A stretch of 64,000 nt of DNA from Elusimicrobia bacterium GWA2_62_23 (GTDB lineage: Bacteria; Elusimicrobiota; Elusimicrobia; Elusimicrobiales; UBA9959). Under the pieces are notes generated by a model, which was not told the DNA's origin, did not search any database, and saw only the letters and a list, made by a program, of their open reading frames with translations. The translations under genes and the position numbers were made by a program. Where the stretch lies: the NCBI GenBank assembly GCA_001799635.1, contig MGTV01000008.1, forward strand, positions 64,879 through 128,878, given 5' to 3'. Position 1 is the stretch's first letter, and the number at the start of each line of letters is the position of its first letter. Below, piece by piece: positions 1-64,000 of this stretch.

Positions 1-534
1 ACTCAGCCGGTTTCGGACCTTTCAACCGCGGCCGTTTATCACACCTCCGCTACCATACGCTGGACGGCCCCGCTGGATATCGGCCCCGGCATCTTGGGCG
101 TCACTACCGGCTGGTACCGCGTGGACTACGCCACGTACAGCGGGTACGCCTTCTCTTCCTCCACTTTCAAAGTGGAGATAGCCACCCTGGCGGTCATAGG
201 CTCCACACAGGCCTTCAACATCTCAGGACTTTGGCCGCATACTACCTATTATGCTATGGTTTATCCCGGTGACCGGGCCTATAATTTCACGGCTTCTTCC
301 AGCCTTCTCGTGATCGCGCCGCTGGTTCCCAGCACTTATTGCGGCTTGAAAATGTACGACGGGGTGGAGACCGTTTCTCTGGGCTGCGAGCCGGAGGGGA
401 CGTTGAATTCGGACCTGCGTATTTCCAGGCATGGGGTTACTTTTGGAGTCATAATGGTGGATGTCGCCGATCCGGCGGCTTCCAGGATAAAAATGCAGAC
501 CCCGGAAGGGGTGAAAGCGGTGAGGAAATATTGA
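1..534 (+). CDS. C-terminal part of a fibronectin type III-like surface/secreted protein (5' end outside window)
   Basis: The reading frame is open from base 1 to a TGA at 534, so at least 177 residues of a longer protein are present; the ATG at 94 is internal. The stretch around ISGLWPHTTYYAMV matches the loop and strand pattern that closes fibronectin type III domains (Gly-Leu-x-Pro-x-Thr-x-Tyr-Tyr), and the preceding TIRWTAP looks like an FN3 B strand. The last 60 residues (LKMYDGVETVSLGC onward) are a separate small beta-rich tail with no recognised family. FN3 arrays are typical of exported adhesins or polymer-binding proteins in diderm bacteria. The function of the whole protein cannot be told from this end. 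The family call is reasonably sure, the role unknown. Confidence 0.6.
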   Translation, partial: TQPVSDLSTAAVYHTSATIRWTAPLDIGPGILGVTTGWYRVDYATYSGYAFSSSTFKVEIATLAVIGSTQAFNISGLWPHTTYYAMVYPGDRAYNFTASSSLLVIAPLVPSTYCGLKMYDGVETVSLGCEPEGTLNSDLRISRHGVTFGVIMVDVADPAASRIKMQTPEGVKAVRKY

Positions 535-561
535 CCACCCGCTGAATTGCCGGAGGAGATT

Positions 562-984
562 ATGAAAACCCTGACGATGGCTTTATTCCTATTGTTGCCT
601 TGCGCGCCTCTGGCCGCCCAAGGTCAGGCCAGATCTTCCGCGGGCGCTGAGAAGGACCCCGTGCGTCTCAAAGCCTTGCGTGATTCCGCCAAACCCGTGA
701 TACAGCTCGCGCGCAAGCATTCCGGGGACTTGGCCGCGCTCAAGAGAGCCCATGCCGCGGCAAGAAAGCAGTTGAGAGCGCAGTTCTCCGGAAACGGGCA
801 GGACTCCGAGAAGGGGCGTAAGGCGCTGTCGAGCCTGGGCAAATTACAGCGCGACGAGTGGCGCAAGGCGGTTGAGACCAGGCGGACCGAGCGTATCAAA
901 CTGGAAAAGAAAAATCCGGCCGCCGCCAAGGCTTTTCGTGAACTGGTGTCGCTCAACGTGCCTTTGGAGGAACCGGCTAATTAG
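562..984 (+). CDS. small secreted helical protein, unknown function
   Basis: I start it at the ATG at 562 because a strong GGAGGAG lies just upstream (about 552-558); an in-frame TTG at 547 has no such site. The 140-aa product opens with a signal peptide (MKTLTMALFLLLPCAPLAAQ, cleavage near Ala-Gln). The mature part is very rich in Lys, Arg, Glu and Ala and is predicted to be almost wholly alpha-helical (AALKRAHAAARKQLRAQF, RKALSSLGKLQRDEWRKAV). This resembles small periplasmic helical-hairpin proteins of the Spy/CpxP type in general character, but no diagnostic LTxxQ motif is visible. It lies 9 nt before the Sel1-repeat gene and is probably cotranscribed with it. Function unknown. Confidence 0.65.
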   Translation: MKTLTMALFLLLPCAPLAAQGQARSSAGAEKDPVRLKALRDSAKPVIQLARKHSGDLAALKRAHAAARKQLRAQFSGNGQDSEKGRKALSSLGKLQRDEWRKAVETRRTERIKLEKKNPAAAKAFRELVSLNVPLEEPAN

Positions 985-993
985 GCCCTGTCC

Positions 994-2013
994 ATGTCCC
1001 AACGCGGAAGATCACATTTTTACGCCGGAGCGGCTATCGCGGTTCTTCTGGCCCTGCTGATGGCCTATGCCAAGCGGCGCGGCGCGCCCAAGCCGCCGTC
1101 CCCGGACCTTGCCTTGCCCGCGGCGCCCGCCCCCGCGGAGGCGGTGCGGTCCCTGTTGGGGTTCAAGCCGGAGGAGAAGACGCCAGGCCCTTTCGCCGGT
1201 CCTGATGCTGAAAAATTGTACAACGATCCCTCACAGAAGGGCCCGCCCAAAAAGTCCACCGAAACTCCAAAGATAGATTACGCCGCCACCCTGCGAGGGT
1301 TCGCCGAAGGCGGCAACGTGCCGGCGCAGAACCTGCTGGGAGAGTCCTACCTGACCGGCAGCGGGGTCAAGCAGGATTTCGCCGAGGCCTTTAAGTGGTT
1401 CAAGAAGTCGGCGGACCAGGGCAACCTGCCCGCGCTTTTCCGGTTGGGAGCCCTGTATTACACCGGCACGGGGACGCGGAAGGACCTGGCCGCGTCCCTG
1501 GATTGCCTGCGCAGGGCGGCCGACGGGGGCTACGCGCCGGCCCAGGCCGCTTTGGGCGCCAAGTATTTTTCCGGGGAGGACGTGGCCAAGGACCAGGCGC
1601 TGGGATTGGAGTGGGTCAAGAAGTCCGCCCTGGGCGGCCACGAACCTTCACAGTTCCAACTGGGCGTCATGTACTATTACGGCAGGGAGGCCGCCGTGGA
1701 TAAGCCGGAGGCCCTGAAATGGTTCCGGCTCTCGGCCGCCGCCGGCAATTCCCAGGCCCAGTTCAACGCCGGGCTGATGCTGGCCAAGGGCGACGGCGTT
1801 CCCCGGGATTATCCCGAGGCCCTCAAGTGGCTCACGCTGGCTTCCGGCGCCGCCGCCTCGCCCCTTAAGGACGACGCCGCCCGCGCCGCCGCGGCGCTGG
1901 CCGGCGCCCTTTCTCCCGAGGCAGTCGCGGCCGCCCGGGCCGAGGCAGAAAAATTGAGGGGGAAACTTTCCGCCGCTCCCGCCGCGGCTTTCCCGGGTTC
2001 CCGCAAAAAGTAG
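994..2013 (+). CDS. Sel1-like repeat (SLR) membrane-anchored protein
   Basis: 339 aa. Residues about 9-26 form one hydrophobic segment after a basic start, an uncleaved anchor or signal sequence. A Pro/Ala-rich linker (about 30-55) follows. Residues about 95-285 hold five Sel1-like repeats, each with the A-x-x-x-L-G-x-x-Y-x-x-G-x-G-V-x-x-D pattern and the closing W-F/V-x-x-S-A-x-x-G (for example NLLGESYLTGSGVKQD, FRLGALYYTGTGTRKD). SLR solenoids mediate protein-protein contacts. In bacteria they are often periplasmic or envelope scaffolds, so a scaffold role is inferred. The C-terminal 50 residues are Ala-rich and low in complexity. The gene closes a short run with the small secreted protein before it; a new promoter starts downstream near 2041. 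Confidence 0.85.
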   Translation: MSQRGRSHFYAGAAIAVLLALLMAYAKRRGAPKPPSPDLALPAAPAPAEAVRSLLGFKPEEKTPGPFAGPDAEKLYNDPSQKGPPKKSTETPKIDYAATLRGFAEGGNVPAQNLLGESYLTGSGVKQDFAEAFKWFKKSADQGNLPALFRLGALYYTGTGTRKDLAASLDCLRRAADGGYAPAQAALGAKYFSGEDVAKDQALGLEWVKKSALGGHEPSQFQLGVMYYYGREAAVDKPEALKWFRLSAAAGNSQAQFNAGLMLAKGDGVPRDYPEALKWLTLASGAAASPLKDDAARAAAALAGALSPEAVAAARAEAEKLRGKLSAAPAAAFPGSRKK

Positions 2014-2031
2014 CCGGTTCCGCCTCCGTCC

Positions 2032-2060
2032 CTCTTGTTGTATAATTGAAAATACAAGAG
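2032..2060 (+). promoter_or_regulatory. -10 box inside a 7-bp inverted repeat upstream of the response-regulator pair
   Basis: A consensus TATAAT lies at 2041-2046. It sits between the arms of a perfect inverted repeat, CTCTTGT at 2032-2038 and ACAAGAG at 2054-2060. The first response-regulator ATG follows at 2080. A repressor bound to the repeat would cover the -10 element, so this is a candidate operator for the response-regulator genes. No convincing -35 box was seen at the normal spacing. Confidence 0.45.
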
Positions 2061-2079
2061 CGGTTTTCTTTAAACTACT

Positions 2080-2445
2080 ATGAACATACTTCTCGCCGAA
2101 GACGACCCCGCGATGCGGCTGCTGCTTGAGGATTTTCTCGCCGGGCTCGGTCACGCCGTGCGTTCGGCAGAGAACGGCAACGGGCTGGTAAAGCAGGCCC
2201 TGGAGGCCAGGCCGGACCTCATCATAACGGACCTGCAGATGCCGGAAATGTCCGGGGATTCCATGATAGCCATGCTGGACCTGTACCCGGGCCTGGCGGG
2301 CATCCCGGTAATAGTGATAACCGGGGCCGCCCACGGCGAGCTGGCCGACATGGGCATCTCCCCGGAGATCCCGGTGTTCAGGAAGCCGCTGGACCTTGAA
2401 AAGGTGGCGGCCGAGGTGGGCAGGATCGCCGGGCGGGACCGGTAA
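2080..2445 (+). CDS. single-domain response regulator (CheY-like receiver)
   Basis: 121 aa, just one receiver domain with no output domain. The acidic pocket (E7, D8, D9) and the phosphoacceptor D51 in LIITDLQMP are present. The conserved Thr (VIVITGAAH) and the Lys of FRKPLD are also there, so the fold should be phosphorylatable. Stand-alone receivers act by protein contact, as CheY does on flagellar FliM or as a phosphorelay intermediate. The gene lies 16 nt before a second receiver, and the pair precedes a histidine kinase (4750) and a MotA/FliG-like/MotB-type unit (5795). That raises the possibility that one of them signals to that motor; this is inference only. The start follows a TATAAT promoter. 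Confidence 0.9.
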   Translation: MNILLAEDDPAMRLLLEDFLAGLGHAVRSAENGNGLVKQALEARPDLIITDLQMPEMSGDSMIAMLDLYPGLAGIPVIVITGAAHGELADMGISPEIPVFRKPLDLEKVAAEVGRIAGRDR

Positions 2446-2461
2446 AAGGGCGCGCACGAAC

Positions 2462-2821
2462 ATGAAAAAAATACTTGCTGCCGACGACGACCAGGCCATG
2501 GTGGATTATTACAAGGCCCTGCTTTCAGAGGCCGGTTACGAGGTGCTGGCGGCCGCCGACGCCACCGCGGCGCTCATCCAGTACCGCGACGAGAAGCCCG
2601 ACCTGGTCATCCTCGACATGCAGATGCCCGGCGGCGGGGGGGCGCAGGTCTTCGACGTGACCCGCGACGTGCTGAAGGCGGGGGTGCCGGTGATCTTCGT
2701 CACGGGCCTGCCGGAGCGCGCGGAAAACTTCGCGAAGTCCTATCCCAAGGTGCGGGTCTTCAGGAAGCCGGTAAAGTCAGAAGAATTGCTGGCCTGCGTG
2801 GCTTCTTTTCTGGGCGCTTGA
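2462..2821 (+). CDS. single-domain response regulator (second receiver)
   Basis: 119 aa. I use the ATG at 2462, where the MKKILAADDD receiver start begins, in preference to an in-frame upstream ATG at 2396 that overlaps the previous gene and encodes an Arg/Pro-rich non-conserved leader. Asp residues 8-10 form the acidic pocket, D52 (LVILDMQMP) is the phosphoacceptor, T in IFVTGLP and K in FRKPVK complete the active site. There is no output domain. It shares overall character with the neighbouring receiver at 2080, suggesting an old duplication. It is probably transcribed from the same promoter near 2041. The partner kinase is unknown; the nearest is at 4750. Confidence 0.9.
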   Translation: MKKILAADDDQAMVDYYKALLSEAGYEVLAAADATAALIQYRDEKPDLVILDMQMPGGGGAQVFDVTRDVLKAGVPVIFVTGLPERAENFAKSYPKVRVFRKPVKSEELLACVASFLGA

Positions 2822-3014
2822 CGCGGCCCAACCGCGCCGCCTGGCCGTTTTGCGGCCGGAGCTCAAAAGATACCCTCCTGAAGAGATCCTCGCCAAGCTG
2901 CAGGCCGTGATGGGCGCCCGCCAGGGCCTCTTTTTTTCTCATTTCCGTAACAATTATTTCGGGATTTCTTCGGGATTGGACGGCGAATAACCCGTACACT
3001 ATAGATATAGATCT

Positions 3015-4742
3015 ATGGCGAACGGGAACACCAGCTGGCTAGTCGGAACCGTCGCGGCGCTGCTCTTCTGCGCCGGCGGTTTTTTTGCCGTTCCCGCCGC
3101 GGCCGGCGACCCCGGCGCCGCCGCCGGCACCTTCCTCAAGTTCGCCCCCGGGCCCCGCGGCACCGGCATGGGCGAGGCCTACACCGCCGTCACCGAAGAC
3201 GCCTACGCCGCCTGGTGGAACCCCGCCGGGCTGGCCTTCGTGGAGCGCCCCGAAGTGGGCGCCACCTACAACGCCTCCATGGAATCGGTCAGCCACCAGT
3301 ACGTTTCCGTGGCTTACCCGCTGCGCTATGGTTCCACCCTGGGCTTCAACATCACCCGCCTGAGCGTGGCCCCCTTCCAGGGCTACGACGCGGCGGGCTG
3401 GAAGACCCGCTCCGTGGACGCCGCCGATACCGCCGTCGGCGCCGCTTATGGCTGGACCGTGTTCAAGGACGAGATAGAGCGCCCTGTGTTTAATTTGGGG
3501 GCCAACTTTAAAGCGATAAATTCCCGCTTGGACAACGTTTCCGCGACCGGTTTCGGGCTGGACCTGGGCGCTGTATACGTGCTTCGCCCGGCCAAATACT
3601 GGATGAAGAAGGTCCCTGCCCAGGAGTTCAGGTTCGCGGCCGCCATCCGCAACATAGGTACCGGCCTGCAATACGACTCGGTCTCCTTTCCCTTGCCCCT
3701 GTCCGCCACGCTTGGCGCGGCCTGGATGTCCCACCCGTGGGGCGCGCACAGCCTGACGTTGTCCGCGGACCAGACAGTGGCCAATGATGAGAAGTATACC
3801 CTGGGGCTCGGGGCCGAATATTTCATGTTCCAGTTACTCTCTTTCCGTGCCGGTTATCGCACCGGCCAGGAAGTAGGTTCCGGGATAAGGGCCGGGTTCG
3901 GCTTCCGCCTGGCGTTCATGGACCTGGACTATTCCATGTCCCCTTTCGGCGACCTGGGCAGTATGCATAAGTTCGGGCTCACCATGCGCTTCGGCGAAGC
4001 CAAACCTCTGAAGGCCGCCCCTGAAAAGACCGCCCGCGTGAGTTCCGGTAAACTGGTCGCTCCCAAGGAGCGCATCGAAAAACTGGAAGGCTACGCCGCC
4101 GACTACCTGGAACTGGCCCGCAAGGACCTGGCCGCCATCCGCTACGTGTCCGCTCTGGGAAATATCCAGAAGGCCTTCAACCTGGAGCCTTCCCTTAAGG
4201 ACGGTCCTTGGGGGGACCGCGCCAGCCGCCTCACGGTTATTTCCGAAGGCCTGCGTCTGAAAGATACCCCGGTGCGCGAAAAGGCCATGCAGAAGGATAC
4301 CGAGCAGGCCAAGATAGCGGTGGAGGCCGTGTCGGCCTATCTGGAGGCCCGTGAGATGAAGGCTTTCCTTCTGGCTCACGCGGCTCTGGGTACCAATGTT
4401 CGCGGGGACAGCGTATTCGAAACCCTCCTGAACCTCATGGGAGAACTTACGCATAATACCGTGCGCCGCGACGAGATCCTGCCCCGCCAGGCCCTCGTGA
4501 AGGAAAAGCTCAAGAAGGCCGCGCGCAACTTCTATATCCAGCAGTTCGACCAGGCGGGCCGCGAGTGTGAAGAAGTCACGCTTATAGACGAACAGAACCC
4601 GATGGGCTGGACCAGGCTGGGCTCGGCGTACTATATGATGGGCGACATGGAAAAGGCGAAGAAAGCCTATCAGAAGGCCCTTGAACTCCGTCCCGGCGAT
4701 CCGGTGGTTAGACAGTTCATGGCCGCGCAGGGCTGGGAGTAA
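3015..4742 (+). CDS. PorV/PorQ-like outer-membrane barrel fused to a C-terminal TPR
   Basis: 575 aa. A signal peptide covers about residues 1-30. Residues about 36-335 match the PorV/PorQ (UPF0164-like) outer-membrane family: the opening FLKFAPGPRGTGMGEAYTAV and AWWNPAGLA motifs are hallmarks, followed by alternating barrel strands ending in FGLTMRFGEA. PorV in Bacteroidota is a type IX secretion shuttle, but PorV-like barrels are common in other phyla without that system. Residues about 345-575 form a helical region ending in a clear TPR (WTRLGSAYYMMGDMEKAKKAY). The barrel-TPR fusion is unusual, and the TPR would face the periplasm. No Shine-Dalgarno site is seen; TATAGA boxes lie at 3000-3011 directly upstream. 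The kinase gene follows 7 nt after the stop. Confidence 0.8.
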   Translation: MANGNTSWLVGTVAALLFCAGGFFAVPAAAGDPGAAAGTFLKFAPGPRGTGMGEAYTAVTEDAYAAWWNPAGLAFVERPEVGATYNASMESVSHQYVSVAYPLRYGSTLGFNITRLSVAPFQGYDAAGWKTRSVDAADTAVGAAYGWTVFKDEIERPVFNLGANFKAINSRLDNVSATGFGLDLGAVYVLRPAKYWMKKVPAQEFRFAAAIRNIGTGLQYDSVSFPLPLSATLGAAWMSHPWGAHSLTLSADQTVANDEKYTLGLGAEYFMFQLLSFRAGYRTGQEVGSGIRAGFGFRLAFMDLDYSMSPFGDLGSMHKFGLTMRFGEAKPLKAAPEKTARVSSGKLVAPKERIEKLEGYAADYLELARKDLAAIRYVSALGNIQKAFNLEPSLKDGPWGDRASRLTVISEGLRLKDTPVREKAMQKDTEQAKIAVEAVSAYLEAREMKAFLLAHAALGTNVRGDSVFETLLNLMGELTHNTVRRDEILPRQALVKEKLKKAARNFYIQQFDQAGRECEEVTLIDEQNPMGWTRLGSAYYMMGDMEKAKKAYQKALELRPGDPVVRQFMAAQGWE

Positions 4743-4749
4743 GGCTCCT

Positions 4750-5691
4750 ATGGAATTCGCGCTCGTTATAATCCTGCCTATGTTCCTGTTGATGGCCGGG
4801 TCCGGCATTCTGGTCGTTTCCCAGGTGTCGAGTTTCCTGCAGTCGAGTTCTCTCAACCAGCGGCAGCGTTTCGCCAACATGGTCATCCAGCAGTATATGA
4901 TCCAGATCGCCATGGCCCAGAGCCAGCTCTACCAGCGCTCCAGGCAGCTGGAGGCCCTTTCCAACAAGTTGGCCCTCTCCAACCAGGAACTGGCCGGCCT
5001 CAACGAGATGAAGTCCAAGTTCCTTTCCATGGTGGTGCACGACGTGCGCACACCCCTGGCGTCCATCCGCGGCTTCAGCGAGATGCTCATCAAGAAGGTC
5101 CCCGGGGAGCGGGAGGCCGCTTACCTCAGGAACATCGTCTCTTCCACGGACCAGCTGGGCCGCCTCATCGCCGACCTTACCGACCTGGCCATGATAGAGG
5201 CGGGAAAACTGAAGATGGAGAAGGCGGTCTTCGATTCCGCCGAATTGGCCCGGGACATCCTGCCGGCCCTCAGCATAAACGCCCAGAAGAAGGGCGTGGA
5301 ACTGGCGGCGGGGGAACTCACCGACGGGTTCCCCATAAACGGCGACAAGTTCCGCCTCAGCCAGGTGCTCATGAACCTGCTCAACAACGCCATCAAGTTC
5401 ACCCCGGTGGGCCGCCGCGTGGAACTCACCATGCGCCGCGAAGGCCGCGGCATAGGCGTGTACGTGAAGGACTCCGGCATAGGCATCCACCCCAGCGAGA
5501 CCAAGAAGATCTTCGAGAAGTTCTACCAGGCCAAATACCAGAAGGACGAGAAACTGCGCAAGCAGGGCTGGGGCCTGGGCCTGTCCATCGCCACGGAGAT
5601 CATCCGCTCCCACAAAGGGGAAATAGGGGCCACCAGCCCCGGCCTGGGCAAAGGTTCCACTTTCTATTTCAAGGTGCCGGCCGATTGCTGA
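4750..5691 (+). CDS. membrane sensor histidine kinase
   Basis: 313 aa from the ATG at 4750; an in-frame ATG at 4681 lies inside the previous gene. A hydrophobic segment (residues about 3-27) anchors it. Residues 35-88 form a coiled coil (QSQLYQRSRQLEALSNKL). H97 in VVHDVRTPL is the phosphorylated histidine of the HisKA domain. The HATPase domain follows with the N box (LMNLLNNAIKF), G1 box (VKDSGIGI) and G2 box (GWGLGLSIA). There is no periplasmic sensor domain, so input may come through the membrane segment or from the adjacent PorV-TPR protein. It sits between the PorV gene and the motor operon; likely partners are the two receivers at 2080 and 2462 (inference). Confidence 0.9.
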   Translation: MEFALVIILPMFLLMAGSGILVVSQVSSFLQSSSLNQRQRFANMVIQQYMIQIAMAQSQLYQRSRQLEALSNKLALSNQELAGLNEMKSKFLSMVVHDVRTPLASIRGFSEMLIKKVPGEREAAYLRNIVSSTDQLGRLIADLTDLAMIEAGKLKMEKAVFDSAELARDILPALSINAQKKGVELAAGELTDGFPINGDKFRLSQVLMNLLNNAIKFTPVGRRVELTMRREGRGIGVYVKDSGIGIHPSETKKIFEKFYQAKYQKDEKLRKQGWGLGLSIATEIIRSHKGEIGATSPGLGKGSTFYFKVPADC

Positions 5692-5735
5692 CCATCGCCC
5701 GTAACATGGATATAACTTTTCTGAAACACGGTTAG

Positions 5736-5749
5736 TTTATAATTATAAA
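5736..5749 (+). promoter_or_regulatory. candidate promoter of the MotA/FliF-FliG/MotB unit
   Basis: The 103-nt gap before the motA-like gene contains TTTATAATTATAAA, a perfect 14-bp palindrome at 5736-5749 that includes a consensus -10 box TATAAT at 5738-5743. The start codon is at 5795, leaving a leader of about 45 nt with an AGGA at about 5780. No strong -35 box is visible. This is the only promoter-like sequence ahead of the four overlapping genes, so they probably share one transcript. Confidence 0.45.
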
Positions 5750-5794
5750 GGCGGTTCCATATGGTATGGGACCCCGTAAGGAATCAGGACACCT

Positions 5795-6535
5795 ATGGAC
5801 TTTGGCACAATAGTAGGGCTCGTGGCGTTCGCCGCCTTCATCTTTTACGGCTCCGTGAGCGGGCAGTTCTCCGCGTCGCTCGTCGACGCGCACGCCGTTT
5901 TCGTGGTGCTGGGCGGCACGCTGGTGGCGATGCTCATCAACACCCCGTTCCGTTACCTCGTGAAGGCCGTCACCCAACTGCGCTTCCTCATGTTCAACGA
6001 CGAAAGCGTGGACATGCGCCGCGCGGTGCCGCTGCTGACCGCCCTGGCCGAAGATTGCCGCGGGCGCGGCCTGGCGGCCCTCAAAGAGGCCGACCCGCTC
6101 TTCGCCAACGGCTTCCTGGCCCGGGTCTCCTCCGCCGCGCTGGAGTATAACGATTACAATTTTGTGAAGCACGTGATAGAGCAGGAGATAAACCAGGCCG
6201 CCGACGAGACCAACGAGGTGGCCAACGTCTACCGCACCCTCGGGGTACTCTCTCCCATGTTCGGCCTGCTCGGCACGCTCATAGGCATCATCGGGGTGCT
6301 CAAGCAGCTCTCCGATCCGGAATCCGTGGGTTCCGCCATGGCCGTGGCCATCTCCTCCGCTTTCTTCGGCATCTTCCTGGCCAACATGATCTGCGTGCCC
6401 ATAGCCGGCAAGATCCGGGCCCGGATCTGGCTGCAGGTCCGTCTCAAGTCCATGATCCTCGACGGCATCCTGGAGATCATGAAGGGCAGCATCCCCATGG
6501 TGGTGGAGCGCAGGTTGCAGTCGTATATGGAATGA
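5795..6535 (+). CDS. motA: MotA-family proton/sodium channel stator subunit
   Basis: 246 aa with four membrane segments (about 3-21, 31-50, 148-172, 179-204), the MotA topology. The large cytoplasmic loop lies between TM2 and TM3 (51-147), as in MotA and unlike ExbB/TolQ. TM3 carries LGVLSPMFGLLGTLIGIIG, the Pro/Gly-rich segment that lines the ion channel with MotB. Stator rings of MotA5MotB2 type convert ion flow into rotation of FliG in flagella. Here the next gene encodes a FliG-like rotor fused to FliF, and MotB is two genes further on. It is the first gene of a four-gene unit whose members overlap by 1-4 nt. No flagellar structural genes are nearby. Confidence 0.92.
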   Translation: MDFGTIVGLVAFAAFIFYGSVSGQFSASLVDAHAVFVVLGGTLVAMLINTPFRYLVKAVTQLRFLMFNDESVDMRRAVPLLTALAEDCRGRGLAALKEADPLFANGFLARVSSAALEYNDYNFVKHVIEQEINQAADETNEVANVYRTLGVLSPMFGLLGTLIGIIGVLKQLSDPESVGSAMAVAISSAFFGIFLANMICVPIAGKIRARIWLQVRLKSMILDGILEIMKGSIPMVVERRLQSYME

Positions 6536-8160
6536 TATTTATGATGAAGACGCGGCGCGGGATAAATGCGGCGTTCGCGGCGGCCCTGGCGGCCGGCGCG
6601 CTCTGCTCTTTTGCCGCGGCCGCCGCCGCCCAGACCCTGCCGCTCGACGACAAGGCCCGCTACGAGAAGGCGCTGGAACAGAAGGTGGACGACGTGCTGC
6701 TGCAGCTGCTCGGCCCCAACCAGGCCAAGGTGGTGGTGCAGGCTACCATGGACTTCACCCGCACCGAAAAGGTAGACGTCGCTTCAGGAGTAAGGCAGAA
6801 AGAGGATAAAAGCGGGCTCTTCAAGTGGCAGACCGCCACAGCGGAAGCCGGTCAGCCGCTCAACGAGTATCTCCTGCCGGGATTCCCGGTTATGGAGCCC
6901 GGAGAGGGTGGTGGGGGGACCGATGGCAACAAGTCCTATCAGAAGCAGACGTCTTTCCCGGCTTCTTTCATAAAGAAACTCGTGGTGACCGTTATCGTCA
7001 ACAAGACCCTTCCCGACGCGGAGTCGCAGAATGTCCGCACGGTGGTCTCCGAGGTGCTCAGCCTCGACGCCCAGCGCGGCGACGAACTTTCCGTCATCCG
7101 CACCCCATTCGCCCCCGTCTGGCGCACCATCTGGTACACTCCGGAAGCCGTCAGCCTGGTCTTCAAGTACGGCATCCTTTCCCTTATAGGCATCATAGGC
7201 ATGATAGTGGTGGCGGTGGGCTTCCTCAAGCTGGCCGGCGCCATGAACACCATGGCCAAGGCCCAGCAGAGCCACCAGATCACCATGGACATGGCCAAGC
7301 AGGGCCTGGGCGGCCCCGGTCTGCCCGGCCTCCCCGGGGCAGCTGGGGGAGAAGCCGCCGCCGCCGGCGAGAAGAAGGACGGCGAAAAAGCAGGGGAAGG
7401 CGGCGAGGACGCCGAAAAGGCCCTTTTCAATATCAAGCCCGAGCACGTGGATTTCCTGGTGAAGCTGATGAGCGGAGAGGACCCCGCCAACGTCGCGCTG
7501 GTGGCGGCACATCTTTCCGAGGACGTTAAGAGCGAGTTCCTCCGCCGCCTGCCGGCCGATTTTTCCGCCGAAGTGGTGGCTAACATAGCGCAGATGCGTT
7601 TTGTGGAGCCGGAGGTCATAGCCACCATCCGCGAGGAGCTGGAAAAGCGCCTGGCCGGGGCTTTCGGCGGCGTGAATAAGGCCGTGGCCGCCATGGGGAA
7701 GGTCAGCCTCAGGGCCAAGAAGGAAATGCTGGCCAGCCTGGAGTTGCGCCACCCGGACCTGGCCCGCGAGGTGAGGCCCCGCATCTTCCTCGCCGACGAT
7801 CTGCTGAAACTGACCGACAAGGATATGTCCCTGCTGGCTACTTCCGTGAAACTGGAAGACTGGGCCCTGGCCCTCTGGGAACTCCCCGGGGAGATGCGGC
7901 CAAAGCTCAAGGCGCAGCTGGCCGATAAATCCTGGGCCATGCTGGAGCAGACCATGAAGTACGGCTCGCCTTCCGCCGAGAAGAAGGAGGCGGCCGTGGA
8001 GGGCATAGTGACCGCCGCGCTCAAACTGATGGACGAGGGCCGCATGGCCAACCCGCTGCGCGCCGAGGGCGACGCGCTGCCCGCCGAGGCCGCGCCCCGG
8101 CCGGCTTACACCGTGCCGCTGCCTCCTCCGCCCCCGGCCCCCCAAGGGGGTAACGCATGA
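6532..8160 (+). CDS. FliF (RBM3 part)-FliG fusion: predicted minimal rotor/MS-C ring protein
   Basis: 542 aa. Residues 1-34 form a signal peptide ending at Ala-Gln. Residues about 42-195 resemble the C-terminal ring-building domain of FliF (YscJ/FliF_C): LEQKVDDVLLQLLGPNQAKV, then SFIKKLVVTVIVNK and LDAQRGDELSVIRTPF, which matches the FliF RGDxVxVxxxPF ending. TM helix about 206-234. Gly/Pro linker 255-295. Residues about 298-378 resemble the FliG middle domain and 380-508 the FliG C domain (GGVNKAVAAM, RPRIFLADDLLKLTDKDM, ALALWELPGEMRPKLKAQL). A Pro-rich tail ends the protein. FliF N-terminal ring domains and its first TM helix are absent. Topology is right for a membrane rotor facing a MotA/MotB stator. 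It overlaps motA by 4 nt; ATGs at 6541 and 6544 are alternative starts. Confidence 0.88.
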   Translation: MIFMMKTRRGINAAFAAALAAGALCSFAAAAAAQTLPLDDKARYEKALEQKVDDVLLQLLGPNQAKVVVQATMDFTRTEKVDVASGVRQKEDKSGLFKWQTATAEAGQPLNEYLLPGFPVMEPGEGGGGTDGNKSYQKQTSFPASFIKKLVVTVIVNKTLPDAESQNVRTVVSEVLSLDAQRGDELSVIRTPFAPVWRTIWYTPEAVSLVFKYGILSLIGIIGMIVVAVGFLKLAGAMNTMAKAQQSHQITMDMAKQGLGGPGLPGLPGAAGGEAAAAGEKKDGEKAGEGGEDAEKALFNIKPEHVDFLVKLMSGEDPANVALVAAHLSEDVKSEFLRRLPADFSAEVVANIAQMRFVEPEVIATIREELEKRLAGAFGGVNKAVAAMGKVSLRAKKEMLASLELRHPDLAREVRPRIFLADDLLKLTDKDMSLLATSVKLEDWALALWELPGEMRPKLKAQLADKSWAMLEQTMKYGSPSAEKKEAAVEGIVTAALKLMDEGRMANPLRAEGDALPAEAAPRPAYTVPLPPPPPAPQGGNA

Positions 8161-9587
8161 GCTTCGGCCCCTCGGGAGGAACTCCCCGGAAAGATTCCAT
8201 TTTTTCCTCCATAGCCCCGGCCCAGCCAGCGCCGGCCCCGGCTCCCGCCGCGGCGCCGCGCCCGGCCATGGACGCCGAGGGCCTCGCCGCCCTCAAACAG
8301 AAGATAGACGTGATGGAAAAGAACATTGTGGCCCAGTTGGAGAAGAAACTGTCCGACCAGGCCAAGGCCCCCGCCGGGGCGCCGCCTCCTCCCGCTCCGG
8401 CCGCGCCGCCGGTCCCCGACATGTTCTTCCGCAAGATGGAGGACCTGGAACGCCGCCTCGCCGATTTCGGGCAGGCCGCCGCCGTGTCCGCTTCCCAGCT
8501 GCGCAACATCGAGGAGTCCAAGATCAGCGCCCGCCGCGAGATCGAGGACCTGTTGAAGGCCGTGCGCGACCAGCAGAAATACTCCGAGATGGACCGCCAG
8601 ATGCACGACCAGCTGGAGAAAGCCTGGACGCGCGCCGAAGAGCTCGAAAAGAAGCTGATGGATTTCTACTCCTCCGTCATCGCCATGGAGGCCAAGCGCC
8701 GCGACGACGCCGCGGCCTCTTCGGACAAGTCCGTGGCCGCCCTGGAGGCGCTCACCGCTCGGTTGGCCGCGCTGGAGCAGCGCCTGGCCGCGTCCCCCAT
8801 TGAACAGCTCGCCGGGGACATGCGCCGCGCCCAGGAGGAGTTCATGGCCCGGGCCGCGCGGGAGTCCTCCGCCATGCTGGCCGCCCAGGAAGCCGCCGCC
8901 CGCGACACCCTGGCGGGCTTCCGCGACGCTTCCGCGTCGCTGCGGGACTTCTTCGATAATAATTTCAGGCGCGAACTTAACGGCCTCTCCGAGCGCGTGG
9001 CCGGCGAGACCGCCGCCCTCCGCCGCGAACTGGCCGCTTCCCTGCAGGAGTCCCGCGACCTCCTGCGCGAACAGGGCGCCGCGGCCGCCGCCCGGACCGA
9101 CGAGTTCGGCAAGGTGCTGGAGGCGTCCCGGCTTAAGTCCGAGGCCGCCGAGGCCGCGTTGGAAGTCTCCGCCCGCCGCCAGGCGCTGGCCCTGGAGGAA
9201 TTCGCCCGCCGGCTGGACGCCGACCTGCGCGCCGTCAGCTCCGAATACCTGGCGGCCGCCAAGAAGGAGAACGACGAGCGCTTCGCCCGGTTCGGCGCCA
9301 AGTACGCCGACGCCCTCCTGTCCGTGACTTTCGTCGAGAATTTCCGCGCCGCTATCACCGCTTCCATTGACAGGCTGCAGGCCCATGAGGCCCGGATGAC
9401 GGAATTCCTGTCGCATGTTTCTCCGGTGCAGCTGGAGCGCCTGATGGGGGTTTCCGGCGAGGTGGTGCGCGAGCAGTTCGAGGCCATGGGGAACGCGACC
9501 GGCGAGCTTAAGGAAGACCTGGCCCGCCTGCGCGACATCAAGCGCGGCATAGAACAGAAGGTCCGCGACATCTTCGGAGAAAGCTAA
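8157..9587 (+). CDS. long cytoplasmic coiled-coil protein of the motor unit
   Basis: 476 aa, no signal peptide and no membrane segment. Residues 1-38 are Pro/Ala-rich with a short KDSIFSSIAP motif; a second Pro-rich linker lies near 68-86. Nearly all of 90-476 is predicted coiled coil rich in Ala, Glu, Arg and Leu (RRLADFGQAAAVSAS, LEALTARLAALEQRLA, LKEDLARLRDIKRGIEQK). It overlaps the rotor gene by an ATGA and the motB gene by one base, so stable co-expression is very likely. No known flagellar protein of this form is recognised. Plausible roles are a scaffold, a link from rotor to cytoplasmic cargo, or a switch/adaptor replacing FliM/FliN; these are guesses. Shared length and Pro-rich N-tail should make orthologues easy to find. 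Confidence 0.85.
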   Translation: MSFGPSGGTPRKDSIFSSIAPAQPAPAPAPAAAPRPAMDAEGLAALKQKIDVMEKNIVAQLEKKLSDQAKAPAGAPPPPAPAAPPVPDMFFRKMEDLERRLADFGQAAAVSASQLRNIEESKISARREIEDLLKAVRDQQKYSEMDRQMHDQLEKAWTRAEELEKKLMDFYSSVIAMEAKRRDDAAASSDKSVAALEALTARLAALEQRLAASPIEQLAGDMRRAQEEFMARAARESSAMLAAQEAAARDTLAGFRDASASLRDFFDNNFRRELNGLSERVAGETAALRRELAASLQESRDLLREQGAAAAARTDEFGKVLEASRLKSEAAEAALEVSARRQALALEEFARRLDADLRAVSSEYLAAAKKENDERFARFGAKYADALLSVTFVENFRAAITASIDRLQAHEARMTEFLSHVSPVQLERLMGVSGEVVREQFEAMGNATGELKEDLARLRDIKRGIEQKVRDIFGES

Positions 9588-10267
9588 TGGGTGTTTACCG
9601 CAGCCGCCGCGACGAGTTGGAGAACCATCTTAACAGGGGCGCCCTCTGGGCCGTCACCTACGGCGACCTCATGAGCTACCTCATGATCTTTTTCCTGGTG
9701 CTCTTCTCTTTCTCCATCGCCAAGACCGACAAGGCCAAAAGCCGCAAGTACGAGGAATCCCTCGCCAACATCCAGCGCGCGTTCGGCGGCAAGGCCGACG
9801 TGCAGCGGCTGGAGCGCGCCATGGCCAAGGAGCAGGAGGAGGCCGCCGGCGAGAAGCTCAAGGAGTCCGTCTCGTCGAGCCTGGTGCAGGTGGAGCAGAC
9901 CGAGAAAAAGATCAAGCTGGTGCTCACCGAAGGCGTTCTCTTCAGCTCCGGCCGCGCCGACCTGCAGGACCGGGCCAAGGAAGTGCTGAAACCCATTGTG
10001 GATGAACTGAAGAAACTCCCCAACGAGGTGGTGGTGGAAGGGCATACCGACAACGTGCCCATCCGCAGCGGGCGGTACTCCACCAACTGGGAACTTTCCA
10101 TGGCGCGCGCTTACAGCGTCATCAGTTATTTCGAGGAATTGGGCATGGACAAGAAGCGCCTGGCCGGCATCGGCTACGGCGAGAACCGCCCCGTGGCCGA
10201 GAACACCACCTTCGACGGCCGCGCCAGGAACCGCCGCATAGAGATCTCCCTGATGAAGACCAATTAG
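9587..10267 (+). CDS. motB: MotB-family stator with OmpA peptidoglycan-binding domain
   Basis: 226 aa. One N-terminal membrane helix (about 22-43) carries D27 in VTYGDLMSYLMIFFLVLF, the position of the essential ion-binding Asp of MotB. Residues 45-105 form a helical linker. Residues about 110-224 are an OmpA-like domain with VVEGHTDNVPI, TNWELSMARA and RRIEI, the peptidoglycan-binding motifs. This is a complete MotB architecture that should anchor the stator to the cell wall. It ends the four-gene unit with motA, the FliF-FliG fusion and the coiled-coil gene. The retained Asp and OmpA motifs argue for a functional ion-driven stator, not a relic. Confidence 0.92.
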   Translation: MGVYRSRRDELENHLNRGALWAVTYGDLMSYLMIFFLVLFSFSIAKTDKAKSRKYEESLANIQRAFGGKADVQRLERAMAKEQEEAAGEKLKESVSSSLVQVEQTEKKIKLVLTEGVLFSSGRADLQDRAKEVLKPIVDELKKLPNEVVVEGHTDNVPIRSGRYSTNWELSMARAYSVISYFEELGMDKKRLAGIGYGENRPVAENTTFDGRARNRRIEISLMKTN

Positions 10268-10295
10268 GAAGGCCGCCGCCTTCCCGAAGCGACCG

Positions 10296-10322
10296 GGCCG
10301 ACGAGTGTCGGCCTATTCGTTA
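10296..10322 (+). terminator. possible terminator after motB
   Basis: A hairpin with 7-bp GC-rich stem (GGCCGAC at 10296-10302, GTCGGCC at 10307-10313) and 4-nt loop is followed by a T-rich run (10314-10322). It overlaps the stop of the convergent minus-strand gene. The T run is interrupted, so strength is uncertain. A second stem (GGAAGGC/GCCTTCC) lies immediately after the motB stop. Confidence 0.4.
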
Positions 10323-10864
10323 TTGTGGGGGGAATGCTCCGCCAGGAAGTCCCGGTCGCCCAGCACCGCGTCGCGGTTCTTGGCGAAGGGGCGCCAGAGT
10401 TTGCCGGGCACCTCTTCGGCCATGAAAGCCCTGTAGGCCTCCAGCGCGGCCGCGGGGTCGGCGGCGAAAGTGTCGAGCACCAGGCCCTTGTCCGCTATGC
10501 CTTCGGCGCCCAGGTAGCGGGCGGCGCTGGACCATTTGTAATCCTCGGGTCTGGCGGCCAGGCCTTCTTTCACCGGCGCCAGGTGCAGGAACCTGGCCAG
10601 CGCGGCGGAGTATTTCTCCGGCTGCAGCAGTTTGTATTTGCAGCGCGACGTGTCCGGCTTGAACTCCCGCATGGCCTGGCGCAGGTCCTTGCCCGGCGTC
10701 ACGAAATAGAGCAGCGCCCTGTCCGGCAGCAGCGCGTAAGCCGGCAACTGGAGGCCCAGGCCGGCCTTGAGCCGCGCCAGGGCTTCCAGGTAGGCGTCCC
10801 GGGCGGCGGCGTCAGGGAGGGGGGAATTGTCGGTGACCAGGCAATGCGCGTTGTTGAAGAACAT
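10313..10864 (-). CDS. degenerate REP-associated transposase-like (RAYT/Y1-type) protein without HUH motif
   Basis: The start at 10864 (MFFNNAHCLV) is chosen because an extended -10 box ends 6 nt before it; a farther ATG at 10897 lacks support. The product is 183 aa. The C-terminal part carries the RAYT signature ARFLHLAPVKEGLAARPEDY-KWSSAARYLG, matching the family pattern of N-P-V-x-A-G-L-V followed by Y-x-W-S-S. In active Y1 transposases the segment after Y-x-L-M-P holds a His-hydrophobic-His pair; here it reads YALLPDRALLYF, so both histidines are missing. The Tyr nucleophile region is replaced by CKYKLL. It is therefore unlikely to cut DNA, and may be a domesticated or decaying copy. It stands alone on the minus strand between two plus-strand operons. 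Confidence 0.65.
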   Translation of the reverse strand: MFFNNAHCLVTDNSPLPDAAARDAYLEALARLKAGLGLQLPAYALLPDRALLYFVTPGKDLRQAMREFKPDTSRCKYKLLQPEKYSAALARFLHLAPVKEGLAARPEDYKWSSAARYLGAEGIADKGLVLDTFAADPAAALEAYRAFMAEEVPGKLWRPFAKNRDAVLGDRDFLAEHSPHNNE

Positions 10865-10870
10865 GCCACC

Positions 10871-10879
10871 ATTGTAGCA
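10871..10879 (-). promoter_or_regulatory. extended -10 box giving a probably leaderless transcript of the RAYT-like gene
   Basis: On the minus strand TGC-TACAAT occupies 10879 to 10871. The ATG at 10864 begins 6 nt beyond it, where transcription would be expected to start. No ribosome binding site is possible in that gap. The same geometry recurs at four to five other genes in the window. Confidence 0.45.
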
Positions 10880-10915
10880 CATGGGGGGGCTCCGCAAAAG
10901 GCGGAGGTAGTTTTG

Positions 10916-10921
10916 TATAAT
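10916..10921 (+). promoter_or_regulatory. -10 box of the ileS operon
   Basis: TATAAT at 10916-10921, preceded directly by TTTTG, lies 32 nt before the ileS ATG. An AAAGGA ribosome binding site is at about 10937-10942. A small GC hairpin (CTCCGC/GCGGAG, 10890-10906) lies upstream where the -35 would be; its role is unclear. Confidence 0.5.
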
Positions 10922-10953
10922 TAACTTTGATTTTTATAAAGGACGTATAAGCG

Positions 10954-13775
<2,822 letters not shown>

Positions 13776-13776
<1 letters not shown>

Positions 13777-14228
13777 TGAGCAAGCTCACCAGCCCGGCCA
13801 TAGTGCTGGCCGTCTTCCTGCTGGACCGCCTTACCAAGGCGGCGGCCGTGGACCGGCTTTACATGAAGTCGGTGCAGGTGCTGCCGTTCTTCCGCCTGAC
13901 CTGGGCGGAGAACACCGGCGTCTCCTTCGGGCTCTTTACGAACAACAACCTCTTTTTCCTCGTCTTCAGCGCGCTGCTGGTCTGCGCCCTGCTGCTCTTC
14001 CGGCGCCGCCTGCAGGCGCACGGCCGGGCCGCGGCCGTGGGACTGGCGCTGGTGCTGGGCGGGGCGCTGGGCAACCTGTACGACCGCATCGCTTACGGTT
14101 TCGTAGTGGACTTCCTGGACTTCTCCTTCTTCCCGGCCGTTTTCAACGCCGCGGACAGCGCCATTACCGTGGGCGCGCTGCTGCTGGCCTGGGGCATGAG
14201 GGAACGGTCCGAAACAAGGAAAACATGA
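13776..14228 (+). CDS. lspA: lipoprotein signal peptidase (signal peptidase II)
   Basis: 150 aa, start ATG sharing one base with the ileS stop (TGATG). LspA is the inner-membrane aspartyl protease that removes signal peptides from diacylglyceryl-modified prolipoproteins. Four membrane segments are visible. The two catalytic-aspartate motifs are present: GNLYDRI and FNAADSAI; the AENTGVSFG motif upstream is also conserved. ileS-lspA adjacency is a classic arrangement in many bacteria, which supports both calls. The gene overlaps the next, a predicted lipoprotein, by 4 nt, placing an LspA substrate in the same transcript. Confidence 0.95.
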
Positions 14229-15139
14229 AGAAAACACTGTTCCTGTTCGCCGCGGTGGCGGCCCTGGGCGGCTGCAACCGCTCGCCGGAGTTCTACTTCA
14301 AGCGGGCCAACGCGCTGCTGGCCTCCGGGCGCGAATCGGCCGCCCTCGAAAATTACAACAAGGCGCTGCTGCTCAAGAAGAACTTCCCCGAAGCCCTCAC
14401 CGCCCGCGGCATGCTCTTCGAGCGCCAGGGCGACCGGCAGAAAGCCGGCCTGGATTACCGCAAGGCCCTCGAGACCGACAAGGCTTACCTGCCCGCCTAC
14501 AACAACCTCGCCGCCATGCTCATGGACGGGGGGAATTACCAGGAGGCCGAGCGGCTGCTCACCTCGGCCCTGGAAGTGAAGCCGGACTACGCCTACGCCA
14601 TGCTCAACCGCGGCCTCTCGCGCTACAAGCTGGGCGACTGCGCTGGCGCCACCGCCGACCTTTCTCTCGCCCTGGCGGCCAATCCCAGGTTCGAACTGGC
14701 CTATTACCACCGCGCCCTCTGCGCGCGCCGGGCCGGCAACACCCCCGCCGCCATGAACGACCTGGACGCCGTGCTGGCCCTCAACCCCGCCGCCGCGCTG
14801 GCCTGGTTCGAGCGCGGCAAGGCGCTGTATTCTTTCAAGGACTATCCCGGCGCCGCCGGGGAGTTCCTCAAGGCGCAGCAGCTCAACGCCGCGGACCCCT
14901 CTTTCGCCTTCTGGCGCGCGCAGGCCCTCTACCGCGCCGTGGAGCTCCGTCCCGATTCCCACCAGGCCGAGTGCCTGCTGGGAGATATCTACGGAACCAT
15001 GAAGGACCTCAAGGCCGCCGAAGAACATTATCTTAAGGCCGCCCAACTGGCCCCGCAGTACGCCTCGGTGTACAAGGCCCGCCTGGCCGCCCTGAGCGCC
15101 CCCGTAAAGCGCCGCCCCGCCGCCCGCAAAAGGAGCTGA
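14225..15139 (+). CDS. TPR-repeat lipoprotein
   Basis: 304 aa. A lipoprotein signal peptide ends in LGGC with lipidated Cys17. The mature part is about eight tetratricopeptide repeats spanning residues 22-290 (FYFKRANALLASGRESAALENY, ALTARGMLFERQGDRQKA, AYNNLAAMLMDGGNYQEA and so on). TPR solenoids bind other proteins; an outer-membrane or periplasmic scaffold is likely, as for PilF/BamD-type lipoproteins, but no specific partner is evident. The start overlaps lspA by ATGA and the next gene begins 1 nt after the stop. A Lys/Arg-rich tail ends the protein. Confidence 0.88.
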   Translation: MKKTLFLFAAVAALGGCNRSPEFYFKRANALLASGRESAALENYNKALLLKKNFPEALTARGMLFERQGDRQKAGLDYRKALETDKAYLPAYNNLAAMLMDGGNYQEAERLLTSALEVKPDYAYAMLNRGLSRYKLGDCAGATADLSLALAANPRFELAYYHRALCARRAGNTPAAMNDLDAVLALNPAAALAWFERGKALYSFKDYPGAAGEFLKAQQLNAADPSFAFWRAQALYRAVELRPDSHQAECLLGDIYGTMKDLKAAEEHYLKAAQLAPQYASVYKARLAALSAPVKRRPAARKRS

Positions 15140-15140
15140 C

Positions 15141-17273
15141 ATGTCAGAAGACCAGAACCTGCCCGAGTGGCGCAAAAAATTCCTCGCCACCCGGATGACC
15201 TTCGAGAGCATCCTGTTCGAACGGGAGCTCCTGGTCCCGCAGAAAGAGAAATTTTCCACCGGCCTGCTCTGGCTGGGGGGGATCTGGCTGCTGCACGCGC
15301 TGCTGCTGGCCCAGTGGGCCCTGCGCCGCGGCTACTTCTTCACCCAGGCCGACGCCGTTAGCTTCAACGCCGTGCTGCATTACGCTTCCTACCTGCAGAC
15401 CCAGGGCTTATGGGCGCTCGTAAAGCCGGAGTTCTCGGGCCTGTCGCTCAACCCGCCGCTGTACTACCTGGCCTATGTGCCGGTGCTCAAATACCTGACC
15501 TCGGACCTCAACCTGGCGCTCATCGCGGTCAACTCCTTCTTCCTGCTGGTCATCGCCCTGTCCGTCTTCCTCGCCGTGCGCAAGAGCCGCCCCAACAGCT
15601 CCGGCTGGCTGGGCGCCGCCTTCGCGCTGGCCCTGCCTTTTGTGCAGGAGGCGGCCCGCCGCCCCTCGCCGGAACTGGCGCTCCTGGCCATGGTGGCGGC
15701 CATGTACTCCTGCTACATCCGCTCCGACGAGTTCGAACACGCCAAGTGGACCTTCGCCTTCGCGCTCTGCGCCAGCCTCGGGTTCTACTCGCATCAGTTC
15801 TTCTGGCTGTATTTCCTGCCGCTGCTGCCGTTCATCGGCGCCGGTTTCGCCAGCCCCTACTCGCGCGACGAGCTCTTCAAAGGCATGTTCCCGGGCGTGG
15901 TGCTGAACCTGCCCTGGTACCTCTTCCTCGCCGCGGCCGTCGCCGCCGGCTTCGTGCCGCTGTGGGGAGCCTACAACGGCTTCTGGCATTACTTCAAACT
16001 GGGCGCGGCCTCGGCCGGCCTGCCGCTGTTCACCCTGGGCGCCGCGGCGCTCGCCTGGATGTATTTCGCCGTGTTCATGCCTTACGACAAGAACAAGGTG
16101 GTGGCCGCCTGGTTCTGGGCCCCGTACCTGCTGCTCACCTGGGCGGTGCGCGGCTCGCGCCCCGAACTGCTCTACCCCGCCCTGCTGCCTTTCGCCGTGG
16201 CCCTGCCGGTAATGACCCCTCACGCCGTGCGCCGCTACCTGCTGGTCTTCGTGCTGGCGCTGGGCGCCGCCGGCCAGAGCGGCCTGCTGCGCCCCGTGTC
16301 GCTGGGCGGCTACCAGCTGGCGGGCCTGCCCCTGCCCCCGTCGGGCGAATACCGCGCCGCCGAACTGCTTTCCCTGGTGAAGACCAGTACGCCCGCCGGC
16401 GGCGGCGTGGCCGGTGTTTACGGCGGCGACGCTTTTTTTAACGCCGGGAGCCTGCGCTTCGCGGCGGCCAAGAGCAATCCCGGCGCGAAGTTCGCCGCGG
16501 ACCCGGCCTGCCCGGCCTGCTCTTTCGCCCTCATCTACAAAGGCCCGCGTTTCGGCGAGAAGCCCTCGCCCTCCTCGCTGGCCTTCCTGGAGCTCAAGAA
16601 GGAAGCCTGGTTCCCGGTCCTCTTCGAAAAGAAAGGGGAACTGGACATGGCCGACACCTCCCGGGCCGAGGTTTACGTGAAGCTGGGCGACCGCATGCGC
16701 TTCTTCGACGACGGGCCGCATCGGCTGCGCAACCTGCGCTTCGGGCCTCTCAAGATAGAAGAAGCCACGCTGACCCTCGGCAAGTTCGACGAAGCCACCG
16801 GCGTTTACGGTTCGGCCAGGTTCTTCGCCCCTTACGCCTCCGTGCTGGGCGGGGACATTTACGGCCTCACCGCCGAGATCTCGGGCCTGGCCGCGGCCGG
16901 CCCCGGGCTCAATCCTTTCGTGCCGGCGGGCGTTTCCTCGGTGCGCATAACCTCCGCCAAGATCAGCGCCTACGCGGTGGAGCGCTTCCTGGCCGAGCGC
17001 TTTCCCTCGCTGGCCGAGCTGGAAGTGAAGATGGACGACACGCTCCTGGTTTCGGCCATAGTCCGAGGCCGCCGGCTTACCGCCGATTTCGAAGTGCGCG
17101 TGGTCAACGGCGGGGTCCTGGAGGCCCGGCCCGCGGAGTTCGCGGTGGGCCCGGTCATGGTGCCGGATTACCTGCTGCGCCTGTTCACTTTCCGCTACGA
17201 CTTTTCCGACAATCCCTATGGCATTAAGGTGAACTCCCTGCGGCTGGGGGGACAGATGGCCGAACTCAACTGA
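15141..17273 (+). CDS. GT-C-type membrane glycosyltransferase-like protein with C-terminal LmeA/DUF2993-like domain
   Basis: 710 aa. Residues 1-43 are cytoplasmic; about 44-400 contain 9-11 membrane helices. The first loop has QADAVSFNAVLHYASYL and LNPPLYYLAYVPVLKYL, the pattern of PMT/ArnT-type GT-C enzymes in which an acidic residue near the first periplasmic loop binds a polyprenyl-phosphate sugar. Residues about 400-505 are a soluble segment. From about residue 510 a separate soluble domain begins (LRFGPLKIEEATLTLG, AKISAYAVERFLAERFP, DDTLLVSAIVRGRRLTADFEV, VPDYLLRLF) that resembles the LmeA/DUF2993 lipid-binding fold. The fusion of a membrane sugar transferase with a lipid-binding domain is unusual. 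The C-domain call is from pattern only. Confidence 0.65.
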   Translation: MSEDQNLPEWRKKFLATRMTFESILFERELLVPQKEKFSTGLLWLGGIWLLHALLLAQWALRRGYFFTQADAVSFNAVLHYASYLQTQGLWALVKPEFSGLSLNPPLYYLAYVPVLKYLTSDLNLALIAVNSFFLLVIALSVFLAVRKSRPNSSGWLGAAFALALPFVQEAARRPSPELALLAMVAAMYSCYIRSDEFEHAKWTFAFALCASLGFYSHQFFWLYFLPLLPFIGAGFASPYSRDELFKGMFPGVVLNLPWYLFLAAAVAAGFVPLWGAYNGFWHYFKLGAASAGLPLFTLGAAALAWMYFAVFMPYDKNKVVAAWFWAPYLLLTWAVRGSRPELLYPALLPFAVALPVMTPHAVRRYLLVFVLALGAAGQSGLLRPVSLGGYQLAGLPLPPSGEYRAAELLSLVKTSTPAGGGVAGVYGGDAFFNAGSLRFAAAKSNPGAKFAADPACPACSFALIYKGPRFGEKPSPSSLAFLELKKEAWFPVLFEKKGELDMADTSRAEVYVKLGDRMRFFDDGPHRLRNLRFGPLKIEEATLTLGKFDEATGVYGSARFFAPYASVLGGDIYGLTAEISGLAAAGPGLNPFVPAGVSSVRITSAKISAYAVERFLAERFPSLAELEVKMDDTLLVSAIVRGRRLTADFEVRVVNGGVLEARPAEFAVGPVMVPDYLLRLFTFRYDFSDNPYGIKVNSLRLGGQMAELN

Positions 17274-18088
17274 TGAAAAAACTCCTGCTGCCCCTGCTCC
17301 TTTGCTGCTGCGCCTGCGTGGAAGTCCCTACCGGCAGCCTGCCCGCCCCCGAGGCGGCCCAGCCCCTGGAAAGCCCTTTCCGGGGCCTGGACCCCGGCTA
17401 TAAGACCGTGGAGAGCGCCCATTTCTCGGTGCAGGCCTACTCGTCCTCCTCGGCCGCGCTCTACTCTTCGCTCTGCGAGGAGAACTACACCCGCATCATG
17501 CAGGACCTCGGCCTTTATTCCTTCGTGCCGGCCCGGCCCTACAACGTGGTGATCTATAAGGACGCCGCGGAATACCGCGCCAAGACCGGCCAGGCCGAAT
17601 GGTCCGGCGGCGCGGCCTACGGCAACGCCCTGCTGCTTTACGAGGGCGAGGGCCTGCGCGCCTCCATGGCCCACGAGATGACGCACCTGGTCTTCAACGA
17701 ATTCATGGGGCTCGCCCAGGCCTCCTCCCTGCGCTGGCTCAACGAAGGCGTGGCCGTGTACGAGGAAAGCCGCTCCAACCAGGCTTCCTCCGCCTATTAT
17801 TCCGGCCGTGTGGCTTCCGCCGTGGCGCCCAACCCCATCCCCTTCACGCAGATGGTGAACCTGGCGCCGGTGAGCGAATCCCAGCGCAACGTGGACCGCT
17901 GGTACGCCCAGGTGGGCTCCGTGGCCGGCTTCCTGGTGCGCCAGGGCGGCTCGTTTAATTTCTCGCTCTTCCTCGGCCGCCTGCGCGACGGCGCCTCCGT
18001 GGACCGGGCCCTGGAAGAGGTCTATTCCGGCGTCTGGAAGACCCTCGCCGACGTGGAGCGTTCCTGGCTGCTGGAAGTGAAGCACTGA
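17273..18088 (+). CDS. peptidase MA-like zinc metallopeptidase, probable lipoprotein
   Basis: 271 aa. The start overlaps the previous stop by one base. A signal sequence with a run of cysteines (residues 11-15, LLCCCACVE) suggests a lipoprotein. The gluzincin active site H134-E-M-T-H138 is intact, with the third ligand Glu158 in WLNEGVAVYEE, 20 residues after the second His. This is the peptidase MA (M1-like) arrangement: SMAHEMTHLVFNEFMG. Such proteins are predicted cell-envelope proteases of unknown substrate. The C-terminal helices (VGSVAGFLVRQGGSFNFSLFLGRL) match the family. It is cotranscribed with the GT-C gene and copA. Confidence 0.82.
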   Translation: MKKLLLPLLLCCCACVEVPTGSLPAPEAAQPLESPFRGLDPGYKTVESAHFSVQAYSSSSAALYSSLCEENYTRIMQDLGLYSFVPARPYNVVIYKDAAEYRAKTGQAEWSGGAAYGNALLLYEGEGLRASMAHEMTHLVFNEFMGLAQASSLRWLNEGVAVYEESRSNQASSAYYSGRVASAVAPNPIPFTQMVNLAPVSESQRNVDRWYAQVGSVAGFLVRQGGSFNFSLFLGRLRDGASVDRALEEVYSGVWKTLADVERSWLLEVKH

Positions 18089-18089
18089 T

Positions 18090-20279
18090 ATGGCCGAACC
18101 GGGTAAACTGAAGAAAGCCGTGGTGCCGCTGGAAGGCGTGCACTGCGCCTCTTGCGTGGCCCGGCTGGAGACCGGCCTGGGCGCCCTGCCCGGCGTAGCC
18201 CGCGTTTCCGTGAACCTGCCTTCGCGCACCGCTTTTCTCACCTACGACGCGGCCGCCCTCACCCCGGCGGCCATCTCCGCCAAGATAGAGGCCCTGGGTT
18301 ACAAGGCGCTGGCCTTCTCCCAGTCGGCCGCCTCGGCGGAGAACACCGCCCTGCAGGAGCTCTCCCGCGAGAAGAACATTTTCCTTTCCCGCTTCCTGCT
18401 GGCCCTGGCGCTTACCGGCTTCCTGCTGACCGACTATCTCTTCTCCTTCTCCTCCTACACCCTCATGGCCGCCGCCGGCCTGGCCTGGTGGTTCGCCGGG
18501 CTGCATTTTCACGAGGGGTTCCTGCGCGCGCTGAAGGCCCGCACCGCGGACATGAACTCGCTGGTGTCGCTGTCCACCTCGGTCACCTTCTTCTACGGCG
18601 TCTTCGTCACGTTCTTTCCGTCGGACGGCGCGCATTACCACGCCCAGTGGCACGAAGTGGGCATGCTCATCACCTTCATAAACCTGGGCCGCTGGCTGGA
18701 GGCCCGCTCCAAGAGCCGCGCCGGCGAGGCCGTGGCCCGGCTTTTCCAGATAGCGCCCAAGTTCGCCCGCCGCCTGGCCGCGGGCAAAGAAGAGACCGTG
18801 CCGGTGGCCGAGATAGTCCCCGGCGACGTGATCCTGCTGCGCCCCGGCGAACAGGTGCCCGTGGACGGCCGCGTGCTGGCCGGCGCCTCCTCCGTGGACG
18901 AAAGCCTGCTGACCGGCGAGACCGTGCCGGCCGACAAGGCGCCCGGGGCCACGGTTTACGCCGGGACGGTGAACAAGACCGGTTCCCTGGAATTCAAGGC
19001 CGAAGGCGTAGGCGAAGAGACCGTGCTCATGAAGATAGTGAAGGCCGTGGAGGAGTCCCAGGCCGAGAAAGGCGAGGTGCAGCACCTGGTGGACCGCATC
19101 TCCGCCTGGTTCGTGCCGGTGGTCTTCCTGATCGCCGTGGTTTCGGGCGGCCTGTGGCTGCATTACGGCGACCTGCCCAGGGCCGTCAATATTTTCGCCG
19201 CCGTGCTCGCCGTGGCCTGCCCCTGCGCCATGGGGCTCGCCGTGCCCATGGCCGTGGCCGTGGGCTTCGGGCGGGCCGCCTCCTCCGGTATCCTCATCCG
19301 CAACGCCGACGTGCTGGAGCGCGTCTCCGGCGTGGACGTGGTCATTTTCGACAAGACCGGCACCCTTACCGAGGGCCGCCTGCGCCTGGGCGAGCTGCGC
19401 CCCTGGGAGACGGGGGAAAAAGACCTGCTGGAACTGCTGGCAGCCGCCGAAGACCGCTCCGAGCACCCTTTCGCCGAGGCCGTGCGCGCCCGGGCCGCCG
19501 AGGCGGGCGTTAAGGCTTTCCCCGTTTCCACTTTCGAAGCCGTGCCCGGCAAGGGCGTAAAGGCCTCCTCCGCGGCCGGCGAGATCCTGGCCGGCAGCCT
19601 CAAATGGTTCGACGAACTCGGCGCCGACGTGCCGGAGGCGGCCCGCCGCGAAATAACCGCCGCCACCGATTCCCTGCTGCTGGTCTCGCAGGCCGGCCGG
19701 TTCAAGGGCTACGCGCGCCTTTCCGACGCCCTGCGCCCCGGCACCGCCGAACTCATAAAGGACCTGGCGGCGGCCGGCATAGAGCCGGTGCTGGCTTCTG
19801 GCGACCGGCAGGCCGTGGTGGCCGCCGTGGCCGCGTCCATAGGCATAAAGGCCTTCCACGCCGAGGTGTTTCCCGAGGAGAAGCGCCGGCTCGTGATGCG
19901 CTACAAGGCCCTGGGCAAGCGCACCGCCATGGTAGGCGACGGCTTTAACGACGCGCCCGCCCTCTCCGAGGCCGACATAGGCATGGCCATGCGCTCCGGC
20001 ACCGACGTGGCCGCCCAGGCCAGCGACATCACCCTGATGAACAACGACCTGCGCTCGGTCATCACCGCCGTGAAAATTTCCCGGGCCATCCGCCGCGTCA
20101 TCAACCAGAACCTGGCGTGGGCCTTCGTCTACAACGCCGCGCTCATCCCGCTGGCGGCCGGGGCCTTCTACCCGGCGTGGGGCGTGGTGATACCGCCCTA
20201 TTTCGCCGGCGGCGCCATGGCGCTCAGTTCCGTTTCCGTGGTAATGAATTCGCTGCGCCTCAAGCGCGCGAAAATTTAA
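18090..20279 (+). CDS. copA: copper-type P1B-ATPase exporter
   Basis: 729 aa. One N-terminal heavy-metal-associated domain with the metal-binding C19-A-S-C22. Membrane helices flank the A domain (SSVDESLLTGETVPADK). The ion-path motif is C377-P-C379 in the sixth helix, typical for Cu+ transport. D421 of DKTGTLTEG is the phosphorylated Asp, SEHPFAEAV the HP motif, and GDGFNDAPALSEADIG the hinge motif. The enzyme exports monovalent copper or silver across the inner membrane using ATP. There is no copZ, csoR or cueR nearby. It is the last gene of the ileS-lspA run, 1 nt after the peptidase gene, an odd place for a metal exporter. A large palindrome follows the stop. Confidence 0.94.
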   Translation: MAEPGKLKKAVVPLEGVHCASCVARLETGLGALPGVARVSVNLPSRTAFLTYDAAALTPAAISAKIEALGYKALAFSQSAASAENTALQELSREKNIFLSRFLLALALTGFLLTDYLFSFSSYTLMAAAGLAWWFAGLHFHEGFLRALKARTADMNSLVSLSTSVTFFYGVFVTFFPSDGAHYHAQWHEVGMLITFINLGRWLEARSKSRAGEAVARLFQIAPKFARRLAAGKEETVPVAEIVPGDVILLRPGEQVPVDGRVLAGASSVDESLLTGETVPADKAPGATVYAGTVNKTGSLEFKAEGVGEETVLMKIVKAVEESQAEKGEVQHLVDRISAWFVPVVFLIAVVSGGLWLHYGDLPRAVNIFAAVLAVACPCAMGLAVPMAVAVGFGRAASSGILIRNADVLERVSGVDVVIFDKTGTLTEGRLRLGELRPWETGEKDLLELLAAAEDRSEHPFAEAVRARAAEAGVKAFPVSTFEAVPGKGVKASSAAGEILAGSLKWFDELGADVPEAARREITAATDSLLLVSQAGRFKGYARLSDALRPGTAELIKDLAAAGIEPVLASGDRQAVVAAVAASIGIKAFHAEVFPEEKRRLVMRYKALGKRTAMVGDGFNDAPALSEADIGMAMRSGTDVAAQASDITLMNNDLRSVITAVKISRAIRRVINQNLAWAFVYNAALIPLAAGAFYPAWGVVIPPYFAGGAMALSSVSVVMNSLRLKRAKI

Positions 20280-20284
20280 GGGAG

Positions 20285-20350
20285 GGGGGACGTTGCACAA
20301 TAACTCAATAACTCACCATAAAGTTATTGAGTTATTGTGCAACGTCCCCC
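20285..20350. repeat. 29-bp perfect inverted repeat with 8-nt loop between copA and queF
   Basis: Left arm 20285-20313 and right arm 20322-20350 are exact reverse complements; the loop is 20314-20321. The arms begin with GGGGGACGTTGCACAATAAC and contain two tandem TAACTCAA-like units. The element starts 6 nt after the copA stop and ends 6 nt before the queF ribosome binding site. It is far longer than a normal rho-independent terminator and has no U-tract, so a MITE or REP-type element or an RNA hairpin in the queF leader is more likely. A regulatory role on queF is possible. Confidence 0.9.
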
Positions 20351-20366
20351 ACAACAAGGAGAAACT

Positions 20367-20774
20367 ATGAGCAAGACTTCGACTTCTTTCGGGTACACGC
20401 AGAACCAGGCGCAGAGCGTGAAACGCATAAAGCTGCCCGAGATAGAGGCCTGGGAGAACCAGTACCGCCGCGACTATGTCATAAAGATCGCGCACCCCGA
20501 ATTCACCTCCGTCTGCCCCAAGACCGGCCTGCCGGACTTCGGCACGATAACCATAGAGTACGTGCCCGGCAAACTCTGCCTGGAGCTCAAGAGCCTGAAA
20601 TATTATTTCCTCCAGTACCGCAACTGCGGCATCTTCATGGAGAACATCGCCAACCGCGTGCTCGACGACGTGGTAAAGGCCATAAAGCCCAAGAGCTGCA
20701 CCGTTACCGGCGACTTCACCCCGCGCGGCGGCCTCAGCTCCGTCATCGTCGCCAGCTATAAGGCGAAAAAGTAA
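20367..20774 (+). CDS. queF: NADPH-dependent 7-cyano-7-deazaguanine (preQ0) reductase, QueF type I
   Basis: 135 aa from the ATG at 20367, which has AAGGAGA at 20356-20362. It reduces preQ0 to preQ1 in queuosine biosynthesis. Catalytic Cys50 and Asp57 occur with the right spacing in TSVCPKTGLPDFG, and the substrate-binding LELKSLKYYFLQYRNCGIF motif is complete. The length fits the single-domain (type I) enzyme. Other que genes are not in this window. The frame is open further upstream into the palindrome, but no start there is plausible. It is followed directly by a tRNA promoter. Confidence 0.95.
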   Translation: MSKTSTSFGYTQNQAQSVKRIKLPEIEAWENQYRRDYVIKIAHPEFTSVCPKTGLPDFGTITIEYVPGKLCLELKSLKYYFLQYRNCGIFMENIANRVLDDVVKAIKPKSCTVTGDFTPRGGLSSVIVASYKAKK

Positions 20775-20792
20775 GCAAAAGGCGTTTTTTGG

Positions 20793-20798
20793 TATAAT
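20793..20798 (+). promoter_or_regulatory. -10 box of tRNA-Val
   Basis: TATAAT at 20793-20798 lies 14 nt before the first base of the mature tRNA, in an AT-rich stretch after the queF stop. Confidence 0.5.
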
Positions 20799-20812
20799 AA
20801 TTATAGTTCCAG

Positions 20813-20887
20813 GCCCAGTTGGCGCAGCGGTAGCGCGTTCCCTTGACATGGGAAAGGTCACAGGTTCGATCCCTGTACTGGGCACCA
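20813..20887 (+). tRNA. tRNA-Val (anticodon GAC), CCA encoded
   Basis: A complete cloverleaf can be folded by eye. Acceptor stem GCCCAGT (20813-20819) pairs with ACTGGGC (20877-20883); D stem GCGC/GCGC; anticodon stem TTCCC/GGGAA (20838-20842, 20850-20854) around loop TTGACAT with anticodon GAC at 20845-20847; T arm ACAGG-TTCGATC-CCTGT. The discriminator A and encoded CCA end it. GAC reads GUC/GUU valine codons. Confidence 0.96.
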
Positions 20888-20916
20888 GATTTACGCGAGA
20901 GAGGGCCCGTTAGAAC

Positions 20917-20948
20917 CCGGAAACGGGCGCTGGCGGGCGGTTTTTTTG
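20917..20948 (+). terminator. weak terminator-like sequence after tRNA-Val
   Basis: A short CCCG-GAAA-CGGG hairpin is followed by a GC-rich stretch and seven T residues (20941-20947). The stem is short and distant from the T run, so this is only a weak candidate. Transcription may continue into the SOD-like gene. Confidence 0.3.
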
Positions 20949-20956
20949 GAGGCAAA

Positions 20957-21628
20957 ATGACGAAACTTATACTGGCCGCCGCGGCCTTATTCCTTACCCC
21001 GGCCCTGCACGCGCAGTTCAAAGTGCTGGCGCCCGCCAACACTTACGGTCTGTACGCCGCCAAGGAGTTCCCGTCTTTCACCGGCGGCACTACGTTCTCC
21101 TTCGGCGCCGCCTCCCTGCACCTCAAGCTTTACCAGGGTTACGTCAAGAACGTCAACGCCCTGCAGCAGCGCTTCAAGGAGCTGGAAGACGAGGGCAAGG
21201 CAGACACCGCCGAATACGCCGGGCTCAAGCGCCGCTTCGGCTGGGAATTCAACGGCATGCGCCTGCACGAGCTGTATTTCGCCCAGTTCGGCGCGGCTCC
21301 GCTGGGCGCGTCCTCGGACCTGCGCCAGGCGCTGGCCGCCCAGTACGGCACTTTCGAGGCCTGGCAGAAGGCTTACCTGGCGCTCACGCAGGCGCGCGGC
21401 ATAGGCTGGGCCGCCCTGGTCTATGACCGGCCCGCCCGCCGCTTCCACAACGTGTGGATCAACGAGCACGACGCCGGCGTCCCCGCCGGCACCGAGGTGC
21501 TGCTGGTGACGGACCTGTTCGAACACGCCTTCCTGCCGGACTTCCAGTTGGAGAAGGCCCGTTACGTGCAGGCCGCCTGGGCCGCCCTCAACTGGCCGGT
21601 GATAGAAAAAAGATTCGCGGGTAAATAA
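20957..21628 (+). CDS. exported Fe/Mn superoxide dismutase-like protein
   Basis: 223 aa from ATG 20957 with GGAGG 5-6 nt upstream. A signal peptide (MTKLILAAAALFLTPALHAQ) predicts export, unusual for Fe/Mn SODs, which are mostly cytoplasmic. The C-terminal half is clearly SOD: GMRLHELYF carries the second metal-ligand His and DLFEHAFLPDF the Asp and His ligands, with RARYVQAAW-like closing helix. The N-terminal ligand region reads SLHLKLYQGYV: a His is present, but its spacing to the following Tyr-Val is one residue shorter than in the usual HxxKHHxxYV motif, and the two gateway His are replaced. Metal binding is probable; catalysis is not assured. It lies 8 nt before thrS. Confidence 0.78.
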   Translation: MTKLILAAAALFLTPALHAQFKVLAPANTYGLYAAKEFPSFTGGTTFSFGAASLHLKLYQGYVKNVNALQQRFKELEDEGKADTAEYAGLKRRFGWEFNGMRLHELYFAQFGAAPLGASSDLRQALAAQYGTFEAWQKAYLALTQARGIGWAALVYDRPARRFHNVWINEHDAGVPAGTEVLLVTDLFEHAFLPDFQLEKARYVQAAWAALNWPVIEKRFAGK

Positions 21629-21636
21629 AGGAAATC

Positions 21637-23397
21637 ATGGCTGAAGACAACAAAGAAGAATTAGTCCATAAAATGCGCCACTCGCTGGCGCACGTGATGG
21701 CCCAGGCCGTGATGGAGCTCTGGCCCGGCGTGAAGTTCGGCATAGGCCCCGCCATAGACAACGGCTTCTATTACGATTTCGACCTGGAGCACCACTTCAC
21801 TCCCGAAGACCTGCCCGCCATAGAGAAGAAGATGAAGCACATCATAGGCGCGGCCCACAAGTTCGAGCGGCTGGAGCTGCCGCGCGCCGAAGCCCTGAAG
21901 CATTTCGGCGAGAAGGGGGAGAAATACAAGGTGGAGCTCATCAACGACCTGCCCGAGGGTTCGGTCATCTCCGTCTACAAGAGCGGCCCCTTCGAGGACC
22001 TGTGCAAGGGCCCGCACGTGGAGCACACCGGCAAGTTGAAGGCCTTCAAGCTCACGCACGTGGCCGGCGCCTACTGGCGCGGCAGCGAGAAGAACGCCAT
22101 GCTGCAGCGCATCTACGCCGTGGCCTTCGAAAGCCAGGACGAGCTTAACGCCTATTTAAAACAGCAGGAAGAGGCCGCCAAGCGCGACCACCGCAAGCTG
22201 GGCCGCCAGCTGGACCTCTACAGCATCAACGAGACCGTGGGGCCCGGCCTGGTGCTGTGGCACCCCAACGGCGCGCGCATCCGCCACGAGATAGAGACCT
22301 ACTGGAAGGACGAACATTTTAAGGGCGGCTACGAACTGGTGAACACGCCGCACATCGGCCGCGCCCAGCTGTGGGAGACCTCCGGGCACCTGGGCTTCTA
22401 CAAGGAGTCCATGTACGCCCCCATGGACATAGACGGCATAGAGTACTACGCCAAGCCCATGAACTGCCCGTTCCACATAGAGATCTACAAGGCCACGTCG
22501 CACAGCTACCGCGACCTGCCGCTGCGCTGGGCGGAGCTCGGCACGGTGTACCGCTTCGAGAAGGCCGGCGTGCTGCACGGCCTCATGCGCGTGCGCGGCT
22601 TCACCCAGGACGACGCCCACCTGATCTGCACGCCGGAGCAGATGGAAGCGGAGACCATAGAGGTGCTGCGGTTCAGCATGAACATCCTGCGCGCCTTCGG
22701 CCTCAAGGACATCAAGGCCTACCTCGCCACCCGCCCCGAGGGCGCCGTGGGCGAGCCGGCCCGCTGGGAAGAAGCCCAGAAGAGCCTGCGCGCGGCCGCC
22801 GAGAAAGAAGGCGTGCCGGTGACCGTGGACGAAGGCGGCGGCGCCTTCTACGGCCCCAAGATCGACCTCAAGGTGAAGGACTCCATCGGCCGCGAATGGC
22901 AGATGAGCACCATCCAGTTCGACTTCAACGAGCCCGAGCGCTTCGGCCTGGAATACACCGGCGCCGACGGGCATAAGCACCGCCCGTACATGATCCACCG
23001 CGCCCTGATGGGTTCGCTGGAGCGGTTCTTCGGCGTGCTGATAGAACATTACGCCGGCAACTTCCCGCTGTGGCTGGCGCCCCTGCAGATGAAGGTGCTC
23101 AACATCACCGAAGAGCAGGAAGGCTACGCCAAAGAGGTGGAGGCCAAACTGAAGGCCGCCGGTTTCCGCGTTAAGACCGACCTGCGCCACGACACCATCA
23201 ACGGCAAGGTGCGCGACGCGGCCATGCTCAAGATCCCCTACCTGGTGGTGGTGGGCAACAAGGAAAAGGACGCCGGGACCATAACCCTGCGCCTGCGCGG
23301 CAACAAGAGCGTCTTCGGCGTGAACCTCGACGAGTTCATAGCCAAAGCCAAAGAGGAAGCGGCCTCCCGCTCCCTCACCGGCGCTTACTCCGCCTGA
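21637..23397 (+). CDS. thrS: threonyl-tRNA synthetase lacking the N-terminal TGS domain
   Basis: 586 aa versus about 640 in E. coli. It charges tRNA-Thr. The protein begins at the N2 (tRNA_SAD editing) domain (MRHSLAHVMAQAVMELWPGVKFGIGPAIDNGFYYDF, with the HxxxH and later zinc/editing residues), so the roughly 60-residue TGS domain is missing. The class II core is complete: motif 2 (LRWAELGTVYRFEKAGVLHGLMRVRGFTQDDAH) and motif 3 (HRALMGSLERFFGVLIEHYAG), plus the anticodon-binding domain (LRHDTINGKVRDA). The start is fixed by an AAGGAAATC leader after the SOD-like gene. It is a known naturally occurring variant. A strong terminator follows. Confidence 0.96.
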   Translation: MAEDNKEELVHKMRHSLAHVMAQAVMELWPGVKFGIGPAIDNGFYYDFDLEHHFTPEDLPAIEKKMKHIIGAAHKFERLELPRAEALKHFGEKGEKYKVELINDLPEGSVISVYKSGPFEDLCKGPHVEHTGKLKAFKLTHVAGAYWRGSEKNAMLQRIYAVAFESQDELNAYLKQQEEAAKRDHRKLGRQLDLYSINETVGPGLVLWHPNGARIRHEIETYWKDEHFKGGYELVNTPHIGRAQLWETSGHLGFYKESMYAPMDIDGIEYYAKPMNCPFHIEIYKATSHSYRDLPLRWAELGTVYRFEKAGVLHGLMRVRGFTQDDAHLICTPEQMEAETIEVLRFSMNILRAFGLKDIKAYLATRPEGAVGEPARWEEAQKSLRAAAEKEGVPVTVDEGGGAFYGPKIDLKVKDSIGREWQMSTIQFDFNEPERFGLEYTGADGHKHRPYMIHRALMGSLERFFGVLIEHYAGNFPLWLAPLQMKVLNITEEQEGYAKEVEAKLKAAGFRVKTDLRHDTINGKVRDAAMLKIPYLVVVGNKEKDAGTITLRLRGNKSVFGVNLDEFIAKAKEEAASRSLTGAYSA

Positions 23398-23415
23398 GCG
23401 GTCCGCCCCGAAATG

Positions 23416-23448
23416 AGACGGCCCCGTGAAAACGGGGCCGTCTTTTTT
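23416..23448 (+). terminator. strong rho-independent terminator after thrS
   Basis: A 12-bp perfect stem (AGACGGCCCCGT 23416-23427, ACGGGGCCGTCT 23432-23443) with a GAAA tetraloop is followed by six T residues. It also faces the end of the minus-strand antitoxin gene at 23458. Confidence 0.92.
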
Positions 23449-23457
23449 AAGAGGGGG

Positions 23458-23754
23458 TTACGCTTTGCTTAAGGTGAACTTGTACCCCATGGCGCCCGCT
23501 ATCAGGCGGAGATTATGCAGCTGCGGATTGCCTTTTTTCGAAAGCATCCGGAACAGATGCTCCCTGTTCAGTTTGGTTTTTCTGGCCAGTTGCGCCAGGC
23601 CGCCATGCACCTGCGCCACATTGTGCAGCGCCAGGAGGAAGGTGCCTTCATCCTCGTCCTCAAGACAGGCGTTGAGGTAACCAACTGCGTACTTCGGGTC
23701 CGCCAGGCGCTTTAACAGGTCTTCGTGGTAATCTATGTAGGGTTTGTCTTTCAT
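23458..23754 (-). CDS. HTH antitoxin of a RelE/HigB-type toxin-antitoxin pair
   Basis: 98 aa from the ATG at 23754 (MKDKPYIDYHEDLLKRL). An ATG at 23763 overlapping the toxin stop is only 2 nt from the AGGAGG site, too close, so 23754 (11 nt) is preferred. The C-terminal half is a Cro/C1-type helix-turn-helix, GGLAQLARKTKLNREHLFRMLSKKGNPQLHNLRLI, as in the addiction-module antidote family that pairs with RelE-like killer proteins. The N-terminal part (YAVGYLNACLEDEDEGTFLLALHNVAQ) matches the family pattern. The toxin gene comes first, the usual order for this class. The antitoxin most likely represses the pair through the inverted repeat at 24104-24123. Confidence 0.88.
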   Translation of the reverse strand: MKDKPYIDYHEDLLKRLADPKYAVGYLNACLEDEDEGTFLLALHNVAQVHGGLAQLARKTKLNREHLFRMLSKKGNPQLHNLRLIAGAMGYKFTLSKA

Positions 23755-23759
23755 AATGT

Positions 23760-24089
23760 TCATAACCTCCTCAAGTAATCCTGCCAAAAGCGCTTCGCGC
23801 TTGTTATATCCGAGGCCTGCGTATTCTTCCCGCCTGCTTCCAGCAGAATTACCAGTGTCCGGCCCTCCATCCCGTAATAGATCCTGTAACCGGGGCCCAT
23901 ATGGAGACGGAGTTCAAAAATGCCGTCACCCAGATGTTTGTGGTCTCCGAATAAGCCCCGGCATACCCTTGTGAGCCTTGCATCCACCGCCTCCTGCGTA
24001 CTGCGGGTAAGTGACTCCAGCCATTCTTTAAACGGACATCTGTCCGTTGCGGTTCTGTAGAACCTGATCGTTACCGGGGAAATATCCAT
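23760..24089 (-). CDS. RelE/ParE-superfamily toxin (addiction module killer protein type)
   Basis: 109 aa, with GGAGGGGAG just before the ATG. The sequence follows the TIGR02683-like killer family: CPFKEWLESLTRSTQEAVDARLTRVCRGLFGDHKHLGDGIFELRLHMGPGYRIYYG, with the conserved Glu-Leu-Arg and Gly-x-Gly-Tyr-Arg-hydrophobic-Tyr-Tyr core, then LLEAGGKNTQ. Family members are ribosome-dependent mRNA interferases. No frameshift or stop is seen, so the module looks intact. It lies between thrS and the envelope TPR gene, on the opposite strand to both, and is a typical mobile insert. Confidence 0.9.
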   Translation of the reverse strand: MDISPVTIRFYRTATDRCPFKEWLESLTRSTQEAVDARLTRVCRGLFGDHKHLGDGIFELRLHMGPGYRIYYGMEGRTLVILLEAGGKNTQASDITSAKRFWQDYLRRL

Positions 24090-24102
24090 ACTCCCCTCCT
24101 AT

Positions 24103-24131
24103 ATAGTAGCATAAAAGCTACTAGATGTCAA
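24103..24131 (-). promoter_or_regulatory. promoter and candidate operator of the toxin-antitoxin pair
   Basis: On the minus strand TTGACA (24131-24126) and TACTAT (24108-24103) are separated by exactly 17 nt, and the -10 is extended by TGC. A perfect inverted repeat, TAGTAGC 24104-24110 and GCTACTA 24117-24123 with a 6-nt loop, fills the spacer and covers the -10. This is the expected layout for autorepression by the HTH antitoxin. Confidence 0.7.
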
Positions 24132-24154
24132 CCCGTACCGCCCTTGCCCTTGGT

Positions 24155-24194
24155 TACAGTGTAGCAGGCCTGCCCGACACCGTACTGTCGGGGC
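24155..24194 (-). repeat. dispersed palindromic repeat, copy A
   Basis: Plus-strand CCCGACA 24173-24179 and TGTCGGG 24186-24192 form a hairpin, flanked by TAGCAGG at 24162-24168. Read on the minus strand it is palindrome, 4-nt spacer, CCTGCTACACT, pointing towards the toxin gene. Related copies lie at 33722 and 34420, each upstream of another minus-strand accessory module. Confidence 0.7.
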
Positions 24195-24211
24195 TTGATA
24201 TCTATATAATT

Positions 24212-24220
24212 TGATAAAAT
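24212..24220 (+). promoter_or_regulatory. extended -10 box close to the ATG of the 1083-aa TPR gene
   Basis: TGA-TAAAAT at 24212-24220, with a separate TATAAT at 24205-24210 just upstream. The ATG at 24229 is 8 nt past the box, so the mRNA would have no or almost no leader. Confidence 0.4.
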
Positions 24221-24228
24221 AACGCTGA

Positions 24229-27200
24229 ATGAAAAATTTCCTGCTTTCAGCCTTGATCGCCTGCGCGGCTCCGGCGTACGCCCAGCTGCAGCTTTCCCAG
24301 CTCACCGAGGACGAGGCCGCCTTCCGCAACCTGGCCTCCCTCTACGAAAGCGCCACCGAGCGCGCCGCCGTGATAGACGCCTTCCAGAAATTCGTGAAGC
24401 AGTACCCCAAGAGCCAGCGCGCTCCCGACGCGCGCTTCATGCAGGGCGAGGCCTACATGGCCAAGGGCCTGGAGCTGCTGCGCCAGGAAAAGCTCTCCAA
24501 GATGAGCTCCGACGACCGCATGCTCGCCGGCATGAACCCCGCCGCCATCGCCGAGCTCAACGCCGCCGCCGGGGCCTACGCCGCCGTCATCAAGGATCAT
24601 TCCCGAAGCGGCCTGGAAGCCAGCGCCCAGTACCGCGCCGGCGAGGCCGCTTACAACATGGGCGCCTGGGAGCGCTCGCTCAAGGAATTCCTCAAGGTGG
24701 AGGATAAATACCCCAAGAGCTACATCGTGCCCGAAAGCCTGCTGGGCGCCGTGTACGCCAATATCGCCATGGGCCGCTACCAGGAGGCGCAGGCCAACCT
24801 CTACCGCCTGGAAGAGACCTTCCTGCCCTACGCGCGCGAGCCCGCCGTGGTGTTCGCCAGGGCCGTCATAGAGCTCAACCGCAAGAATTACCCCGCCGCG
24901 CAGAAACTGTTCATGCAGCTCTCCACGCCCGAGGCCCGCTTCTTCCTGGGCAAGGCCTACCTCTACGAGGGGAAAACCTACATGGCCGCGTCCGTGTTCG
25001 AAAAACTCCTCAAGGATTTTCCCGAGGCCGATTTCAAGGAAGAGGCCGAGTTCCTGGCCGCCGACTCCTTCTTCCACGCCGGGGATTTCGACGGCGCCAT
25101 CACCAAGTACCAGGGCTTCCTCCGGAAATATCCCAATTCCAAGCTCAAGAGCGCCGCCGTGTTCCGCATAGGCGCCAGCCTCTTCAACAAGAAGGACTAT
25201 CCCAGCGCCCGCTCCAATTTCCAGAACGTCATAGACAAGAACCCCCGCGACTTCTTCGCCCCGTACGCCCAGTTCTTCATAGCCGAAAGCTACATGGAGA
25301 ACAAGCAGACGCGCGACGCCCTGTTCGCCTACACCAAGGTCACCACCGGCTACCCGTCCTCGTCGGTGGCGCCCGCCAGCGCGTATAAGCTGGCCTGGTG
25401 CCAGTACCTGCTGGGCGATTACCTGCAGAGCGTGCACGCGCTGGAAAGCTTCCTCATCCTCTACCCCACGCATTCGCTCGCCAAGAACGCCTATTATCTC
25501 AAGGGCACCGCCCAGCTGGAGCTGCGCAAGACCGACGAGGCCCTGCGCTCCTTCCAGAACGCCGTGGACATGGCCCCGTCGAGCGAAGTGGCCGAGCAGG
25601 CCATGTTCATGATCCTGCGCGCCGAGTACGACCGCGGCAACTACAACAGCATCCTCACCTCGTACCAGTTCATCTTCAAGCACCTGCCGCCGGCCGGCTC
25701 CAAGTGGCGCGCCCTGAGCCTGCTGTACGTGGCCGAGGCCTATATGGCCCTCAACCTCACCGACGACGCGCGCAATATCTACACCACCATCGCCCGCATC
25801 TATCCCAACGACGTCTCCGCCCTGTACGCGCAGGACGGCCTGGTGTGGTGCCTGGCCATAGCCGGCGACACCGAAGGCGCCGCCCGCGCCCGGGAAAAGC
25901 TCAAGGCCCTCAAGGTGCAGTTCGCCGACGCCATCCAGCCCACCGGCGCCGACGCCATGGCCCTGGCCGACAGCAATTTCAACCGCAAGGAGTTCGAGAA
26001 GGCCTACCAGATCTACGAAGCTTTCGCCGCCGAGGCCCCGCGCGATTCCTACGCGCCCGTGGCCCTGTACCGCGCCGGCCTCGCCCTCTACCGCCTGCGC
26101 TACTACAGCCAGGCCGTGGAGACCTGGAGCCGCCTCAGCCGCGACTATCCCAACGCCCCGGAGACCGAACTTGCCGATTTCCAGATAGCCGACACCTGGT
26201 TCCGCGCGCAGAAATACGCCGAGTCCGTGGGCGCCTATGAAGGCATCCTCACCAAGTACCCCAAGAGCGACAAACTGCCCCTGGCCTGGCTGCGCCTGGC
26301 GCAGGTGCGCTATAACCTCAAGCAGGACGCGCAGGCGCTGGAGCAGGCCAAGGCCGCCGTCACCAAGTATCCCGACGCGCCCGAAGGCGCCGACGCTTTC
26401 GACCTGGCCGAGGCCGTGTTCGACCGCAACCCGGGCATGGATTTCGCCGGCTGGTTCGGCGACCTGGCCGCCCGCCAGCCCGTCGACAAGACCTCCGGCG
26501 AGGCCATGTTCCGCCTGGGCCGCCGCCACTTCGAGAAGAAGGATTACGCCGCCGCCGTGGGCACCCTGAAGAAGTTCAGCGTGGACTACATAGACCACCC
26601 GTCCATCAAGGACGCGCAGTTCTACCTCGGCGAGGCCTATTTCCAGACCGGCGACATGGAGAACGCCGCCTCGGTCTTCGAGCGTTTCGCCAAGAACTAC
26701 CAGGACGCCAAGGAGCACCCGGTGGCCCTGTTCCGCCTCGGCAACGCCTACTACAACCAGAAGAACCACGAGGAGGCCGCCAAGGCCTACGCCAAGCTGG
26801 CCGAGCTGTACCCCCAGAGCGAGTACATCAAGCCCGCCCTCTTCAACCTGGCCCTCTGCTATAAGACCACCGGCGAGACCGACAAGGCCGAAGGCACCTA
26901 CCGCCGCTACTTCGAGCTCACCGGCAAAGGCGACGACGCCCTGGCCGCCCTGTGGGAGATCTTCAATATCCAGAAGACCCGCGGGGACCTCTCCGGCGCG
27001 CTCAAGACCCTCACCGAGATCTACGGCGAGAGCGAAGGCCGCGAAGACGGCCTGGAAGCCATGTATTACATGGGCGAAATGAATTACGACAACCGCCAGC
27101 CCGACGAGGCCCGCGATTACTGGGAGCGCCTGGCCCAGCAGAAGCCGCTCGGCAGCCCCTGGCGCCTGCAGGGCCTGGTGAAGCTCGGCGAGATCTACGA

Positions 27201-27480
27201 AGGCGAAAAGAACTACCAGGAAGCCGCCCGCGTGTACAACGACATAGCCCGCAACTCCGCCAAGCCGGAAGTGGCCAAGGCCGCCGCCGAACGCGCCCGC
27301 TCGCTGCTCAACACGAACAAGCCGGCCGGCAAGCCCGCCGTGCGCACCCTGCCAGGCATGGACGGGGGGGAAGAAGCCGTCGACGAAGAGGCGCCCGCGC
27401 CCGCCGCCCCCGTAAAAAAGAAAATCCGCCGCGTAAAGAAGAAGGCCGCCCCGGCCGCCCGACCCTCTGAAGCGAATTAA
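24229..27480 (+). CDS. very long secreted TPR-repeat protein of the ExbB/ExbD/TonB unit
   Basis: 1083 aa. A signal peptide (MKNFLLSALIACAAPAYAQ) precedes about 25 TPR-like repeats of the periplasmic YbgF/BamD kind (A-x-Y-x-x-G-x-A-x-Y-x-x-G/N-x-Y-x-x-A-x-x-x-F-x-x-x-L-x-x-Y-P-x-S), for example LKEFLKVEDKYPKSYIVPESL and AITKYQGFLRKYPNSKLKSAA. The last 75 residues are low complexity with Lys/Arg/Ala/Pro (KKKIRRVKKK). It is probably a periplasmic scaffold linked to the ExbB-ExbD-TonB complex encoded directly behind it (9-nt gap). Multi-TPR proteins also accompany ExbBD-like motors in gliding and Tol-type systems. An extended -10 TGA-TAAAAT (24212-24220) ends 8 nt before the ATG, and no ribosome site is seen. 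Confidence 0.88.
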   Translation: MKNFLLSALIACAAPAYAQLQLSQLTEDEAAFRNLASLYESATERAAVIDAFQKFVKQYPKSQRAPDARFMQGEAYMAKGLELLRQEKLSKMSSDDRMLAGMNPAAIAELNAAAGAYAAVIKDHSRSGLEASAQYRAGEAAYNMGAWERSLKEFLKVEDKYPKSYIVPESLLGAVYANIAMGRYQEAQANLYRLEETFLPYAREPAVVFARAVIELNRKNYPAAQKLFMQLSTPEARFFLGKAYLYEGKTYMAASVFEKLLKDFPEADFKEEAEFLAADSFFHAGDFDGAITKYQGFLRKYPNSKLKSAAVFRIGASLFNKKDYPSARSNFQNVIDKNPRDFFAPYAQFFIAESYMENKQTRDALFAYTKVTTGYPSSSVAPASAYKLAWCQYLLGDYLQSVHALESFLILYPTHSLAKNAYYLKGTAQLELRKTDEALRSFQNAVDMAPSSEVAEQAMFMILRAEYDRGNYNSILTSYQFIFKHLPPAGSKWRALSLLYVAEAYMALNLTDDARNIYTTIARIYPNDVSALYAQDGLVWCLAIAGDTEGAARAREKLKALKVQFADAIQPTGADAMALADSNFNRKEFEKAYQIYEAFAAEAPRDSYAPVALYRAGLALYRLRYYSQAVETWSRLSRDYPNAPETELADFQIADTWFRAQKYAESVGAYEGILTKYPKSDKLPLAWLRLAQVRYNLKQDAQALEQAKAAVTKYPDAPEGADAFDLAEAVFDRNPGMDFAGWFGDLAARQPVDKTSGEAMFRLGRRHFEKKDYAAAVGTLKKFSVDYIDHPSIKDAQFYLGEAYFQTGDMENAASVFERFAKNYQDAKEHPVALFRLGNAYYNQKNHEEAAKAYAKLAELYPQSEYIKPALFNLALCYKTTGETDKAEGTYRRYFELTGKGDDALAALWEIFNIQKTRGDLSGALKTLTEIYGESEGREDGLEAMYYMGEMNYDNRQPDEARDYWERLAQQKPLGSPWRLQGLVKLGEIYEGEKNYQEAARVYNDIARNSAKPEVAKAAAERARSLLNTNKPAGKPAVRTLPGMDGGEEAVDEEAPAPAAPVKKKIRRVKKKAAPAARPSEAN

Positions 27481-27489
27481 AGGAGCCCT

Positions 27490-28107
27490 ATGGAAAACAT
27501 CAATTACTTAGCCATCTTCAAGGACAGCTTCACGCTGGCCATCCTCTTGTTCTGTTCGCTCTTGTCCATGACCTTCGCCTTCGAGCGCTGGTTCTACTTC
27601 CGCAAGGCCCGCCAGAAGAAGATAGACGGCTTCCTCTCCCACGTGAGCGGCCTGCTCAAAGAAGGCAAGATAGACGAGGCGCTTAAATACACCGCCAAGA
27701 TAGATTCCCCCGTGGGGCGCCTGTTCCACTACGCCCTGCAGCACCGCGAAATGGACCGCCGCGACCTCGAGGAACTGCTGGCCACCAAGCGCCAGGAAGA
27801 GCGCCTCATGATGGAGCGCAACCTGGGCGTGCTGGGCACCATGGGCAACATCGCCCCGTTCATAGGCCTGTTCGGCACCGTGGTGGGCATCATCAAGGCT
27901 TTCCGCGACCTCGCCCTCTCCGGCTCGGGCGGCCCCGCCGTGGTGGCCAAGGGCATAGCCGAGGCGCTGGTCGCCACCGCCGGCGGCCTCGCCGTGGCCA
28001 TTCCCGCCGTCATCATCTACAACTATTTCATGCGCAAGACCAAGGTGATCTCGAGTGAGCTGGAGATCTTCTCCGCGCGCCTGGTCATCATGCTGGAGGC
28101 CAAATAG
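27490..28107 (+). CDS. exbB: ExbB/TolQ/MotA-family proton channel protein
   Basis: 205 aa. Three membrane segments (about 14-35, 110-135, 155-180) with the large cytoplasmic loop after TM1, the ExbB/TolQ topology. The conserved core is complete: [39 protein letters not shown] and [24 protein letters not shown]. ExbB pentamers with ExbD use the proton gradient to energise outer-membrane or envelope processes through TonB or TolA. It follows the 1083-aa TPR gene by 9 nt and precedes two exbD genes, so it is part of one unit. AGGAG lies before the start. Confidence 0.94.
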
Positions 28108-28111
28108 TTTA

Positions 28112-28516
28112 ATGGGAGTTTCGTCCAATAATTCCGAAGAGCCCATAACGGAGATCAACCTCACGCCCCTCGTGGACGTGTCGCTGGTCCTGGTCATTAT
28201 CTTCATGGCCGTGGCGCCCTTCGCCCTGCAGGCCGGCATAAAGGTGCTGCAGTCCAAGGCCAGCGCCCAGGTGGGCAAGGTGTCCATGTCCGAAAGCGTG
28301 CAGGTGAAACTTTCCAAAGAGGGCAAACTCACCCTCAACGGCGCCGAGCTCGCCCGGGAGAATTATCCCGCGGCCGTGGCCAAGGCGCTGGAGAAAAGCG
28401 CGGATAAATTCGTGATAGTAAAGGCCGATACCGAGAACCGGGTAGGCCAGGTGGTGGGCCTGCTCGACGAAGCCCGCCAGGCCGGGGCCCTTAAGATGGC
28501 CCTGATGAAGAACTGA
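28112..28516 (+). CDS. exbD: ExbD/TolR family protein, first copy
   Basis: 134 aa from ATG 28112. One N-terminal TM helix with the essential Asp in INLTPLVDVSLVLVIIFM, then a periplasmic domain (KVLQSKASAQVGKVSMSESVQVKLSKEGKLTLNG, DKFVIVKADTENRVGQVVGLLDEAR) of ExbD/TolR fold. It should form the proton-conducting partner of the ExbB just upstream. It overlaps the second exbD gene by one base (TGATG). The two ExbD proteins differ mainly in the periplasmic part, which suggests a heteromeric complex rather than a fresh duplication. Confidence 0.93.
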   Translation: MGVSSNNSEEPITEINLTPLVDVSLVLVIIFMAVAPFALQAGIKVLQSKASAQVGKVSMSESVQVKLSKEGKLTLNGAELARENYPAAVAKALEKSADKFVIVKADTENRVGQVVGLLDEARQAGALKMALMKN

Positions 28517-28929
28517 TGAAATTCAGACCGGAAAACGACGACAGCATGATGACGGGCATTAACGTGGCCCCGCTGGTGGACGTCTGCCTGGTGCTGGTCA
28601 TCATCTTCATGGTCACGGCCCCGCTGCTGTCCGACCCAGCCCTGAAGGTGAACCTGCCCCAGGCCAAAACGCAGGAAGGCGAAGAGAAAGACAAGGTGGT
28701 GGTCACCATCTCCGCCGCCGGCAAATACGCCGTGAACGAAAAGCTTTTTACCGACGAGCCCGCCTTCCTGGAAGGCATAGACAAGGTACTTAAAGAAGGC
28801 GCCGCCCGCCTGGTGGTCATAAAGGCCGACGCGGAAGCGCCCTACGGCATCCTCACCGACACCATGCAGCGGGCCAAAGAAGCCGGCGCCACCGGCATTA
28901 CCATAGCCACGGAGCAGAAGAAGAAGTAA
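28516..28929 (+). CDS. exbD: ExbD/TolR family protein, second copy
   Basis: 137 aa. The TM helix carries the channel Asp in INVAPLVDVCLVLVIIFMVTAPL. The periplasmic domain KVNLPQAKTQEGEEKDKVVVTISAAGKYAVNEK and ARLVVIKADAEAPYGILTDTMQRAKEAG is closer to the common ExbD pattern than that of the first copy. It overlaps the preceding exbD and the following tonB each by one base. Tandem, divergent exbD genes behind one exbB are known in some TonB and gliding-related systems; which partner each has here is open. Confidence 0.93.
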   Translation: MKFRPENDDSMMTGINVAPLVDVCLVLVIIFMVTAPLLSDPALKVNLPQAKTQEGEEKDKVVVTISAAGKYAVNEKLFTDEPAFLEGIDKVLKEGAARLVVIKADAEAPYGILTDTMQRAKEAGATGITIATEQKKK

Positions 28930-30008
28930 TGTACGAAGGCAACTCCAAAGCGGTCAAATTTTCCATAGCGGCCTCGGCGTCGTTCCACGTGCTGCTGTTC
29001 GGCCTTTATTATTACTTCGTGCTCATGCGCCCGGAGACGCGCAACGTGGTGCTCTCCAACGTGGACCTCATCATGCAGGAAAAAGAGGCGCAGGCCAAGC
29101 CCGAGAACAAAACGTTGAGCTTCCTCAAGCTCGCCCTGCCTGTTATCCCGAAGATAGCCGTGCAGGAAGTCCCCAAAATCCCCACGCTCGACATTAAGAC
29201 CCCGGACCGCCACAAGCCCGCTTTCAACCTGCCCAAAACCCTCGCCGAGCGCTCCGGCCGCGTGTCCGCCGCCCAGAAGCTGGAGATGGACGCCAATCGC
29301 CGGGTGGGGGGCGACATAAAAGACGCCGGGTTGGACATCAAGGCCGAACGCTCCGCCCAGGCCATGGCCCCGCGCATAGAACTGGAAGAAGTAGGCGTGA
29401 AGAAAGCCCCGTCGCTGCCGCAGGGCCTTAAATTCGAGGACGCCGGCCCCGCCGTGCGCCCGCAGACCATGCGGGAACTCAATATGGCCGTGGACCGGGC
29501 CCGCCGCTCCGCCTCCGGCCCGCAGGCCCTGGCCGAGCGCCAGGGGGGCGTGGCCGCCGCCCGCCAGACCGCGGCCATAGCCGCGGCACCTCAGCGCCTT
29601 ACCGAAGCCCAGAGCGCCGCCGCCCCCGTGGCCCGCCGGGAAGCCCCCGCAATTTCCGCCGCCGCCTTCTCTTCCCGCCACAACGAAAGCCTGCGCGCCG
29701 CCGAAGCCGCGCCCCAGCGCCTGGAGATCACCGGCCCGCTGTCCCGGCGCAAGGTGGCTAAATATTACGCGCCCACTTTCCCGGAGTGGGCGCGCGACCG
29801 CGGCATCCTGGAAGCCGCCGTCTCCATAAAGTTCTACGTGGACAATGCCGGCCGCGTGCTGGACAACGCCGTGGTGGAAAAAACCTCCGGTTACGGCGCG
29901 CTGGACCGCCTGGCGCTGGACGCCATAAAGCGCTGGAGCTTCGCGCCGCTCGCCGGCCCCGCCTCCAAGCAGTGGGGCGTCATCACTTTCAGGTTCCTCG
30001 CGGATTAA
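28929..30008 (+). CDS. tonB: TonB-family energy transducer
   Basis: 359 aa. Short cytoplasmic start, one TM helix (about 13-32, FSIAASASFHVLLFGLYYYFVL) containing the conserved Ser and His positions used to couple to ExbB/ExbD. A long periplasmic spacer (35-265) is rich in Ala, Pro, Arg and Lys, with no classic Pro-Lys/Pro-Glu repeat. The C-terminus (about 272-358) is a TonB_C domain: YYAPTFPEWARDRGILEAAVSIKFYVDNAGRV, VEKTSGYGALDRLALDAIKRWSFAP. It would carry energy from the ExbB-ExbD complex to an outer-membrane partner; no TonB-dependent receptor is in the window. It is cotranscribed with exbB, exbD and the OmpA-like gene that follows 7 nt later. Confidence 0.9.
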   Translation: MYEGNSKAVKFSIAASASFHVLLFGLYYYFVLMRPETRNVVLSNVDLIMQEKEAQAKPENKTLSFLKLALPVIPKIAVQEVPKIPTLDIKTPDRHKPAFNLPKTLAERSGRVSAAQKLEMDANRRVGGDIKDAGLDIKAERSAQAMAPRIELEEVGVKKAPSLPQGLKFEDAGPAVRPQTMRELNMAVDRARRSASGPQALAERQGGVAAARQTAAIAAAPQRLTEAQSAAAPVARREAPAISAAAFSSRHNESLRAAEAAPQRLEITGPLSRRKVAKYYAPTFPEWARDRGILEAAVSIKFYVDNAGRVLDNAVVEKTSGYGALDRLALDAIKRWSFAPLAGPASKQWGVITFRFLAD

Positions 30009-30015
30009 GGACACT

Positions 30016-30945
30016 ATGCTCAAATTACTCGCCACCCTCCTCTTCGCCGCCGTGCCGCTCGCCGCGCAGGAGGCCTCCACCTCCACCTACAACGAAGTGC
30101 CCGAAGAAGTGGTGATCCGCTCCGAATCCTCCGACGAGCTGCGCACCCGCAAGCCCCCGCTCAAGGTGAAAGCCGACAAGTTCGAAAGCGTGGCCAAATC
30201 CCTGGAAGCCGACAAAACCCTGTTCCGCTTCGAGTCAGCCGATTTCGTCTCGTTCTCCCGCAACCACCCTGAAAGACTCCAGAGCGGCCGCATCATAAAA
30301 CCCTGGCGCACCTCCTTCAGCGACAAGACCGTAATCACCTTCTCGCCGCGCCGCAAGTTCGAAGAGCTCTTCAGCCGCAACTATACCGAGAAGAATTCCA
30401 AGGACCTGCAGTGGACCCTCTCCGTTACCGACGAGGAAGGCAAGATCTTTCACAAGTATTCCGGCACCGGCCTGCCGCCGGAAACCCTCTCCTGGAGCGG
30501 CGAGAACGACGCCCGCGAGTGGGTGCGGGCCGGCCACAGCTACGCGCCGGTGTACGTCTTCGTGGACGAATACGGCTCCCCCAAGACCATCATAGGCGAA
30601 CTGGTGAAGTTCACCGCCATAGTCTTCCAGAAAGGCGGCAACCTTACCATCAGCCTGGACTCGGCTTCGCTCTTCGGCCCCAACAAGAGCGCCCGCGCCC
30701 TGGACAAGAAGGACGGCGAGGCCCTGCTCTCGGCCACGGCGGACCTGGTAAAGCGCCGCTACTACAACATGCCCCTGCGCGTTAAGGTTTACGCCCAGAC
30801 CAAGGACCTGGCCGACATCCAGGCCGACCTGGTGAAGGATTTCCTCAAGAAAGCCCTGATGTCGCCGGAGAACCTCCTGGCCGCCGAAGGCCAGGAAGAC
30901 TCCTACGCCCAGCAGCGCACCGACATAGTCCTGCTCAATAAATAG
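30016..30945 (+). CDS. secreted protein with divergent OmpA-like C-terminal domain
   Basis: 309 aa. A signal peptide ends at about residue 19 (LAAQ). The middle region (80-180) is beta-rich (TVITFSPRRKFEELF, LQWTLSVTDEEGKIFHKYSG). The last about 100 residues, SLFGPNKSARALDKKDGEALLSATADLVKRRYYNMPLRVKVYAQTKD and AQQRTDIVLLNK, have the strand-helix-strand order of OmpA/Pal domains, but the conserved Gly-His-Thr-Asp and Asn-x-x-Leu-Ser-x-x-Arg-Ala motifs are not kept. It is the last gene of the TonB unit and could link the complex to the cell wall. Its 3' end is duplicated at 32171-32253, beyond an inserted ATPase gene. Confidence 0.7.
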   Translation: MLKLLATLLFAAVPLAAQEASTSTYNEVPEEVVIRSESSDELRTRKPPLKVKADKFESVAKSLEADKTLFRFESADFVSFSRNHPERLQSGRIIKPWRTSFSDKTVITFSPRRKFEELFSRNYTEKNSKDLQWTLSVTDEEGKIFHKYSGTGLPPETLSWSGENDAREWVRAGHSYAPVYVFVDEYGSPKTIIGELVKFTAIVFQKGGNLTISLDSASLFGPNKSARALDKKDGEALLSATADLVKRRYYNMPLRVKVYAQTKDLADIQADLVKDFLKKALMSPENLLAAEGQEDSYAQQRTDIVLLNK

Positions 30946-30974
30946 CGCAGTAGACGGTGCTCACCATTATCATA

Positions 30975-31003
30975 TTGACAATTGTGAACGCATTCACTAT
31001 AAT
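30975..31003 (+). promoter_or_regulatory. consensus sigma-70 type promoter of the DUF4143 ATPase gene
   Basis: TTGACA at 30975-30980 and TATAAT at 30998-31003 are separated by exactly 17 nt. This is the cleanest promoter in the window. It sits in an AT-rich stretch unlike the flanking operon, and belongs to the inserted ATPase gene (ATG 31028, with AGGTGA at 31015-31020). Confidence 0.8.
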
Positions 31004-31027
31004 ATATGTGATTTAGGTGAATTGCGC

Positions 31028-32161
31028 ATGATAATAGAGAGAACAATTCTTGGTTCCATAGTTAAGGCCTTGTATAAAGGGAAGGTCCTTATATTGTATG
31101 GCGCCAGGCAGGTAGGCAAGACCACGCTGGTCCGCGAGATACAAGCCCTGCATAAGGCGGATTCTGTTTATCTCAATTGCGACGAGCCGGACATCCTTGC
31201 CGCTTTTTCCGGAAAGACTTCCACCCAGATGGGCGCGTTCATTGGGAACAAAAAACTTGTTATCCTTGACGAAGCCCAGCAGGTCCCCAACATAGGCCGC
31301 ACGCTGAAACTCCTGCACGACAGTTTCCCGCAGACGCAGCTGCTGGCCACGGGGTCCTCCTCCTTCGAACTGTCCGACAAGGTTTCGGAGCCTCTGACCG
31401 GCAGAAAGACGGAATTCACGCTTTATCCGTTCTCCGTGGGGGAACTGGCGGCCCGCTATTCGGCGCTGGAAGCCGGGCGCCTGCTGGAACGCCGCCTGCT
31501 CTACGGCATGTACCCGGAAATAGCCCTTAAGAGCGGCCACCCCGCCGAAGAGCTCAAGAGCCTGGCCCGCAGCTATTCCTACAAGGACGTCCTCAAATAT
31601 CACAACATCAGGAGCCATGAGCTCCTGGAGAAACTGCTGCAGGCGCTGGCCCTGCAGATAGGTTCCGAGGTCTCCTATAACGAACTGGCCTCCCTGCTGG
31701 GCGTGGACAAGAACACCGTGGCGTCCTACATCCAGATCCTGGAAAAGGCTTTTATAATTTTCCGCCTGGGGCCGTTCAGCCGCAACATCCGCAACGAACT
31801 TAAAAGGCTGCGGAAAATATATTTCTACGACACCGGCCTGCGCAACGCCCTTATTAACAACCTTAACCCGCTGAACCTGCGCCAGGACGCGGGGGCGCTC
31901 TGGGAAAATTTCCTGGTAGCGGAACGCCGCAAGTTCCTGGCCAACCACGGCCTGGACCGGCAGACCTATTTCTGGCGCACCCAGCAGCAGCAGGAGATAG
32001 ATTACCTTGAGACCGAGGGCGACTCGTTGCGCGCCTTCGAGATAAAATGGGGAAAGGTCAGGGTTAAACCCCCTAAAGTGTTCCAGGAAGCTTATCCGGA
32101 CGCCGTTTTTACCGGCGTTAACCGCGACAATTACCTGGCTTTCCTGACGCCTAAAAAATAA
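31028..32161 (+). CDS. AAA_14/DUF4143 family ATPase, inserted gene
   Basis: 377 aa from the ATG at 31028; a TTG at 31022 is also in frame. Walker A is GARQVGKTT (25-33), Walker B LVILDEAQQ with D81-E82, and the sensor region LATGSSSFEL follows. The C-terminal half is DUF4143 (YSYKDVLKYHNIRSHELLEKLLQALALQIGSEVSYNELASLLGVDKNTVASYIQILEKAFIIF), which includes a winged-helix part, ending with a nuclease-like stretch (TYFWRTQQQQEIDYLE...AFEIKWG). These proteins are widespread in mobile or accessory DNA; their role is not established. It carries its own promoter and is flanked on both sides by the 3' end of the OmpA-like gene, so it looks like a recent insert. Confidence 0.92.
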   Translation: MIIERTILGSIVKALYKGKVLILYGARQVGKTTLVREIQALHKADSVYLNCDEPDILAAFSGKTSTQMGAFIGNKKLVILDEAQQVPNIGRTLKLLHDSFPQTQLLATGSSSFELSDKVSEPLTGRKTEFTLYPFSVGELAARYSALEAGRLLERRLLYGMYPEIALKSGHPAEELKSLARSYSYKDVLKYHNIRSHELLEKLLQALALQIGSEVSYNELASLLGVDKNTVASYIQILEKAFIIFRLGPFSRNIRNELKRLRKIYFYDTGLRNALINNLNPLNLRQDAGALWENFLVAERRKFLANHGLDRQTYFWRTQQQQEIDYLETEGDSLRAFEIKWGKVRVKPPKVFQEAYPDAVFTGVNRDNYLAFLTPKK

Positions 32162-32170
32162 AAATCGAAT

Positions 32171-32253
32171 CCCAGGCCAAGGACCTGGCCGCCGAAGGCC
32201 AGGAAGACTCCTGCGCCCAGCAGCGCACCGACATAGTCCTTTTGAATAAATAG
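32171..32253 (+). pseudogene. duplicated, internally deleted 3' end of the OmpA-like gene at 30016
   Basis: Bases 32185-32253 match 30877-30945 at 65 of 69 positions, including the stop codon. The preceding 20 bases match 30794-30813 with one change. The 69 bases between these two parts in the parent are missing here, an in-frame loss between two CTGGCCG repeats. The reading frame is kept (AKDLAAEGQEDSCAQQR then TDIVLLNK and stop). It begins 9 nt after the ATPase stop and has no start codon. Confidence 0.88.
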
Positions 32254-32264
32254 CCGCGCCGGTT

Positions 32265-33695
32265 TTATTTTGCCCTCCAATGCCCGCCCCTGTCGGGGCC
32301 TATACGCTTTACAAGCCCCGCTTTTTTCAAAGACTCCAGTACGTTTTTGACACCCCTGTCTGAAATGCCAAGCAGGCTGGCCAATTCAGCTATGCTGATA
32401 TGGGGGTCGCTCTTTATAAGTTTCAATATTTTCTGGGAACTTTTCTGGGAACTTTTTAGTGAACTTTTTGCTGTTTTTCCATTGGTAGCTTTGAGTGAGT
32501 TTTTCTGGGAACCTTTCTGGGAACCCACAGCCAATTCCCGCCCTGCCGCCGCGGCCGAGCGCAGCACTATCCTGGTACCCGCAGACACGGAGTCTATGGC
32601 CGGGGGCGGGCCTCCGTGTTTTTTTATCATAGTGAACACCGAATGCAGCCCGCTGCCGATGTTCTCTATGAGCCCGATCTCCTTGAAGACGCGGGTTATG
32701 AGCGGGTTTCTGGCGCTGGGCGCATAATCTCCGGACTGGATCTTGTCCAGGGAGAGTCCCTTCGGCATTTCTCCCGGATTCCACATCTCTATACGGTCGT
32801 CGAAGATGAAAACGCAGGAGGGCGAGCCGTTGTGGTAGTCGCGGTGTACCACCAGGTTTATCACCAGCTCGCGCAAGGCCTCCGGCGGGTATTGCCACAC
32901 CGGGTCGTGGGTCAACTGTCGTGAAACCGGGGCCTTCTTCACCCCACGCTTTATGTTGCCCAGCATAAACGCCATTATCAGCTCTATCTCCGAAACCAGG
33001 TCTTCCTGTATGTAAAAATCCTCGGAGGATTCCTCTTTGTCCGTTCCTTTAAAGCGCACGGCGTGTACGGCAGCGCTGAGGGGAGTTGTTTTGCCGAAAA
33101 GCAGGCTGGCGGCGAAGGTGGGCGCTTTTTCCTCCCGCAGGAGGGAGAACTTTTTAAGCAGGGTAAATGAATCCTCCGGCAGCGCCGCCGCCGCCTGCTT
33201 TTCCAGCAAGTTCCTGAAACGCTCCACTTTTGCCGAGGCAAGGTCGCTGGTGCTTTTGCCGGGGTCCGGCAAACTGTCCCAGGACAGGTTGTAGGTTTTG
33301 AGATACATATCCGCTATTTCCTGAAGACTCATTAGGTGATTGGCCGCCCCGCGGCGCGCCAGGCAGCGGCCGCGCATTGACACCGGTTTTATGGGAACTT
33401 CCTTGATCGTGAACACGGCCACGCGGCTGTCTCCCGCCCGCAAGAAGTGGAGGTCCGGGTAAAGGGAAGGTGAAGTTTTCTGCTTTACCTCGTTAAGCCA
33501 GGCCGCCGCCCCTTGCTGCGACCATGCCACGCCGCAGATGACGCCGGCGTCTGTTACCCCGGCCAGCACCCGCCCTCCTCCGGAGTTGGCCATGGCCGCT
33601 AAAGTCTCTATAACCCCGTCCCCGAACGACTCTTTGAATTCCAGAACGGAGGATTCCCCATCCTTTATCAGCCGCAAGAGCTCTGCTGCCTGCAT
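32265..33695 (-). CDS. AlbA_2 (Schlafen-like) / RecG-type putative DNA-binding regulator
   Basis: 476 aa, with GAGGGAGG before the ATG. The N-terminus is an AlbA_2 domain: ESSVLEFKESFGDGVIETLAAMANSGGGRVLAGVTDAGVI. The middle (about 255-370) has the HATPase_c_4-type region, PPEALRELVINLVVHRDYHNGSPSCVFIFDDRIEMWNPGEMP then ENIGSGLHSVFTMIKKHGGPPP. A linker of repeated Ser-Gln-Lys units (about 393-425) leads to a C-terminal winged helix (ISIAELASLLGISDRGVKNVLESLKKAGLVKRIG). Such proteins are common accessory regulators; direct function is unknown. It stands alone on the minus strand between the ATPase insert and brnTA, with repeat copy B just upstream. Confidence 0.85.
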   Translation of the reverse strand: MQAAELLRLIKDGESSVLEFKESFGDGVIETLAAMANSGGGRVLAGVTDAGVICGVAWSQQGAAAWLNEVKQKTSPSLYPDLHFLRAGDSRVAVFTIKEVPIKPVSMRGRCLARRGAANHLMSLQEIADMYLKTYNLSWDSLPDPGKSTSDLASAKVERFRNLLEKQAAAALPEDSFTLLKKFSLLREEKAPTFAASLLFGKTTPLSAAVHAVRFKGTDKEESSEDFYIQEDLVSEIELIMAFMLGNIKRGVKKAPVSRQLTHDPVWQYPPEALRELVINLVVHRDYHNGSPSCVFIFDDRIEMWNPGEMPKGLSLDKIQSGDYAPSARNPLITRVFKEIGLIENIGSGLHSVFTMIKKHGGPPPAIDSVSAGTRIVLRSAAAAGRELAVGSQKGSQKNSLKATNGKTAKSSLKSSQKSSQKILKLIKSDPHISIAELASLLGISDRGVKNVLESLKKAGLVKRIGPDRGGHWRAK

Positions 33696-33721
33696 AGCGC
33701 CTCCCTCATCCGCCCCGCAAT

Positions 33722-33757
33722 GTTATAGCAGGCGAACCCGACACCGTAGTGGTGCGG
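33722..33757 (-). repeat. dispersed palindromic repeat, copy B, with -10-like edge facing the AlbA_2 gene
   Basis: Minus strand: an imperfect palindrome (CACC 33742-33745, GGTG 33751-33754, flanked by CCG/CGG), a 4-nt spacer and CCTGCTATAAC. TGC-TATAAC (33730-33722) can act as an extended -10 for the AlbA_2 gene, whose ATG at 33695 lies 26 nt downstream. Confidence 0.65.
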
Positions 33758-33773
33758 ATGAGGGGGAAATAAA

Positions 33774-33801
33774 AAACCGGGGCCCTGTGAGGCCCCGGTC
33801 T
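33774..33801 (-). terminator. rho-independent terminator of brnTA (minus strand)
   Basis: A 9-bp stem (ACCGGGGCC 33776-33784, GGCCCCGGT 33791-33799) with a 6-nt loop. On the minus strand it is followed by six T residues. It lies 21 nt past the BrnA-like stop. Confidence 0.88.
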
Positions 33802-33821
33802 GAGTGTAAGCCGCTTAAGTG

Positions 33822-34100
33822 CTACTTGTGCTGCGCCGCTTGCGCGCGGTTCAGAAGCACCTCGTTGATGAACGTCTGGTACCCGATGCCGCGGTGCCTG
33901 GCCTCGGTGTGGGCCCAGGCCAGGGCCAGCGGGTGAAGGCGTATGTGGACGTCCCGGTACTTGGAGTCCCCTTTGGGGGGGCGGCCCCTGGCGGGGCGCT
34001 TTATCTGGAAAGTGTTCTCAATGGCCTTCTTGAAGGCTAGCGTTTCTTCCGGCGTGACCCTGCGAGCCCTGGCGAAATCAAAGTCTTTTGCTTTCTTCAT
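33822..34100 (-). CDS. brnA: BrnA-type antitoxin
   Basis: 92 aa. Its 5' end overlaps the toxin gene by 23 nt, the usual brnT-brnA layout. The C-terminal half is a ribbon-helix-helix type DNA-binding region (KYRDVHIRLHPLALAWAHTEARHRGIGYQTFINEVLLNRA), as in BrnA/CopG-like antitoxins. The N-terminal Lys/Arg-rich part (RPARGRPPKGDSKY) is like BrnA of other phyla. It should neutralise the BrnT encoded upstream and repress the pair. A clear terminator lies downstream. Confidence 0.85.
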   Translation of the reverse strand: MKKAKDFDFARARRVTPEETLAFKKAIENTFQIKRPARGRPPKGDSKYRDVHIRLHPLALAWAHTEARHRGIGYQTFINEVLLNRAQAAQHK

Positions 34101-34380
34101 AAATCCTTCTCTCGCGGCGGTTAGCGCGCCGCGCGCTTACTACCCGGATGTTCCCGTCCGGCGGCCGCATTGTGAACACTACTACCAGAACCTTTTCGCC
34201 TGAGTCCCCTATCAGCCAATGGCGGCGTTCATGGACGGAATGCTTTTCGTCGTCGACTACCAGGGCGAAAGGGTCGTCGAAGGCAAAAGCCGCCAGTTCG
34301 AAAGTTATCCCGTGCTTCAGGGCGTTGCGCTCTGCTTTCTTGCCGTCCCACTCGAACCTTACATTTATAGTGTACACCAT
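34078..34380 (-). CDS. brnT: BrnT-type ribonuclease toxin
   Basis: 100 aa. The BrnT pattern is plain: RFEWDGKKAERNALKHGITFELAAFAFDDPFAL near the start, HERRHWLIGDSGEKVLVVVFTMR in the middle and IRVVSARRANRRERRIYEE at the end. BrnT is a RelE-fold RNase that inhibits translation. The frame is intact. The start at 34380 (MVYTINVRFEWD) has no good ribosome site, but no better start is in frame before the conserved RFEWD. Palindromic repeat copy C lies 40 nt upstream. Confidence 0.9.
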   Translation of the reverse strand: MVYTINVRFEWDGKKAERNALKHGITFELAAFAFDDPFALVVDDEKHSVHERRHWLIGDSGEKVLVVVFTMRPPDGNIRVVSARRANRRERRIYEESKRL

Positions 34381-34419
34381 AAATAATCCCCAGTCAATGC
34401 TTTCCGGGGCCTTTGGAAT

Positions 34420-34457
34420 AGTCTAGCAGGTCACCCCGACAGCGTGCTGTCGGGGTG
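34420..34457 (-). repeat. dispersed palindromic repeat, copy C, upstream of brnT
   Basis: A perfect 11-bp palindrome (CACCCCGACAG 34432-34442, CTGTCGGGGTG 34447-34457, loop CGTG). On the minus strand it is followed by a 3-4 nt spacer and CCTGCTAGACT (TGCTAGACT = 34428-34420), facing brnT. It is the best formed of three copies. Confidence 0.8.
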
Positions 34458-34471
34458 CGGGCGTGAAAGAA

Positions 34472-34500
34472 GAAGGGCCGCTTTCGGGCGGCCCTTTCTT
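34472..34500 (-). terminator. terminator after the glycosidase-like gene
   Basis: Stem AAGGGCCGC 34473-34481 with GCGGCCCTT 34488-34496 and a 6-nt loop; T-rich tails lie on both sides. It directly follows the minus-strand stop at 34503 and could also insulate the reverse direction. Confidence 0.75.
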
Positions 34501-34502
34501 GG

Positions 34503-35531
34503 TTAGTCTTCCAGCACCAGTACGCGGTAGGGGGGGAGGTAGAGGTTGCTGCCGCCGGGCAGCAGCTCCTCCAGGTAGCGTTTGCGTTCAAAGAGCGGGC
34601 GCCAGCCTTTGAGCGCGGCGGCGTTCAGCGGCACGTTGGCGTAGGAGGGGTTCAGGATTATTATGCGCTTGCGCCCCCAATGCCGGAATACCGTAATGTC
34701 CAGCGCCGGGTCCAGGCCGGCCGGGCGCTCGCCGGGCTTGGCCTTCGCCAGCAGCGGCCCCAGCCGCCGTACTTCGGCCGCCAGGTCGGTGAATATGCGC
34801 CAGCGCTCGGGCGAGGCAGCCGCGTCGGAGTATTTGAAATAGAAAACGCCGGCGGCCCCGCGCGCCAGGGACAGGTAAGTCATGAACCGCGCTTCTTCCG
34901 CCGTGGGGAAGCGCCCTATGCGCTTGGCCCGGCGCTGCGGGTACTCCAGCCAGTTAAAAGCCTGCAGCACCGCCCACACCGGCTTGCCGGGGCGCTCTTT
35001 ATCCAGCGCCATGCCGCCCTGCCGCGTCAGCGTTACCTGCTGGCCCAGGGATTCCAGCCGGAGATGCGGCACCGGATACCAGTCCACCATCAGCGCGTCC
35101 GCCGCGGCGCCGTAGGAAAGCGCCGCCATTCCTTCGCCCATTACAAAAGCGGTTTTCTGCCGGGGGGACCAGGCCTTCACCTTCTTGTCCAGCTCCGCCA
35201 GGCTGGCCGGGGAGAATCGGTGGATCTCGGGCTCGTCGTAAAGGTACCAGGCCAGCACCGGCCAGCGCTTGGCCTCTTTCTCAAGGGGAGAGCCCAGCAC
35301 CTTATCGGGCGAAGCCACCATTTTCAGGTCCAGCCTGCCGGCTTCGGCCGCCAGCGCCGCCAGTTTCTCCGGGGCGGGTTCGTAGGTCTGAAAACAATTA
35401 AAGCCGCCGTCCTTTAAAACCTTAAGTTCCGCCGGCTGGGTTATGCCGTACATGCAGACGGGGAAAAAATCTCCGGCGTTAAGCCCGGCCGGCGGCAGCG
35501 CCAATAGCGCGAGGAGGGGAATAAATTTCAT
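34503..35531 (-). CDS. secreted glycoside-hydrolase-like TIM-barrel protein
   Basis: 342 aa with a signal peptide (MKFIPLLALLALPPAGLNAG). The order of motifs resembles a TIM-barrel glycosidase: FPVCMYGITQPAELKVLKDGGFNCFQTY (strand 1 and helix), LAWYLYDEPEIHRF (an acidic pair at a strand end, like a catalytic acid), ALMVDWYPVPH (strand), KPVWAVLQAF and AGVFYFKYSD. A short beta-domain ends the protein (IIILNPSYANVPL). No named family can be assigned from the sequence alone. Secretion and the putative Asp/Glu pair suggest action on a polysaccharide; nearness to the exopolysaccharide locus is consistent with that but not proof. It is a single-gene unit on the minus strand. Confidence 0.62.
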   Translation of the reverse strand: MKFIPLLALLALPPAGLNAGDFFPVCMYGITQPAELKVLKDGGFNCFQTYEPAPEKLAALAAEAGRLDLKMVASPDKVLGSPLEKEAKRWPVLAWYLYDEPEIHRFSPASLAELDKKVKAWSPRQKTAFVMGEGMAALSYGAAADALMVDWYPVPHLRLESLGQQVTLTRQGGMALDKERPGKPVWAVLQAFNWLEYPQRRAKRIGRFPTAEEARFMTYLSLARGAAGVFYFKYSDAAASPERWRIFTDLAAEVRRLGPLLAKAKPGERPAGLDPALDITVFRHWGRKRIIILNPSYANVPLNAAALKGWRPLFERKRYLEELLPGGSNLYLPPYRVLVLED

Positions 35532-35606
35532 GCTACGATTCTAGCAAATCATGATTTGGTATATATTGGCCCTGCCATGCCAAAATCACAAAAATCACAA
35601 TTTTCG

Positions 35607-35636
35607 TTGACATGTATCAGGACTTCTATGTAATAT
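35607..35636 (+). promoter_or_regulatory. promoter of the FecR-like/BBP2 pair
   Basis: TTGACA at 35607-35612 and TAATAT at 35631-35636 with 18-nt spacing. The start at 35671 has GGGAGG at about 35658-35663. AT-rich repeats (AAAATCACA twice) precede the -35. Confidence 0.6.
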
Positions 35637-35670
35637 TAGTAACGATACAGTACCAATGGGAGGTAGAGTA

Positions 35671-36441
35671 ATGAAATTGTTCCATCTTGTCGCTATCGCG
35701 GCGCTCGCCGCTTTCGGCGGAAATCTTTTCGCGCAGGCCCCTGCCGCTCCGGCCAAGCCCGCCGCCAAGCCGGCTGCCGCTCCGGCCAAGCCCGCTGCCA
35801 AACCCGCCGCCAAACCCGTGCCCGCCAAAGGCATGAAGATCACCAAGATCACCGGCACCGTCAATATCATGAAGGACGGCGTAATAGTTAAGACCCTCAA
35901 ACCGGGCGACGCCATCCCCGTGATCACCGACAACAAGCTCTCTTTCGCCGTGGTGGAAGGCACCATGGAAGTGGAAGCCGGCGGCAAGACCATTACCGCC
36001 ACCACCGGTTCCAACTTCACCGTCACCTCCAACAACGGCCAGGTGAACGTGGCCCTGGGCGCCGGCGCGCCGGTGGCCGTGCGCACCGAGTCGGGCAACA
36101 ACGTGGTGCTCACTCCCAATTCCGAGATCAAGATGATCACCGCCAATGAAAAGGTGGAGATCAAGGTTGAAAAGGGCAACGCCGTGGTAAGCAACGCCGC
36201 CGGCGGTGAAACCCAGAACCTGGCCGCCGGCCAGACCGTCAGCGTGACCGCCCTGCCGCCTCCTCCTCCGCCCGCCGCGGTCACCCCCGTAGTTGCCGAA
36301 GACGCCCCGCCCGTCACCGACGGCACCGTTACCGCCGACACCGTCCTGCCGCCGCCGCCGACCAGCACCGTTAATCCCACGCAGGAAACGGAAGAGTCCG
36401 TGGTTGCTGAGACCCCCGTGGTCAGCGAGTCCACCCCGTAA
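35671..36441 (+). CDS. FecR-like secreted protein
   Basis: 256 aa from ATG 35671, which has GGGAGGT just upstream; an in-frame ATG at 35656 precedes that site. The signal peptide ends near Ala-Gln at about 22. Residues 23-50 are Ala/Pro/Lys repeats (PAKPAAKPAA). Residues about 53-205 match the FecR domain: ITKITGTVNIMKDGVIVKTLKPGD, EGTMEVEAGGKTITATTGSNFTV, VVLTPNSEIKMITANEKVEIKVEKGNAVVSN. The last 50 residues are Pro/Thr/Val-rich. FecR-domain proteins in exopolysaccharide or cell-surface loci are thought to bind or sense periplasmic/outer-membrane partners. It lies 26 nt before a beta-barrel gene, a frequent pairing. Confidence 0.8.
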   Translation: MKLFHLVAIAALAAFGGNLFAQAPAAPAKPAAKPAAAPAKPAAKPAAKPVPAKGMKITKITGTVNIMKDGVIVKTLKPGDAIPVITDNKLSFAVVEGTMEVEAGGKTITATTGSNFTVTSNNGQVNVALGAGAPVAVRTESGNNVVLTPNSEIKMITANEKVEIKVEKGNAVVSNAAGGETQNLAAGQTVSVTALPPPPPPAAVTPVVAEDAPPVTDGTVTADTVLPPPPTSTVNPTQETEESVVAETPVVSESTP

Positions 36442-36467
36442 GCGGCCGGAATTCAGCCAAGGAGAAA

Positions 36468-37637
36468 ATGATGAAGAACCTTTTAATCGCCCTAGCCCTG
36501 GTCCTGCCGGCCGCCAACGCGGCCGCCCAGCAGAACCTCAAGCTCGGCACCCTGGAAATACACCCGCAGGTGGCCATGCAGGCTTCCTACGACAACAACA
36601 TCTACCTGGTCAAGCAGGCCCCCAAGGGCGCCATGATCAGCCGCAACGCCTTCGGCGTCAACCTGCTCAATAAAGTAGGTTCCCGCCTGGACCTGCGCGG
36701 CGGCTACACCCTGGAACTGCTCGGCTACGGCGCCAACAAGGCCAACAACGACGCAGCCCACCACCTGGCCAACCTGGGCGCCGAGTGGCGCCTGCCCAAG
36801 AACATGTCGGTTTCCATGGACGACAGCTGGATGCAGACCACCGACCAGGCCACGTCGGAACTCACCGCCCGCGCCAAGCGCGTGCAGAACACCGCGGCCT
36901 TCGGCTTCGAAGCCCCCATCCGCGGCAAGTTCGGCTTCAACCTGGCCGCGCAGCACACCTACCACAACTACCTCATCGGGGCCAACAGCTCCCTGGACCG
37001 CCAGGAAATGCTGGTAGGCGGCGACATCACCTACAAGCTGCAGCCCAAGACCCGGCTGTTCGTGGCCTACCGCTACGGCACCCTGGCCTACAAGGAAGCC
37101 GCCGACGAAACCAACGATTCCACCTACAACAACGTGGACTTCGGTATCACCGGCAACATCGCGCCCAAGATCACCGGCACCGCCAGGGCCGGCGTGCAGT
37201 ACCGCAATTACGCCAACGACCTCGGCACCGCCGACAACGACGTGACCACCGCCGGCTACAGCCTGCAGTTCGTCTGGAAGCCCGTGGAGAAGACCGACGT
37301 GGTCATTTACGGCAAGCGCGGCAACGTGGAATCCTCCTACGGCACCAGCCGCTACTACACCTCCACCACCGGCGACCTCACCGTAAGCCGCCAGGTGCGC
37401 AAGGTGAAGGCCAGCCTCGGCTTCAACTACGAGACCAACGCCTATCCCGAGCTGAGCGCCGGCACCAGCAAGAAGCGCCTGGACACCAACACCGGCTTCC
37501 GCTGTAACGCCGAGTACTCCGTGCAGAAGTGGCTCAAGGCGGACCTGGGCTACACCTATAAGCACCGCGCCTCCAACGAGAACGACTTCGAGTACAGCGA
37601 CAATATAGTGGGCCTGCAGCTCAAGGGCATGTTCTAG
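36468..37637 (+). CDS. BBP2-like outer-membrane beta-barrel protein
   Basis: 389 aa, AAGGAG at about 36460 and two ATGs (36468, 36471). A signal peptide ends at Ala-Ala-Ala-Gln. The mature protein is a run of amphipathic strands with aromatic girdles, ending in the aromatic F (LQLKGMF), the C-terminal sorting signal of outer-membrane barrels. The opening LEIHPQVAMQASYDNNIYLV and later RAGVQYRNYANDL resemble the putative beta-barrel porin 2 (BBP2) family linked to exopolysaccharide export gene clusters. It probably forms the outer-membrane exit or an accessory barrel for the polysaccharide system starting at 37.7 kb. Strong terminator follows. Confidence 0.8.
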   Translation: MMKNLLIALALVLPAANAAAQQNLKLGTLEIHPQVAMQASYDNNIYLVKQAPKGAMISRNAFGVNLLNKVGSRLDLRGGYTLELLGYGANKANNDAAHHLANLGAEWRLPKNMSVSMDDSWMQTTDQATSELTARAKRVQNTAAFGFEAPIRGKFGFNLAAQHTYHNYLIGANSSLDRQEMLVGGDITYKLQPKTRLFVAYRYGTLAYKEAADETNDSTYNNVDFGITGNIAPKITGTARAGVQYRNYANDLGTADNDVTTAGYSLQFVWKPVEKTDVVIYGKRGNVESSYGTSRYYTSTTGDLTVSRQVRKVKASLGFNYETNAYPELSAGTSKKRLDTNTGFRCNAEYSVQKWLKADLGYTYKHRASNENDFEYSDNIVGLQLKGMF

Positions 37638-37653
37638 CCTTAAGCGCAAAAAG

Positions 37654-37686
37654 AAAGAGCCGCCGGCAAAACCGGCGGCTCTTTTT
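37654..37686 (+). terminator. strong bidirectional terminator after the BBP2-like gene
   Basis: A 13-bp perfect stem (AAAGAGCCGCCGG 37654-37666, CCGGCGGCTCTTT 37672-37684) with a 5-nt loop and T runs on both sides. It separates the barrel gene from the convergent phosphatase gene. Confidence 0.92.
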
Positions 37687-37698
37687 ATTGGGGGGGAA

Positions 37699-38136
37699 TT
37701 ACTTCGCGGCTTTCTTTACCAGTTCCAGCACGCAGCTCTTCACGGTCTTCATAATGCGCGCGTAACCCTCGTCGGAGCCGCCCATGGGGTCGGGCAGGTC
37801 CCCGCCGGCGCCGCAGTAGTCCAGGAAAAGCTTCATCTTGCGCATGCTCTGGGGGAACTTGTCCGCCAGCAGAGCCTCGTGCCGCGCTTCCATAACCAGC
37901 ACCAGGTCGGCCCAGTCTATGTCCGCCTCGGTCACAAGGCAGGCCTTGTGCGCCGCAGCATCCGCGCCTTCGGCCTTTAAGAACGCCGCCACCTGCGCCG
38001 GCATGCGGTAGTAGGGCTGCGCGGCGGTGCCGCGCGAGCGCGCCTCAAAACCCGCCGCCGCCCCGTAGCGGCGCAGCAGCGCCTCCGCCGCGGCGCTGCG
38101 GCACACATTCCCCGTGCAGACGAATAACACTTTCAT
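37699..38136 (-). CDS. low molecular weight protein tyrosine phosphatase (Wzb-like)
   Basis: 145 aa. The P-loop C7-T-G-N-V-C-R13-S is complete, and the acid DPMGGSDEGYARIM (Asp-Pro) is present near the C-terminus. The family dephosphorylates tyrosines; Wzb-type members remove phosphate from the Tyr-rich tail of Wzc-type co-polymerases. Here a Wzc-like protein with a Tyr cluster is encoded at 40621, a natural substrate. The gene is transcribed away from the polysaccharide genes. TAGAAT ends 7 nt before the ATG, so the transcript may be leaderless. It shares a palindromic intergenic region with the O-antigen-ligase-like gene. Confidence 0.93.
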   Translation of the reverse strand: MKVLFVCTGNVCRSAAAEALLRRYGAAAGFEARSRGTAAQPYYRMPAQVAAFLKAEGADAAAHKACLVTEADIDWADLVLVMEARHEALLADKFPQSMRKMKLFLDYCGAGGDLPDPMGGSDEGYARIMKTVKSCVLELVKKAAK

Positions 38137-38143
38137 CCCGTAA

Positions 38144-38184
38144 ATTCTACCTTATTCGGGCGGGCCCTCCGAATAAGGTAAAAT
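38144..38184. promoter_or_regulatory. divergent, mirror-image promoters around a 12-bp palindrome
   Basis: TACCTTATTCGG (38148-38159) and CCGAATAAGGTA (38169-38180) are perfect inverted repeats around a 9-nt GC-rich loop. Each outer end is part of a -10: minus strand TAGAAT (38149-38144, 7 nt before the phosphatase ATG), plus strand TAAAAT (38179-38184, 6 nt before the ligase-like ATG). A dimeric regulator at the palindrome could control both directions. Confidence 0.65.
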
Positions 38185-38190
38185 TCCTTC

Positions 38191-39870
38191 ATGGAAGCGC
38201 TGCTCCTGGGTTCAATAGTCTTCGCGCCGCTGGCCTTCGCCGCGGTAGAGCCCTGGGCATTCGGCCTGCTCTACGCCGTCTTCTTCGGCCTGGCCGCGCG
38301 CATCTATACCAGGGGCCTGGACCAGAATCCCAACCCCCTGTATAAGAATCTCCTGCCCGCCGTGCTCGGCGTGGCGCTCATCGGCCTGCTCCAGGCCATA
38401 ACCGAGCGTCCAATTAACGCCCCGTCGGCCATTCTCTTTACCGTGTGGCGGCCAAGCACGCTGAACGCCGTGGTCACCTGGCTGTTCTACGCCGCCGTCC
38501 TTTACACCGTGCCGCAGATCATCCGCACCCCGGCGCAATTACAAAGGCTGCTGTGGACTATTTTCGGGGTGGGTGTCCTGGTCGCCTTGATCGGCATGTT
38601 CCAGAAGACCGGCGAGAACACGTTGGTATATGGCCTGAGGAGCGTGCACGCCCAGCCTTACGGACCTTTCGTGAATCGGGACCATGGAGCGTCTTTCCTG
38701 GCCTTGGCCGCCATGGCGGGCCTCGGGATATTTTTCTCCGGCTTCAGGGGGCTGACCGCGCATCAGAGCAGAGGCAAGTTCTTTGACCTGCTTGCGGTCC
38801 AGCTGCTCAAGCTGGTAATGCTGTGTTCCGTGGTTTACGGCATATACCGCACCGGCAGCAGGGGCGGGCTTCATTCTTTTGTTATTGCCTCCGCCGTTCT
38901 CGGCATGCTTGCCGCCGTGGCGCTGCGCGTAAAAAGAGCGAAGGTTTCCGCTTTTGCCGCCCTTTTTATCCTACTGGCCGGCTACACGGTTTTTGTCCTG
39001 CAGGATAAAAAGCTTATGGGGCTGGAGGGGGGGCAATTCGATTCCTCTGTGCGGACGCGTTTTTCCATGTACCGTTCAAGTTGGAACATGCTAACCGACT
39101 TCCCCGTTTTCGGCTCCGGTCTGGGCGCGGTGGAACACGCCTTCCCTCCCTATAAGCTGCCTGATATTTCCGCTGGGGAACTGGTCCGTCACGTTCACAG
39201 CGAATGGCTGGAACTCTTTATACAGACCGGTATTGCCGGGGGGCTGCTGTATTTTCTCGGGTTGGGAGCCGCTCTGTGGGGCGTTTTCCGGGTGTGGGCG
39301 TCGTCGTACTCGTTCACGCTTAAGGCCCTGGCCGGCGGCGCGTTTGGAGCCGTTCTGGCAGCTATCGTGCATAATGGAGCGGAGTTTGCCCTTCGCATGC
39401 CGGCCAATGCGCTGATATTTTACACGCTAATAGGCGCGCTGGCTTCTCCGGGGGCATTGGGAAAAGCCCCGGACTCCGACGAAGAAGAACCCGCCCCGCC
39501 GCGCCCGGCCCCGTTAAAATACGCGGTGCCTGCCGCTTTCCTGGCCGCCTTGCTTTCCCTTGCCGCAATTCCGCCGGTCCTTGCCTGGCAGGCAGCCATG
39601 GCGGCGCGCCAGGCCGACCCTGAACTTAAGATAACTTTGCTCGCAACCGCCCTTAAGTGGCGCCCCGACCCCCAAACCGCTTTCCAGTTGGGTGGCGAGT
39701 ATTACAATCAGGCGCTAAAGTCCGCTGCTCCCTGCCCCCTGATCAAGGCCTCGCGCGAAGCCATACAGCCTTATCTCGAACGGGTGCCAGCCAACCCCTT
39801 TCTCGCCGACTTGGACCTCAAACTGCGTCACCAAAGTTACACCTGCTCCCGCCCCCGGCCCAATCATTAA
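38191..39870 (+). CDS. O-antigen ligase / polymerase-like membrane protein (Wzy_C)
   Basis: 559 aa with about 11-12 membrane helices. The Wzy_C/O-antigen-ligase core is visible: YGPFVNRDHGASFLALAAM, then RTGSRGGLHSFVIAS, and LTDFPVFGSGLGAVEHAFPPYK with the conserved His-rich loop VRHVHSEWLELFIQTGIAGGLLYFLGL. The last about 110 residues form a soluble helical tail. The protein would polymerise or ligate lipid-linked glycan in the inner membrane. It begins the plus-strand polysaccharide gene run. The ATG is 6 nt after a -10 box with no ribosome site. There is a second, different Wzy-like gene at 53092. Confidence 0.85.
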   Translation: MEALLLGSIVFAPLAFAAVEPWAFGLLYAVFFGLAARIYTRGLDQNPNPLYKNLLPAVLGVALIGLLQAITERPINAPSAILFTVWRPSTLNAVVTWLFYAAVLYTVPQIIRTPAQLQRLLWTIFGVGVLVALIGMFQKTGENTLVYGLRSVHAQPYGPFVNRDHGASFLALAAMAGLGIFFSGFRGLTAHQSRGKFFDLLAVQLLKLVMLCSVVYGIYRTGSRGGLHSFVIASAVLGMLAAVALRVKRAKVSAFAALFILLAGYTVFVLQDKKLMGLEGGQFDSSVRTRFSMYRSSWNMLTDFPVFGSGLGAVEHAFPPYKLPDISAGELVRHVHSEWLELFIQTGIAGGLLYFLGLGAALWGVFRVWASSYSFTLKALAGGAFGAVLAAIVHNGAEFALRMPANALIFYTLIGALASPGALGKAPDSDEEEPAPPRPAPLKYAVPAAFLAALLSLAAIPPVLAWQAAMAARQADPELKITLLATALKWRPDPQTAFQLGGEYYNQALKSAAPCPLIKASREAIQPYLERVPANPFLADLDLKLRHQSYTCSRPRPNH

Positions 39871-39873
39871 TTT

Positions 39874-39882
39874 TGATATAAT
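39874..39882 (+). promoter_or_regulatory. extended -10 box, probable leaderless start of the export lipoprotein gene
   Basis: TGA-TATAAT at 39874-39882. The ATG at 39889 follows after exactly 6 nt, so the expected transcription start coincides with the start codon. No ribosome site exists. Confidence 0.55.
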
Positions 39883-39888
39883 ATATAT

Positions 39889-40557
39889 ATGAAAATTGGG
39901 GTAGGAATCGTCCTTTTTATCGGGCTTGCCGGGTGCATACCTTCAAAGCCTAATATAGCGTCAAAACAGCCTGAAACCGCTCCCGCGGCGGTCCAGCAGG
40001 CGGCCATAGAGCAGCGCCTTATCCAAAGCGCGCTGGAACAGCAGAACAAAAGCCAGGTTAACTACAAGATCCAGGCCGGCGACCTGCTGGAAATAGCCGT
40101 ATTCCAGGAAAAAGACATGGACCGCGCCGCGCGCGTGAGCGGCAACGGCACCATAACCTTCCCTCTGGCCGGCAACCTCAAACTGGCGGACCTCACCGTT
40201 CCCGAAGCCGAAAGCTTCCTGGCCGAAAAACTGGCCGAATTCTTGGTGAAGCCCCAGGTCACCGTGCTCATAAAAGAGTACGGCAACAAACAGATCTACG
40301 TGCTGGGCGAGGTAAAGAAGCCCGGCTCCATACAGCTGCCCGCCGAGCGCCGCCTTACCGTGCTGGAGGCCATAACCCTGGCCGGCGGCTTTACCGACCT
40401 GGCCGCGCCCGACCGCACCAAGGTGCTGCGCAACGCCAGCGGCCAGAACCTCAATATCCCGGTGGAAATATCCCGCATCACAAAGCAGGGGGACAAAAGC
40501 GCGGATATCTTCCTTGAACCCAACGACACCGTCTACGTCCCGCAGAGTTTCTTCTAA
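39889..40557 (+). CDS. Wza-like polysaccharide export lipoprotein
   Basis: 222 aa. Lipoprotein signal with LAGC (Cys16). Residues about 58-140 form the Poly_export domain (YKIQAGDLLEIAVFQEKDMDRAARVSGNGTITFPLAGNLKLADLTVPEAESFLAEKLAEFLVKPQVTV) and 140-220 an SLBB domain (KQIYVLGEVKKPGSIQLPAERRLTVLEAITLAGGFTDLA). Family members form the outer-membrane channel or periplasmic ring for polysaccharide export. The protein is shorter than E. coli Wza (379 aa), having one SLBB domain and no C-terminal barrel helix, so the BBP2-like barrel at 36468 might supply the outer-membrane pore. It precedes the Wzc-like gene by 63 nt. Confidence 0.93.
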   Translation: MKIGVGIVLFIGLAGCIPSKPNIASKQPETAPAAVQQAAIEQRLIQSALEQQNKSQVNYKIQAGDLLEIAVFQEKDMDRAARVSGNGTITFPLAGNLKLADLTVPEAESFLAEKLAEFLVKPQVTVLIKEYGNKQIYVLGEVKKPGSIQLPAERRLTVLEAITLAGGFTDLAAPDRTKVLRNASGQNLNIPVEISRITKQGDKSADIFLEPNDTVYVPQSFF

Positions 40558-40580
40558 ACCGAATTTAATTAGTTAAATCT

Positions 40581-40600
40581 CCCCGGCCGCACGGCCGGGG
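40581..40600 (+). other. GC-rich hairpin between the export lipoprotein and Wzc-like genes
   Basis: CCCCGGCC 40581-40588 pairs with GGCCGGGG 40593-40600 across a 4-nt loop. It has no T run, so it is not a classic terminator. It may trim or attenuate expression between the two genes. Confidence 0.5.
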
Positions 40601-40620
40601 CTAACCGGTGTACTACCCTT

Positions 40621-42375
40621 ATGGCAGAAGAAAAAGAACTTGAATTCGATCTGAGCTACTACACGGAACTCATACTCCGCCGACGCTGGATAGTTCTGTC
40701 CGTCTTTGTTTCGGTAATGCTGATAGCGGCGCTGATAACTTTCAATACCCGCGCCATTTACCAGGCCCAGGCCCTGCTGGTGATCGAGAAGGAACGCGGC
40801 AATAACGTGGTTTACCAGGGCGGCCCCACGGTAGAACGCAGCAACGAGGACTATTATCAGACGCAGTACAAACTCCTCAAGAGCGAAGCCCTGCTTAAGA
40901 CCGTTTATAAGCGCCTGGAACTGGAAAAGGTCCCCGAATTCGCCGGCGTTTACGGCTACCGAAAGCTTATAAAGCCGGTGACCATCGCCCCCGTTCCGCG
41001 CAGCCGCCTGGTCTACATAAAGGTGGATTTCTACGACCCCCGCTTGGCCGCTAACATAGCCAACACCATCGCGGCTGTTTACATAGAGCAGAACCTCTCC
41101 AACCAGCTTTTTATTTCAAAGGACGTGCTGACCGCCCTGCAGAATGAGAAGGGCTCCGGTTCCCGCGCCCTGTACGAGTCCCTGCCGGCGGTGGTTAACA
41201 ACGTCCTCATCCAGGATTTGAAGCGTGAGGTGGTAAAGCTGCAGTCACAGCTTGCCGAGGCCTCCGGCCGCTATACGCCCAAGCATCCGCAAGTGGTTTC
41301 CCTGTCCGCCAACTTAACTACCCTCCAGGGCCAGTTGAAGTCCGAGACCGACAAGATCATTCAAAGCCTTAAGATAGATCTCTCCGGCCAGTTGATGGGC
41401 AATAATATCCGCCTGATCGACGCCGCTGTTCCGCCGTTGAAGCCCATAAAGCCCAGGAAAGGGTTTAACATGCTCCTGGCCTTAATAGGCGGGTTCGTGC
41501 TGGGTCTTTTCGCCGCCGCGCTGGTGGAGTTCATAGACCAGACCATACGCACACAGGAAGATGTCGAAAATAAACTTGGGCTGCCGTTCCTCGGGATAGT
41601 GCCTCTCACCCGCCAGATAAAAGACCAGTCGGCCTATAATCACCTCCTGCTGCAGGAGCATTCTTTGATAAGCGAGTCTATCCGTAATCTGCGCACCATG
41701 GTGGATTTCGCCGAGGTCGGCAAAAAGAACAAGGCCCTTATAGTTACCAGCACGGTGCAGGGCGAAGGGAAAAGCTACGTGGCGGCCAACCTGGCCGTGG
41801 CGGTAGCGCAGGCCGGCGAAAAAGTTCTCATCGTGGACGGCGATTTGCGCCGCTCCAACCTCCACAAGGTTTTCCGCGTTTCCAATGCCAAAGGTTTGAG
41901 CGATTTTTTAGCCACCGGCAAGAACAGCGAAGACCTGCGGCCTTTGATCCAGCCGACCGACGTCCCCGGACTTTTCATTTTAACCTGCGGTCCCAGGCCC
42001 CCGAACCCTGCGGAGCTTCTGAATACTCCGCGTCTCAGCGCCTTCCTGGCCTGGGCCGGGGAAGATTATGACCGGGTAATTGTGGACTGCCCTCCCATGT
42101 TCCCTATCAGCGACGTGCTGCTGTGGGGGAAATATATTAGCAACTGTATTTTTGTCACCGCCTTCGGCAAAACCCGTGTTCCCATTATCAGGACCGCCGT
42201 GAAGAGGATCATTTCCTCGGGCATAAAAGTCCTCGGGTCTGTGGTCAACATGTCTAAGTTCGGCGGGCTGTCGTACTCTTATTACGGCTATTACCAATAC
42301 AATTACAACTACGGGCCGGATGCCGTGGACGGGGAAAAAGGGCATACCCGCAAGAGAACCCCTGTAAAGGCGTAG
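40621..42375 (+). CDS. Wzc/CapAB-type polysaccharide co-polymerase with BY-kinase domain
   Basis: 584 aa. The Wzz part has TM1 (about 24-46), a periplasmic coiled-coil region (60-280) with PLKPIKPRKG before TM2 (about 283-305). The cytoplasmic tyrosine-kinase domain follows: Walker A STVQGEGKS (381-385 the GEGKS core), Walker A' VDGDLRR (D406, D408), Walker B VIVDCPP (D489). The C-terminus holds a tyrosine cluster (SYSYYGYYQYNYNY) that in Wzc is autophosphorylated and controls chain length and export. The phosphatase at 37699 is the likely counterpart. The gene follows the export lipoprotein, the normal order in Wzx/Wzy-type loci. Confidence 0.95.
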   Translation: MAEEKELEFDLSYYTELILRRRWIVLSVFVSVMLIAALITFNTRAIYQAQALLVIEKERGNNVVYQGGPTVERSNEDYYQTQYKLLKSEALLKTVYKRLELEKVPEFAGVYGYRKLIKPVTIAPVPRSRLVYIKVDFYDPRLAANIANTIAAVYIEQNLSNQLFISKDVLTALQNEKGSGSRALYESLPAVVNNVLIQDLKREVVKLQSQLAEASGRYTPKHPQVVSLSANLTTLQGQLKSETDKIIQSLKIDLSGQLMGNNIRLIDAAVPPLKPIKPRKGFNMLLALIGGFVLGLFAAALVEFIDQTIRTQEDVENKLGLPFLGIVPLTRQIKDQSAYNHLLLQEHSLISESIRNLRTMVDFAEVGKKNKALIVTSTVQGEGKSYVAANLAVAVAQAGEKVLIVDGDLRRSNLHKVFRVSNAKGLSDFLATGKNSEDLRPLIQPTDVPGLFILTCGPRPPNPAELLNTPRLSAFLAWAGEDYDRVIVDCPPMFPISDVLLWGKYISNCIFVTAFGKTRVPIIRTAVKRIISSGIKVLGSVVNMSKFGGLSYSYYGYYQYNYNYGPDAVDGEKGHTRKRTPVKA

Positions 42376-43350
<975 letters not shown>

Positions 43351-43372
43351 ATCGGAATTCGCGACTGCCAAC

Positions 43373-45166
43373 ATGTGTAGAATAGCGGGAATCATAAATT
43401 TAAATAGCCCAGGCACTCAGGAGCACGACGCTAGAGTTCGTGCCATGTGTGCGGCCATGGCCCATGGCGGCCCCGACGACACGGGATTCCTCCGGGATGG
43501 CGCAGTTTGCCTCGGGCATAAGCGGCTTTCCATCATAGACCTCTCTTCGGCCGCCCACCAGCCTATGCGCGCAGCCGGGCGCAACGTGTGGATTACCTAT
43601 AACGGCGAAATTTACAATTTCCAGGAACTGAAGAAAGAGCTCTCCCTGCTGGGACATAAGTTCTCCTCGGCCAGCGACACCGAAGTTATAATTTCCGCGT
43701 ACCTTCAGTGGGGCGAGGAAGCCTTCGCGAAATTCAACGGCATGTTCGCTTTCTGTCTTTACGACAAGGACAATGCGCTTGTTTATCTTGTGCGCGATGC
43801 CGTAGGGATCAAACCGCTCTACTATTCCCTGGCAGGGGAACAGTTGATCTTCGCTTCTGAGGTCAGGGCTTTTAAGAGCGTAAACCCGGCCTGGCCCGAG
43901 GATCCAGACTGGAGGCCGCTCTTTCTCGCTTTTGGCCATCTTCCCGCGCCGCTTACTACCCTGAAAGGCGTGCAGTCCTTACCTAAGGGAAGTTTTCTGC
44001 GCTTGAATTTGACTTCTGGGGTTTCGGAACTTAAAAAGTTCTTTTCCTTCGAGTTCTCCGAGACTGTTAACGACCCGGCCTCCGCGGTAGCTTCGTCCCG
44101 CCGGCTTATAGACGCTGCGGTCAAGCGCCACCTGGTTTCCGACGCGCCAATAGGAGTTTTCCTCAGCGGAGGTCTCGATTCCAGCATAATTTCTGCCTTG
44201 GCCTATAAATATCACGGCGAGAATTTGCGTACCCTGTCCATCACCTTTGAAGAGAACGATTATTCAGAGGAGGCTTTTCAGGCTTCTATAGTGAACAGGA
44301 TAAAATGCCGGCACAGCTCTTTTCGCGTTACCAGGCGCGACTTCGCGGAGAGCGTCCCTGATATATTCGCCGCCATGGACCAGCCGACCACCGACGGCGT
44401 TAATACCTATTTCATAACCAAGTACGCGAAAAAAGAGGGGTTTAAAGCGGTTCTGTCCGGAATAGGGGCCGACGAACTCTATGGCGGCTATGGCTCATTT
44501 AACCGTGTGGGTAAAATTGCCTGGGTAAATGCTCTTCCGGATTTTGTCAGGAAACCTGCTGTCATGGCAGATTTCGCCCGGGCCGGGAAATACCGGCGCA
44601 CATCCTACCTCGGGAGACCTAATGAACTTTCCGCCTACCTGTTTCTGAGGGGGATATTCTCGCCAAAGGAAATAGCGGGAACACTTGGCGGCACCGAGGG
44701 AGGCGTCCTCAAGGCCCTTGAACGTGTAGCGTTCAGCGGGCGCAAGAAGCTGGACAAGAACTATGCCTCCCATATGGAGACCGAACTCTACCTGCAGAAC
44801 CAAATATTGAAGGATACTGATTCCATGGGAATGTGGAATTCCGTGGAGGTTCGCGTTCCGTTCCTGGACCGTGATTCCATGTCATATGCGCTTTCCGTCG
44901 CCCAGAAGATAAAATTCCCAAATGGGGACGGGAAATCCCTGCTTCGCAAAGCTTTCAGGGACATCATCCCGGCGGAAATACTGCAAAGAAAGAAAATGGG
45001 TTTTTCCTTCCCGTTCAACGAGTGGCTTTCGGACAAGGAAGTGCTGTCTGCCTGTTCTTCCAGCAGACTCTCTAAGGCCTCAGTCGGGGGGCACTGGTCC
45101 AGGGCGTGGGGGTTAGTGGTAATGGAACGCTTTGGCCGCGCCGCCGCCGGCCGCGCGGTTAATTAA
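43373..45166 (+). CDS. asnB: asparagine synthase (glutamine-hydrolysing) family protein
   Basis: 597 aa. Cys2 is the glutaminase nucleophile (MCRIAGI), and HRLSIIDLS, NGEIYNF and GGPDDTG-type residues of the Ntn domain are present. The synthetase domain has the ATP pyrophosphatase loop SGGLDSS and the SIGADELYGGY-like loop. The enzyme transfers amide nitrogen to a carboxylate. Inside polysaccharide loci AsnB-family members often amidate uronic acids of the polymer, which is more likely here than housekeeping Asn synthesis. GC content is close to that of neighbours. It overlaps no gene; the methyltransferase starts 20 nt later. Confidence 0.9.
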   Translation: MCRIAGIINLNSPGTQEHDARVRAMCAAMAHGGPDDTGFLRDGAVCLGHKRLSIIDLSSAAHQPMRAAGRNVWITYNGEIYNFQELKKELSLLGHKFSSASDTEVIISAYLQWGEEAFAKFNGMFAFCLYDKDNALVYLVRDAVGIKPLYYSLAGEQLIFASEVRAFKSVNPAWPEDPDWRPLFLAFGHLPAPLTTLKGVQSLPKGSFLRLNLTSGVSELKKFFSFEFSETVNDPASAVASSRRLIDAAVKRHLVSDAPIGVFLSGGLDSSIISALAYKYHGENLRTLSITFEENDYSEEAFQASIVNRIKCRHSSFRVTRRDFAESVPDIFAAMDQPTTDGVNTYFITKYAKKEGFKAVLSGIGADELYGGYGSFNRVGKIAWVNALPDFVRKPAVMADFARAGKYRRTSYLGRPNELSAYLFLRGIFSPKEIAGTLGGTEGGVLKALERVAFSGRKKLDKNYASHMETELYLQNQILKDTDSMGMWNSVEVRVPFLDRDSMSYALSVAQKIKFPNGDGKSLLRKAFRDIIPAEILQRKKMGFSFPFNEWLSDKEVLSACSSSRLSKASVGGHWSRAWGLVVMERFGRAAAGRAVN

Positions 45167-45186
45167 AGGCTTTACAGGAGACGAAC

Positions 45187-46446
45187 GTGCATCTTACGTA
45201 TCGAAAAACTTGCAGGATATGCGGATCTTCCGCTCTTACCGGGGTCATAGACCTAGGAGAACAGTTCCTGCAGGGTTCATTTATTAAACCCGGGAAGAAG
45301 GCTCCTCCCCTCAGGAAAATAGCCACAAAACTCCTGCGGTGCGACCCTACGGTAGACGGGAATGCCTGCGGTCTGCTGCAGATGGAGGTTTCCGTCCCTA
45401 CTCAGGTCCTCTACTCCTCGTATTGGTATCGTTCTGGCACCAATCAGACCATGCGGGACCATCTAAAAGGCATAGCCGAAGAAGCCGCCGGATTTTTCAG
45501 GAAGCCGGACTGTCGGGTCCTGGATATCGGGTGTAACGACGGTACACTTTTGGCCTGTTATCCAAACTCTTTCGTCAAATTCGGAGTTGATCCTTCAGAT
45601 ATCGCGCAGGAAATCTCAAAGGATGTTTCCGTAGTACAGGACACCTTCCCTTCCCATGAGTTGGACCGGCTTGCCGGGGATAAGAAGTTCGACATCATAA
45701 CCTCCATAGCGATGTTCTACGACCTGGAAGACCCCGTGGCCTTCGTTAAAGGGATCAAACGTGCGCTCTCGGAGGACGGGGTATGGATGTTCGAGATGTC
45801 GTATATGCCGTCCATGCTTCAGATGAATTCTTACGATACCATCTGTCATGAGCATTTGGAGTATTACAGCCTGGCGGTTATAGAGATCCTGCTTAAGAAA
45901 TGCGATATGAAGGTGTTCCAGGTCAAATATAACGACATCAACGGCGGCAGCATACGATGTTATGCCACCCACGCCGGTAATTTTAAGTACAAAAGTCCGG
46001 AATTCGCCCAGTCGATAAAAAAAATCCGACAGGAAGAGTTCGATATGGAACTGGATACGGATAAACCATACAAGGATTTCCAAAGGCGCATAGACCTGCA
46101 TAAAAAAGAGCTGTACGTCCTCCTGAGCGGCCTTAAGAAAGCCGGGAAGAAGATCCACGTATACGGCGCGTCCACCAAGGGCAATACGATAATGCAGTGG
46201 TGCGGCATAGATAACTCCATTATTGATTGCGCCGCGGACCGGAATCCGGACAAACATGGAGCTAAGACCATCGGCACGAACATCCCCATAATCAGCGAGG
46301 CGGATTCGCGCGCCATGAAGCCGGATTATTACCTGGTGCTACCTTGGCATTTCCGCGCTGAATTCCTGGAAAGAGAAAAGGCGTATCTGGCCCAGGGGGG
46401 GAAATTTATCTTTCCCCTGCCGAATATCGAGATAGTCGAAAAATGA
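45187..46446 (+). CDS. NDP-sugar C-methyltransferase-like protein
   Basis: 419 aa from a GTG with AGGAG just upstream. Three parts: an N-terminal Zn-binding region (CRICGSSALTGVIDLGEQ), a SAM-binding methyltransferase core (VLDIGCNDGTLLACYP), and a C-terminal domain (KKIHVYGASTKGNTIMQWCGID, RNPDKHGAKTIGTNIPII) as in TylC3/CloU-type sugar C-methyltransferases. Those enzymes methylate C3 or C5 of 4-keto-6-deoxy sugars. It suggests a branched or methylated 6-deoxysugar in the polymer. The next gene overlaps the stop by 4 nt. Confidence 0.88.
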   Translation: MHLTYRKTCRICGSSALTGVIDLGEQFLQGSFIKPGKKAPPLRKIATKLLRCDPTVDGNACGLLQMEVSVPTQVLYSSYWYRSGTNQTMRDHLKGIAEEAAGFFRKPDCRVLDIGCNDGTLLACYPNSFVKFGVDPSDIAQEISKDVSVVQDTFPSHELDRLAGDKKFDIITSIAMFYDLEDPVAFVKGIKRALSEDGVWMFEMSYMPSMLQMNSYDTICHEHLEYYSLAVIEILLKKCDMKVFQVKYNDINGGSIRCYATHAGNFKYKSPEFAQSIKKIRQEEFDMELDTDKPYKDFQRRIDLHKKELYVLLSGLKKAGKKIHVYGASTKGNTIMQWCGIDNSIIDCAADRNPDKHGAKTIGTNIPIISEADSRAMKPDYYLVLPWHFRAEFLEREKAYLAQGGKFIFPLPNIEIVEK

Positions 46447-47600
46447 CCGCACCCGAAAGAGCCGGAGGGCAGCTGGCAAGAAAGGCCCTCGTTCTGGTAA
46501 CCGACGCCTATGGCGGCCGGGGCGGCATAGCCTTGTATAACCGCAATTTGCTCCAGGCTTTGTGCGCGTATCCGGGGATGGAAAAAGTTGTGGCTGTTCC
46601 CAGAAAGATATATTACGCACTTGAAGCGATGCCTGGAAATCTCGATTACCGTGTGGGGGCGGCCGGGACCATTGGGAATTATCTGTGGGCCTGCCTTAAG
46701 CTCCTGCTGGCGGAGCGCAACTTCGACCTGATAGTTTGCGGCCACTTGCACCTCCTGCCGTTCGCACGGTTTTTAGGCTTTTTTTACGGGTGCCAGGTAG
46801 TGCCGGTAATATACGGCGTGGAGGCTTGGACGCCCACCAGCCATGCTTCCGTAAACTATTTTTGCCGCGGCGTGAAGAAATTCGCCTCCATCCGCCGGCT
46901 GACGGCCCGCCGTTTCATGGAGTGGGCAAAGATCCCGGGAGACGATTATTTTTACCTGCCCAATTGCATAGATGGCGCCAGGTACGGTGTCGCCCCCAGG
47001 AGCCAGGAATTGGTCTCCCGCTATAAACTCGAGGGCAAGACCGTCATAATGACCTCCGGCCGGCTGGATAGCGGCAAGGACCTTAACAAAGGTTTTGATG
47101 AAATACTAGAGGTGTTGCCGGAATTACGGCTGAAGATCCCGGGGTTGATGTACCTTATCATGGGGGATGGCGAAGACCGACCCAGGCTCGAGCAAAAGGC
47201 GCGGGCCTTGGGGGTTTCCGATATCGTGGTTTTCACTGGGTATGTGGGCGAGGCGGAAAAAGCGGCCCACTACAGGCTTGCCGACGTCTTTGCCATGCCC
47301 GGAAGCCATTCCTGTTTCGATACTTACCCGTACCGCTTCGTATTTTTGGAAGCCCTGGCGTGCGGGGTCCCGGTGGTGGGGGCGAAACTGGAGGACCCCT
47401 GGGAGGTTAACGACCCGGATTCCGCGCTGATAATCCAGGCCGACCCCCATGACAGGCAGGATATCATCCGGGCCATTTTGACCGCGCTTTCCTTGCCCAA
47501 GGGCGAGATTTCACCGATACTAAACAACTATTACTGTTCAGGGTTCGTTAACGCGGTATCGAAGATGCTAGATACCATACTAGTTACGCCTAATGCTTAG
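46443..47600 (+). CDS. GT4-family glycosyltransferase
   Basis: 385 aa, ATGA overlap with the gene before. The GT-B fold is indicated by the N-terminal LVTDAYGGRGGIALYNRNLLQAL, the donor-site region KTVIMTSGRLDSGKDLNKGFDEILEVL and DRPRLEQKARALGVSDIVVFTGYV, and the E-x7-E type motif near YRFVFLEALACGVPVVGAKLEDP. It adds a sugar to the lipid-linked repeat unit in the cytoplasm; donor unknown. It is part of the sugar-assembly block. Confidence 0.88.
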   Translation: MTAPERAGGQLARKALVLVTDAYGGRGGIALYNRNLLQALCAYPGMEKVVAVPRKIYYALEAMPGNLDYRVGAAGTIGNYLWACLKLLLAERNFDLIVCGHLHLLPFARFLGFFYGCQVVPVIYGVEAWTPTSHASVNYFCRGVKKFASIRRLTARRFMEWAKIPGDDYFYLPNCIDGARYGVAPRSQELVSRYKLEGKTVIMTSGRLDSGKDLNKGFDEILEVLPELRLKIPGLMYLIMGDGEDRPRLEQKARALGVSDIVVFTGYVGEAEKAAHYRLADVFAMPGSHSCFDTYPYRFVFLEALACGVPVVGAKLEDPWEVNDPDSALIIQADPHDRQDIIRAILTALSLPKGEISPILNNYYCSGFVNAVSKMLDTILVTPNA

Positions 47601-47621
47601 ACTCGCTTTCCTCGTCTTATT

Positions 47622-48254
47622 ATGACAAACGAAATAAAGAGGATGCTTCGTCCCTTACGTAGGAACTTAAGTCCAATGTGGCATGACATTTGGCCGGATG
47701 TCGTTTCCCGGGCGGGCTTGGTTCCTATGCTGCAGCTTGGTTGCGGAATGCACCGTATCGCCAACGCCACTAATGTCGATTTGAGTTCCAAAACAGGGGC
47801 TGATGTTGAGTGGGACCTTAATAATTTCCCATATCCGTTCAAAGACAATACCTTTAGCGTGGTCGTGTCGCTTAGCGTTTTGGAACACTTAGACGACTTC
47901 TTTTCGGTTATGGGGGAAATTCACCGTATCTCTAAAGACGGGGCATCGGTCTACATCTTAGTCCCTCATTTTAGCTCAGCTGCAGCCTTTGTGGATCCTA
48001 CTCATAAATCCCACTTTAGTGCCCGCTCTTGTGATTACTTCTTCCAAGGGACGGATATTGAAAAAGACTACGGTTTTTACGAATCCTATCGATACGAGCT
48101 TGTCCGAAGGTATGTGGACCTGCAGGGATGGCTGAACTACGTGCTTCCTCTGCGCTGGTTCGTTAATAGGTATCCTGCGTTTTGGGAAAATTACCTTTGC
48201 TATCTTTTACGTGGTGCGGGAATATTTTGGGAACTTAAGGTTGTTAAAAGTTAG
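47622..48254 (+). CDS. class I SAM methyltransferase
   Basis: 210 aa. The SAM-binding motif I is LQLGCGMHRIANATNVDLS and motif II/III is DNTFSVVVSLSVLEHLDDFFSVMGEIHRISKDGASVYILVP, typical Methyltransf_11. The acceptor is unknown; a sugar of the polymer is likely. This gene begins a stretch (about 47.6-51.9 kb) that reads visibly more AT-rich and has more varied codons than its neighbours, a sign of separate acquisition. It lies 21 nt after the GT4 gene. Confidence 0.82.
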   Translation: MTNEIKRMLRPLRRNLSPMWHDIWPDVVSRAGLVPMLQLGCGMHRIANATNVDLSSKTGADVEWDLNNFPYPFKDNTFSVVVSLSVLEHLDDFFSVMGEIHRISKDGASVYILVPHFSSAAAFVDPTHKSHFSARSCDYFFQGTDIEKDYGFYESYRYELVRRYVDLQGWLNYVLPLRWFVNRYPAFWENYLCYLLRGAGIFWELKVVKS

Positions 48255-48275
48255 TGCTTGGCGGATTTCGACATA

Positions 48276-49004
48276 ATGCTTTTGCGCAGACTGATAACAC
48301 TAATCAAGAGAAACCGTGCTGCCGCCGGCCTCGGAGTCAAGTTTGGTAGGAGCGCCAGCTTTTCCTTGCCCGATAAAATTATGCTCGGGGGAAAGATGTA
48401 CTCCTTGGCATTGCCGGAAGAAAATGGCGTTAAGGTCGCATTCATTGATTTGTTGCTGGATGACTGCTATGGATGCCGGGATGTAAGGGCTCCGGTTAAA
48501 ACAGTGCTCGATGTCGGGGCTAACGTCGGCCTTTTTGGATTGGCGGCAAGAGCGGCCTTCCCAAACGCAATTATCCACTGCTATGAACCAAATCCAAATT
48601 TGGGAGCATATCTTGAATCACAATCTGTTCCCGGTAGATATGAATACTTTTTAGAGGCAGTAGGGCTGGAAAGGGGCAGAGTCTCGCTTGAATACAACGT
48701 GGATTCTGTCCAGACTCGATCAACGCCCAACGTTTATGGTGAGGTAAACCAGGCGGCTTTCCGGGATGTAATATCACGTCTTGGTGGCCATGTGGATATG
48801 CTGAAACTGGATTGTGAAGGCGCGGAGTGGGATTTGTTTAGGGATGCCGAAAGTTGGAAGAATATTTCCCGCGTCTCTATGGAGTACCATTTGCAGGGTC
48901 AGCATACCATTGCGGAAGTGATTGGCGCGATTGAGTCGTTGGGCTTACGGATCAACAGACATGTCCCCTCGGATGGGTTCGGGCTAATCCTTGCTTCTCG
49001 ATGA
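48276..49004 (+). CDS. FkbM-family methyltransferase
   Basis: 242 aa from ATG 48276; a TTG at 48258 is an alternative in-frame start but no ribosome site supports either strongly. FkbM core: VLDVGANVGLFGLAARAAFPNAIIHCYEPNPNLG, then VGLERGRVSLEY and LDCEGAEWDLF. FkbM proteins methylate hydroxyls of sugars or macrolides. It is the first of two FkbM-like genes in a row and lies in the lower-GC part of the locus. Confidence 0.82.
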   Translation: MLLRRLITLIKRNRAAAGLGVKFGRSASFSLPDKIMLGGKMYSLALPEENGVKVAFIDLLLDDCYGCRDVRAPVKTVLDVGANVGLFGLAARAAFPNAIIHCYEPNPNLGAYLESQSVPGRYEYFLEAVGLERGRVSLEYNVDSVQTRSTPNVYGEVNQAAFRDVISRLGGHVDMLKLDCEGAEWDLFRDAESWKNISRVSMEYHLQGQHTIAEVIGAIESLGLRINRHVPSDGFGLILASR

Positions 49005-49036
49005 CCGATTTTAGGGTGTAACGTCAGGAGATTGGA

Positions 49037-49891
49037 ATGTATAAAAAACTGAAGAATTTCTTGTCTAAAGCCACCGGGAGCCAGCAATTGTTGGCGGCTA
49101 TTGAGGAACAGACAACGGTTCAGGCGTATATCGCTTGGATGAATTTGCTCTCCCAGGAGAAGTACTCGGACCGGAAGCGTCTTTCCAAGGCAGGATTTAA
49201 GGTGTATTCTCAGGCGGAAGAGGACGGATTTATTCACGAGATCTTCCGACGTATCGGTTGCGGCTCCCGGACCTTCATGGAAATCGGAGTGTCTAATGGC
49301 CGGGAGAGCAATACTGCGTACCTGTTGCGTCAGGGGTGGAAGGGGGTATGGATAGAGGGCAGTCCTGAATATGCCAAAGAGGCCAGTGCTTGGTTCTCTG
49401 GAAAAGTTAAAAGTGGGGATCTTGTGGTCGCCTGCGAGTATGTAACACGGGAAAATGCCGATTCCTTGGTCTCCAAACTTTTGGGGACGAAAGTCGTGGA
49501 CATTTTGAGCATAGATATAGATGGTAACGACTTTCATATTCTCGAGGCGCTTAAAACCATTTCTCCGCGCGCTATCGTCTTGGAATATAATCCTGTGTTC
49601 TTGCCTCCGATAGAGTGGGTAATGCCTTATAATCCGGGGCATATCTGGGACGGGAGTGATCATTATGGCGCCTCCCTTAAATCCTACGAATTGATGTTGC
49701 GTGAAAAAGGCTATTCTCTGGTGGGATGCACCACCAATGGGAACAACGCGTTCTTTGTAAGGACCGAACTGACAGGGGAACTTTTCTGCTCCGACACCTC
49801 AGCGGAGAACCATTATGAGCCCCAGAGGTTCTGGCTTGGAAAAGCGTTCGGCCAGGGGTATGTTTTCGGCCGCGGCCCGGACAAAGGATGA
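49037..49891 (+). CDS. FkbM-like (Methyltransf_21) methyltransferase
   Basis: 284 aa. GFKVYSQAEEDGFIHEIFRRIGCGSRTFMEIGVSNGRESNTAYLLRQGWKGVWIEGS is the hallmark N-terminus of this group; DILSIDIDGNDFHILEALK and IVLEYNPVFLPP follow. It is not closely alike to the neighbouring FkbM protein in length or N-terminus. The role is probably O-methylation of a polymer sugar. It overlaps the flippase gene by ATGA. AGGAG lies 9 nt before the ATG. Confidence 0.8.
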   Translation: MYKKLKNFLSKATGSQQLLAAIEEQTTVQAYIAWMNLLSQEKYSDRKRLSKAGFKVYSQAEEDGFIHEIFRRIGCGSRTFMEIGVSNGRESNTAYLLRQGWKGVWIEGSPEYAKEASAWFSGKVKSGDLVVACEYVTRENADSLVSKLLGTKVVDILSIDIDGNDFHILEALKTISPRAIVLEYNPVFLPPIEWVMPYNPGHIWDGSDHYGASLKSYELMLREKGYSLVGCTTNGNNAFFVRTELTGELFCSDTSAENHYEPQRFWLGKAFGQGYVFGRGPDKG

Positions 49892-51192
49892 ATAAAGGTA
49901 CGGCTATTTCTCACTGGCCAATCCTGGCCGGGAAATTCCTGGCTGGTCAAGGGGTTGTGCTGTTTTTAAACCTCCTGGTGGGTTTCCTGTTCCTTCGGAT
50001 CCTCCCTAAGAACGAATATGCGCTGTATATCAGCGCCGGGATGTTGCTGGCAATAGCCTCACTAGGGTCTGACCTGGGGCTTTCTCAGGCGATGAATAGC
50101 CTCGGAGCCAAACGCAGAGATGATAAATCATATCTCGGCGCTTTATTCTCCGCAGCGTTCAGTTACCGGAGAAAATTCTTCCTCATTGCCGCCGTTGTCA
50201 CTGTGTCAGTGGCTTTTCTTATGTTCCGGGAATCTGCATGGAACTTTTGGCACCTGACCGCGCTGCTTGCTCTGATCCTTGCTACTGCTTGGTTACAGTG
50301 CCAGGTCTCGCTGCGAAAATCCATACTTAACATTCACCACGACGCTCCGGCGCTTTTCCATGTAGGAATGCGTGAGGCACTTGTACGTCTGGCCCTTGTC
50401 ACAGTTTGTTTTGTTTGGCCCACGGCGATCACGGCGCTGGGGATAGGGTTCCTTGGACTTTTGGTAAGCCGCATGGCGGTCTTGAAAGTTTCCAGCAGGT
50501 TTATCCATTTTGACTTGGGATCCGTCAATGACCATGATTTGGGACTTAAAAAATTTATCATTCCTCTGGTTCCGGGCATTGTTTATTATCTTTTTCAGGG
50601 GCAAATATCCATTTTTCTCCTCAATATCTACGGCTATACTTCTGCGGTTGCTGAGGTCGGGGCGCTGGGGAGGTTAGGGCAGTTGCTGGGGCTAGTTCTT
50701 ATGCTTAACCCGTTTCTTTTGCAACCAAGTTTTGCGAGGATAGATTCTCGCGCGGTATTTATTTCCAGGGTATCTGCGGTTGTCGCCGGCCTGCTGGTTT
50801 TTTCTCTTTTATGCGTCGTAAGCGTGGTCTTGCTCCCGCAGTGGTGGCTTTTTCTGCTGGGCCCTAAGTATGCCGGGCTGAGGGGGGAGTTGCCCATAGC
50901 TATAGCCGGCGCGCTATTTACTGTCATAGGGGCCTCTTTGTATACGATAGTGATCTCCAGAAATTTTACGCGGGGCCAGGCTTGGGCAATTGCGGGAGGG
51001 TTAGGTAGTCAAGCGCTGTTCCTGTTTTTTGTGGGGGTGCACTCTGCCATGGACGCCCTCCTGTTGAACATTCTTCCCTTGGCTACTTACGCTGCACTGC
51101 AATTCGGTCTGGTGATTAAAATAGCTAAAAATTGGGAAGCTTGCCCCAAAGCTAATTCTCCTGCCGGTGGGGCACTGGAACTTAACTCATAA
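49888..51192 (+). CDS. Wzx-like polysaccharide flippase (MOP superfamily)
   Basis: 434 aa with about 12 hydrophobic segments. The N-terminus (KFLAGQGVVLFLNLLVGFLFLRILPKNEYALYISAGMLLAIASLGSDLGLSQAM) is typical of MOP-type flippases that move lipid-linked repeat units across the inner membrane. The protein is one of the less conserved members of the cluster, as usual for Wzx. With a Wzy-like polymerase at 53092 and the Wza/Wzc-type genes at 40 kb it completes a Wzx/Wzy-type pathway. Confidence 0.85.
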   Translation: MNKGTAISHWPILAGKFLAGQGVVLFLNLLVGFLFLRILPKNEYALYISAGMLLAIASLGSDLGLSQAMNSLGAKRRDDKSYLGALFSAAFSYRRKFFLIAAVVTVSVAFLMFRESAWNFWHLTALLALILATAWLQCQVSLRKSILNIHHDAPALFHVGMREALVRLALVTVCFVWPTAITALGIGFLGLLVSRMAVLKVSSRFIHFDLGSVNDHDLGLKKFIIPLVPGIVYYLFQGQISIFLLNIYGYTSAVAEVGALGRLGQLLGLVLMLNPFLLQPSFARIDSRAVFISRVSAVVAGLLVFSLLCVVSVVLLPQWWLFLLGPKYAGLRGELPIAIAGALFTVIGASLYTIVISRNFTRGQAWAIAGGLGSQALFLFFVGVHSAMDALLLNILPLATYAALQFGLVIKIAKNWEACPKANSPAGGALELNS

Positions 51193-51210
51193 GATATTGG
51201 CTATAAAACT

Positions 51211-51978
51211 ATGCGACTTCTGATATCCTTGGAAAAACTACTCTGCCAATTCGGTCTGGACTTTAGAAAAGTGGCTGTAGGCTTGTTCGAACTGCCTCAT
51301 TTTATCCTCTCTGCCCGGCGTTATTCTTCCGCGGCAGTGAAATCGGAGTTTCCTCTATCTATACGGGAGCTTCGCCCAATGCTGCATGACCGACGGGTCC
51401 AGGCCGGGCAGGTTAACCGGATATATTTCTTTCAGGATCTCTGGGGTGCCAGGAAAGTTCGCTCAAAAATGCCGGCGCGTCATGTGGATGTGGGGTCTTC
51501 GCTTGAGGGATTTGTCTCCCACCTGCTTTGTTTTATGCCGGTGGAGGTAATTGATATTCGGCCTCTTGATCTTTCTGCCCAGGGATTAAGTTTTATCAGG
51601 GAAGACGCTACCACCATGGAAAGATTCCCGGATAATAGCTTGGAATCCATTTCTTGTCTGCATGCCGCTGAGCATTTTGGCCTCGGACGGTACGGGGACG
51701 CCGTGAAAGTAGACGGGTATGTCGATATAATGCGCGCCTTGGCTAGGGTTTTAAAGCCCGGAGGTGCTTTGTACTTTTCAGTGCCTGTAGGCAGGCAGAG
51801 GGTTCAGTTCAATTCCCAACGCATATTCGATCCTTTGACCATTATCCGTCATTTCCAAGGGCTGAGACTGGTTTCTTTCTCCGGGGTAAATGATAACGGC
51901 GAATTCGTGGAAAACGCGGCGCCGGCTGATTTCTCCGGGTTGAACTGCGGTTGCGGTATGTTCGAATTCACCAAATAG
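51211..51978 (+). CDS. DUF268-like methyltransferase-fold protein
   Basis: 255 aa. RIYFFQDLWGARKV, HVDVGSSLEGFVSHLLCFMPVEVIDIRPLD and VGRQRVQFNSQRIFDP, ending with CGCGMFEF, match the pattern I know for the DUF268 family. The core resembles a SAM methyltransferase (DVGSS as motif I, LESISCLHAAEHFGLGRYGD as the acceptor loop). Function is unproven; a methyl transfer to the polysaccharide is likely. It is 19 nt after the flippase. Confidence 0.72.
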   Translation: MRLLISLEKLLCQFGLDFRKVAVGLFELPHFILSARRYSSAAVKSEFPLSIRELRPMLHDRRVQAGQVNRIYFFQDLWGARKVRSKMPARHVDVGSSLEGFVSHLLCFMPVEVIDIRPLDLSAQGLSFIREDATTMERFPDNSLESISCLHAAEHFGLGRYGDAVKVDGYVDIMRALARVLKPGGALYFSVPVGRQRVQFNSQRIFDPLTIIRHFQGLRLVSFSGVNDNGEFVENAAPADFSGLNCGCGMFEFTK

Positions 51979-52000
51979 AGCCGCTTTGGATGATTTTCTC

Positions 52001-53095
52001 ATGCGCATAGTGATAATTACCAAGAATCTTCCTCCCGCCGTTTGCGGGATAGGGGACCATAGCGTGATGCTGGGGGAGGCTATTCGCGCCAAGGGGCATT
52101 CTGTCACTATCATTGCCGGTAATGGCGATATTGGCGCCGACAGGTGCGTCGAGGATAATTTTTGGCTTCCGGAAAGGATCGGCCGGCTCGCAGAGAGGTT
52201 GAAAGCTCTAAAGCCTGACCATGTGATCCTGCAATATACGCCTCTGATGTACGCACTTCAGGGGGGGAGGCAGAATCCTGCTCTGGCTGCTTTTTGGGCG
52301 GCGTGTTCCCGGGAATACCGCACTTCGATAATCCTGCACGAAACATACTTTCGGGCCTGCTGGCATCTCCCGAGCCTGATACGCGGGACCTTCGAAAAAA
52401 AGATGTTAAAGGCCATGGTCTTGAGTTCTCATAATGTTTTTACCGCGTCCCAGCCTCTTTTGGACGAGGTAAAAGGCTGGTCCGGTTCTGCCAGAGTTTG
52501 CCTGTTGCCGATCGGGGCCAACTTTGTATTCCAGCCTGTAGATAGGGAAAGGCTCCGAACGGAATGGGGTATCGCCTCCGGGGAGATTGTTCTGGCCCTT
52601 TTTGGCGGCGGAAAGATAAACCTGCGCAAGCTTAGCGGATATATAGATGCCACAGATGCTTTGCTGAGAGAGCAGGGGATTGGGATAAAGTGGTTGCTGT
52701 TGGGTGGAGTTAAGAAAGAATTTTTCTCCCTGAAGTCGCCTGTAATCTCCCCTGGCTTTTTGCCGTCCAAAGATCTTGGGGAATGGCTCCAATTGGCTGA
52801 TATCTTTCTTATGCCGCAGATCTTGGGGCTTTCCGCTAAGCGCGGTACGCTAATGGCCGCCATGCAGCATGGTCTGCCGGTAGTAGGGACCAGTGGCGTG
52901 ATGACCGATAAGTTTTGGGAAGATCTTCAGGGAGTAGTGCTGGTGAGGGACCGGGAGGGCTTTGCGGAGGCTGTGCTCTCTTTGTCCAAAGACTCTAGTC
53001 GGCGGCTCCAGATGGGGCACGCTAACCGGGACTATCATGATAATTTCCTGGCCTGGCATAAAATAGCCGATAAGCTTTTGGGGTTCGCCGTATGA
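52001..53095 (+). CDS. GT4-family glycosyltransferase
   Basis: 364 aa from ATG 52001 (MRIVIITKNLPPAVCGIGDHS), chosen over a TTG at 51986 because the GT4 N-terminal motif starts there. The acceptor side (GIGDHSVMLGEAIRAKGHSVTIIAG) and donor side (GEIVLALFGGGKINLRKLSGYIDATDALLREQGI, PQILGLSAKRGTLMAAMQHGLPVVGTSG) are typical of GT-B enzymes. It overlaps the Wzy-like gene by 4 nt. The donor sugar is unknown. Confidence 0.82.
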   Translation: MRIVIITKNLPPAVCGIGDHSVMLGEAIRAKGHSVTIIAGNGDIGADRCVEDNFWLPERIGRLAERLKALKPDHVILQYTPLMYALQGGRQNPALAAFWAACSREYRTSIILHETYFRACWHLPSLIRGTFEKKMLKAMVLSSHNVFTASQPLLDEVKGWSGSARVCLLPIGANFVFQPVDRERLRTEWGIASGEIVLALFGGGKINLRKLSGYIDATDALLREQGIGIKWLLLGGVKKEFFSLKSPVISPGFLPSKDLGEWLQLADIFLMPQILGLSAKRGTLMAAMQHGLPVVGTSGVMTDKFWEDLQGVVLVRDREGFAEAVLSLSKDSSRRLQMGHANRDYHDNFLAWHKIADKLLGFAV

Positions 53096-54369
53096 TAAAA
53101 GGGTACATATACTTTTGTATTGCCATGCTTGTCTTGTACGGGGACATGCTTAAGCGAGTTTTTCCGGAATCGGCGCTTGCGGTACTCTATTTCATGGCGG
53201 GGTTGCTGTTGGTGCTAATGGCTTTTCGCGGGAGGAAGGCCTCCTCAACTATTGGCACGGACGCAAAGCGTGTGAGTTTCTTCGCCGCATTTCTCGTTGC
53301 AATCTACGCTTTGCAGCTTTCTACCACCTTTTTTTCCCCGTTTGCCCTGGCTTTCAGCCATTTCCTGTACATGGCCATCCCTCTTTCGTTCATTATTGTG
53401 ATACACCGGTACGCGCCAGAGTTCGACCTCTCCAGGCTTGCTACGGTTTTTTTGATACTGATGATACCTATTAATATCGTTGGGCTTATACAATACCTGG
53501 TAAATCCTGGTTTTCTGATCTCAACTTCATATAGCGCGACCGGCGGGATCATCGACCGGAATTTTTTTATTGGCGGCTACTTTTCCAGGTTCCCGTCCCT
53601 TTTTGCCAGCGCGGACCGGTACTCCGCAATGGCCTTAATGCAGTTCTTCTTTTCTGTGGTGCTCCTGGCCAAAGACGAGAAGTTGTCCCGAAAGCAATAT
53701 CTCTGGGGTGGGGCCAATGTTTTAATGAGTTTCGTGGCGCTGGGGATATCTGGGGCAAGATCCAGGATCCTGATAGCTATAGTGGAGGTTTTCTTCCTGG
53801 GGGCCATTCAAGTGATCCCGATGTTCAACCTTAAGGGGGTATCCGCCCGGGAAGGCGTACGGCGGCTTATAGTTCTGTTCCTGGGGATGGTCGGCGTCAG
53901 TGCCTTCTTTTATCTTGTTTATTCTCCAAAAGCCCAGGATTTCCCTATTTTGGCCATGCTCAATCAGACTTTCGACTCCGGCGACGTGGGGGTGCGAATT
54001 AACGAAGCGTTGGAATTATCGCGTCCCACGGAGCAGGTTTCCCTTGCCGGTCTGGGGCTGGGTACGCAAAGTCTGGTTCCTGGAAAACCCGGAGAGTTCG
54101 GGCTCATGTCGATTTGGGCCGAAAGTGGCTTGTTCTGGGGAATCCCTCTGATCATTTCTTTCATGGGGATGATTTTTGTGCTGTTCAAACTTTCATTTAA
54201 GGCTGCTATTACGGGGAAGGGCCTTTTCTTTGTTCACTACAGCTTTCCGCTGCTGATACTGATCTTTGGCCTGCTTTCCGGGCTTACCGCAGCATTCGAA
54301 CTCTCGACAGGGGTATTGCTTTGCTGTATTGTCGCGTCTGTTACACGTTTAACTCCTCAGGGGACATGA
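53092..54369 (+). CDS. Wzy-like oligosaccharide polymerase (membrane protein)
   Basis: 425 aa with about 11 membrane helices and one large loop (about residues 130-175, VNPGFLISTSYSATGGIIDRNFFIGGYFSRFPSLFASADRYSA). The late region LSRPTEQVSLAGLGLGTQSLVPGKPGEFGLMSIWAESGLFWGIPLI has the Gly-rich motif of Wzy/O-antigen polymerases. It is different from the larger Wzy_C protein at 38191; one may polymerise and the other ligate. It lies between a GT4 gene and a methyltransferase gene with 4-nt overlap and no gap. Confidence 0.75.
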   Translation: MIKGYIYFCIAMLVLYGDMLKRVFPESALAVLYFMAGLLLVLMAFRGRKASSTIGTDAKRVSFFAAFLVAIYALQLSTTFFSPFALAFSHFLYMAIPLSFIIVIHRYAPEFDLSRLATVFLILMIPINIVGLIQYLVNPGFLISTSYSATGGIIDRNFFIGGYFSRFPSLFASADRYSAMALMQFFFSVVLLAKDEKLSRKQYLWGGANVLMSFVALGISGARSRILIAIVEVFFLGAIQVIPMFNLKGVSAREGVRRLIVLFLGMVGVSAFFYLVYSPKAQDFPILAMLNQTFDSGDVGVRINEALELSRPTEQVSLAGLGLGTQSLVPGKPGEFGLMSIWAESGLFWGIPLIISFMGMIFVLFKLSFKAAITGKGLFFVHYSFPLLILIFGLLSGLTAAFELSTGVLLCCIVASVTRLTPQGT

Positions 54370-55122
54370 ATGGGAAAAAAGTCGATGTATGAATCACAAT
54401 CTTCCGGGTGCCCGGATTATTCGGGCTCAGGCCGCGACGCTTTTGTGGTCGGATATGTAAGCGGATTGGCCAAAGCGAGTGCTGATGTCCCGCGAATCGC
54501 CGAACTTTCGGTGGGGAGCGGCGCGTTATCTAAGGCCCTGGTCCAAGCTCTTCCGAAGGCCGAGTTCACGTTCGCGGACATCTCTTCGGCGAATCTTAAG
54601 GTACTTGAATCAGCGTTTAGCGGCTTTAAAGCCCAGGGCGTGCGGGGGCCGCGCCTTATAGAATGCGATTTTGATACTCAGTTCTCCTTGCTCGAAGACG
54701 CGGCTTTTGATGTCGTAATTGCGCTGGATATCCTTGAGCATGTCTTTGATGTGTTCGCCTTTATCGGCAATTGCCGTAGGATCTTAAAGCCGGGGGCAAC
54801 TCTAATTTTAAGGACTCCCAACATAGGATATATAAGGCACAGGCTCGGTCTCCTGGCCGGCGGTCTGCCGGTGACGTCGAGTTGGTTCGGCAAGCGGGGA
54901 GAATTGGGCGAATGGCGAAAGTTCTGGAGTTGGGATGGCGGTCATTTGCATCTTTTTACCATTCCCGTTCTGCGTCAACTGATATCCGAGGAGGGCTTCT
55001 CGATAGAATTGTGTCGGGATCCCGGTACAAAATGGGAAAGTGTCAGGGGCATCTGGCCAAATCTGATGTATTCCAATCCGCTTATTGTGGCGCGAAACAA
55101 CAAGGGTAATTCCAAAGGGTAA
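54370..55122 (+). CDS. class I SAM methyltransferase
   Basis: 250 aa, starting directly after the preceding stop. Motif I IAELSVGSGALSKALVQALPKAEFTFADIS and post-motif FDVVIALDILEHVFDVFAFIGNCRRILKPGATLILRTPN define a Methyltransf_23/11-type domain. The C-terminal part HLHLFTIPVLRQLISEEGFSIELC is also common in sugar-cluster methyltransferases. Target unknown. The next gene starts immediately after the stop. Confidence 0.85.
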   Translation: MGKKSMYESQSSGCPDYSGSGRDAFVVGYVSGLAKASADVPRIAELSVGSGALSKALVQALPKAEFTFADISSANLKVLESAFSGFKAQGVRGPRLIECDFDTQFSLLEDAAFDVVIALDILEHVFDVFAFIGNCRRILKPGATLILRTPNIGYIRHRLGLLAGGLPVTSSWFGKRGELGEWRKFWSWDGGHLHLFTIPVLRQLISEEGFSIELCRDPGTKWESVRGIWPNLMYSNPLIVARNNKGNSKG

Positions 55123-56244
55123 ATGCATTTTCTCGTTCAGATAAATAATAATGCCCATGAATGGGCGGGGACCATGGTGCAAAGTGGGGAGCATCCCCGT
55201 CTTCCTTTGCCTTATGCCTATGGCGCGGCTTTTCTTAAGAGAGGGCATAAACTATCGGCTATTAACACTGCCCCTGTTCTCCAGCCTGCTGGCCACTTAG
55301 ATCCATTCGAGTCTGTTTACTCACCTGCGGAGTTATCCAAAGCCCTGCGCGGGGTGGATTTCGGAATGCTGTGGGGGGGTGTTGGGCTTTCCGGCCTGGC
55401 CCGCCAGCTGGTAAGCCGGCCGTATGCCAACAAGGTGATCTTTAACTCATATGTGTGGAACCTGGATAGGTCGCCGTCCTTGCGGAGCCGTAAAGCGGTG
55501 GGCATAGCCCGGATGGCCACCCGCTTCTCAAAGACTGCTGTGTTCATTACGCGTGAGCAGGCCACCGCCGCCAAGGCCGTGCTTGGCCACAAAAAGGCGG
55601 TAGTAACACTGACATGCGGCATTGATACGTCTTTTTATAGTACCCCATCGTATTTCGCGGATGTCCCGGAGATTTATCGTGACCGTGTTGAACGCCTGCT
55701 TTCCGGCCCCTACATGATCCTCCCGGGAGATGAGTTGCGGTTTAACCGTGACGCGCTGGACCTGGTCGCCGAAACGGGCATTCCCATGGTGCGCATTTCG
55801 CAGTATTCCGCGTCGCATATGTCCGAGCTCCGGAAGGAGATAGCCGCTAGAAAGATAGAGGACAAGTTCCTGGTTTTTGAGAAGGTGAGTTATCCTTTCC
55901 TGCGCTTTCTTTTCCGCAACGCCGCCATGTATGCCGGTCTGGTCAATTCGGACTGGCAGCCGGCAGGTTGGACCACGGCTTGTGAGGCGTTAGCCAGCGG
56001 GACTCCAGCGGTGGCCTACGAAGGCCTGGCCTCCCGCGAGTTGAGCCGCCTCGGCGCCGACGCTTCTTTTCTGAGGGCGGCCCCTGCCAAGGATATCCGT
56101 AAGTTCAAGGACCTGGCCTCCGATTTTCTGTCGGCAGGATATAAAAATAAAATTTCACCTAAAATTATTGATTTCTCCGAAAGCCGCCTGGATTTGGAAA
56201 CCACCGGCGAGGCCTTTGCCAGGGAAATAGAGGCGGTCATCTAG
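55123..56244 (+). CDS. glycosyltransferase, GT4-like (divergent)
   Basis: 373 aa. The C-terminal half holds a GT-B-like sequence: LVNSDWQPAGWTTACEALASGTPAVAYEGLASRELSRLGADASFL, with the Glu of the E-x7-E-like motif, and EIAARKIEDKFLVFEKVSYPFLRFLFRNAAMYAG. The N-terminal part (LPYAYGAAFLKRGHKLSAI, VDFGMLWGGVGLSGLARQLV) is a weaker Rossmann fold. It is the least certain of the glycosyltransferases here. It begins right after the methyltransferase stop and is followed 4 nt later by another GT4 gene. Confidence 0.7.
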   Translation: MHFLVQINNNAHEWAGTMVQSGEHPRLPLPYAYGAAFLKRGHKLSAINTAPVLQPAGHLDPFESVYSPAELSKALRGVDFGMLWGGVGLSGLARQLVSRPYANKVIFNSYVWNLDRSPSLRSRKAVGIARMATRFSKTAVFITREQATAAKAVLGHKKAVVTLTCGIDTSFYSTPSYFADVPEIYRDRVERLLSGPYMILPGDELRFNRDALDLVAETGIPMVRISQYSASHMSELRKEIAARKIEDKFLVFEKVSYPFLRFLFRNAAMYAGLVNSDWQPAGWTTACEALASGTPAVAYEGLASRELSRLGADASFLRAAPAKDIRKFKDLASDFLSAGYKNKISPKIIDFSESRLDLETTGEAFAREIEAVI

Positions 56245-56248
56245 CCGC

Positions 56249-57400
56249 ATGAAAATTCTCCATGTGATGCCAGATCTTGCCCCTGCTACTGGCGGACCTG
56301 TAACGGCCGTGCTCGGAATGGCGGAAGCCCAGGCTGAGTTGGGGCATGAAGTGTCTATAGCCGCTACCGGGGACATGCCAGTAAATTCCAGGCCAGGTGG
56401 GAGGGTGAAAGTCCTCCTGTTCCCGCGGACGTTACCGTTCTGGATGTTTTCGTGGTCACTTGGTCGCAACTTGCAGCAGCTTATAGCCGCATCGGACCTG
56501 GTCCATATACATATGATGTGGGAATATCCAGCCTGGAAGGCCTCCCAAATATGCGCGGCTCTTGGCAAACCTTATATTATCCGGCCCTGCGGAATGCTGG
56601 ATAAATGGTCGCTGGCGCAGAGCGCTTGGAAAAAGAAAGTTTATTTGGAGCTCTTTGGTAACCGGCTGCTTTCCTGCTCGGCAGCCGTTCATTATACTTC
56701 CGCCGGAGAGATGGCGGCCTCTCTCCCGGAAAATAAACGGCCCGCCGATTTTGTTTTGCCTGTGGGCCTCCCTGTATCCGCCTGGGAAGGACTGCCGCCA
56801 GCGAACGTTTTTCGGGAGAAGTTCCCGGAAACAGTCGGCCGCCGAATAGTTCTCTTTTTTGGGAGACTGCATTATAAAAAGCAGCCGGAGGTCGCCATTC
56901 GCGCTTTTCAGTTGCTTCGCTCAAGGTGTCCTGAAGCGCACCTTGTTCTAGTCGGGGCTGGGGCAGCGGGTTATGTCGCCTCCCTGAAGCTGCTCGCTAA
57001 GGAGCTTGGGCTTCAGGCGCATGTCACGTTCACGGGAATGCTGCTTGGGGAGGATAAGCGCGAGGCACTTTCCGCGGCGGACATTTTTATTCTGCCTAGT
57101 CTTAGGGAGAATTTTGGGGTGTCCGTGACGGAGGCGATGGCCGCGGGTTGTCCGGTAGTGGTAAGTCCTGGAGTCGATATCTCAGAAGATATCCGCCAGG
57201 GGAAAGCGGGGGTGGTCTGTTCCCCTGACCCGGAGGCCTTTTCAGCGGCTATGGCGAAAATATTGAATACCCCTGGGCTGGCCCGCTCGATGGGGGAGAA
57301 TGGTTTGCGACTCGTTCAAAGAAAATACAGGTGGGACAATCTCGCGCGCGACCTGATAGGAGTTTACGGCGGGGTGCTTTCCGGTAAAAGATATAATTGA
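56249..57400 (+). CDS. GT4-family glycosyltransferase
   Basis: 383 aa. Clear GT4: LHVMPDLAPATGGPVTAVLGMAEAQAELGHEVSIAA at the start, RRIVLFFGRLHYKKQPEVAIRAFQLLRSRCPEAHLVLVGAG for the nucleotide-sugar site, and LPSLRENFGVSVTEAMAAGCPVVVSPGVDISEDI with the E-x7-E motif. It resembles the WbdA/PelF-like group of mannosyl/glucosyl transferases in general layout. Donor unknown. It precedes the carbamoyltransferase gene by 16 nt. Confidence 0.9.
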   Translation: MKILHVMPDLAPATGGPVTAVLGMAEAQAELGHEVSIAATGDMPVNSRPGGRVKVLLFPRTLPFWMFSWSLGRNLQQLIAASDLVHIHMMWEYPAWKASQICAALGKPYIIRPCGMLDKWSLAQSAWKKKVYLELFGNRLLSCSAAVHYTSAGEMAASLPENKRPADFVLPVGLPVSAWEGLPPANVFREKFPETVGRRIVLFFGRLHYKKQPEVAIRAFQLLRSRCPEAHLVLVGAGAAGYVASLKLLAKELGLQAHVTFTGMLLGEDKREALSAADIFILPSLRENFGVSVTEAMAAGCPVVVSPGVDISEDIRQGKAGVVCSPDPEAFSAAMAKILNTPGLARSMGENGLRLVQRKYRWDNLARDLIGVYGGVLSGKRYN

Positions 57401-57416
57401 ATCCTGGGAATTTAGA

Positions 57417-59144
57417 ATGAACATACTCGGACTTAACGCATATCACGGAGATTCCGCCGCCTGCCTGGTGGTCAACGGCAAGTTGGTCTGCGCCATGGAA
57501 GAGGAGCGCATAAGGCGCCAGAAACACTGGGCGGGCATGCCGGTAGAGGCTGCAAAGTGGTGCCTGGGCTACGCCGGGCTCAAACTGGAAGATGTTGATC
57601 ATATCGCCGTGGGCAGGGATCCGTATGCCAACCTTGGGAGGAAACTGCTCCGTCTCGCCGGGAAGCGGCCCTCGTTAGGCTTTCTCAAGAACCGCCTCAA
57701 TAACGCCGCCAAAATAGGGGATGTTAAAACTGAACTCTGCCGCGCCATGGGGGCGGCCCCTGCTTCCGTAAAGGCGCGCCTGCGTTGCGTTGAACATCAT
57801 AAAGCCCACCTGGCCAGTTCTTTTTTCGTTTCCCCGTTCGACGCTGCCGTCTGCGTTTCGGTAGACGGGTTTGGCGACTTTGTGAGCACCATGCGGGCTT
57901 TCGGCAACGGCAGTGCCATTCACGACCGGGACCGGGTATATTACCCTCATTCCCTGGGCATCTTCTACACCGCGCTTACCCAGTTTATGGGCTTTCCTCA
58001 TTACGGCGACGAATATAAGGTGATGGGCCTGTCCGCGGCCGGCAAGCCGACTTATATGGCCGAGATGCGCAAAATAGTCCGGCTTACTGACGACGGGTTC
58101 TTCAAGCTGGACACTTCCTATTTTACCCATGAGACCAAGGGCGTGGAGATGACCTGGAGCGAGGGCTCTCCCTCAATTGCGCCTATTTACTCCGATAAGC
58201 TTTCGGAACTGTTCGGAGCTCCGCGGCAGCCTTCTGAAAAGGTGGAGCAGCGCCACGCCGATATGGCCGCCTCCGTGCAGGCCATGTATGAGGAAGCGTT
58301 CTTCCATATTCTGAACGCCGCCTACGACAAGTACAAGGACCCTCGCCTGTGTCTTTCCGGCGGCTGTATTCAGAATTCTCTGGCGAACGGCAAAATCTAC
58401 GAACGAACTCCTTTCCGGGAGGTTTATGTGCCGCCTGCCGCGTATGACGCGGGTACGGCGGTGGGTGCGGCCTACTGGCTCTGGAACCAGGCAAAGAATT
58501 CGCCCCGCTCTTTTGTGATGGAGAGCCCTTATTGGGGGCCCCAATGGGAGGAATCCGCCGTAGAGGAACTCCTGAAGCGCCGGGGACTGAATTATACGAG
58601 ATTGAGCGACAAGGACCTCTTTGAGACTTTTGCCGGGCATGTGGCGGCTGGCCGCATAACCGGCTGGTTCCAGGGCCGCACGGAGTGGGGCCCACGGGCG
58701 CTGGGCAACCGGAGCATAGTGGTGGACCCGCGCAGCAGCGAGATGAAAGATATCCTTAACGCCAGGGTTAAGAGGCGGGAGAATTTCAGGCCCTTCGCCC
58801 CTTCGGTACTGGCGGATAAGGCCGGGGAGTGGTTCACGGAGTCGCGCCCTGTGCCTTTCATGGAGAAGGTGTACGGCATACGCGAGGAGAAGCGCGGCGC
58901 TATCCCCGCAGTTACCCACTTGGACGGCACCGGCCGCCTGCAGACGGTTACGGCCAGCATGAATCCGCGTTATTACGCGCTCATAGAGGCTTTTGACCGC
59001 CTGACCGGAGTGCCCATGGTGCTTAACACCTCTTTTAATGAGAACGAACCGATAGTCAATTCTCCGGAAGACGCCGTGAACTGCTTTGAGCGGGTCGGCA
59101 TGGACGTGCTGGCTATAGGGAATTTCCTGGTTAAATCAAAGTGA
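57417..59144 (+). CDS. NodU/TobZ-type carbamoyltransferase
   Basis: 575 aa. The N-terminal domain has LGLNAYHGDSAACLVVNGKLVCAMEEERIRRQKHWAGMP and the metal-binding EHHKAHLASSFF, and the C-terminal domain has GRTEWGPRALGNRSIVVDPRSSEMKDILNARVKRRENFRPFAPSV, both diagnostic of O-carbamoyltransferases. They move a carbamoyl group from carbamoyl phosphate, through carbamoyl-AMP, to a hydroxyl of a sugar. The polymer therefore probably carries carbamoyl esters. The next gene overlaps the stop with a GTG. Confidence 0.93.
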   Translation: MNILGLNAYHGDSAACLVVNGKLVCAMEEERIRRQKHWAGMPVEAAKWCLGYAGLKLEDVDHIAVGRDPYANLGRKLLRLAGKRPSLGFLKNRLNNAAKIGDVKTELCRAMGAAPASVKARLRCVEHHKAHLASSFFVSPFDAAVCVSVDGFGDFVSTMRAFGNGSAIHDRDRVYYPHSLGIFYTALTQFMGFPHYGDEYKVMGLSAAGKPTYMAEMRKIVRLTDDGFFKLDTSYFTHETKGVEMTWSEGSPSIAPIYSDKLSELFGAPRQPSEKVEQRHADMAASVQAMYEEAFFHILNAAYDKYKDPRLCLSGGCIQNSLANGKIYERTPFREVYVPPAAYDAGTAVGAAYWLWNQAKNSPRSFVMESPYWGPQWEESAVEELLKRRGLNYTRLSDKDLFETFAGHVAAGRITGWFQGRTEWGPRALGNRSIVVDPRSSEMKDILNARVKRRENFRPFAPSVLADKAGEWFTESRPVPFMEKVYGIREEKRGAIPAVTHLDGTGRLQTVTASMNPRYYALIEAFDRLTGVPMVLNTSFNENEPIVNSPEDAVNCFERVGMDVLAIGNFLVKSK

Positions 59145-59896
59145 AGATATCGATAATAACCGCGTGTTATAACTCTTCCGCCGCCATAGAGACGGCGGTG
59201 CGTTCCGTATTGGATCAAACGCACTCGCCGGTTGAGTACATAGTAGTGGATGGCGCCTCCACGGACGGTACGCTGGATATCCTTGCCGGCTATAAGGGCC
59301 GGATCTCCAGGCTGATCTCGGAAAAAGACGGCGGGATATATTACGCCCTGAATAAAGGTTTTTCGGCGGCTACCGGTGACGTGGTGGGCCTGCTACATTC
59401 CGACGACGTTTATGCAGGCGCGGACGTTCTGGAAAAGGTCGCCCGGGTTTTCGCAGAGACTGGCGCCGACGCCGTTTACGGCGACCTGGCCTATGTGCGC
59501 GCCGACGGCAGCGTTCTGCGCTACTGGAAGGCGGGGGTCTATGACCGCGCTTCCCTGGAGCGCGGCTGGATGCCGCCCCATCCGGCGTTCTTCGCGCGGC
59601 GGGAGGTTTACGCTAAATACGGACTTTTTGACACTTCCTACCGGATAGCGGCGGACTATGAATTGCTGACGAGGCTGCTCTACAAGAACTCCCTTAAGAC
59701 TGCCTATATTCCGGAACTGCTCGTTAAGATGCGAGTCGGGGGTACCAGCAACCGCAGCTTGAAGAATATCCTTCTTAAAAGCCGGGAAGATTACAGGGTT
59801 ATAAACACCTATGGCTTGGGCGGAATAAAAACTTTGTTAATGAAGAATTTCTCGAAGTTGCCGCAGTTCTTTCGCAGGGCGGCTGCGCCAAGATGA
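59141..59896 (+). CDS. GT2-family glycosyltransferase
   Basis: 251 aa from a GTG that overlaps the previous stop (GTGA). The GT-A core is ISIITACYNSSAAIETAVRSVLDQTHSPVEYIVVDGASTDGTLDIL, with the metal-binding Asp pair in HSDDVYAGADVL and the acceptor-site HPAFFARREVY. These enzymes add one sugar from a nucleotide donor. It closes the glycosyltransferase series before the initiating transferase. Confidence 0.93.
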   Translation: MKISIITACYNSSAAIETAVRSVLDQTHSPVEYIVVDGASTDGTLDILAGYKGRISRLISEKDGGIYYALNKGFSAATGDVVGLLHSDDVYAGADVLEKVARVFAETGADAVYGDLAYVRADGSVLRYWKAGVYDRASLERGWMPPHPAFFARREVYAKYGLFDTSYRIAADYELLTRLLYKNSLKTAYIPELLVKMRVGGTSNRSLKNILLKSREDYRVINTYGLGGIKTLLMKNFSKLPQFFRRAAAPR

Positions 59897-59953
59897 GAGG
59901 ATGGGCAAATCTTGGGTACAATATAACGTGCTTCTTAAAGGGGGCTCGCGTTC

Positions 59954-61375
59954 GTGCTGATTTTTAAGTGGCGGAAATTCCTGGTTTTTGTCGGCGACGT
60001 GGTTATTTTTTACGTCGCGCTGGCCGCCGCTTTATATTTCCGCCATCTCGATTATATCTCCCTGGATTTCCTGGTTCAGCATTTAAAAGCCTTCTCTTTC
60101 CTCCTGCCGGTCTGGGCCCTGGTGTTTTACGCCGTGGGTTTTTACGATATCCGCCGCCTGAACAAACTCGTAGCTCTGATAAACCAGAGCATTATTACTT
60201 TCTCTGTGAACTTGCTGCTGGCGGCGGCCGCCTTCTACCTGTTCTCTCCGCATTTGGGCCTTACCCCTAAAACCCACCTGTTCCTGGCCTTGCTTTTCTT
60301 CCACCTGCTCGCACCTATTTGGCGCCGGCTCTGGGTGAAGATATTTTTCCCTAAACTTCTGCTGCAGCGGGTGGCTTTCCTGGGCAGCAACCCGCTTGTG
60401 GAAGATATAAAGACGGACCTTCAGCGGAATCCTTACCTCGGCTTTTCCGCGATCTCCCTCAGCACTCTCAAGGCTAAATACGAGCCGACTCACGGCTATT
60501 GGCGCCCCAGGGGCCGGCGCGGGGGCGGCCTGGAGGTGAAGTTCGACCTGCTGGTGCTGGTGGCCGACGACGTGCACAAGAACCCGGTGCTTGAAAGCAT
60601 GCTGCTCTCCTCTGCTGTTATGGAGGAGATCCCAGTAATTACCCATTTGGATTTCTACGAGGACCTTTACGGCAAGATACCGCCCGAGCACGCCGCCCAG
60701 CTTAACTGGCTTATGAGCAATGTGCTCCATAAGGACAAAAGAGTTTATGGTCATATTAAGCGGGCCTTAGGGATCTTTGTTTCCCTGCTCGCGCTAGTGG
60801 CCGCCTTGCCGGTAATGGCGCTGGTCTATCTGGGGCTTAAGGCCGAGGGCGGCTTGGGCGAGCCGGCTTTCTTCTTCCAAAAACGCGTCGGGTATCTGGG
60901 CAAGAGGTTCGTGCTGTGGAAATTCAGGACAATGGTGAAAGGTTCTGATAAAGCGGGGCCTTTCTCCGGGCCGGTGGGGAAAGATCGCCGGGTTACGGCC
61001 TTCGGGCGCTTCCTGCGGCAGACGCGCCTGGATGAACTGCCCCAGCTCTGGAACGTGCTTAAGGGCGACATGGCCCTGGTGGGCCCCCGCCCGGAGTGGA
61101 TACGCGAGGTGAACATTCTCGAGCACAAGGTCCCGCACTACCACCTGCGCCATCTTGTGCAGCCGGGGCTTACGGGCTGGGCCCAGATCCATCTGCCTCC
61201 TACTTCGAGCGAAACCCAGTCCCTGGAGAAACTGCAGTACGACCTGTATTACGTCAAGAACATGTCCCTGGCGCTGGACCTTGGCATACTTCTGCGGACC
61301 ATCCGCCGGGTTTTCCAGGGGGACGCCGCCTTCCTTGCTGATAGCCGGGGTGGAGAAGTGCAGCAGGGGGTATAG
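59954..61375 (+). CDS. polyprenyl-phosphate glycosylphosphotransferase (WbaP/WcaJ-type initiating enzyme)
   Basis: 473 aa from a GTG. Four N-terminal membrane helices (about 8-30, 45-65, 80-100, 105-125), a soluble Rossmann-like region (140-250) and the catalytic sugar transferase domain (about 275-460). The catalytic part has the fifth helix ([21 protein letters not shown]), the [24 protein letters not shown] motif, and [25 protein letters not shown], followed by PGLTGWAQI. It links the first sugar phosphate to undecaprenyl phosphate and so starts the repeat unit. It is the last gene before the inserted DUF4143 ATPase. Confidence 0.94.
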
Positions 61376-61465
61376 CTGTACGGGGTGAAGGTCAGCTCCG
61401 GCATCGATATCCTCTGTATTCGTTTAGCTAATCATGAAAATCGAAAGTGCTAGTTGGGAATTTCA

Positions 61466-61474
61466 TGGTATAAT
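61466..61474 (+). promoter_or_regulatory. extended -10 box, probable leaderless start of the second DUF4143 ATPase
   Basis: TGG-TATAAT at 61466-61474; the ATG at 61481 follows after 6 nt. The gene therefore brings its own promoter inside the polysaccharide run. Confidence 0.55.
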
Positions 61475-61480
61475 GTTTTT

Positions 61481-62632
61481 ATGCTGATAAAGCGTTCCCA
61501 TGCGCGGGGACATCTGGCCGCCGCGCTTAAACGCAGCCGTGTGGCCGCGCTTATAGGCCCGCGGCAATGCGGTAAGACCACGCTGGCCCGTCAGTTTGTA
61601 GAGGCTGACTCCCCTAACTATTTCGACCTTGAGGATCCCGCAAGCCTTGCCAGGCTGGCCGAGCCTAAGACCGCCCTTGCCGGACTTAAGGGGATAGTAG
61701 TAATAGATGAGATCCAGCGCCGCCCGGAATTATTCCCGGTTCTCCGCGTGCTGGCGGACCGCAAGCCGCTGCCCGCCCGCTTTCTTATCCTCGGCAGCGC
61801 GGCCCCTGAACTTCTGCGGCAGTCTTCCGAATCCTTGGCCGGCCGCCTTGAACTGATCCCTCTCTCCGGCCTCAGCCTGGCCGAGGTGGGGAAAAAGCGG
61901 CAACCCCTGCACTGGTTAAGGGGGGGATTCCCTCCGTCCTTCCTGGCGGCCTCGGAGGCCGACAGCCTGGCCTGGCGGCGTAATTTCATCCAGACCTTTC
62001 TCGAGCGCGATCTGCACCAGTGGGGCATAGGCGTGCCCCCCGCGGCGCTTATGCGTTTTTGGGCCATGCTGGCGCATTACCACGGCCAGATCTGGAACGC
62101 CGCCGAGCCGGCCAAAGCTCTAGGGATAAGCGAGCCCACCGTGCGCAAGTACCTGGATATACTTTCCGGCATCTTCATGGTGCGGCAGCTTCAACCGTGG
62201 CACGCCAATCTTAAAAAACGCCAGGTAAAAGCGCCTAAAATATATTTCCGCGACAGCGGCCTGCTTCACCAGATGCTGGGCATACGCTCTGAACGGGAAC
62301 TTTTTAACCACCCAAAATACGGCGCGTCCTGGGAAGGGTACGCCGTGGAGGAGGCCATAAAGGCCGCGGCTCCGGACGAAGCCTACTACTGGGCCACCCA
62401 TAACGGCGCGGAGATAGATTTGCTGCTGGTGAAGAACGGGAAAATGACCGGCGTGGACTGCAAGCGGGTTGACGCGCCGCATCTGACCCCCTCCATGGGG
62501 ATAGCTCTGCGGGACCTGGGCCTGGAACGCATATTTGTAGTATACCCCGGCTCCAGAAAATATGACATAACCGATAAAATAACTGCTCTCCCTTTTGATT
62601 CTCTCGCAACGGGGGAAAAAGCTTTTTCCTGA
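61481..62632 (+). CDS. AAA_14/DUF4143 family ATPase, second insert
   Basis: 383 aa from ATG 61481 (MLIKRSHARG); an upstream ATG at 61454 precedes the -10 box. Walker A GPRQCGKTT (26-34) and Walker B GIVVIDEIQRRPELFPVL, then LGSAAPELLRQ. The DUF4143 half has FIQTFLERDLHQWG, WNAAEPAKALGISEPTVRKYLDILSGIFMVRQLQ (winged helix) and ENGAEIDLLLVKNGKM-like nuclease end (HNGAEIDLLLV, GVDCKRVD). It is clearly a different lineage from the copy at 31028. It splits the polysaccharide genes between the initiating transferase and rfbC. No duplicated flank is seen here. Confidence 0.93.
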   Translation: MLIKRSHARGHLAAALKRSRVAALIGPRQCGKTTLARQFVEADSPNYFDLEDPASLARLAEPKTALAGLKGIVVIDEIQRRPELFPVLRVLADRKPLPARFLILGSAAPELLRQSSESLAGRLELIPLSGLSLAEVGKKRQPLHWLRGGFPPSFLAASEADSLAWRRNFIQTFLERDLHQWGIGVPPAALMRFWAMLAHYHGQIWNAAEPAKALGISEPTVRKYLDILSGIFMVRQLQPWHANLKKRQVKAPKIYFRDSGLLHQMLGIRSERELFNHPKYGASWEGYAVEEAIKAAAPDEAYYWATHNGAEIDLLLVKNGKMTGVDCKRVDAPHLTPSMGIALRDLGLERIFVVYPGSRKYDITDKITALPFDSLATGEKAFS

Positions 62633-62653
62633 AACTAGCTCTCCGGAACTCTT

Positions 62654-63196
62654 ATGAAATTTGTCTTTAGGAAAACCGTGATCGCGGGCCTGGTGGTAGT
62701 TAAGCCCGAGGTGGGGCAGGACGAGCGGGGAACCTTCTCCGAGAACTATAAAGCCTCCGAGTTCCGCAAAGCCGGCATTAAGACGCTTTTCGTGCAGGAG
62801 AACCGCTCGGTTTCCCGCCGGAACGTGCTGCGGGGGCTGCATTACCAGCGCCCGCCACACTCCCAGGCCAAGCTGGTGCGCTGCGGCCAGGGCCGCATCT
62901 TCGAGGTGGCGGTGGACCTGCGGCCCGGTTCCAGGACCTTCGCAAAGCATTACTCGCTGGAGCTTTCGGCGGCCAACGGCCTTATGCTTTATATCCCCGA
63001 AGGCTTCGCCCACGGCTTTTACGCGCTTACGGATAAGGCCGAAGTGATGTACAAGTGTTCGCGCGAATACGCGCCCTCTCACGACGCCGGCGTGCGCTGG
63101 AACGACCCCGCGCTGAAGATAAAGTGGCCGTGCAAACGCCCGGTGCTGTCGCCAAAGGATAAGGCGCTGCCCTTCCTGGCGGAGCGCGGCAAATAG
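62654..63196 (+). CDS. rfbC: dTDP-4-dehydrorhamnose 3,5-epimerase
   Basis: 180 aa. Cupin fold with the catalytic His in [10 protein letters not shown] and Tyr in [29 protein letters not shown] and [11 protein letters not shown] are signature motifs. The enzyme epimerises dTDP-4-keto-6-deoxyglucose in dTDP-L-rhamnose synthesis. It is followed 7 nt later by rfbA; rfbB and rfbD probably lie past the window end. The pathway predicts rhamnose or a related deoxysugar in the polymer. Confidence 0.96.
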
Positions 63197-63203
63197 GAGT
63201 TCT

Positions 63204-64000
63204 ATGAAAGGGATAATCCTCGCCGGGGGGGCAGGCACCCGTCTCTACCCCATAACCAACGCCGTCTGCAAGCAGCTGCTGCCGGTTTACGACAAGCCGA
63301 TGATCTACTACCCGCTTTCGGCGCTGATGCTGGCCGGCATACGGGACATACTCATAATTTCCACGCCCAAGGACCTGCCGCGCTTCCGCGAGATGCTGGG
63401 CGACGGGCGGGCCTGGGGCCTTAAATTCAGCTACGCCGAGCAGCCGCAGCCCAAGGGCATCGCCCAGGCGCTGTGCATCGGGGCGGAATTCGCGGGCTCC
63501 GATGACGTCTGCCTGGTGCTGGGCGACAACATTTTCTACGGCCACGGCCTGCCCGAGGCTTTCCGCAAGGCAGTAGCGGCCGCGCGTAAGAAGAAGGCAA
63601 CGGTCTTCGGCTATTACGTGAACGACCCTGAACGCTACGGCGTGGTGGAGTTCAATAAGGCCGGCAAGGCGCTCTCGATAATTGAAAAACCGGCCCGGCC
63701 CAAGTCTAATTACGCGGTTACCGGCCTCTATTTCTACCCCAACAGCGTTATTACAGTGGCTCGCGGCATAAAGCCCAGCCGCCGCGGCGAACTGGAGATC
63801 ACCGACGTGAACAAGGCCTTCCTTAAGTGGGGGGCTTTGGACGTGCAGCTGCTTGGCCGCGGCTACGCCTGGCTGGATACCGGCACCTGCGAAAGCCTGC
63901 TGGAAGCGGGGGAGTTCATGTCCACCATGGAGCGGCGCCAGGGCCTGAAGATAGCCTGTGTGGAAGAGATAGCTTTCAACATGGGCTACATAAACCGCAC
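63204..64000 (+). CDS. rfbA: glucose-1-phosphate thymidylyltransferase (3' end outside window)
   Basis: 265 codons to the window edge, of about 290. AGGAG lies 6-7 nt before the ATG. The nucleotidyltransferase start [37 protein letters not shown] is complete, with the metal site [27 protein letters not shown] and [19 protein letters not shown]. It makes dTDP-glucose, the first step to dTDP-rhamnose. The order rfbC-rfbA with a 7-nt gap indicates one transcript. No stop is reached inside the window. Confidence 0.96.

Follow-up and report, generated by a model that had tools for sequence, protein, structure and literature searches.

The window, by which we mean the whole analysed stretch of 64,000 nucleotides, lies on contig MGTV01000008.1 of Elusimicrobia bacterium GWA2_62_23 (genome G000). 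A TPR-ExbB-ExbD-ExbD-TonB cluster ends there with an intact gene, called the target gene below, which is followed by an ATPase gene with its own promoter and by a second copy of the target gene's 3′ end. An SLFN gene, then a BrnT module and then a polysaccharide locus separate this copy from an rfbC-type gene that stands 30 kb away. The features, with the basis of each in brackets, are:

30016–30945, plus strand: target gene, 309 aa, intact (open reading frame list; orthologs in relatives)
30794–30946, plus strand: left copy of the duplicated target segment, containing the gene 3′ end with its stop (repeat search, whole-genome search, copy comparison)
30807–30883, plus strand: 8-bp repeats CCTGGCCG (30807–30814 and 30876–30883) bounding 69 nt that are absent from the right copy (direct reading)
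30947–32170, plus strand: putatively inserted cassette of about 1.22 kb, promoter/operator and ATPase gene (edges set by the two copies; absent in the sister genome G025)
30960–31022, plus strand: promoter overlaid by TTCAC/GTGAA inverted half-sites, operator-like (direct reading, upstream comparison of relatives)
31028–32161, plus strand: AAA_14-DUF4143 ATPase of the PADLOC candidate defence family PDC-S01, 377 aa, ATG at 31028 (Pfam, PADLOC profile, motifs, model)
32171–32254, plus strand: right copy of the gene end; 69 nt are deleted from it, and its differences are mostly derived here (repeat search, copy comparison)
32265–33695, minus strand: SLFN_AlbA_2 gene, directly beyond the right copy (Pfam)
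33822–34380, minus strand: BrnT toxin gene (34078–34380) and a short partner ORF (gene annotation of the region)
34503–61375, no strand assigned: polysaccharide-type locus between the ATPase gene and rfbC, its first part syntenic with G013 (comparison with relatives)
61481–62632, plus strand: second AAA_14-DUF4143 gene, only distantly related (about 28% identical) and directly upstream of rfbC (sequence comparison)
62654–63196, plus strand: rfbC-type gene; in G025 it is the next gene after the target gene, in G030 the next after the ATPase gene (comparison with relatives)

The product of the target gene had been called OmpA-like in an earlier note on this DNA; the 309-aa protein matched no Pfam family at E ≤ 0.001, which leaves that name without Pfam support. 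Within the part of the SLFN gene that codes for the C-terminus, 12-nt direct repeats (TTTCTGGGAACT) were seen at 32430–32536. No flanking repeat was detected around the second DUF4143 gene at the far end of the polysaccharide locus.

The repeat search returned a 71-nt direct repeat (30876–30946 and 32184–32254) with 67/71 identical positions (94%, 4 mismatches), and a second block of 21 nt (30794–30814 and 32171–32191; 20/21, 95%) whose source lies 69 nt further upstream in the target gene. Similarity ends 1 base past the stop codon in both copies. When the whole genome was searched, the 71-nt match had E = 7.6e-25 and the next, unrelated match E = 1e-4. Altogether the copies differ by 4 substitutions in the 71 nt, by 1 more upstream and by the deletion in the right copy, which is in frame and looks like a slippage event, because the missing stretch sits between two CCTGGCCG octamers. 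Replacement changes from Tyr to Cys and from Thr to Ala are derived in the right copy; three further differences, at Leu-Leu codons, are silent and are probably derived there too, with two of the three matching G030. The earlier note had reported the gene end after the ATPase at 65/69 identity, 20 further upstream bases with an in-frame loss of 69 nt, and a perfect promoter belonging to the cassette. Its alignment is the one extended here to 67/71, its additional bases and loss were recovered as the 20/21-nt match and the CCTGGCCG-bounded gap, and the promoter was confirmed as a consensus −35 element TTGACA (30975–30980), a 17-nt spacer and a −10 element TATAAT (30998–31003).

The ATPase matched the PADLOC profile PDLC04789 (PDC-S01) with 505.7 bits (E = 1.8e-152) over residues 3–375 of 379, and both Pfam families, AAA_14 and DUF4143, scored above cut-off. 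Invariant residues are G32, K33, T34, T35 and D83, E84 (Walker A/B), E325, D327 and K342, and E340 is nearly invariant. The C-terminal domain has an intact, conserved E/D...ExK motif, from which, together with general knowledge of the domain, we take it to be a PD-(D/E)XK-type nuclease. Structure prediction gave a confident AAA+ model (mean pLDDT 89). No solved structure matching the protein by sequence was found, and a fold search with the model pointed to general AAA+ proteins, the best (TM about 0.5) being 2fna and 2qen, both archaeal ATPases, and MuB and Avs (STAND defence) ranking lower; such predicted fold neighbours are not enough for choosing a mechanism. Plasmids and phages searched for relatives of the ATPase gave only matches below 60% identity, and no vehicle was found among them. 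PDC-S01 (AAA_14-DUF4143, COG1373) has been described as ranking fourth in frequency among prokaryotic defence systems, with transfers across domains, and most PDCs still await validation (PMC12988326). Because the family is a candidate defence family, the ATPase probably serves the cell in defence. The literature searched on PDC-S01 held no account of an insertion signature or an operator.

Clear orthologs of the target gene were found in 12 other genomes, 11 of the same genus and G033 of the same family (a match in G015 reached 31% only), and no second gene end was found in any of the 12. In the sister genome G025 the target stop overlaps the rfbC start (AAATGAAATTTG), with neither ATPase nor second tail. 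G013 has a polysaccharide locus after the target gene, and in G030 the order is target gene, ATPase, rfbC, where the ATPase is 97% identical in amino acids, its stop overlaps the rfbC start and there is no tail copy. What lies between the target gene and rfbC thus varies within the genus, the arrangements in G025, G013, G030 and the window being different; empty and occupied sites are compared here between related genomes of the genus. The comparison with ATPase-less genomes proposed in the earlier note was thereby carried out and yielded, in G025, a single gene end and no ATPase; the relatives had neither an adjacent second whole copy of the gene nor a tail without the insert, the two arrangements which that note had named as contrary evidence. 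For two other loci, L202 and L214, empty sites were sought via their target genes, and no close orthologs were found in the genus.

Between G000 and G030, dS was 0.26 (0.19–0.34) for the ATPase gene and 0.48 (0.435–0.534) for five operon genes; given the lower value, the ATPase gene probably moved between the two lineages after their split. Between G000 and G025, dS was 0.20–0.40. Had the right copy decayed neutrally since the G025 split, more than the four changes seen in 71 sites would be expected; the duplication therefore appears to postdate that split, and the insertion in G030 appears to be a separate one. A young age could also be simulated by gene conversion between the two copies, and a stretch of 71 nt gives little evidence.

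Flanking duplication was then examined as a property of the family. DNA on the two sides of each ORF (400 nt per side) was compared for 159 DUF4143 ORFs and for 399 other ORFs of the same loci. In a first set of 61 close ATPase relatives from many phyla, the score between a gene's own flanks was at least 16 in ten, and cross-locus controls never exceeded 15. At a score of at least 19, direct repeats flanked 28/159 (18%) DUF4143 ORFs and 8/399 (2%) other ORFs (p = 3e-10); at a score of at least 25, the counts were 22/159 and 3/399. The Elusimicrobiota set alone gave 18/80 against 2/184 (p = 1e-8). When only ORFs bordered on each side by intergenic DNA were kept, the contrast was weaker (14/79 against 4/93, p = 0.004). 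No such repeats were found around SLFN_AlbA_2 genes (0/28, and 0/30 in the count that also covered RhuM genes) or around ABC-type genes (0/29). PF13304 was rejected as a mobile-gene control, its matches being mostly ABC-type ATPases, and serves only as an ordinary-gene control.

The repeats around DUF4143 genes are 21–247 nt long (median 52). Those of different loci are unrelated to each other and the targets share no sequence; the repeats abut the cassette, the left copy ending just upstream of the promoter and the right copy beginning soon after the stop. Repeats derived from coding sequence, in which a neighbouring gene end is copied, occurred in 11/159 DUF4143 loci and in 2/399 controls (p = 3e-5). 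At L207, L214, L245 and L196 the ends of neighbour genes, stop codons included, are part of the repeats, in both orientations, and translations gave an intact gene end on one side and a remnant with the same stop on the other, with neighbours in either orientation. Repeats at L096, L128, L080 and L209 look dispersed or simple rather than like target duplications and are to be discounted, and 131/159 (82%) of the DUF4143 genes tested have no flanking repeat.

Long flanking direct repeats, up to 216 nt, were also found in 4/49 loci of RhuM genes (PF13310, PADLOC PDC-S05). The four genes, with repeats of 44–216 nt, are:

L335, 1273–2733: RhuM gene
L374, 1099–2085: RhuM gene
L365, 1558–2568: RhuM gene
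L107, 5467–6444: RhuM gene

The longest of these repeats covers the apparent 5′ end of a neighbour gene. One SoFic gene had a 24-nt flanking repeat, and at L100 two copies of a 247-nt stretch (4937–5183 and 7928–8174), which contains a DUF4143 ATPase gene end, enclose a 696-aa ORF that matched nothing in Pfam or PADLOC. Separately, a HipA gene at L098 (1959–3188) was seen to be flanked by a repeated tRNA 3′ end. The duplication signature is not unique to DUF4143 and may stem from the way in which several single-gene cassettes enter chromosomes and not from something that the DUF4143 protein does; because RhuM genes have the same signature, DUF4143 genes need not encode the process. A recurrent long target duplication as a property of DUF4143 genes is, within these limits, supported by the sequences compared. 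The earlier note had called the locus a snapshot of how DUF4143 genes move and had suggested the search for flanking duplications at other such genes. With 28 of 159 positive, recurrent insertion with gene-end duplication stands; as a full account of their movement the snapshot falls short, in view of the 82% without a repeat, of G030 and of RhuM.

Upstream of ATPase relatives in many phyla the promoter is likewise overlaid by inverted half-sites. Significant inverted repeats (p ≤ 0.05) preceded 49/132 DUF4143 genes and 17/181 control ORFs, and a forward-reverse-forward array of half-sites was found in 26/51 members of the close subfamily against 20/765 shuffles (2.6%), usually with spacings of 11 and 6 nt. 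The half-site sequence varies by locus (TCCCCTAA, TCACCTAA, TGACTAAA, TATCCGAA), and changes in concert at its three places in the array. The array in the window itself is weaker (score 19). In the upstream regions of L079–L134, from many phyla, three half-sites at near-constant spacing were seen to agree within a locus and to differ between loci. The exact promoter pattern of the window was matched, among 61 genomes, only in G000 and G030, and was rejected as a general mark of the cassette; it is the architecture that is general. From the half-site arrays we infer that the regulator which reads the putative operator differs from cassette to cassette; the simplest candidate is the ATPase protein itself.

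With a probability of about 0.7, the locus is best explained by insertion of a single-gene cassette at the 3′ end of the target gene with duplication of about 150 nt of target, the right copy of which is decaying. A self-contained cassette, bringing its own promoter, operator and PDC-S01 ATPase-nuclease gene, would have entered the gene's 3′ end, and the same event would have duplicated the target segment. The left copy would keep the target gene whole, and the right copy would be a non-functional scar, decaying by substitutions and by the 69-nt slippage deletion. Insertion and duplication are inferred to be one event, in which a wide staggered break, or a repair-synthesis step across the target, would yield the long duplication and only insertions that spare the neighbour gene would survive. 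The break may be the work of the cassette's own PD-(D/E)XK-type domain, of a vehicle or of host repair. Duplication is not obligatory, because in G030 the ATPase occupies this site and no tail copy accompanies it.

The polysaccharide locus suggests another origin for the right copy. If the ATPase gene was already in place, an imported block comprising a related target end and the SLFN, BrnT and polysaccharide genes could have been joined to the ATPase end by illegitimate recombination and, at its other end, by homologous recombination. The polysaccharide locus is indeed present in G000 and G013 and absent at the site in G025 and G030, G030 has target gene, ATPase and rfbC in a row without it, and the three silent differences between the copies are what is expected if the right copy was recently still coding. 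The right copy, however, resembles the left copy far more than it resembles any relative, which means that the donor would have had to be nearly conspecific, and recurrence at many unrelated DUF4143 loci would be left unexplained; we regard this exchange as unlikely. Homologous recombination on one side only, in which a donor brought a target end with the ATPase, the other side was joined illegitimately and the right copy is the host's original gene end, would agree with the lower dS of the ATPase gene relative to the operon in the comparison with G030, which points to transfer after divergence. The target gene is nevertheless G025-like to its end (last 100 nt about 90% identical, against 83% to G030), with no donor segment beside the ATPase, and the donor would need a cassette at the same site, which is improbable for many different targets; this makes the reading very unlikely.

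In a further scenario the target gene would first have been duplicated in tandem, the ATPase would then have entered between the two copies, and the second copy would have been largely lost. This has a hint of precedent in G021, where a second, paralogous target copy stands elsewhere. It is highly improbable all the same, as it needs three events, no relative has a tandem copy, and many loci have partial duplications that abut the cassette. That the flanks are merely repeat-rich or misassembled is scarcely credible: the genomes are mostly metagenome-assembled and some loci (L096, L128) do have dispersed repeats on both sides, but substitutions and a deletion distinguish the two copies in the window, no further occurrence of the repeat was found in the genome, and 11 repeats of the family copy neighbour gene ends.

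Insertion with target duplication shares traits with several known systems. In classical (DDE) transposons and IS elements a target duplication flanks the insert, as here, but its length is short and fixed, whereas the duplications around DUF4143 genes vary in length over the range given above. No transposase was found in the 1.22-kb insert, in which the ATPase gene is the only plausible gene. When the cassette edges of about 25 loci were read side by side, no common end or shared terminal inverted repeat, beyond any very short one, was seen, and inverted flank matches occurred in 5/159 DUF4143 loci. Integrase elements at gene or tRNA 3′ ends regenerate the gene end on insertion, as here; the insert contains no integrase gene, and no conserved attachment site was found, the repeats of different loci being unrelated. 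Non-LTR retroelements use a reverse transcriptase and an RNA intermediate, whereas the present insert carries a promoter upstream of its transcript and no reverse transcriptase was found in it. Single RhuM genes likewise have long flanking direct repeats, but with an unrelated protein and at lower frequency (4/49). The nearest published parallel is that of transposed genes in Arabidopsis, where flanking direct repeats were found in 17% of 126 transposed and 6% of 102 non-transposed genes (PMC2869330). There too, whole genes moved without transposon ends and the repeats were mostly derived from the target (PMC2869330); those are plant nuclear genes of many families, whereas the present case concerns one prokaryotic family with its own promoter cassette.

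One reading goes further and holds PDC-S01 genes to be autonomous mobile elements, whose AAA+ PD-(D/E)XK-type protein would open the target, make widely spaced cuts in it and insert its own gene with long, variable duplications. We consider it quite unlikely; if true, self-insertion of PDC-S01 would be a mode of transposition unlike that of known DNA transposons. The half-sites that vary together across phyla suggest that every such gene carries along a switch of its own that is probably self-recognised. Single-gene defence candidates of the PDC-S01 kind are among the most widespread in prokaryotes and move across phyla without integrase or transposase, and the recurrent scar is a rare trace of genome entry without a known transposase. 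A target-duplication scar beside a promoter-plus-gene cassette makes entry into the chromosome testable, with sequence data and at the bench, and offers a marker for recent acquisitions.
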